DNA from: a virus
DNA: 21,550 nt
Direction: 5' to 3' (one strand)
IMG/VR virus record: IMGVR_UViG_3300025301_000144
Coordinates: 1-21,550 of that record
The notes below the pieces were generated by a model that saw only the letters and a program-made list of their open reading frames with translations, made no database searches and was not told the origin of the DNA. Both the position numbers and the translations under genes were made by a program. Numbering within the stretch: the first letter of the stretch is position 1; the number at the start of each line of letters is the position of its first letter. Below, piece after piece: positions 1-21,550 of the stretch.

Positions 1-135
1 TTGATCTCCTGGATCATCAGTTCTTTTTATAGTAGGTTGAACATCACTACCTGGTCCAACTCTGTGAGCTCCTCTTGGTGCTCTTGTAGAACCAAACTTC
101 TGTTTAGAAGCATTAGTTATTTTTCCGTAAGCCAT
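1..135 (-). CDS. Hypothetical late protein, N-terminal 45 residues only
   Basis: An open frame starts at ATG (complement of 133-135) and runs off the left edge without a stop, so only the first 45 residues are visible. A strong ribosome binding site (AAAAGGAG) lies just upstream on the minus strand. The visible part is basic and rich in Gly, Arg, Pro and Thr (it begins MAYGKITNASKQ), which looks like a disordered N-terminal arm. It is the first gene after the large terminase in the same direction, where portal or adaptor genes often sit, but nothing visible identifies it. The 81 bases between it and the terminase stop hold no gene with a normal start codon. Confidence 0.65.
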   Translation of the reverse strand, partial: MAYGKITNASKQKFGSTRAPRGAHRVGPGSDVQPTIKRTDDPGDQ

Positions 136-216
136 TATTTTCTCCTTTTTTAGCTTCGTTAGTTTCTTTGTCTTTAGATTTTTTTATTTTACCTAAATCT
201 TTTAATGTAATAATAT

Positions 217-1779
217 CTATGCAACTACCCAACTTTTAGCTGTAGGTCTGTGTTTATAAATATTACCCTTTTTATCTTGTTTAACAGATTGCAATGGATA
301 TGCATACTTACACGCATATGCTAAAGCATCTATTGTATCATCATGTCCCATTCTAGGACCAAAAGTATATATCTCTCTTTGTAAATCATACATCTCTTTC
401 TTTACAAATATCCCCCCTATTGAAAATCTTTGTGCTAATATTTCCTGTATCCTATCTCTCTTGCTCATTCTGTTTCCTGGCTTTTCAGCACAAAACTTAA
501 CAGTAAAATCATTTCTTCTTCTCATTTCAGCAGTCAATGCTTGAAATATTGGCCTACTCATTGTAGTGTCTTCTACAGTAAATAAACTGGGCCTAAATCT
601 ATTATTATAATCAAACATATAATCTACTATTCCCTTTTTATCATCTCCTGGGATACCAAGAACTGGCAGACTACGCATTCGTAAATACTCCAAAACATAG
701 ATATTATTATCAGCACAAACACCACACATAACAATAACAGAGAAATCACTATCCCTACGAGTACTATCGGTAGCAGGGTCAACCCCAGCAAAAATGTTGA
801 CTGGCTTAACATCTCCAGTATCCAAGACAACATACGAGATCTCAGTTTCTTCATCATATTTATATCTTCCCTCCCAATGCTTTACATGATCTCTTGTAAA
901 AATAGAATCAGTTTCACTTTGTACTTCCATCATATATTCCTGATAGAATTTCTGTGGCTGACCTGAATCAGAATAAAACTTTTTCTTTCTCTCCATTTCC
1001 TTTTGACCAAACCATGAAGGCCACAAAGGTGTACCATCATCCTGCAAAGCTTTATAAGTTACTACTTTCCAGCTAAATTCTTTATCCATCCCTTTGCTTT
1101 TAGCTTTATTATATCCAATAAGGATATTGTTAATAAAGGAATCAAAATGAACAGGAGTCCCATTGATACGAAGCCTACCAGTACCAGGTTCCAAAGCAGG
1201 AAATACAACAGCCGTAACAAGATTAGAGATTTTAGCACGAGACTCTGGTGTAACGGTATTATTTTCATCTTCAAAATCGTCCAGAACAATGAGGTCGTAC
1301 CGTTTATGTAATTTCGCTCCGCCTCTAATACCTGATAGGTTTGATTTACTAATGAGTTTACAGCCATTTTTAAGTTCGATATCATCTTCAGTCCATTTTT
1401 TCCCTTTTAAACTACCGAAATAATACGACACTTTATCATTATATTCCAAATGATATTTTATGTAATCTAAATTCGGTACACTAATCTTAGACGATGCAGC
1501 AACCCAACCGTAAAACAAAGGTTCCTTTGTAAATAAGAAATCTTGTAATATATTACATTTAGTTAAAACTGTCTTACCATGACCTCTAGGTAAAATAACA
1601 GCCATTTGTTTTACTTTTGTATCTGAAATCAAATCTGCTACTTCATAATGAAAAAATGGAGTTTCACTTCTCATAAAATCATCAGGCAGAAATAACTTAC
1701 CAAATGCAATCATATCATGTTTGGCAAGTTCTAATGTTTCTTCGGCCTTTGATACATTCTGTGTATTTATATTAGCCAT
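217..1779 (-). CDS. terL: Terminase large subunit (ATPase-nuclease DNA packaging motor)
   Basis: This protein powers DNA translocation into the prohead and cuts the concatemer. The ATPase domain is N-terminal: Walker A PRGHGKT with Lys69, and Walker B IVLDD with Asp167-Asp168. The C-terminal half has the RNase H-like nuclease signature: FAGVDPATDS with Asp334, VEDTTMS with Asp404, and the closing GHDDTIDA with Asp480-Asp481. At 520 residues it has a normal length for the family. Its ATG overlaps the stop of the upstream metallopeptidase gene (TAATG) and has no strong ribosome binding site of its own, so it is probably translationally coupled. It sits in the minus-strand late operon, three genes downstream of the small terminase. 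Confidence 0.96.
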   Translation of the reverse strand: MANINTQNVSKAEETLELAKHDMIAFGKLFLPDDFMRSETPFFHYEVADLISDTKVKQMAVILPRGHGKTVLTKCNILQDFLFTKEPLFYGWVAASSKISVPNLDYIKYHLEYNDKVSYYFGSLKGKKWTEDDIELKNGCKLISKSNLSGIRGGAKLHKRYDLIVLDDFEDENNTVTPESRAKISNLVTAVVFPALEPGTGRLRINGTPVHFDSFINNILIGYNKAKSKGMDKEFSWKVVTYKALQDDGTPLWPSWFGQKEMERKKKFYSDSGQPQKFYQEYMMEVQSETDSIFTRDHVKHWEGRYKYDEETEISYVVLDTGDVKPVNIFAGVDPATDSTRRDSDFSVIVMCGVCADNNIYVLEYLRMRSLPVLGIPGDDKKGIVDYMFDYNNRFRPSLFTVEDTTMSRPIFQALTAEMRRRNDFTVKFCAEKPGNRMSKRDRIQEILAQRFSIGGIFVKKEMYDLQREIYTFGPRMGHDDTIDALAYACKYAYPLQSVKQDKKGNIYKHRPTAKSWVVA

Positions 1780-3029
1780 TATTCGTTATACTCATCATAA
1801 ATTTCTTGTACTCTAGCTGTAGGTTCCCAAGGCAACTCTGGTCCATGCATAACATATCTACCAAAAAAATCTCTTGGGCCTAAAGGAATCCCAGATTCAG
1901 ATTGCCCATGAAATTCAGCTTCTTTTCTCAACTCGGCTTTTAAATCCTCAAATTCCAAAGGATAATCCAAGTTAAAATAGTCATCACTTAGCGCTGTATG
2001 TGCCTGAAGTGTTTTAGCATACGGGCTACCATACCATTTATCCATTTGTTCATGAATACTCCAATCTCCATATTCTTCTGGTAGTAATTGATTCATAATA
2101 AATTCGTAATCTTTTAATAACTCATTATCATATAAAAATCTATAAAATTCTACATATTCATCAGAAAACCTAGTTTCTTGTTGATTACCATACCAATCAG
2201 CCCAATCTCTTATTCTGTCTCCACTTACACCTTTTTCCCAATTACTGCCTTTAGACAATTCAAACAATTTACCATAAGCATCATGACTCTGGTCTTCTAG
2301 ACTAGACATATGAAGAGATCCAGTTCCGTGTCCAAATATCTCATGAGTAAGTATTTCAATAGGATCAGCAGCCCACCTATAGGTCTGGCTTGTGGAATCA
2401 GGAGTTGGTAAAGGTAAAGCAGCATACGCAGTATCAACAAGACTTCCCCCCAAACCATAACCGTACTGTCCTATTGATTTTCCAGCCCAGTTTTCTGTTC
2501 CTACTTCCCATTTGCCTGATCCTGCTTCAAATCCTGGAGGAACAGCTCTTATAAACATATTACCAGCTTGTAATTTTGGCAATAACACATCAGTAAAAGG
2601 AGTTTCTTTAAATTGTTCGTAATGTCTTGGATCAATTCCAATCTCTGATTTGATTCTGTCCAACTCCTTTCTGTTGGTCCGTCTTGCAAATAATTTTTCT
2701 TCTTCACTCCAACCAGCTTCTTCTTCTTCTATAGCCTTATCTATTGCGCCTTTTTCTGGCATAATCTGAGATAAAATTTTATCTAGTTCTGGGGCATGAA
2801 ATTCAAGTAATGCTGCTAATTGTCTAGATACAGATTCACTGGTTTTAGCCCATTCAGCAACCTCTTCCTCTGACATAGCAGATAATGATTCTGGTAAAGT
2901 TTTAAGAAAATCTAATTCTTCTGTGACATCTCCCTCAAATCCTTCAAAAGTTGGTATACGTCCTTCGCTACTAGCTCCAGAATATTTTAACCAATTCCAA
3001 TAATCTTGATATTCTTTACTTAACGGCAC
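1779..3029 (-). CDS. Putative HEXXGH (DPP III/M49-like) zinc metallopeptidase
   Basis: The 416-residue protein carries HEIFGHGTG at residues 229-235 onward. The three-residue spacing between Glu and the second His is not the common HEXXH. It is the HEXXGH form known from dipeptidyl peptidase III (family M49). About 45 residues later QQETRFSDE could supply the third zinc ligand, as the EECRAE motif does in M49. The N-terminal 110 residues are acidic and Glu-rich and may be disordered. The start is GTG, directly after the TAG of the upstream gene, with AGGA about nine bases before it. It lies between the terminase genes in the late operon, which suggests a role in head maturation, a virion-associated peptidase, or entry. 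The fold is inferred only from the motif. It could instead be an inactive structural relative. Confidence 0.55.
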   Translation of the reverse strand: MPLSKEYQDYWNWLKYSGASSEGRIPTFEGFEGDVTEELDFLKTLPESLSAMSEEEVAEWAKTSESVSRQLAALLEFHAPELDKILSQIMPEKGAIDKAIEEEEAGWSEEEKLFARRTNRKELDRIKSEIGIDPRHYEQFKETPFTDVLLPKLQAGNMFIRAVPPGFEAGSGKWEVGTENWAGKSIGQYGYGLGGSLVDTAYAALPLPTPDSTSQTYRWAADPIEILTHEIFGHGTGSLHMSSLEDQSHDAYGKLFELSKGSNWEKGVSGDRIRDWADWYGNQQETRFSDEYVEFYRFLYDNELLKDYEFIMNQLLPEEYGDWSIHEQMDKWYGSPYAKTLQAHTALSDDYFNLDYPLEFEDLKAELRKEAEFHGQSESGIPLGPRDFFGRYVMHGPELPWEPTARVQEIYDEYNE

Positions 3030-3536
3030 CTAGAATCCTGGTAATTCTTCAAATGGATCTGGTAGTGGATATCTTTCTAAAGTTCCTGAACCTTCGGGAG
3101 CAACAATATCAGATGGATCAGGAGAGGGTTTAATTCTTCTGTTTCCAAATTCATCCACAATTGTGTCTAATACTTCTACCTCCACATCTGCATATCCCCC
3201 TCCTCTAGGGCCGCCATATCCAGGTACAGGTTTAAAATATCCTTTAAATAGCATTTCTAAAAGAGTAGGATTTATAGGAGGTCTATTCCCCATATCCCCG
3301 CCTTCTAAGGCTTTTTGTATCAACATATCTTGATAATCTGTCACAGCTCTATCAGATTCTTCTTGAGATATTTCTGTAACCCCACGATATAAATCAAATT
3401 CTTCTTTATGTTCTTGCATTCTTTTTGCCATCTCAATAGCTTCAAGTTGAGAAATTCTTCCTCGTATATAATCTAATACATCCACATTCTGTTTCTGTCC
3501 TAAAGCCCTTCTATAATCTTCTAAAGTTATATCCAT
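3030..3536 (-). CDS. Hypothetical late protein, Pro/Gly-rich C-terminal half
   Basis: This 168-residue protein has no recognised domain. The N-terminal 80 residues are predicted helical and charged, with a Lys/Glu-rich segment. The C-terminal half is rich in Gly and Pro (GYGGPRGGGY, then many Asp-Pro turns) and is probably extended. The start has a good ribosome binding site (AGAGGAA) a few bases upstream. It follows the small terminase by one base and is followed at once by the GTG of the metallopeptidase gene, so it belongs to the packaging and late operon. A head-assembly or minor virion role is possible but only by location. Confidence 0.75.
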   Translation of the reverse strand: MDITLEDYRRALGQKQNVDVLDYIRGRISQLEAIEMAKRMQEHKEEFDLYRGVTEISQEESDRAVTDYQDMLIQKALEGGDMGNRPPINPTLLEMLFKGYFKPVPGYGGPRGGGYADVEVEVLDTIVDEFGNRRIKPSPDPSDIVAPEGSGTLERYPLPDPFEELPGF

Positions 3537-3537
3537 A

Positions 3538-4266
3538 TTATTCCTCTATTGTTTTTGGCCTTTCAGCTTTTAGTAATTCTTTATCTTGAAATCCTTGAAA
3601 TAAAGCTCCAGATACTTGAGTAACTGTAGTTCTGCTCTTGTCCTCCAAATCCATAATATCAGATAATTTAAATAATGCTTTTAATCTAGTCTCATCTTTT
3701 TCAGATGACATAGCAATAGTTTGTATATTCTTTAAAATACTATTTTCATTTATACCTAATTCTTCTAATACTGGTTTTAATTCTTCTTTCATAGCTGTCA
3801 TCACCCTTTTAGTTTTTATCAATTGCGTAGACTTCTGCTTAGCATATCCTGGGTTACTTGTAGGAAATGCTTTAATATAAGCTTGTTGTGGAGGTAGTCC
3901 AGAGACAAGATATATTACGAAGAGATGTTCGCACTTACTCAGTACCGTCCGATCTAGCAGAACGTCTGCAGAGTTCTTACTCCCTCCAAAGGAGTAAATG
4001 TTGACTCTGCGTGAAGTGTCGAGTTTCACCTTGGAGGATACTGGAAAAGTTCCAGTGCACGTGCCAACATATTCCCTAGTCTTCTTACATCCTTTCGGTA
4101 CGATCATCTTTCCTTTACGTAAAATCTGTATATAACATTCATCATCTGCTTTTACCCAATCTCCCACTGATGCTTTTCTCCAATCAACAATCTTAATAGA
4201 GCTAGGCAAAACATCATCAGGTTCATACACATAATGATTTATACCATTTACTCTATAAGATCTCAT
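3538..4266 (-). CDS. terS: Terminase small subunit-like protein
   Basis: The small terminase recognises the packaging site and hands DNA to the large subunit. Residues from about 108 to 150 match the typical DNA-binding start of this family: a 'VLSKCEHLFVIYL...QQAYIKAF' pattern resembling 'LTPKQ..FV..YL..G...AY..AF', followed by a helix ending in a Lys-rich turn. Residues 155-242 are helical and could oligomerise. The first 100 residues are an extra beta-rich domain (motif GDWV...D) of unknown job. The gene shares ATGA with the lysozyme stop upstream. Its middle third (about 3890-4110) is richer in GC than its surroundings and full of hairpins. Assigned from pattern and location, so the family is likely but not certain. 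Confidence 0.72.
   Translation of the reverse strand: MRSYRVNGINHYVYEPDDVLPSSIKIVDWRKASVGDWVKADDECYIQILRKGKMIVPKGCKKTREYVGTCTGTFPVSSKVKLDTSRRVNIYSFGGSKNSADVLLDRTVLSKCEHLFVIYLVSGLPPQQAYIKAFPTSNPGYAKQKSTQLIKTKRVMTAMKEELKPVLEELGINENSILKNIQTIAMSSEKDETRLKALFKLSDIMDLEDKSRTTVTQVSGALFQGFQDKELLKAERPKTIEE
3957..4056. repeat. Hairpin cluster inside the small terminase gene (possible pac site)
   Basis: Several perfect or near-perfect hairpins follow each other. GCAGA (3957-3961) pairs with TCTGC (3965-3969). A large one pairs GCAGAGT (3968-3974) with ACTCTGC (4004-4010) and, inside it, TTACTCC (3977-3983) with GGAGTAA (3991-3997). GTGAA pairs with TTCAC around 4011-4029, and ACTGGAA (4040-4046) pairs with TTCCAGT (4050-4056). 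The first two overlap, so they are alternatives. The stretch is visibly GC-richer than the flanking sequence. Packaging sites lie inside small terminase genes in several phages, which makes that a reasonable guess. Confidence 0.55.
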
Positions 4267-4775
4267 GGAGTAAGTCTATCTTGTATAAAATAATCAAATG
4301 TCATTGTATTTCGTTTAGCTAAAGGCATCCAATTACCTGTAGTAGCATTTAAATAACTTCTTTCATATTCATTATCTACAACCCCCCAATTTCCAGTAAG
4401 TATAGCATCTCTCATCTTAGGGTATTTATTTATACTTCCTACATTATACTCATAATCCAACATCATCAATTTATCTCTATCTGGAATAGTTGCAAATAAA
4501 GAATCTTTCCCCAAATTAACCATTCTATTACTAAGCGTACTATACATTGCATCAAGATCTTCTCTTAATAAAGAATCTGCTGTAGATTCAGATATACCAG
4601 ACAACGCTTCTTTTGCAGATAAATTATTAATAAACACATCATTGGTAGTACCATAACCTATTGTCTCTACCCCTGCTGCATCAGTATAAGCAAATGGTTC
4701 AAAACTCTCATTTTGTTTTAACCATGTAATATAACTACCTAACTCAGCAGGATCTATCCCCGATAATGCAGACAT
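4263..4775 (-). CDS. Phage lysozyme (GH24, T4-type muramidase)
   Basis: This enzyme hydrolyses the MurNAc-GlcNAc bond of peptidoglycan. Residues 20-45 show the family's catalytic signature: Glu23, then Asp32 and Thr38 in 'YTDAAGVETIGYG'. The spacings (nine and six residues) equal those of Glu11, Asp20 and Thr26 in T4 lysozyme. The length, 170 residues, is typical. There is no signal peptide and no N-terminal membrane segment, so release would need a holin, which I do not find in the window, or the enzyme could be part of the virion. The ATG overlaps the stop of the upstream small gene (TAATG), and its own stop overlaps the small terminase start. Confidence 0.93.
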   Translation of the reverse strand: MSALSGIDPAELGSYITWLKQNESFEPFAYTDAAGVETIGYGTTNDVFINNLSAKEALSGISESTADSLLREDLDAMYSTLSNRMVNLGKDSLFATIPDRDKLMMLDYEYNVGSINKYPKMRDAILTGNWGVVDNEYERSYLNATTGNWMPLAKRNTMTFDYFIQDRLTP

Positions 4776-4957
4776 TAGGAACCCTTTTGTCTGGCATTAT
4801 GTATTGTAATCATAGTCTCCATAAGCTGTTGATTCTGCTCTTTTAATCTTTCATTCTGTTTTAATATAGAGCTTGCGAATCTATTTCTTTCAAGCTGAGT
4901 AGCAATATACGTTCTTGCAGCAGTTTTTTCTTCTGCTTTAGTTAGTTTATTAGCCAT
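4775..4957 (-). CDS. Small coiled-coil protein upstream of the lysozyme
   Basis: A 60-residue charged protein, predicted helical throughout, with a Leu/Ile-spaced coiled-coil segment (SSILKQNERLKEQNQQLMET) in its C-terminal half. It has no membrane segment, so it is not a classical holin or an i-spanin. The start has AAAGGAT just upstream. The stop overlaps the lysozyme start, so the two are probably translated together. Function unknown. A lysis accessory or scaffold-like peptide would fit the location. Confidence 0.75.
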   Translation of the reverse strand: MANKLTKAEEKTAARTYIATQLERNRFASSILKQNERLKEQNQQLMETMITIHNARQKGS

Positions 4958-4983
4958 AATATCCTTTATGTTATGCTGGTTAC

Positions 4984-5000
4984 TTGGCCCGAAGGGTCAA
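4984..5000. terminator. Intercistronic hairpin
   Basis: TTGGCCC (4984-4990) pairs with GGGTCAA (4994-5000), with one G-T wobble and a three-base loop. It lies between the stop of the 66-residue gene and the coiled-coil gene. On the minus strand it has no T-run, so it may be an RNA-stabilising or processing hairpin instead of a true terminator. Confidence 0.4.
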
Positions 5001-5007
5001 ATTAATT

Positions 5008-5208
5008 TTATGTTTCAGCAATCTCAAACGTAGTAATTCTAGATATTGATTCATCATCCATAGAATCTAACACAGCGGTATTACCTTTAAAAATGAGACA
5101 TTTAGAAGGAACCTCAACAATTTCTTCCTTCATGCTCTCTACCTTATCAGTATCAGGGTCAAACTCAATAGTTAGTATATATTTTACTATATCTTTATCA
5201 TCTTCCAT
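5008..5208 (-). CDS. Small acidic hypothetical protein
   Basis: A 66-residue acidic protein with alternating hydrophobic residues (KYILTIEFD..., then KCLIFKGNTAVLD), which suggests a small beta-rich fold. The start is preceded on the minus strand by AAGGGTTAG, a workable ribosome binding site. No family is recognised. It is the second gene of the leftward operon and is followed by a short hairpin. Confidence 0.7.
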   Translation of the reverse strand: MEDDKDIVKYILTIEFDPDTDKVESMKEEIVEVPSKCLIFKGNTAVLDSMDDESISRITTFEIAET

Positions 5209-5264
5209 TCTAACCCTTCCAAATAGTTTGCTATAGTTTAGTACTTATTATCATTAAAAAGCAA

Positions 5265-5495
5265 CTATTTATTATCTTTTTTTATTTCATCAGTCTTTTT
5301 CTCTTCCACTTTTTTATATTTTTCTTTTAAAAATGTTTGAAATCCTACCGTATCATTTGAAAAAGAGATATAATCAGTAAGTACTTTCATTATAGTAGTT
5401 AATGTATCACTTTCAGTCTTAACAGCACCATATAAATTGTTTAAATGATACTCTACTTGTTTATTCGTAAGTTTAGGCTTATTACCTTGACTCAT
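5265..5495 (-). CDS. Small hypothetical protein, first gene of the leftward operon
   Basis: A 76-residue protein with a mostly helical pattern and a Lys/Glu-rich tail (KVEEKKTDEIKKDNK). A strong G-rich ribosome binding site precedes the ATG. It is the first gene left of the divergent control region, so its transcript probably starts at the minus-strand promoter near 5524-5553. No family is recognised. Confidence 0.75.
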   Translation of the reverse strand: MSQGNKPKLTNKQVEYHLNNLYGAVKTESDTLTTIMKVLTDYISFSNDTVGFQTFLKEKYKKVEEKKTDEIKKDNK

Positions 5496-5523
5496 ATCTA
5501 ATCCCCCCTTTTTTAGGTACCTT

Positions 5524-5553
5524 AATATACAAAAAGGTTACTTTGCAAAGCAA
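5524..5553 (-). promoter_or_regulatory. Candidate leftward promoter
   Basis: On the minus strand TTGCTT (complement of 5548-5553) and TATATT (complement of 5524-5529) are separated by 18 bases, close to a bacterial housekeeping promoter. Transcription would start just before the ribosome binding site of the 76-residue gene. Confidence 0.4.
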
Positions 5554-5554
5554 C
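5537..5554. promoter_or_regulatory. 18-bp imperfect palindrome, possible operator
   Basis: GTTACTTTGCAAAGCAAC is a palindrome except for one mismatched pair, with a perfect CTTTGCAAAG core (5541-5550). It overlaps the -35 element and spacer of the candidate leftward promoter, as a repressor site would. No repressor gene is identified in the window apart from the winged-helix protein at 16618. Confidence 0.4.
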
Positions 5555-5602
5555 TTTTAAAAATTGTAGCATTTTAGTGCTTGGGGTTATTATATGACCC
5601 CG

Positions 5603-5621
5603 CCCCTTATCAGGGGTTTTT
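5603..5621 (+). terminator. Rho-independent terminator or attenuator in the control region
   Basis: CCCCT (5603-5607) pairs with AGGGG (5612-5616) around a four-base loop and is followed by five Ts. It points rightward although no rightward gene lies to its left, so it would stop a leader transcript or stray read-through. GGGGT at 5583-5587 can pair with ACCCC at 5597-5601 and could also compete for the CCCC arm, so an alternative fold is possible. Confidence 0.55.
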
Positions 5622-5649
5622 CACTATCGTGATTTAGTTATTTTTGATT

Positions 5650-5677
5650 TTGATTAATTTGTATTTGTGATTATATT
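5650..5677 (+). promoter_or_regulatory. Candidate rightward promoter
   Basis: TTGATT (5650-5655) and TATATT (5672-5677) are 16 bases apart, immediately upstream of the AAGGAGG ribosome binding site of the first rightward gene. A second TTGATT lies at 5644-5649. The predicted 5' leader would be very short. Confidence 0.4.
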
Positions 5678-5700
5678 TATTCACTTTTAAGGAGGTTCCA

Positions 5701-6057
5701 ATGGAACTAGAAGACAATAGTACTCATGATGGTAAAGGTATCATACATGAGAGTAAGCCTGTAAGAACTCAAGGAGTAGATCCTAAGATTACTAAAGATG
5801 ACAGAGTCTATACTATAGATGATGTGCAAGAGTTAGTAGCTGATGAAGATATAGATACGTTGATGGAAGTATTTACTACTCAGAGACAATACATTAAACT
5901 ACATCCTACAATGAAGAAGTCAATGAAGAAGAAAGGACTTGATGATCTTCGTAATATGATATGGGATGTAACACGTGAGTTAGGTAGAGCATTTCCTATG
6001 AGAGAAGCTAGACAACTTACAAGGTTGTGTTACTTATCAGGTAATAGTAATTATTAG
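5701..6057 (+). CDS. Hypothetical early protein
   Basis: A 118-residue protein, the first gene of the rightward operon, with an AAGGAGG site six bases before the ATG. The N-terminal 40 residues are polar and probably flexible. Residues 40-118 look helical, with a basic KKSMKKKG stretch and a C-terminal MREARQLTRL helix. The location suggests an early takeover or regulatory protein, but no known family is recognised. Confidence 0.8.
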   Translation: MELEDNSTHDGKGIIHESKPVRTQGVDPKITKDDRVYTIDDVQELVADEDIDTLMEVFTTQRQYIKLHPTMKKSMKKKGLDDLRNMIWDVTRELGRAFPMREARQLTRLCYLSGNSNY

Positions 6058-6067
6058 AAATAAACTT

Positions 6068-6097
6068 GGGAGAATTAATTAATACACTGATTCTCCC
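6068..6097 (+). terminator. Hairpin after the first rightward gene
   Basis: GGGAGAAT (6068-6075) pairs perfectly with ATTCTCCC (6090-6097) around a 14-base loop, eleven bases after the stop. The sequence after it (TAATTTA) is AT-rich but lacks a clean T-run, so it may be a weak terminator or a processing site. A TATAAT at 6103-6108 follows directly. Confidence 0.45.
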
Positions 6098-6135
6098 TAA
6101 TTTATAATGTAATAGTATTATTGTTCATTAATATA

Positions 6136-6213
6136 GAGACAGATATGTAGAGAACCGTAAGTATTTAAAGATATTGGCATGTGTTGATAACTATTAGTGT
6201 AGAGAACTGTCTC
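6136..6213 (+). other. Stem-closed leader element with internal direct repeat
   Basis: GAGACAG (6136-6142) pairs with CTGTCTC (6207-6213), enclosing 64 bases. Inside, TGTAGAGAAC occurs twice (6146-6155 and 6198-6207). The element lies 69 bases before the Cys/His protein gene. It may be a structured leader or small RNA. The longer motif TAGAGAACCG recurs at 11690-11699. Confidence 0.4.
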
Positions 6214-6282
6214 CTCCTTATTACACACACACACATGCCTGTATCTATATATAGTATAAACTTATACCAAACAGGAGGGTTC

Positions 6283-6429
6283 ATGAAAACAGCATTATTT
6301 ATGTGTAATGAGTGTCATAATACATTTGAGGGTTATGTTAAAAAGAAGATAAAATCTTTAATGAAGTTTGTACCAAATTGTAATCATCATTCTAAATTGA
6401 AGGATAAGAAAGAAGGTAAAGAGTCATGA
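6283..6429 (+). CDS. Small zinc-binding-like protein (CxxC...CNHH)
   Basis: A 48-residue basic protein with Cys8-x2-Cys11 near the N-terminus and Cys33, His35 and His36 after 21 residues, a plausible single zinc site. The start at 6283 is chosen because AGGAGGG ends four bases upstream; the frame continues upstream but without a good ribosome site. It is too short for a RING finger, which needs eight ligands. Its stop overlaps the start of a tiny membrane peptide. The role is unknown; nucleic-acid or protein binding is usual for such peptides. Confidence 0.7.
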   Translation: MKTALFMCNECHNTFEGYVKKKIKSLMKFVPNCNHHSKLKDKKEGKES

Positions 6430-6518
6430 TAAATTGGTATAATATAATAGTATATGGTATAATGATAACAGTTTCAGTATTTATATGGTATGGACTGTAT
6501 CAATTAATATTTAGTTAA
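6426..6518 (+). CDS. Tiny single-pass membrane peptide
   Basis: A 30-residue frame starts at an ATG overlapping the previous stop (ATGA) and reads through to TAA. Almost all of it is hydrophobic (IIVYGIMITVSVFIWYGLY), enough for one membrane span. Overlap with the preceding gene suggests coupled translation. Phages encode such peptides as host-membrane effectors or lysis regulators, but nothing more can be said. The frame is short, so chance cannot be excluded. Confidence 0.45.
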   Translation: MINWYNIIVYGIMITVSVFIWYGLYQLIFS

Positions 6519-7148
6519 ATTAATGAGTCTATTGTTGTGCACAATTATAGTAGAATAGGTAAGATTAAACATTGTATTGAGAAAAATGTGTAAACATCAC
6601 TTGCTCAATTTATAGGTAACTATGCAATGTTGGGACTGATGAGTGTGGAAAGCGCTCTTATTCGTCATTAATAGTAAGTGGTAATGTTGACAGACCACTA
6701 TAATATAAGTGCTATGGAAACGATGAAATACTAGATAAGTAGTCGGGCCTTTGTCAATTGATATATTAAGACATCAAGAGAGTGCATAAGGGTTGAGCCT
6801 GGAGCTATCCTCTGGTATGATCATAGTAAATGGTGTACCAATAGAACTACGTGTTAGTAACTAAGCTATATACCAACTATAATCATGTTGTCTTATTGGC
6901 CTATTTCAGTAGGGTATAGAACAGTATCTATTTGAAGAGAACTTTAAAGTCTCCTTCGTATATACATTTGTAAGCCAGTCAGCTGTTAAAGTGCGTAACT
7001 CTATATAAGCGTACTGATAGGCCGTTAATTTAGAGAGAGAGTAGTATCTTCAAATGCTAATTAGGTTTTTGGAACATATTTCCCTAATGAGAATCCTTTC
7101 GCTCTCTCTCTTCAATTTTAAATAATAAATATGAAAGAAAGGAATAGC
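6519..7148 (+). ncRNA. Candidate large structured non-coding RNA region
   Basis: About 630 bases lack any frame with a convincing start, in a genome where genes otherwise touch. Paired segments can be traced by eye: AGTGGT (6677-6682) with ACCACT (6694-6699); TAAGACA (6767-6773) with TGTCTTA (6889-6895); 6817-6827 with 6876-6886 (10 of 11 pairs) stacked on 6831-6837 with 6869-6875; GGCCTA (6898-6903) with TAGGCC (7018-7023), continued by CAGTA (6907-6911) with TACTG (7012-7016); and the element at 7032-7111. The helices are nested and not simple terminators. Phages carry large ornate RNAs (ROOL, GOLLD classes) of similar size, but I cannot assign a class. Confidence 0.5.
7032..7111 (+). other. 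Stem-closed leader element before the 114-residue gene
   Basis: AGAGAGAGAG (7032-7041) pairs perfectly with CTCTCTCTCT (7102-7111). Inside, ATTAGG (7060-7065) pairs with CCTAAT (7083-7088). The element ends 37 bases before the chosen start and resembles in layout the elements before several other genes. Confidence 0.45.
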
Positions 7149-7493
7149 ATGGCAAATAAAAAAGCAAAACCTGATACAGTATATGATCCTAGATTAGGAT
7201 ATTATACTAAAGTTGATCTAGATGAGGGAGCTGCAGTATTTACAGGAACACCTAAATCAATAATATTATCTTATTTACATTGGATTAAGACATCTAAGAA
7301 GAATTTAGGTAAATTAACTATAAATGACACAGTTATTACTATTCAAAGCATTAATAATATGCAGGTAAGAGTAAATGAATTGGTTAAGAGATATAATTTA
7401 GGTTATTCAGTTAAACAAAATCGTAAATTAAATAAGATTGCAAAGAAGCATTGGGATAAATTTCACACTAATAACAATATAACTACAACATAG
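7149..7493 (+). CDS. Hypothetical basic protein
   Basis: A 114-residue basic protein. The ATG at 7149 is preferred over the one 18 bases upstream because GAAAGGAA lies just before it, while the upstream ATG has no ribosome binding site. The start of the protein (PDTVYDPRLGYYTK) and the KTSKKNLGKLTIND region look folded. The C-terminal 40 residues are Lys-rich and may bind nucleic acid. It is flanked on both sides by structured non-coding elements. No family recognised. Confidence 0.75.
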   Translation: MANKKAKPDTVYDPRLGYYTKVDLDEGAAVFTGTPKSIILSYLHWIKTSKKNLGKLTINDTVITIQSINNMQVRVNELVKRYNLGYSVKQNRKLNKIAKKHWDKFHTNNNITTT

Positions 7494-7589
7494 GGAATAA
7501 AACAGTCAGAAACGAGGGTGCGTGCTATGACACGAGTGGTGGTGTAGTGGTGTTCGGTGAGATCCCGAAGTGTAGTTTCTGATCCCTTA
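7494..7589 (+). ncRNA. Candidate three-way-junction RNA upstream of the Ubl operon
   Basis: TCAGAAAC (7506-7513) pairs with GTTTCTGA (7575-7582), and flanking AGGGA can extend to TCCCT. Two hairpins sit inside: CGTG (7521-7524) with CACG (7531-7534), and TTCGG (7553-7557) with CCGAA (7565-7569), joined by a GT-rich linker. It could be a cis-acting leader for the following genes or a small RNA. Confidence 0.45.
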
Positions 7590-7607
7590 AAATGAAAGGA
7601 AACAAAT

Positions 7608-7775
7608 ATGTGTAAAGAAGAAGAGGAAACATATGATAAATATGATGATCCATTTTATGTTCCAGATGATCAACCATCTGTAAAAGATTTAGCTAAGTTA
7701 GCATTAAAGTGGGGAGCCAAATTTTCATCAAAAGAATTAAAGTATATTAAAAAATACGGAGATAGTAGTAAATAA
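7608..7775 (+). CDS. Small acidic protein preceding the ubiquitin-like operon
   Basis: A 55-residue frame with AAAGGAAAC just before its ATG. The first half is very acidic (CKEEEETYDKYDDPF) and the second half Lys-rich and helical (KDLAKLALKWGAKFSSKEL). It lies 24 bases before the modifier gene and is probably co-transcribed with it. No family recognised. Because of its location it may belong to the conjugation system, for example as a substrate or adaptor, but that is a guess. Confidence 0.6.
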   Translation: MCKEEEETYDKYDDPFYVPDDQPSVKDLAKLALKWGAKFSSKELKYIKKYGDSSK

Positions 7776-7799
7776 TAACAATAAAGAAAGGGGTATGAT

Positions 7800-8051
7800 A
7801 TGCCTAGAGACGAAGCAATAACAATTAGAGAGTTTAATGGCTCATCATTTGAAGAGACAAGAACTCATGCATCAACAGTTGGTGAATATAGAGAAGAAAA
7901 AGGTCTTGGAGCTGATGTAACTATATCTGTTGATACTGTTAACCAACCTGATACCTTTGAATTAGAAGCAACTGATCCAGCAATGGCTGTAGCTGCTGTT
8001 CGTAGTAATAAAACTGGCGGTAGTGTTGATTTGCTTATAACAATCAAATAG
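7800..8051 (+). CDS. Putative ubiquitin-like (beta-grasp) protein modifier
   Basis: An 83-residue protein proposed to be the modifier that E1 activates and E2 transfers. The residue pattern resembles the ThiS/MoaD/ubiquitin beta-grasp: strands at 6-12 and 16-23, a helix at 26-36, strands at 39-47 and 52-56, then 'DPAMAVAAVRSNKTGG', like the 'DGDEV.IV...GG' end of ThiS. Gly73-Gly74 is followed by nine more residues (SVDLLITIK), which would need removal to expose the reactive glycine; the JAMM protein two genes on could do this. The ATG follows GAAAGGGG. Similarity is weak by eye and much of the assignment rests on the E1, E2 and JAMM neighbours. An alternative is a beta-strand protein whose last strand is that tail. 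Confidence 0.6.
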   Translation: MPRDEAITIREFNGSSFEETRTHASTVGEYREEKGLGADVTISVDTVNQPDTFELEATDPAMAVAAVRSNKTGGSVDLLITIK

Positions 8052-8070
8052 TTTGGTATCGAGGAGAGAC

Positions 8071-8122
8071 ATAGAGAGCCAATAACTGTAGCCAGCAATT
8101 GGTGTTATGTGAGGCTCTCTAT
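8071..8122 (+). other. Hairpin between modifier and E2-like genes
   Basis: ATAGAGAGCC (8071-8080) pairs perfectly with GGCTCTCTAT (8113-8122). The helix continues with ATAAC (8082-8086) and GTTAT (8104-8108), and a small CCA/TGG hairpin sits at the tip. It ends nine bases before the AAAGGAGG site of the E2-like gene and may set relative expression of modifier and E2 by RNA processing. Confidence 0.6.
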
Positions 8123-8145
8123 AAATTTAAAGAAAGGAGGACTAT

Positions 8146-9993
8146 ATGTCTGTAAATGTATTAACTCTTGATGGGTTAACAAATAGAAAATTAAAAACAA
8201 TAGCAGAAAATGTTATTATGGGTCCACAAGCTACTATATTATCACAATTAAATAATATTAATGGTAATCATAATTTAAGTCTAGGAGTGACTAAAACATT
8301 TAGATGGTCTCCTGGTATTTATGATCAAATAAAAGAGAGAATACATCATTATAATGGATTTAATATGAGTAATTCTGGTATGCGTCATTTGTTTAGAAGA
8401 ATCAAAGAAAATAATCGTTATTGGAAAAGAGATTTGGAATCTAAGGTAATAGAATTAGAAGGATCTTTACAAGGTTTAAGAGCTGCAGGTTCTATATGGC
8501 AAGATAATACTGATACAGTTTTTGATATTTTTACATTAATGAAAGAGCAAATACAAGAAACTTATGAATCTATTAATGATGATGTTCAAATTAGTTATGA
8601 TATATTAGAACAAGTAGATGAAGATAACAATATTGCACATAAAGGTTATAGAATAAGATTTATAATTGAATATAACAATATAGATGTTCATATGTGGTCT
8701 TCAACTAAAAGATATTTAGGAGAAGTTCCTACAGGAAGAATAACATTAAATATCCAAATGGATTTAGTTAAAGCATTAAATGTATTGTCATCAAAAAAGA
8801 ATATGTTATTTGACATTGAAACTTTGCCATCTTATTTTACTGGTGAAGGAAGAGCCTTTATAATGAAAGCTTTGTATAATAATGGTGTAGGAATACATCA
8901 TCCTTTTATAGGAAGTCGATTTGCGAGGCTTAATGATAGAATTGATCTTAATAATTTTTATTATCCAGCATATTGTTCGGAAACTGCAAATCAAGGGTGG
9001 CGCAATGTATGTGTAGGAGATATGGGAAGTGATATTGCTTTAAAATGTATAAATTTTAATTTAAATGAATTAAATACTAAATTAAAAGAATGGTTGTCTA
9101 ATTTTATAGTTACTCGTACTCATCCATTAAATCCTTTTAGTCGATGGTTTCATGGATGGCCTAAATGGTTAAAAGATAACAAGGAATTAGATGGTATTAT
9201 GGGACATATTCAAAATTCACGTACTTGTAATAATTCTTTATCTATTGTTGAGTATGCAGAATCAGCCAAACGTAGTGAAGATGAACTTGTTAAGCTTCTT
9301 CGTATGAATGATATACAATTTCGTATTGATTATTGTAATTCTGTTGAGTGTCAATTGAGAGATAATTGTATAACTTACAGTATACATGGTAATCCTGATT
9401 ATACTTATCAACAAGAACAATTGATGGTTGAGTTATCTGTTATACTATTTGCTCCATTAGAACTTGTTCATGAAGCATATTCTAATGAATCTGTTGATAA
9501 TTTACATTCAATTATTAAAGCTGAATCTACATGGGATAGAACAAAGCAAATAAAGCAAATAATAAAATTAGAATCTATATTGTATCCTGATAAGATTTTT
9601 GCAGACGAACTATCATATTTACACAAAACAAGTAAAGATTTATGGTCAGGGCGTGCACTAGAAGATTTAATATTCAGTCTTGAAGAGGCAGTATATAATA
9701 ATAAAGACAAAAAAGATGTTGTTAAAGAAAATAATGATAAATCTATGATTAAAACACTTCAAAATAGAATGGGTATGATTCCAACTATATCCCCTAATCC
9801 TAACGCTAATCAACCACAAGGTGATCGCGAACAAGATCATGTAGAATCAACTTTTTATTCATTAAATAGTGAAGAGTCCGCTGATTTTGAAATACTTTCA
9901 GATCCTGATGATGAAATGCATGATGAAGAATGGGAAGCATATCAAAGAGACATGGATGAAAATCCAGAACCAGATAACTTAGAGGAGGAATAA
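8146..9993 (+). CDS. Large protein with putative E2 (ubiquitin-conjugating-like) domain
   Basis: A 615-residue protein proposed to accept the modifier on a cysteine and pass it to a target. Near the middle it has His252-Pro253-Phe254-Ile255 and then WRNVCVGDMG with Cys289. This resembles the HPN(I)...G(N)(I/V)CL core of E2 enzymes and of bacterial E2-like proteins. The distance between the two (about 33 residues) exceeds that of a eukaryotic E2, implying a loop insertion. Strand-rich residues 165-220 could be the preceding sheet. The first 165 residues are helical; residues 340-520 are helical with Cys397-x4-Cys402-x5-Cys408, a possible metal site; the tail is acidic and disordered. AAAGGAGG precedes the ATG. 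Order (after Ubl, before JAMM and E1) supports the call. Nothing else I know has this whole architecture. Confidence 0.65.
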   Translation: MSVNVLTLDGLTNRKLKTIAENVIMGPQATILSQLNNINGNHNLSLGVTKTFRWSPGIYDQIKERIHHYNGFNMSNSGMRHLFRRIKENNRYWKRDLESKVIELEGSLQGLRAAGSIWQDNTDTVFDIFTLMKEQIQETYESINDDVQISYDILEQVDEDNNIAHKGYRIRFIIEYNNIDVHMWSSTKRYLGEVPTGRITLNIQMDLVKALNVLSSKKNMLFDIETLPSYFTGEGRAFIMKALYNNGVGIHHPFIGSRFARLNDRIDLNNFYYPAYCSETANQGWRNVCVGDMGSDIALKCINFNLNELNTKLKEWLSNFIVTRTHPLNPFSRWFHGWPKWLKDNKELDGIMGHIQNSRTCNNSLSIVEYAESAKRSEDELVKLLRMNDIQFRIDYCNSVECQLRDNCITYSIHGNPDYTYQQEQLMVELSVILFAPLELVHEAYSNESVDNLHSIIKAESTWDRTKQIKQIIKLESILYPDKIFADELSYLHKTSKDLWSGRALEDLIFSLEEAVYNNKDKKDVVKENNDKSMIKTLQNRMGMIPTISPNPNANQPQGDREQDHVESTFYSLNSEESADFEILSDPDDEMHDEEWEAYQRDMDENPEPDNLEEE

Positions 9994-9995
9994 AT

Positions 9996-10919
9996 ATGGA
10001 CGATGCAATATTCTCTATTAAAGAGAAAACATTTGACAAAATACTAAACTATGCACATTGTGCTAAAAATGAATTTAAGTCAGAAATTGGTGGAATGTGT
10101 GTAATATTAAAAGATAATGATGGGAATTATGAATTAATAGATCCAGTAATTTTAAAACAAACAATTAGTGGTGGAAATTGTGATTTAGATAAAGATGAAT
10201 TAGCTGTATATTATACTAAAGTTGATCAGAAATATAATAAATATGATTATACATTCTGTTGGTGGCATAGTCATCATACAATGGGAGCATTTTGGAGTAA
10301 AACTGATACAGATACTATGGAAGAAGCTTCTGATAGTAATATAAGTTATTCTTTAGTAGTCAGCTGGAATGAAGATCCATATGGACATATATTTAGAGTT
10401 TCATATTGGAAGCCAGTTGTATATGCAAAAGATATAAAACTTGAGATTATTCATAAGAGAGAAAAGAAAATTCCTAAATCTATTATGAAAGAAGTTGAAG
10501 AAAAATGTTCCAGCCCAATACCAACTAATTCTAAGTATGCAAATAATTTGATGCTTAAAAATCCTAATACAGGATATTCATATTATAGACGAGGATATCA
10601 AAGTAATTTATTTAATACTAATACTTATAATTTAGATCCCACTGCGACATATGGTGTAATACTTGATTTAGTTGATAAATTAATGAATAAATTAATTAAT
10701 GGTACATTAGTATATCATGATTATGTGGCTGAAATTGATGAAATTAATGAGCAATTAGGAGAAGATAATCCTATTTCCGTTACTAAAGAGGCTAAGGCTA
10801 CTATTGATAGGATATTAATTAATACTGCTAGTGATTATGTTGAGTATGATTTAACAAAAGATGATGATGAAATGGATGATATGGAAGCTATTAATACTAT
10901 AGAAGGGAATTGGCAATGA
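9996..10919 (+). CDS. JAMM/MPN metallopeptidase (deubiquitinase-like)
   Basis: A zinc isopeptidase or peptidase expected to trim the modifier and/or remove it from targets. The N-terminal 140 residues carry the complete JAMM motif: Glu30 (in SEIGGM), then His91-Ser-His93, seven residues, Ser101-x2-Asp104. Residues 150-307 form a C-terminal extension of unknown fold, including a Tyr/Arg-rich patch (GYSYYRRGYQ) and an acidic last 25 residues, perhaps for binding the modifier or E2. The start follows AGGAGGAA and lies two bases after the E2-like stop. Its stop overlaps the E1 start. JAMM domains also occur in phage tail proteins, but those pair with an NlpC domain, absent here. Confidence 0.93.
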   Translation: MDDAIFSIKEKTFDKILNYAHCAKNEFKSEIGGMCVILKDNDGNYELIDPVILKQTISGGNCDLDKDELAVYYTKVDQKYNKYDYTFCWWHSHHTMGAFWSKTDTDTMEEASDSNISYSLVVSWNEDPYGHIFRVSYWKPVVYAKDIKLEIIHKREKKIPKSIMKEVEEKCSSPIPTNSKYANNLMLKNPNTGYSYYRRGYQSNLFNTNTYNLDPTATYGVILDLVDKLMNKLINGTLVYHDYVAEIDEINEQLGEDNPISVTKEAKATIDRILINTASDYVEYDLTKDDDEMDDMEAINTIEGNWQ

Positions 10920-11587
10920 TAATAACTAGATTTAAAGATATAGTAGATAGTATGCATAAATATACATTTCATATACTTGGTTGCGGAGCCATTGGGAGCT
11001 CCGTAGCCACTCAATTAGCTAGAAGTGGAGCTGAAAAGTTTGTATTATATGATATGGATAAAGTAGATGTAGAAAATATAGGGGTATCTCAATATCTTGA
11101 AGAAGATATAGGTAAAGATAAAGTATATGCATTAGCCGAGCAATTAAAATCTATTAATTTATCTACAAATATAACAACATGTTATGGGGAGTTTAGCTAT
11201 GATTTATGGAGTCCTGATCTTCAAAAGAAAGATATAGTTATATTAGGATTTGATTCAATGTCTGCAAGGTTAGAAGCTGTAAGAATAGTATGTAATGATG
11301 CAAGCTTTAAACCTCTATTTATAATAGATGGTAGAATGGGAGCTGAACATTATCAACAATATACAATAAAGAACCCAACAGTTAGAGAATATAAAGGCAC
11401 TTGGTATAGTGATGAAGAAGGTTCTACAGAGCCTTGCAATGCTAAAGCTACCAGTTATTGTTCTAATATGAGTGGAAGTTTTATAGTTAACACTATAAGA
11501 AAATTGATTACTAATCAACCATATCATAAAAAATTGAACTTTCATTTTCCAACCATGAATTTGGATAAAAGTAAAATGATAGTTTAA
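10916..11587 (+). CDS. ThiF/E1-like modifier-activating enzyme
   Basis: An adenylating enzyme expected to use ATP to activate the modifier's C-terminal glycine. The Rossmann site is GCGAIG (Gly22-Gly27), followed by Asp46-x-Asp48...Asn54 and Gln59, Lys69 after DIGKD, and Asp113 with Arg118 (GFDSMSAR). Cys174 in 'EPCNAKATSYC' is the best candidate for a thioester cysteine. The arginine of the usual NLxRQ element is replaced (GVSQ). No CxxC zinc pairs and no C-terminal ubiquitin-fold domain are present, so it is a minimal form of 223 residues. The ATG at 10916 is preferred to TTG at 10910 because it forms an ATGA overlap with the JAMM gene and AGAAGGGA is well spaced. Confidence 0.92.
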   Translation: MIITRFKDIVDSMHKYTFHILGCGAIGSSVATQLARSGAEKFVLYDMDKVDVENIGVSQYLEEDIGKDKVYALAEQLKSINLSTNITTCYGEFSYDLWSPDLQKKDIVILGFDSMSARLEAVRIVCNDASFKPLFIIDGRMGAEHYQQYTIKNPTVREYKGTWYSDEEGSTEPCNAKATSYCSNMSGSFIVNTIRKLITNQPYHKKLNFHFPTMNLDKSKMIV

Positions 11588-11598
11588 TGACATGTCAT
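11587..11598. repeat. 12-bp perfect palindrome at the E1 stop codon
   Basis: ATGACATGTCAT is its own reverse complement and begins on the last base of the E1 stop. Too short to form a stable RNA hairpin, it is more like a protein binding site. Its position at the operon end is the only clue. Confidence 0.5.
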
Positions 11599-11605
11599 AT
11601 AGAGT

Positions 11606-11638
11606 GAGGGGTTTTTCTTGGACATGGTTAAGCCCCTC
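11606..11638 (+). terminator. Strong hairpin after the ubiquitin-like operon
   Basis: GAGGGGTTT (11606-11614) pairs with AAGCCCCTC (11630-11638), nine pairs with one G-T wobble, 19 bases after the E1 stop. It is followed by TCCTCCTAAATTT and lacks a long T-run. It is likely the operon's terminator or an RNA-stabilising 3' end. Confidence 0.55.
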
Positions 11639-11654
11639 TCCTCCTAAATTTGGC

Positions 11655-11715
11655 TGGCATACCCAAAGCAAGAGTTTAGCTTAATCTGATAGAGAACCGA
11701 TGCAATTGTATGCCA
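11655..11715 (+). other. Stem-closed structured element
   Basis: TGGCATAC (11655-11662) pairs perfectly with GTATGCCA (11708-11715), and outer AAATTT blocks can extend the stem. An inner AAGC/GCTT hairpin and the motif TAGAGAACCG (11690-11699), shared with 6148-6157, lie inside. Possibly a small RNA or leader related to the 6136-6213 element. Confidence 0.4.
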
Positions 11716-11764
11716 AAAATTTATATAAAAAAAGCTTGGTGAATTTAAATAAGTTACGTAAATT

Positions 11765-12060
11765 CTAATCCAATATTCAATAAAATGCCCTGTACGACGG
11801 GGTAATATGTGAATCTATATGGATGTAAACATTGATTTTTGATAGTGACTAAGATATTAATATATATATTAACTAATTTTTTTTAAACCTTGAGTTTTCC
11901 TATCTAGAAAGCTATGATTTGTTTATGAAAATTTTAAGTGCACAATATATTAACAATTAAGGGATCTATGTGTATTCATACGAGAATTAACAAGTTAACA
12001 TCTAGCCGTTAAAAGCGGGATATAGTTATACGAACGCTATATGAAATAGTCCGAGAGGAT
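11765..12060 (+). ncRNA. Group I intron-like core (tentative)
   Basis: GACTA (11847-11851) and a distant ATAGTCC (12046-12052) can form the five-pair P7 helix, and 'GAAATAGTCC' resembles the conserved 3' core sequence of group I introns. Directly before it ATATAG (12020-12025) pairs with CTATAT (12037-12042), in the place of P8. GATATT after GACTA can pair with AATATT near 11772, in the place of P3, followed by an A-rich joining segment. P4-P6 are not convincing and no interrupted gene is visible, so this could be a degenerate intron, another ribozyme, or coincidence. Confidence 0.25.
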
Positions 12061-12120
12061 CAACGAATATGGCTACAAGTCACAGGGCATTATATTCAAA
12101 CAATAACGTAGGAGGGAAGT

Positions 12121-12885
12121 ATGAAAACTTTATATTTTGATTTAGAGCATGGAAGTAAAACTTTAGGTTCTAAAGATGCAATAAAGACAATGTTTGGCTA
12201 TCCTGTATTACATCCTTATACTTGGGATCAATTTCTCAAGATTATAGGTGGTATATACAAACAAGACAAAGTAGTAGTCACGCAAAAAATAGGAGACTTA
12301 GAAGTATCTCATGAAGATCAACAAGTCACCTTAAAAAATGGTACTATAGTTGACGCATTAGTAGTTGACACAGTATCAGAACTCTGTAAAAAATACCAAA
12401 GAAGTTTATGTGATAAAAATGGTGTCATGAAGCTTCAAGATTGGGGGAGGCTGAAAAACAAAATCGATACAGCCTTAGAGTTTATAACTAGGATACCAGG
12501 TATAGTTATCTGTACCTCTCATTCAAAAATGAGCACAATGGACGATGGAACAACTAAAATACAACCATATATAGATGGATCTAGTAAAGAAGACTTATCT
12601 AAATGGTTTGATTTTGTGTTCTACTCAAAAACTATTATCAATCCTAGTGGAAAGAGGGAATATATTTGGGTAACTGAAAGAAGTGAAATGTACAACGATG
12701 CTAAAGATCGAACAGGACTTCTAGATGCTCAAATACCTCAAGACTATCAATTGGTAATTGATGCTGCTAACAATAAAGGATTTGAAGGTGCTAAAATACT
12801 TATCATCGGATCTCCTGGTAGTGGTAAAACATATAGTCTACAAACTCTAAATAAGGAGGTGTCGAATGCGAACACTAACGATTAA
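12121..12885 (+). CDS. Sak4/AAA_24-type RecA-fold ATPase, apparently circularly permuted
   Basis: This 254-residue protein resembles phage nucleotide-binding ATPases of the Sak4/AAA_24 type, which work with phage SSB proteins in recombination. In those proteins Walker A is N-terminal. Here the protein starts with the segment that normally follows Walker A (TLYFDLEHGSKTLG), continues with Walker B (DALVVDTVSEL, Asp83), 'LQDWGRL', and the usual C-terminal 'IPQDYQLVIDAANNKGF', and only then has Walker A, GSPGSGKT (Gly230-Thr237), 17 residues before the end. The start is firm: GGAGGG precedes the ATG and an in-frame stop lies at 12109-12111. The end overlaps the SSB-like gene. Sequence order is plain; the permutation interpretation rests on recalled family order. 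Confidence 0.8.
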   Translation: MKTLYFDLEHGSKTLGSKDAIKTMFGYPVLHPYTWDQFLKIIGGIYKQDKVVVTQKIGDLEVSHEDQQVTLKNGTIVDALVVDTVSELCKKYQRSLCDKNGVMKLQDWGRLKNKIDTALEFITRIPGIVICTSHSKMSTMDDGTTKIQPYIDGSSKEDLSKWFDFVFYSKTIINPSGKREYIWVTERSEMYNDAKDRTGLLDAQIPQDYQLVIDAANNKGFEGAKILIIGSPGSGKTYSLQTLNKEVSNANTND

Positions 12886-13414
12886 AAAGAATAGTGGATC
12901 TAAATTTTCTCCAGGTTGGAAACAAGTGGAGATAATTAAAGCAGTATATGGGGACTATAATGGTACCAAATACGTAGATTGCTATTTCAAGGATTATCCT
13001 GACTCACTTAACCTAAGAATCTATGCTAAAGAGGGCGCAAATGGAGAGGAATTTGCTATAGGCAGATTATTCCGATTTGCAAATGCTGGCATAACTGAAG
13101 TGCTTAATGGTGCTAATGGTGAAAGTGTAGTTAAGATAGATGATAGTCCTGCTAGTTTAATTGGTAAACATATCAATGTATACTTTTACAAAGATGGAGA
13201 ATACAGTAGAATATTATCTTCTGTAGCTCCAACTGAGTTTAAGAATGAGATTGAAGAGTTTTCAGATGATGATATTAGTTACTGGAAACAACAATCTGAA
13301 AAATATTACAAGAAATATGTCGTTAAAGACGAAGAAGATAGTGGAGAAGCAACATTTCCATTTACATCTAATACTGAGAATACTAGCGACGATAGTGATG
13401 GATTACCAATCTAA
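12866..13414 (+). CDS. Putative single-stranded DNA-binding protein
   Basis: A 182-residue protein with a strand-rich N-terminal 130 residues and an acidic, Ser-rich tail ending DDSDGLPI, close to the acidic-hydrophobic tip by which bacterial SSB recruits partners. Phage SSB-like proteins commonly sit beside Sak4-type ATPases, as here. An AAGGAGG site lies inside the ATPase gene, and the two genes overlap by 20 bases. The OB fold is inferred from pattern and context only; I do not recognise a specific family. Confidence 0.6.
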   Translation: MRTLTIKKNSGSKFSPGWKQVEIIKAVYGDYNGTKYVDCYFKDYPDSLNLRIYAKEGANGEEFAIGRLFRFANAGITEVLNGANGESVVKIDDSPASLIGKHINVYFYKDGEYSRILSSVAPTEFKNEIEEFSDDDISYWKQQSEKYYKKYVVKDEEDSGEATFPFTSNTENTSDDSDGLPI

Positions 13415-13433
13415 TATCACATAAAGATCACTG

Positions 13434-13497
13434 ACACCTATCATCAATTCCGAATCAGGAGAGGCGAGTCCGTGTAAGACAAGCTGTTGATAGGTGT
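13434..13497 (+). other. Stem-closed leader element before the Cys-rich small protein
   Basis: ACACCTATCA (13434-13443) pairs perfectly with TGATAGGTGT (13488-13497) and encloses 44 bases. It ends 26 bases before the next ATG. It has the same layout as the elements at 7032-7111 and 8071-8122, though the enclosed sequences differ. Confidence 0.5.
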
Positions 13498-13523
13498 TAT
13501 ATCAATTAAAGAAAGGAGAGAAT

Positions 13524-13718
13524 ATGTGGTTTTGTCAAACAGAAGAGGCTAAAATACAAGCAGAAACTTGTAACGATAAGAAATGTCCAGGATGTCGTAA
13601 ATGTGTTTGGGTATCAGAATCAGCTAATGCAATGTTAAATCATGGAATAATAATAGAAAAAGAACATCCATTACTAAAGCTGATTATTGAAAAATTTAAA
13701 GGAACTAAAATAGAATAG
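13524..13718 (+). CDS. Small Cys-rich (zinc or Fe-S) protein
   Basis: A 64-residue protein whose N-terminal half holds Cys4, Cys16 and then CNDKKCPGCRKC, giving a tight cluster of cysteines able to bind a metal. The start at 13524 is chosen because AAAGGAGAG lies just upstream; a longer version from 13494 would begin inside the leader hairpin. The C-terminal half is helical. It lies in the replication block, nine bases before the next gene. The function is unknown. Confidence 0.75.
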   Translation: MWFCQTEEAKIQAETCNDKKCPGCRKCVWVSESANAMLNHGIIIEKEHPLLKLIIEKFKGTKIE

Positions 13719-13726
13719 GAGGAATC

Positions 13727-13912
13727 ATGGCAGGATTGGCAAAACTAGGAGATAAATCAAGATCATCAAATGGTGGTAAAAATGCTAAAAAATCTAATAA
13801 ACCAGATAGAAAAGAAAGCTTTCATGAAAGAGCTTATAGATTAAAAAAAGAATTACCTTGGCCTTTTAACACTTTGATAGATTTAAAGAATAAAAACAAG
13901 AAAGGAAAATGA
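13727..13912 (+). CDS. Small basic hypothetical protein
   Basis: A 61-residue, very Lys-rich protein with a flexible N-terminus (GDKSRSSNGGKNAKKSNK) and a short helical middle (ESFHERAYRLKKELPWPF). AGGAGGAATC precedes the ATG. It is one base from the primase-helicase gene. The composition suggests nucleic-acid binding; no family is recognised. Confidence 0.75.
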   Translation: MAGLAKLGDKSRSSNGGKNAKKSNKPDRKESFHERAYRLKKELPWPFNTLIDLKNKNKKGK

Positions 13913-13913
13913 T

Positions 13914-15683
13914 ATGATTAAAGAATTTGCTTTTGGATTGTCTAATAGATGTCATTTCCAAGAAGCATCAAGAGCTGGAGAATGGATGGGACTAGATAGG
14001 GATACATTTGTTTCTTTATATGATTATGATAATAATGTTATCAATTATGTACAAAAGAAAGGCAAATTAGCTGGGTATGATGGGCCTATATATATGCCTG
14101 ATGAATTTATATTAGACGTAGATGGAACTAATCCAATAAATGCACGAAACAAATTATTGGGATTAATGATTATACTAGATGATGCAAATTTAGCATACAA
14201 AATATATTTTAGTGGTACTGGATTTCATGTTGGTATCCACTCATCAGCATTTAGATGGCAGCCATGTGATGATTTACATATTAAAGTCAAGAAAGAGTTG
14301 ACGTCTAAAGGTATATTTGAATACGCTGATCCAGCTGTAACTGATAAAACTAGAATTATTAGACTAGTAAATACCAGAAATAGCAAATCCAATCTATGGA
14401 AAGTAGAAATAGATCCCATATTAAATATATTAGAGAAAGATGATAAAGATTTTGTTCGAGAAATAGAACAATACGCATCTAAACCTCAAAAAGTCTCTAA
14501 TGATGATATAGAATGTAATGTAGTATTTGATGTATTAGGAGCAAGTCAGCCAACATCGCACACACTGACTGAGGAGCCTGTCCTATCAAAAGGAAGACAA
14601 CCAGACCCAATGAACTATCCATGTATTCAAAGAATGTTGTATGGTTCTGTAATTGGAAGTAGACATCTGGTAGCTTTAAGATTAGCTGCTTGGATGAGAT
14701 GGTTATATCCAGAAGATACTGTTAGATTGTTAATGAATGACTGGAGAAAAAGAGTAGACAATCCAGACAAACCTTTTAAACAAAAAGAAATAGATACAAT
14801 TATTGATAATTGTTATGATGGTCACGATGGTAGTGGCTATAGATATGGATGTCATGATATAGTTATGGATAAACATTGTCAAAATACTTGCAGATTGTTT
14901 AAATCTAAAAAATCACAAAATACAATGAATGCTGAAATGATGGAAAAAGAAATGATTGAATTTTATAAAAGAAATTTAAATCCAATTAATTTTAGTGAAA
15001 TCTATAATAATTGCAATTTCCCTGTCTATCCAGGTGAAGTTGTTATCTTACAGGCTCCTCCAGCTTCTATGAAAACAATGTTATTACAAAATCTAATGGT
15101 TCTATTTAAACGTCCCACTTATTTTATAGAGATGGAAATGTCTCCAAGACAAATATGGTCTAGATTTGCTATGATAGATAAAGGTTGGACAGAAGAACAA
15201 TTAATAGCGCATTATAAAGAATATAATAATGGTTTAAGCCAAAGTTTTGATTGGTTAACTGTAGACTTTGCATCGCTATATACGCATGAATTAGAAAAAA
15301 GAATAACTACCCTACCTGTTAAGCCAGAAATAGTAGTTGTTGACCATATGGGCCTATTTAGGAGCAAACAGCGTGATCATAACATGAAAGTTGAGGAAGC
15401 TTCACAGGCTTTGATGGAATTAGCAGTAAAACATCAAGTAATAGTATTTACAGTTAGTGAGATCAGTAAACAAGCTATGGTAGAAGGTATGAATATAGCA
15501 TCTTCCAGAGGTTCTTTCAGAGTTGCTTATAATGCAAATAAGATATTATCATTAAAACCTTTCAAAAATGATCAAGGTGAAATTAAAATGTTGCAGCTTG
15601 TAAGCGATAAGAATAGAGAACGTGAAACTTTAAACATAAAACTAGGAATAGATAATGTAAGGATGGTTCCGTATGAAGAATAA
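13914..15683 (+). CDS. Primase-helicase: AEP-type primase fused to a DnaB/RecA-like ATPase
   Basis: A 589-residue replication protein that should unwind DNA and lay primers. The N-terminal domain has archaeo-eukaryotic primase features: DVD with Asp68 and Asp70, SGTGFHVGIH with His105, and Asp139 before 'RIIRL'. A middle Cys-rich segment (YPC..., YGC..., HCQNTC) between residues 235 and 330 looks like the metal-binding PriCT-type region of such fusions. The C-terminal domain is RecA-like with Walker B VVVDH (Asp477). Its Walker A, QAPPASMKT with Lys387, lacks the usual Gly before Lys, so ATP binding may differ. It follows the SSB-like gene in the replication block. Confidence 0.85.
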   Translation: MIKEFAFGLSNRCHFQEASRAGEWMGLDRDTFVSLYDYDNNVINYVQKKGKLAGYDGPIYMPDEFILDVDGTNPINARNKLLGLMIILDDANLAYKIYFSGTGFHVGIHSSAFRWQPCDDLHIKVKKELTSKGIFEYADPAVTDKTRIIRLVNTRNSKSNLWKVEIDPILNILEKDDKDFVREIEQYASKPQKVSNDDIECNVVFDVLGASQPTSHTLTEEPVLSKGRQPDPMNYPCIQRMLYGSVIGSRHLVALRLAAWMRWLYPEDTVRLLMNDWRKRVDNPDKPFKQKEIDTIIDNCYDGHDGSGYRYGCHDIVMDKHCQNTCRLFKSKKSQNTMNAEMMEKEMIEFYKRNLNPINFSEIYNNCNFPVYPGEVVILQAPPASMKTMLLQNLMVLFKRPTYFIEMEMSPRQIWSRFAMIDKGWTEEQLIAHYKEYNNGLSQSFDWLTVDFASLYTHELEKRITTLPVKPEIVVVDHMGLFRSKQRDHNMKVEEASQALMELAVKHQVIVFTVSEISKQAMVEGMNIASSRGSFRVAYNANKILSLKPFKNDQGEIKMLQLVSDKNRERETLNIKLGIDNVRMVPYEE

Positions 15684-15695
15684 AGAGGTAATAAG

Positions 15696-15917
15696 ATGAA
15701 CTTAGATAAAAACTGTTGTAAAAAAGTAGCAGCTGCATTTGGTGAATGGCAATATGCTGTTGAAGATGCTATGGAAGATGTAAACAAGGTATTAAATGTA
15801 TATCTGGAAACTGAACAAAAACACTATGAAGAAGATAAAAGAGATGATCATATATACTTGACATTAAGTAAATTACGAGAATTTCATGATATGGTAGGAG
15901 TATGGAATGAAGAGTAA
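15696..15917 (+). CDS. Small acidic hypothetical protein
   Basis: A 73-residue, acidic, all-helical-looking protein (VAAAFGEWQYAVEDAMEDVN) with a pair of cysteines near the N-terminus. AAAGAGG lies upstream. Its end overlaps the start of the next gene by 11 bases, which suggests coupled translation. Function unknown. Confidence 0.75.
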   Translation: MNLDKNCCKKVAAAFGEWQYAVEDAMEDVNKVLNVYLETEQKHYEEDKRDDHIYLTLSKLREFHDMVGVWNEE

Positions 15918-16221
15918 AGAAATGATAGAGTTAATGAATACAATATTTGATTCAATCCTTAAGATGCATAAAGAAGGACAAAAAGAATATGCTCATGATG
16001 AAGATAATGTATTCGCTAACTTTGATAGAATAGCAGATCAAACAGGATCAGATAGAAAGTTTGTCTTGTGGGTATATCTTATGAAACATGTTGATGGAAT
16101 AGCTGCATATATAAATGGACATAAATCACAAAGAGAAGACGTAAGGGGCAGAATAACAGATGCTCTTGTGTATTTAATCATATTATGGGGCATGATCAAT
16201 AAAGATGAAGGTATTAACTAA
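15907..16221 (+). CDS. Nmad1/MazG-like all-alpha protein
   Basis: A 104-residue helical protein. Its pattern, 'EYAHDEDNVFANFDRIA...W..YLMKHVDGIA...REDVRGRITDALVYLIIL', resembles the nucleotide-modification-associated domain 1 (Nmad1/DUF1599) and MazG-like folds, where the acidic residues bind metal and a nucleotide. Such proteins in phages are linked to modified bases or nucleotide pools. AGGAG precedes the ATG; its stop shares TAATG with the next gene. No modification enzyme is visible nearby, so the role remains open. Confidence 0.6.
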   Translation: MKSKEMIELMNTIFDSILKMHKEGQKEYAHDEDNVFANFDRIADQTGSDRKFVLWVYLMKHVDGIAAYINGHKSQREDVRGRITDALVYLIILWGMINKDEGIN

Positions 16222-16409
16222 TGAGAGCTACTGAATTTATGCATTTTATAAATATAGATTCAAAAGATCTAAAACTAGGGCATAATTTAAGAGGTGATTC
16301 ATATACTCATATGACTATAAGAATGAAAATTAAACGAGCTAGATATGAGCATCAATTAGAACTTAGAAAAGAAGAAAAGGAGCTACTAAAATGGCAAAAG
16401 AAAAAGTAA
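16221..16409 (+). CDS. Small basic hypothetical protein
   Basis: A 62-residue basic protein ending in a long charged helix (YEHQLELRKEEKELLKWQKKK). It overlaps the previous stop by one base and the next gene by 19 bases, typical of coupled early genes. No family recognised. Confidence 0.7.
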   Translation: MRATEFMHFINIDSKDLKLGHNLRGDSYTHMTIRMKIKRARYEHQLELRKEEKELLKWQKKK

Positions 16410-16618
16410 AAAAAGATGTAACCCCCGTTACACAAAAAAACCAAGTTACTACATTTGATAAGAATGTATTCAAAGAAAACCTTAAAAAGCATGACGCACA
16501 AATAAATCATTTAAAGAAAGAGCTAGCAGATAACTTAGACGAAATATATAAAGAGTTGCATAAAATAAGAGACAGAGTAAATAGAGCTATGAAACGTCTA
16601 GGATTGGAAGGTTTTTAA
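16391..16618 (+). CDS. Small coiled-coil protein
   Basis: A 75-residue Lys-rich protein whose residues 25-70 form a likely coiled coil (NLKKHDAQINHLKKELADNL and onward). AAGGAG precedes the ATG within the previous gene; the stop overlaps the next start by one base. It may oligomerise or act as an adaptor. Function unknown. Confidence 0.7.
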   Translation: MAKEKVKKDVTPVTQKNQVTTFDKNVFKENLKKHDAQINHLKKELADNLDEIYKELHKIRDRVNRAMKRLGLEGF

Positions 16619-16896
16619 TGTATTATAATACTAATAATGAAACAGAGGGAACTTTACAAAATAGTAGACAAAATTCTGATAGGCAACAAGATATCATTTA
16701 CAGAGTTTTTGAAGCTAACCCTAACATGACCCTTACTCCATTCGAAATCGAGGCTGCAACAGGCCAAAATTGGCCAATAACTAGTATAAGAAGAGCTATT
16801 ACAGATCTAACTTCTGAAGGTAAGCTAGAAAAGACAGATGAAAAGCGAATGGGGCCGTATGGAAAGCAAACATATTGTTGGAAATATATATCATGA
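16618..16896 (+). CDS. Putative winged-helix DNA-binding protein
   Basis: A 92-residue protein with a polar N-terminal 20 residues followed by a helix-turn-helix-like pattern: 'IIYRVFEANPNMTLTPFEIEA', 'PITSIRRAITDLTSEGKLEK' and then a wing 'TYCWKYI'. This matches winged-helix repressors or DNA-end proteins in shape. GGAAGG precedes the ATG. It is the best candidate in the window for a regulator of the control region near 5540, although the distance gives no support. Confidence 0.7.
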   Translation: MYYNTNNETEGTLQNSRQNSDRQQDIIYRVFEANPNMTLTPFEIEAATGQNWPITSIRRAITDLTSEGKLEKTDEKRMGPYGKQTYCWKYIS

Positions 16897-17138
16897 TTGA
16901 GGATTTAATTAAACTCAAACAACATGTTGATTCTATGATAGAAACATATAAGGATCTACATCCAGACGAAAGTGATGATATGAGGGTGCAGAAAATTAAT
17001 GTAAAATATGAAAAACAAATGGCTCTAAAAAGAGTACGGGAGGGATATTATGAAGGCACGTTCCGCAAAGAACAAGGGAAGAAAACTGCAGAACCTAGTA
17101 AGGGATCGGATTCGCTCTGTGTATATGGAGACTCTTGA
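16893..17138 (+). CDS. Small hypothetical protein overlapping the resolvase gene
   Basis: An 81-residue helical, charged protein. The ATG at 16893 forms an ATGA overlap with the previous stop and is preferred to the upstream TTG. The final 30 codons overlap the resolvase gene in another frame, an unusually long overlap (89 bases), so its C-terminus is constrained by that gene. Function unknown. Confidence 0.6.
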   Translation: MIEDLIKLKQHVDSMIETYKDLHPDESDDMRVQKINVKYEKQMALKRVREGYYEGTFRKEQGKKTAEPSKGSDSLCVYGDS

Positions 17139-17421
17139 GACGAATGATATTGAATCCCAAGTTATGGGTATGAGTGGAGAAGATATAGTATTATCGCCAG
17201 CAGCTAAGAAAGTTATACCCTATAGCTTTGAATGTAAAAATCAAGAAAGATTAAATCTATGGAAATCTTTAGAACAAGCAGAATCTAATTGTGAAGACAG
17301 GCAACCTGTATTAATCTTTAAACGTAACAGATCTAAAATCTATGCAACACTAGACTTTGATCACTTTATAGAGCTCTTAAAAGAAATGCTTGAATTAGAA
17401 ATTAAATTAAAGGAGATTTAA
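17050..17421 (+). CDS. Hjc-like Holliday junction resolvase (PD-(D/E)xK nuclease)
   Basis: A 123-residue nuclease expected to resolve branched DNA before packaging. Its motifs are Gly43-Glu44-Asp45 (SGEDIVLSP), Glu61-x-Lys63 (FECKNQ), then a helix 'LNLWKSLEQAESN' and the strand 'PVLIFKRN', as in archaeal Hjc and related phage resolvases. The N-terminal 'KGRKLQNLVRD' helix lacks the usual early Glu. GGGAGGG lies nine bases upstream. It ends the replication set and shares its last base with the next ATG. Confidence 0.82.
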   Translation: MKARSAKNKGRKLQNLVRDRIRSVYMETLETNDIESQVMGMSGEDIVLSPAAKKVIPYSFECKNQERLNLWKSLEQAESNCEDRQPVLIFKRNRSKIYATLDFDHFIELLKEMLELEIKLKEI

Positions 17422-17591
17422 TGAAGGAAAATGATTTGATAGGATGTGATATAAGAAAGGGGTTTTCATATATATGGATATTTCCATTTGCAATTACATT
17501 TATGAAAAACGAACTAATAGGAATAGGAATAGAATTAACAATATGGAGATTCAATATGAAAGTTTGTCTGCGAGTAGACGATAGTTTTTAG
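17421..17591 (+). CDS. Small hydrophobic hypothetical protein, last rightward gene
   Basis: A 56-residue frame starts at an ATG overlapping the resolvase stop (TAATG), with AAAGGAG upstream. It contains aromatic and aliphatic stretches (FSYIWIFPFAITFM, then GIGIELTIWRF), more like strands or a weak membrane association than a clean span. The last codons lie in the arm of the terminator hairpin. Function unknown. Confidence 0.65.
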   Translation: MKENDLIGCDIRKGFSYIWIFPFAITFMKNELIGIGIELTIWRFNMKVCLRVDDSF

Positions 17592-17599
17592 TCTGCTCG
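17571..17599 (+). terminator. Hairpin across the last rightward stop codon
   Basis: CGAGTAGAC (17571-17579) pairs with GTCTGCTCG (17591-17599), nine pairs with one G-T wobble. The stop codon TAG lies at the 3' edge of the loop. It is the first of two hairpins at the convergent junction. Confidence 0.5.
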
Positions 17600-17608
17600 T
17601 CGTCCATA

Positions 17609-17636
17609 GGGTGTAGTTCCCCTTTCGGCTACACCC
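17609..17636. terminator. Bidirectional terminator hairpin at the convergent junction
   Basis: GGGTGTAG (17609-17616) pairs perfectly with CTACACCC (17629-17636) around a 12-base loop, between the ends of the rightward and leftward operons. Neither flank has a long T-run. Its placement makes termination of one or both transcripts likely. Confidence 0.6.
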
Positions 17637-17643
17637 GCCTCCT

Positions 17644-20517
17644 TTATAAGCCCCCTAGAGCTTCCTTTCTTGCAAATAATCTTTCTAACTCATCAATAGG
17701 AGATCTTCCAGCTAATCTAGTTTTCTTTCTTGCTAGAGATGAACGAGTAATTGCTCTGCTTTTAGCTTCTTTAAATGTCCCTGGTATATACTTATTAACA
17801 AATGTTCTGCCGCCTTTAGTATATGTACTAGGCCATGCAGAAAAAGAATGTCGTAATATGTCCCATCCTCTTCCATCCCTAATGGCTGGTATAGTTTTAT
17901 TGGCCATAAATCCAAAGAAAGTTCCCATTCTATTCCAATAAGCTCTATCTTTAGCTTCGCCTTCTTCTGACTCTAATAAATGATCATATCCAAATAAAAT
18001 CCTTCCAATTTCATCATCAGGCATCTTAGCTACTCCAGTTTGCATAAGAACAAAAGCAAGATCATCAGGTAAAGGGCCAGTAAATTCAGACAATATTCCA
18101 TAATGTCCTCTAGCACCCTCTTTCAATGTTCCGTCATCATTCATATCTTCTGGATCAGGACCAGCAATTTCACGCTTCACATCTGCAAGACGATTTAAAG
18201 GGTCATTTTCAATTACTCTATTTAAATCTGTATTCAAACCAACAGATAATACTTGTAAAAATCCAAAAAATGCTGCATATTTAGCAAGATACTTCATTTC
18301 AGGTGAATCCCATTGAGTATGACCATACCACATTCCAGCTCCAAGGCCATGTAGGGCCCCTTCAATCTGTTTATACTGCATATCTAATATAAACATAGGA
18401 TAATGCAATAATCCTGTACCTAAAGACGTAAGAGAAGTTGCCCCTACTTCTATTTTATTAATTAATTCACCATTAACATTAACCTTTCCAGGTACACCAG
18501 TCAATATTCTAGATTTAGCATGTAACGCATACTCACCAGCAAATTTATTTACTGACCACAAAGCAGCATTAGCAGCTTGTCTAGCTAAATGATTACTTTT
18601 CCAATTGCCTGCATTTAATTTTTGTCCCCCATGTTTAGCCCAATAATCTGATTGTCCTCTAAACACCTCTAAAGCATCCACTAATCCCATTCTAAACATC
18701 CATTTACGTGTAAAGTTCTCACCTATTCTATGAAATACTAAAGCTCTATTTACACCCCAATTCTGTGTTTTTTCAAATAATTTCCAAGTATTCGAAGATG
18801 TGTCTTTAGATTCTATCTGACCAGTAGATGGATTAAATCTGAAATCTAATTTCTCTTCACCTTCCTTTGTAAGCAATCCTTGAGTTACTAATTCTGTTCC
18901 TATCTCACCAAAACCAAAACCCTGTTCTTTCTCTATAGCATTAACCAATTCCTTAATAGAAGTATTGCTATATACACCGCTATTATAAAGCCCTAAAGAG
19001 TTTTTAATACGAGATCTCCCCATATTTACTAAGAAAAAGTGAGCTCCACCAATATTTCGCACAGCTCCTGGTATACCAAATCCCATTGCTTTTAATGTTT
19101 CAGCAACCTTTAAAGTTCTAACAGTTTTATTTAACCAAGCAGGTCTATTTGCTAATCCTTTAGTAGCAAGAGTATATTCATCATGTACATAATCTCCTAA
19201 TCCTTTCACCCATTCAGCTGTTATTTCAGGTTTAGCCATAATTTTTAATACTTTTTGATATTCAGTTGCAATAGTATTTAATTTATTAAACTGTATTGCT
19301 TGTGCTCCATAAGTCTCAAGAATAAAGAATGGATTTTTAGAAAAGTCTCTCTCTACTAAAGTATTTCTTGCTTTCACATTTGCAGGAGGATCCAATTTAA
19401 CCATAGTATCCATATCTCGTGCCAAACTATGAATTAAATCACCTATTCTTAAATTATTCTCTTCTGATAATATTTTATTAGCCCTGGATTTTAATTCCAT
19501 TACCTCTGAAACTGCTACACTAGGAAAATAACCCCCTTCTTTAATGCTTACTTCCATTCTTTTTATAGCTCCTCTAATAGATTTATTAAAAGATTTTAAA
19601 TATGGAGTGTATACTTCTGCTTCTTTATTTTTATTATATGGCTTACCTGTACTTTGTATCCAAAAAGCGTCTCTCAATTTCCGTAAAGCATTAACATTCA
19701 CCCTTCCAAGGTCACTTAATAATGATCTGGCTGTTTCAACAGCTCTTACTAAGTTACCATTATATGCCTTACCAACTCTTCCTGCTTCAGCTTCTAATCT
19801 TTCTCCAGGTAAATCTGCTATACCTTCTTTAATTTTCTTTTGAAATCCTACGTTATTTACATTCATTAAATTAATAAAATCACGTATCAATCTACCTTCT
19901 TGTGATTTAATAATCTCATCTACTTCTGCTGCATGTTTCATTCTTTCTTGGGGATCATTAGCGGTTCTTTGATTATTTTCCCTTTTCATAATTTCATTAA
20001 AAGTTTTAATACCAATAAACCCTGTTTCAACACCTTCTTCTATAAATGCAAGCCTCATACTTTTACTGATAGTTCTACTTTTATCAGATTGATTAACCAT
20101 TTGGTTTCTTTCAAAGTTTTTAACAAGATCAAGCTCTTTATAAAACCCTTTAGTTATAGGACTCTTTTCTAATATTGCTCTTGGTATTTTAACTAAAGAT
20201 TGCAAATATCCAAATTTTTTACCAACCTGTCTTTCATGTTGATCTATTCTCATTTTAACTCTAGCAATTTGACTTGGTTTTAATATAAAAGAATCATCTA
20301 AATCTAAAGATTCATTAGTGTCTCTAATAAAATCTCTTAATGCCCTAATAGCTATATCATCTTGCTCAAGTGATTTGATTTTACCAAATATTTCTGTTGT
20401 AAGTTTCTTAGAATTAAAATGTTCAACTAAATCATCTAATCTTTCTCTATGAGAAAGTATCTCTCCAGAAACAACGCCTTCACACCCACTGGCAGTTAAT
20501 GCAAATCCTGCACCCAT
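17644..20517 (-). CDS. Large putative virion protein (957 residues)
   Basis: No family is recognised with confidence. The protein is mostly helical, Lys/Arg-rich, with long amphipathic stretches, scattered hydrophobic segments (KYAAFFGFLQVLSVGLN; a Gly-rich GFGIPGAVRNIGGAHFF) and a basic C-terminal 60 residues. This resembles very large internal virion or ejected proteins, and the C-terminal portions of giant phage polyproteins. The start has AAAGGGGAT just upstream and lies 12 bases after the previous stop, in the same operon. It ends at the convergent terminator, so it is the last gene of this late transcript. A tape measure is less likely because the coiled-coil character is weak. Confidence 0.7.
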   Translation of the reverse strand: MGAGFALTASGCEGVVSGEILSHRERLDDLVEHFNSKKLTTEIFGKIKSLEQDDIAIRALRDFIRDTNESLDLDDSFILKPSQIARVKMRIDQHERQVGKKFGYLQSLVKIPRAILEKSPITKGFYKELDLVKNFERNQMVNQSDKSRTISKSMRLAFIEEGVETGFIGIKTFNEIMKRENNQRTANDPQERMKHAAEVDEIIKSQEGRLIRDFINLMNVNNVGFQKKIKEGIADLPGERLEAEAGRVGKAYNGNLVRAVETARSLLSDLGRVNVNALRKLRDAFWIQSTGKPYNKNKEAEVYTPYLKSFNKSIRGAIKRMEVSIKEGGYFPSVAVSEVMELKSRANKILSEENNLRIGDLIHSLARDMDTMVKLDPPANVKARNTLVERDFSKNPFFILETYGAQAIQFNKLNTIATEYQKVLKIMAKPEITAEWVKGLGDYVHDEYTLATKGLANRPAWLNKTVRTLKVAETLKAMGFGIPGAVRNIGGAHFFLVNMGRSRIKNSLGLYNSGVYSNTSIKELVNAIEKEQGFGFGEIGTELVTQGLLTKEGEEKLDFRFNPSTGQIESKDTSSNTWKLFEKTQNWGVNRALVFHRIGENFTRKWMFRMGLVDALEVFRGQSDYWAKHGGQKLNAGNWKSNHLARQAANAALWSVNKFAGEYALHAKSRILTGVPGKVNVNGELINKIEVGATSLTSLGTGLLHYPMFILDMQYKQIEGALHGLGAGMWYGHTQWDSPEMKYLAKYAAFFGFLQVLSVGLNTDLNRVIENDPLNRLADVKREIAGPDPEDMNDDGTLKEGARGHYGILSEFTGPLPDDLAFVLMQTGVAKMPDDEIGRILFGYDHLLESEEGEAKDRAYWNRMGTFFGFMANKTIPAIRDGRGWDILRHSFSAWPSTYTKGGRTFVNKYIPGTFKEAKSRAITRSSLARKKTRLAGRSPIDELERLFARKEALGGL

Positions 20518-20529
20518 TATATCCCCTTT

Positions 20530-21550
20530 CTATTCTGGACAACCATCTCGTTTATTCTTTTTCTTTCTTCTAAATATAACCTTACTTTTCTTACCTTTGG
20601 TACCTGTATTCTTTAATGTATAATTTACACCTTCATATGAATCAGTTTTTAATATGTTAGCTATTTCTGGAGGCATAAAATCCCAATCATCAAATAAATA
20701 TTTAATTATTTCAGCACTTTCTCCTAATTTCTCAAAGGCATTAGAAGAAATATCATTAGCAATAGAGTGATTCTTTATTAATCTATAAAAAGCATCATTA
20801 TCAGGCCTTACTCCTTGCATTTTCTTAACTGCTTCTCTTTGATATTCTAAAATAGATTCAAGTTCTTTAGGCATCTCTACCGTACCATCATGATTCTGAG
20901 TAAAATATCCTTTATTCTTCATATATTGCAAAGATGTTCTGAATAAATTGCTATTTAAAGATAAATAAGGTAAATGTAAATTATCAACCTCAACATATTC
21001 ACCTGGAACAGCTCTTGGTTTTACAATAAGTTTAATTAATTCTATATCTCTAAGCATAAGCTGCTCTTCGTTCAATTGAGTTCTTGATTTTGGATTCCAT
21101 GTTTCTAAAAAAGTTTCCAATTCCATTTGGTCTCTGTCACCAGCAAATTCAAAAGCTTTATTTTTCTGAGCTGGAGTTTCAATTAACGCTTTTCTAGCCA
21201 TAGTATAATCTGCATTAATCGTCTTTTGTAATTCATATAAATCATCATAAAATTCTATTCTTCTATTTTTATTAGGAATAATATTTTCTACATTGGTTGT
21301 CATATCAATTGCTTCATGCAATGCTATAGCTTCCAAAGATTCTTTATCCCCTATATATTTTCTTACTAATGGATTTTTCACTTCAATATAAGTACGTCCT
21401 TTAAAGAATGTTTTATAATCACCATTAGAAGCTTTGCCAACATACTCCAATTGATTTAAATTTAACTCAGAAACTGCTTTAGCATCTAAATGTTCTCCTT
21501 TAATGCTATATATATGAACAGCTTTACCTATATGTTTTGCATTATAAGAC
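20530..21550 (-). CDS. Large late protein, C-terminal part (open at right edge)
   Basis: The frame reads through from the right edge with no stop; a TTG near 21450 is not its start, because 33 further codons upstream are open. At least 339 residues are therefore present, all belonging to the C-terminal part of a longer protein. Visible features are a predicted helical, charged sequence with 'SLEAIALHEAIDMTT' (a His-Glu pair without HEXXH) and a Lys/Arg-rich end (RRKKKNKRDG). It is 12 bases upstream of the 957-residue gene and probably encodes a partner virion protein, or the larger part of a protein divided between two genes. Confidence 0.75.
   Translation of the reverse strand, partial: SYNAKHIGKAVHIYSIKGEHLDAKAVSELNLNQLEYVGKASNGDYKTFFKGRTYIEVKNPLVRKYIGDKESLEAIALHEAIDMTTNVENIIPNKNRRIEFYDDLYELQKTINADYTMARKALIETPAQKNKAFEFAGDRDQMELETFLETWNPKSRTQLNEEQLMLRDIELIKLIVKPRAVPGEYVEVDNLHLPYLSLNSNLFRTSLQYMKNKGYFTQNHDGTVEMPKELESILEYQREAVKKMQGVRPDNDAFYRLIKNHSIANDISSNAFEKLGESAEIIKYLFDDWDFMPPEIANILKTDSYEGVNYTLKNTGTKGKKSKVIFRRKKKNKRDGCPE

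Follow-up and report, generated by a model that had tools for sequence, protein, structure and literature searches.

The window analysed here is the whole stretch of 21,550 bases at positions 1 to 21,550 of a virus contig, the IMG/VR record IMGVR_UViG_3300025301_000144. Between positions 7800 and 11587 it carries a cassette of four genes in the order ubiquitin-like modifier (Ubl), E2-like protein, JAMM protease and E1, and these four adjacent ORFs lie on the plus strand exactly where a first-pass annotation of the DNA had placed them. The features of the cassette are as follows:

7800 to 8051, plus strand: Ubl, 83-aa predicted beta-grasp modifier precursor
8071 to 8122, plus strand: stem-loop in the gap between the Ubl and E2-like genes, with perfect 10-bp arms ATAGAGAGCC / GGCTCTCTAT
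8146 to 9993, plus strand: E2-like protein, 615 aa, with an HP...C motif and a four-Cys cluster
9996 to 10919, plus strand: JAMM/Prok-JAB isopeptidase, 307 aa, with E30, H91, H93, S101 and D104
10916 to 11587, plus strand: E1/ThiF adenylyltransferase of one domain, 223 aa if started at ATG 10916

The gap between the Ubl and E2-like genes is 94 nt and that between the E2-like and JAMM genes 2 nt, while the JAMM and E1 genes overlap. Strong AGGAGG-type ribosome sites were found for the E2-like and JAMM genes. For the E1 gene, ATG 10916, which forms an ATGA overlap with the stop codon of the JAMM gene, is a more likely start than TTG 10910; depending on this choice the protein has 223 to 225 aa, with one ThiF domain. 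The stem-loop in the Ubl-E2 gap has an RNA fold z of -2.35, and the same gap also contains stem-loops, of other sequences, in L019 (3110-3255, z -3.85) and L020 (2909-3014, z -3.37). This element may set the ratio of the Ubl to the other proteins. An endolysin gene and terminase subunits are encoded on the opposite strand of the contig, and Sak4-like, primase-helicase and RusA-like genes lie 3' of the cassette.

Two other genes of the window deserve mention in their own right. The Sak4-like RecA-fold ATPase (12121-12885, plus strand) is a natural circular permutant, in which Walker A (GSPGSGKT) is near the C-terminus and the N-terminus is the strand that normally comes after Walker A. The permuted form was likewise found in L019, L020, L041, L061, L066, L070, L080, L082, L085 and L094. 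When permuted proteins were aligned with four ordinary Sak4 proteins, three from the phage's relatives and one crAss-like, the rotated alignment was better in 16/16 comparisons, the cut usually falling directly before DCLIIDTE. On the minus strand, positions 1779-3029 encode a 416-aa protein without a PHROG match that contains HEIFGHG, a motif we take to resemble HELLGH, the zinc motif seen in dipeptidyl peptidases of family M49.

DNA similarity searches and single-protein scans returned the same virus and nothing further. A tblastn search with E1 retrieved crAss-like phages of the Steigviridae, phages of Flavobacterium psychrophilum and a few records without classification. Scanning IMG/VR with an alignment of these E1s yielded 411 viral contigs that carry a related E1 gene; the best 80 were kept, most of them with 55-64% E1 identity. 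Among these best 80 of 411, profiles detected Ubl, E2-like, JAMM and E1 in that order and on one strand in every one of the 40 loci that extend 4.5 kb or more upstream of E1, a set that was chosen by E1 and includes near-duplicate contigs. To remove the selection by E1, we fetched loci anchored on the primase-helicase. Thirteen of them had at least 9.2 kb upstream, and all four genes were present in 10 (two of which are the window's own virus), none in 3 and a subset in 0. Nine full records of cassette-less phages (the largest of 52,245 bases; possibly fragments) gave no E1 or JAMM match anywhere, and the cassette-less relatives have a primase-helicase about 58-60% identical. This all-four-or-none pattern among phages that share the primase indicates that the four genes are gained or lost together and that related phages manage without them. 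In two cassette-less phages, L176 (6008-7162) and L162 (6454-7470), a related ORF of 340-385 aa was seen near the expected position of the cassette.

The JAMM protein matched Pfam Prok-JAB with an E-value of 2.8e-5, slightly below the curated cut-off, and its nearest profile was that of the Caldiarchaeum Rpn11 homologue (2.4e-5). Its zinc site, E...HxH-x7-S-x2-D, consists of Glu30, His91, His93, Ser101 and Asp104, exactly the residues claimed in the first-pass annotation, and these ligands are kept in 36/36 relatives. The last protein of the cassette is an E1, as had also been claimed: it has a GxGxxG adenylation domain matching Pfam ThiF (1.6e-22), and its best PDB match in a profile search was UBA5 (2.2e-13). 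In NCBIfam, the ThiS adenylyltransferase ThiF scored highest (7e-24), under the cut-off. Cys176, numbered from TTG 10910, is conserved in 80/80 of the best 80 of 411 contigs and is the putative catalytic cysteine.

The window Ubl had no credible match in Pfam, NCBIfam or PHROG, and 12 of 30 members of its family matched Pfam ThiS (best 1.9e-5). An AlphaFold2 model based on 30 Ubls (pLDDT 80.9) showed a strand-strand-helix-strand-strand order and disorder from residue 73, and with Foldseek the best PDB matches of this model were Mth1743, Caldiarchaeum ubiquitin and SUMO (E about 0.01, probability about 1). As modelled, the small protein has the ubiquitin/ThiS fold, so that its earlier description as beta-grasp-like withstood the fold check. 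The motif Lys-x-Gly-Gly is kept in 46/46 distinct Ubls. Twelve of the 46 terminate at Gly-Gly and most of the remaining ones carry 1-11 more residues; L045 has 2 residues beyond Gly-Gly and a separate N-terminal KKGG. The Gly73-Gly74 pair noted on first reading is indeed present in the window Ubl, but it does not form the C-terminal end here, since it is followed by a nine-residue tail, SVDLLITIK. The predicted mature end is Gly74, and the tail implies that trimming is required. The JAMM gene is kept in all 12 cases in which the Ubl already ends at Gly-Gly, so precursor trimming cannot be the sole need for JAMM there; judging from these sequences, JAMM probably removes the tag in addition to trimming the precursor. 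An alignment with crAss-like Ubls that made Gly73-Gly74 internal and SVDLLITIK the last strand was overturned by close relatives and by the AlphaFold2 model.

The large protein carries the motif H252-P-F-I ... N-V-C289-V-G-D-M, previously pointed out as an HPFI...NVCVGDM signature, which is its predicted active site. Cys289 is conserved in 44/44 sequences, as is Cys361, and in the HP motif P253 is present in 42/44 and H252 in 30/44, with Phe instead in 13. Conservation of Cys289 and of Gly-Gly in homologues, which the first-pass annotation had set as a check, thus holds. The spacing from HP to Cys in short members is about 14-17 residues, for example HPYVSRGGYGTGNVC in L070. The C-terminal half contains a four-Cys cluster (C361, C397, C402, C408), of which C397, C402 and C408 are found in 42-43/44 sequences; it is a possible zinc or Fe-S site. 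No credible match was obtained for this protein in Pfam, NCBIfam or PHROG, and tblastn found nothing. In the AlphaFold2 model built from 44 sequences (pLDDT 74.2), a helix, strands, the HP loop (260-282, low confidence), Cys289 and two helices follow one another, an order that would be compatible with a UBC fold. Foldseek gave nothing significant for this model against the PDB (Ubc9 at rank 8, E 2.0), and the alignment of its profile with four eukaryotic E2 sequences was weak (P about 0.02), with HP and Cys in register. Among predicted viral structures, the model matched a viral family without a name (E to 4e-27), A0A1B0WLX5 (1.2e-3), whose 420 residues equal the length of the E2-like ORF of Flavobacterium phage Fpv1, and a crAss-like cr128_1 protein (2.6e-3, probability 0.85). 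The putative E2 assignment thus derives from the motif, the invariance of the Cys and the company of the genes. Taken with the Ubl fold, the conservation of the gene set and of its residues gives good support to the claim that the cassette is complete and phage-encoded.

Genes for a Ubl-like protein, an E2-like protein, JAMM and ThiF follow one another in this order in crAss001 (gp79-gp78-gp77-gp76) and in Fpv1 as well. The E1 proteins of Steigviridae crAss-like phages and Fpv1 are 27-34% identical to those of the marine family to which the window belongs, and the crAss-like and marine JAMM profiles are homologous (probability 97.8, E 8e-13). The Ubls of the crAss-like phages and Fpv1 have an N-terminal Ubl-like part and share K-x-K-S-G(G/A) ahead of an extension, but differ by a large C-terminal domain. 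Their E2-like proteins differ too, with YMHSH...C.G in place of the marine motif and without the four-Cys cluster. Neither the E2 nor the Ubl profiles of the marine and crAss-like groups matched each other significantly, and the models suggest a weak structural resemblance between the two kinds of E2-like protein. In the E1 tree, marine, crAss-like and Fpv1 sequences group to the exclusion of plasmid E1s; this grouping is weakly supported (84/52), branches are long, and the bacterial plasmid E1s are too divergent for safe rooting. When the genomes of 84,980 species were scanned with the alignment of E1s, two contigs only were returned. They were labelled Clostridium and Spirochaetia, but we rejected these labels as hosts since both contigs are crAss-like phage by gene content. 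A search of the genomes so labelled for PRTRC_B carries no weight because no control genome matched.

Iyer et al. (2006; PMC1779556) described sets of E1, E2, JAB and Ubl genes in bacteria; the example from phages in that study was the Ubl of lambda/T1 tail assembly, which occurs with JAB. Their operon type 6d also has a Ubl, a JAB and separate E1 and E2-like genes, but additionally an alpha-helical protein, a JAB-N domain and an E2 with a conserved downstream His, none of which was recognised in the window cassette. The cellular archaeal operon of Caldiarchaeum subterraneum (Ub/E1/E2/Rpn11) provides some of the best profile and structural neighbours of the cassette, its Rpn11 homologue and its ubiquitin, but it includes an E3, and no sequence relation to the E2-like protein was found. 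We rejected a PRTRC assignment on scores (ThiF 29.1 bits against a cut-off of 144.75, PRTRC_A 13.5 against 101.8), and neither the Ubl nor the E2-like protein had a PRTRC match in NCBIfam. The Bil system (BilABCD) likewise consists of a Ubl, an E1, an E2 and a JAMM-type protease, but its E1 pairs an inactive and an active adenylation domain (PMC11354881), in contrast to the single 223-aa domain of the window E1, which accompanies a Ubl of a single beta-grasp. In type II CBASS, Cap2 and Cap3 provide E1 and E2 chemistry and a JAB protease (PMC10097602); the window cassette differs in having E1 and E2 as separate proteins and a true small Ubl. Scans of the neighbouring genes recognised neither a CD-NTase nor an effector, and PADLOC reported partial E1-E2 and JAB domain matches only. 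Given these observations and the single-domain E1, membership in CBASS or Bil was rejected. The view of the first-pass annotation that the cassette is not CBASS is well supported. The gene order, which that annotation had counted as distinctive, is not unusual among phages, as crAss-like phages and Fpv1 have it too.

CBASS has defence roles, and sets of the Ubl-E1-E2-JAMM type protect bacteria (PMC10097602, PMC11153139). A phage could accordingly carry such a Bil- or CBASS-like system to exclude competing phages during infection, and its gain and loss as a unit would fit. We consider this improbable given the lack of a recognised CD-NTase or effector in the genes scanned and the partial PADLOC matches. 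In addition, the cassette adjoins replication genes in the window family, is common to distinct phage lineages, and was met in the species genomes only on the two crAss-like phage contigs.

Our favoured interpretation, which we regard as reasonably probable, is that the four genes form a co-inherited, phage-encoded module for Ubl conjugation and deconjugation that is transferable and reversible. We infer the E2 role, the covalent tagging and the order of the steps as follows. JAMM would trim the tail after Gly73-Gly74, and E1 would adenylate Gly74 and then hold it in thioester linkage, probably at Cys176. Next, the Ubl would be transferred to the E2-like protein at Cys289 and then be joined to lysines of target proteins, from which JAMM would take the tag off again. 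The C-terminal Cys cluster of the E2-like protein may serve as a built-in substrate-binding (E3-like) part.

Sulfur-carrier pathways, too, combine an E1, a ThiS-like Ubl and a JAMM protein. The main rival reading is thus a ThiS/QbsE-like Ubl on which E1 makes a thiocarboxylate after JAMM has exposed Gly-Gly, with the large protein as a sulfurtransferase and a small molecule or nucleic acid as the thiolated product. By Pfam the Ubl is nearest to ThiS, the best NCBIfam match of E1 is the ThiF family mentioned above, and a metal or an Fe-S centre could be bound by the Cys cluster. We nonetheless find this reading improbable: scans of the window genes recognised no rhodanese, no desulfurase and no thiamine or cysteine gene, the E2-like partner with its invariant Cys after the HP motif is always present, and JAMM is retained where Gly-Gly is already terminal.

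As for the targets of the proposed conjugation, evolutionary rates offer some indication. Between the window and L019, dN/dS was 0.55 for E2, 0.39 for JAMM, 0.22 for the Ubl and 0.20 for E1, compared with 0.14 for SSB (window 12866-13414, named from position alone) and 0.07 for Sak4 and the primase, all from a single genome pair and a single method. Family-wide, the median identity to the window was lowest for E2 (0.26), with 0.58 for E1. The expected substrate chooser is thus the fastest-changing protein, as expected if targets differ among hosts. The first-pass annotation had proposed that the pathway might counter defence or mark virion parts. The all-or-none presence of the cassette and the fast evolution of E2 speak more for a target that varies with the host than for a core role in the virion. 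Our guess, offered tentatively, is that the targets are proteins that differ between hosts, either host or defence proteins tagged early in infection, and not a fixed part of the virion. The fuller proposal is somewhat doubtful, namely that this is a widespread phage system, carried all-or-none, in which host or defence proteins are tagged during early infection by a fast-evolving E2 family that has no sequence kinship to known E2s and is fused to a metal-binding, E3-like part. The same conjugation chemistry would be compatible with a SUMO-like tagging of the phage's own replication proteins (the replisome), considering that in the window family the cassette lies beside the genes for Sak4 and the primase-helicase and the gene in the SSB position, and that crAss-like cassettes are near primase and UDG genes. 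This target appears unlikely, however, because the cassette-less relatives with a similar primase-helicase imply that replication does not need the cassette.

Most Ubl tagging sets known earlier came from bacteria, where they often serve as defences against viruses, and work on bacterial ubiquitin-like conjugation has centred on this host defence. Here, the carriers are a marine virus of bacteria and hundreds of its uncultured relatives, and if the conjugation reading is true, bacterial viruses have a protein-tagging pathway of their own, both in uncultured marine phages and in crAss-like and Flavobacterium phages that are in culture. On the fuller proposal above, phages would turn ubiquitin-like tagging on bacteria, the reverse of Bil and CBASS. 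We found no paper on this cassette in phages and no relevant one on crAss-like phages and ubiquitin in the open-access literature, to which our search was confined (subscription journals and preprints lay outside it), and the main text of the crAss-like genome survey of Yutin et al. (2021) has no mention of JAB, ThiF or ubiquitin. Both crAss001 and Fpv1 are available in culture, so that the proposed tag, the proteins it marks and its consequences for infection are testable now.

Two further observations concern individual phage records. In Fpv1 (L011, 4668-6960), a group I intron (Rfam RF00028, E 2.3e-9, slightly below the gathering score) interrupts the JAMM gene directly before the catalytic HSH codons; a LAGLIDADG-like ORF accompanies it on the other strand. 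A phage scaffold from the human gut, itself unverified (L013, 3146-6636), encodes a small protein, a 491-aa protein containing PHIDDYQCFRG, a JAMM-like protein (GHSHVNMATNPSGVD) and finally an E1, arranged as in the window cassette and followed by a reverse-transcriptase-like ORF.

Follow-up and report, generated by a model that had tools for sequence, protein, structure and literature searches.

A naturally permuted Sak4-like ATPase with its Walker A motif at the C-terminus, most likely a single-strand annealing protein of tailed phages

Sak4 proteins and other phage annealases are well known, and what is new in the protein described here is its permuted order. The Sak4 of phage HK620 both binds and anneals single-stranded DNA in an ATP-dependent manner, its annealing being stimulated by the cognate single-stranded DNA-binding protein (SSB) (PMC5928155), and the Sak4 of PA73 retained weak recombineering after mutation of its Walker A motif (PMC5928155), so ATP use and function may be loosely coupled. 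In the solved structure of phage 52A Sak4 (8rc5), an ATP analogue is held by Lys41 and Thr42 of one protomer and by Lys229, Arg231 and His232 of the next (PMC11846896), and these ATP-contacting residues were confirmed in the 52A sequence. Among P-loop proteins of other classes, the GTPases of the YRG/YlqF family and cpRAS are naturally circularly permuted and still functional (PMC2430557). The open-access literature, a scope that does not take in most subscription journals or bioRxiv preprints, was found to contain no mention of a permuted Sak4 or RecA-family recombinase. P-loop ATPase cores are rarely circularly permuted in nature, and we know of no permuted core of the RecA/Rad51 class.

The window analysed is the whole 21,550-nucleotide stretch of IMG/VR record IMGVR_UViG_3300025301_000144, a 21.55-kb virus contig that carries terminase, lysozyme, primase-helicase and RusA/PDDEXK-type genes and is therefore considered a tailed-phage fragment; all genes of the window given below, and their parts, lie on the plus strand. 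The open reading frame at 12121-12885 encodes a protein of 254 residues, designated cpSak4 and assigned from profile, alignment and structure-prediction evidence as a circularly permuted Sak4. Direct reading agreed with the layout given in the initial annotation, with FDLEHG at the start (residues 6-11, in the N-terminus MKTLYFDLEHG), a Walker B aspartate at position 83 (within DALVVDTVSEL) and GSPGSGKT towards the end, the C-terminal end being AKILIIGSPGSGKTYSLQTLNKEVSNANTND. By alignment and structure prediction, the second core strand (residues 3-11, 12127-12153) opens the chain as the new N-terminus (YFDLEHG) and carries the invariant Glu9, which aligns with the glutamate of "AE.G" in ordinary Sak4, the counterpart of the catalytic glutamate of RecA. 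Walker B (DTVSE, residues 83-87, 12367-12381), with Asp83 at 12367-12369, was placed by alignment, and AKDR occupies residues 194-197 (12700-12711). Core strand 1 (residues 224-230, 12790-12810; DSSP strand E224-230 of the predicted structure) is now C-terminal and runs into Walker A (GSPGSGKT, residues 230-237, 12808-12831; read directly and placed by alignment and model), which is followed by helix A (238-248). Across 46 aligned members, the Walker A motif (G230, P232, G233, G235, K236 and T237), the catalytic glutamate (E9), the Walker B aspartate (D83) and the C-terminal Lys/Arg pair including R197 are all invariant, as are the rest of AKDR (194-197) and a PYIDG stretch (P149, D152 and G153); some members carry tails of up to about 70 residues at their termini.

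Membership of the AAA_24/Sak4 family, which had been proposed from the sequence alone, was borne out by profile searches, a rotation scan, the predicted structure and its match to a solved Sak4. In its native order, the protein matched Pfam AAA_24 (PF13479; E 1.9e-20, 74 bits against a cut-off of 27) and the Sak4-like phrog_124 (E 4.8e-25, 90 bits), and the AAA_24 and PHROG Sak4 matches were split, with residues 2-219 aligned to the profile beyond its P-loop and the C-terminal P-loop segment picked up as a separate match. When the C-terminal segment was placed first, AAA_24 gave one contiguous match (4-195 of 195, 80.9 bits versus 74) and phrog_124 likewise (103 bits versus 90), and a control rotation lowered both scores. 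For the rotation scan, the 46-sequence alignment was taken through all registers against 14 ordinary phage Sak4 proteins; the HMMER best-domain score, which discriminates between rotations better than the summed full-sequence score, peaked at residue 219 (278 bits versus 256 in native order), and the hhalign score rose from 114 to 159 (E 1.1e-16 to 1.2e-23) with a plateau at 214-222. Addition of 52A Sak4 to the ordinary profile gave 183.7 (E 1.1e-27) in one alignment from the P-loop to the last helix. The cut therefore corresponds to the site proposed earlier from a rotation at residue 222. The profiles, the scan, the model and the solved Sak4 upheld both its position, in the loop that links helix A to strand 2, and the direction of the shift, which places strand 1, the P-loop and helix A at the C-terminal end. 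After rotation, each invariant position of ordinary Sak4 (the Walker A GK, the Glu that follows strand 2, the Walker B Asp, a Gly and the Arg of AKDR) was matched by a position that is invariant in cpSak4. In ordinary Sak4, Walker A comes first (residues 12-26 in the 14 members, 35-42 in 52A); in cpSak4 it comes last, at 230-237, so that the usual motif order is rotated, and the protein is therefore a permuted variant and not an ordinary Sak4. Overall, cpSak4 and ordinary Sak4 are about 20% identical, and the cpSak4 members are far closer to one another than to any ordinary Sak4, consistent with a single permutation event.

Searches of PDB sequences with the native profile or with the rotated single sequence gave no RecA-family match, and a Foldseek search of the predicted structure against the PDB gave no significant match, as expected when a sequential aligner meets a permuted fold. 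When the weak Foldseek candidates were realigned, the structure comparison suggested earlier returned a RecA-like core, with 52A Sak4 (8rc5) ranked first (Z 12.6, 3.1 A over 167 residues) and Rad51 and its paralogues after it (Z 7.5-10.5). Residues 1 to 220 of the model aligned with residues 49 to 259 of the 8rc5 chain, starting just after the 52A Walker A (Lys41/Thr42). Alignment of the rotated family with the 52A profile set Walker A on Walker A and AKDR on TKIR, and Lys195 and Arg197 of cpSak4 therefore correspond to Lys229 and Arg231 of 52A Sak4.

The gene directly 3' of cpSak4 (12866-13414, overlapping its 3' end by 20 bases) encodes an SSB-like protein of 182 residues with a predicted OB fold, and it held this position in 258 of 258 loci, a set in which many entries are overlapping cuts of the same contigs and which contains 80 distinct cpSak4 sequences. 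Most of its relatives have a disordered acidic tail ending in IPF, IPW or LPF, and the copy in the window ends DDSDGLPI. The best solved match of the predicted fold was PrgE, a plasmid-encoded protein solved with DNA bound, at a moderate Z of 7.6, and bacterial SSBs scored lower. The family had no Pfam, NCBIfam or significant PHROG match, yet it combines the OB-fold prediction with SSB-type tails, and from these features it appears to be an unannotated phage SSB family. A primase-DnaB-type helicase, identified by profile matches (13914-15683), is a conserved neighbour that usually lies downstream in cpSak4 loci. Between the SSB-like gene and the following reading frame lies a hairpin (13431-13500) closed by a stem of about 12 bp; it matched no Rfam family and did not stand out clearly from shuffled sequences (z -1.7).

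Searches baited with the SSB-like protein or the primase-helicase recovered sister loci, and in 77 of them an ERF-family annealase occupied the slot of cpSak4 directly upstream of the SSB-like gene (three representatives tested matched PF04404 at E about 1e-23 and PHROG Erf-like at E down to 1e-40). cpSak4 and ERF occurred together in no locus examined, and no ordinary-order Sak4 was found in the annealase slot of the sister phages. Of the evidence on function, this exchange of ERF and cpSak4 at a single site is the strongest. In two further loci (L368, at 2953-3498, and L370), the gene upstream of the SSB-like gene belongs to a third family, phrog_11717 of unknown function, and by virtue of this slot it may be another annealase family. 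We are confident that cpSak4 is a circularly permuted Sak4 and hold it to be most likely the ATP-dependent single-strand annealing protein of the phage. It could instead be a mediator or regulator resembling the RecA/Rad51 paralogues, acting with the host recombinase or with the SSB and not annealing DNA itself. Sak4 is a core-only relative of RecA, as the Rad51 paralogues are, and the structures ranked after 8rc5 were Rad51 paralogue complexes and Rad51, but in sister phages that share the SSB-like protein and primase-helicase the place of cpSak4 is taken by an ERF annealase, none of the loci examined carries both, and HK620 Sak4 is itself an annealase (PMC5928155); this alternative is considered unlikely.

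Upstream of cpSak4, a conserved set of genes spans 7800-11587 and comprises an 83-residue protein (7800-8051), a 615-residue protein, a JAB-like metalloprotease homologue (9996-10919) and a ThiF/E1-like protein (10910-11587). The first two matched no family; the last two, the usual upstream neighbours by profile match and context, gave weak PRTRC-type matches, and the set resembles a cassette for ubiquitin-like modification in phages or one of PRTRC-like type. Where enough upstream sequence was available, the JAB and ThiF genes were present in 115 of 135 cpSak4 loci and 28 of 38 ERF loci. An insertion of about 307 bases without a long reading frame (11784-12091) separates ThiF from cpSak4 and is shared with near-identical contigs; it is absent from a relative (L004) whose cpSak4 is 92% identical. 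A group I intron was considered for the gap at 11587-12120 and rejected, as no Rfam match was obtained and comparison with this relative reduced the gap to the insertion, which lies outside the coding region.

The AlphaFold2 prediction made with the native alignment was a confident single domain (pLDDT 89.4, pTM 0.87), in which residues 224-230 form a strand directly before the P-loop (block-mean pLDDT 93-97), the last helix before it (209-218) is joined to strand 1 (from residue 224) by a linker of about 5 residues, and residues 248-254 form a flexible tail after the final helix (pLDDT under 50). From the strand assignment, the model confidence and the rotation results, strand 1 probably pairs within the core sheet, which makes it unlikely that the C-terminal P-loop lies outside the RecA sheet, the finding that the initial annotation had named as speaking against a permutation. 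A different arrangement of the permuted Sak4 would have the C-terminal P-loop swapped between subunits, completing the sheet of a neighbour in an obligate oligomer. Such a swap would suit the flexible tail, the position of both new termini between helix A and strand 2, and the filaments as which RecA-family proteins work; it is nevertheless judged very unlikely, as the lone chain is folded with high confidence and the linker of about 5 residues is too short for an easy swap.

The relocated segment taken alone weakly matches many P-loop families, as would be expected if it were an unrelated nucleotide-binding tail attached to a Sak4 that had lost its own P-loop. This reading is highly improbable against the observations that the segment ends where the N-terminus picks up the family profile, that positions 3-25 of the Sak4-like phrog_2872 match residues 224-246, that rotation yields the contiguous AAA_24/Sak4 match and the best scores, and that a core without strand 1 would miss the middle of its sheet.

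Proteins of the same order, which the initial annotation had proposed to look for, were sought in a single scan of IMG/VR, in which 113 stretches encoding relatives were found; the 80 that were kept span almost the whole query. These 80 distinct relatives are about 55-100% identical to the query, and in every one, all from other contigs, the C-terminal P-loop is the sole P-loop of the frame; over all fetched loci, a single C-terminal P-loop was present in 258 of 258 matches, which again represent the 80 distinct sequences. Because the permuted arrangement is kept in every relative found, cpSak4 is very probably functional rather than accidental. A lost N-terminus or an upstream frameshift was ruled out: the in-frame stop reported 12 bases upstream of the ATG was read directly (TAG at 12109-12111, in the interval 12109-12120, overlapping an AGGAGGG ribosome-binding site at 12110-12116), and in several relatives (L017, L018, L024 and L036) the stop-to-stop frame opens exactly at the homologous methionine, leaving no space for a lost N-terminus. 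The chance of an assembly or sequencing artefact or a miscalled gene boundary, for which nothing speaks beyond the caution of the initial annotation, is negligible given 80 distinct sequences on many independent contigs, in which the motif residues are invariant and the flanking genes conserved. No permuted-form relative was found among 50,697 GenBank phages, and none of any kind in about 85,000 cellular genomes, which therefore gave no host lead. By its numbers (TM-score 0.91-0.93 over 247 columns and 45% identity to cpSak4, from the BFVD model), UniProt A0A516LUR7 appears to be an already deposited member of the permuted family; as far as seen, it is a deposited sequence for which no description of the permutation was found.

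By the permutation, the N-terminal block of strand 1, P-loop and helix A would have become C-terminal, with the old Sak4 ends joined through a short linker and new ends opened in the loop that connects helix A to strand 2. An origin by tandem gene duplication followed by trimming is plausible; no intermediate with both N- and C-terminal P-loops was present among the 258 loci. The permuted chain would fold into an ordinary Sak4 core with a complete ATP site and, with ATP, would assemble on single-stranded DNA with the nucleotide between subunits, so placed that Lys195 and Arg197 of one subunit enter the ATP site of the next. cpSak4 would then anneal complementary strands together with the SSB-like protein from the next gene, and annealing would serve recombination-coupled replication alongside the primase-helicase. 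We infer ATPase activity, DNA binding, annealing and filament formation for cpSak4. Rad51-type filaments polymerise through a free arm, the segment that immediately precedes strand 1; in cpSak4 this segment is tied to the last helix, and both free ends are found at the ATP-site loop that joins helix A to strand 2. The permutation might conceivably alter assembly, either by creating a new subunit interface in this RecA-family annealase or by supplying termini that sense the nucleotide state or dock the SSB-like partner, a proposal that we regard as tentative.

As the permutation is conserved over a whole phage group, cpSak4 constitutes a natural experiment, which suggests that a RecA-type core tolerates its nucleotide-binding strand at the other end and which separates the needs of ATP use from those of filament assembly through an N-terminal arm. 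It also advises caution with order-dependent profile and structure searches, which split or under-score permuted proteins, as in the absence of a significant Foldseek match for a model that reached Z 12.6 on realignment.

Compared with known systems, cpSak4 resembles the ordinary Sak4 proteins of 52A (8rc5) and HK620 in being a RecA/Rad51-core ATPase that has every core motif as well as the Lys/Arg pair acting in trans. Next to 52A Sak4 comes a gene whose product ends DDDLPF, an acidic ...PF tail like those of the SSB-like family, and some ordinary phage Sak4 genes adjoin a gene annotated as SSB. It differs from ordinary Sak4 in that strand 1, Walker A and helix A are N-terminal there and C-terminal in cpSak4, and in a pair of strands between strand 2 and Walker B (residues 46-57 and 60-71) that stays largely unaligned when the family profile is aligned with that of ordinary Sak4 proteins. 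The ERF annealases (PF04404) share its slot upstream of the SSB-like protein and primase-helicase but form a separate protein family, and the ERF proteins of these loci match no P-loop family. With the permuted GTPases it shares natural permutation of a P-loop NTPase, whereas those proteins belong to the TRAFAC/RAS group, defined by GTPase G motifs, and are cut at other points; the profile and structure matches of cpSak4 are RecA/Rad51-type ATPases, the class in which it is placed.
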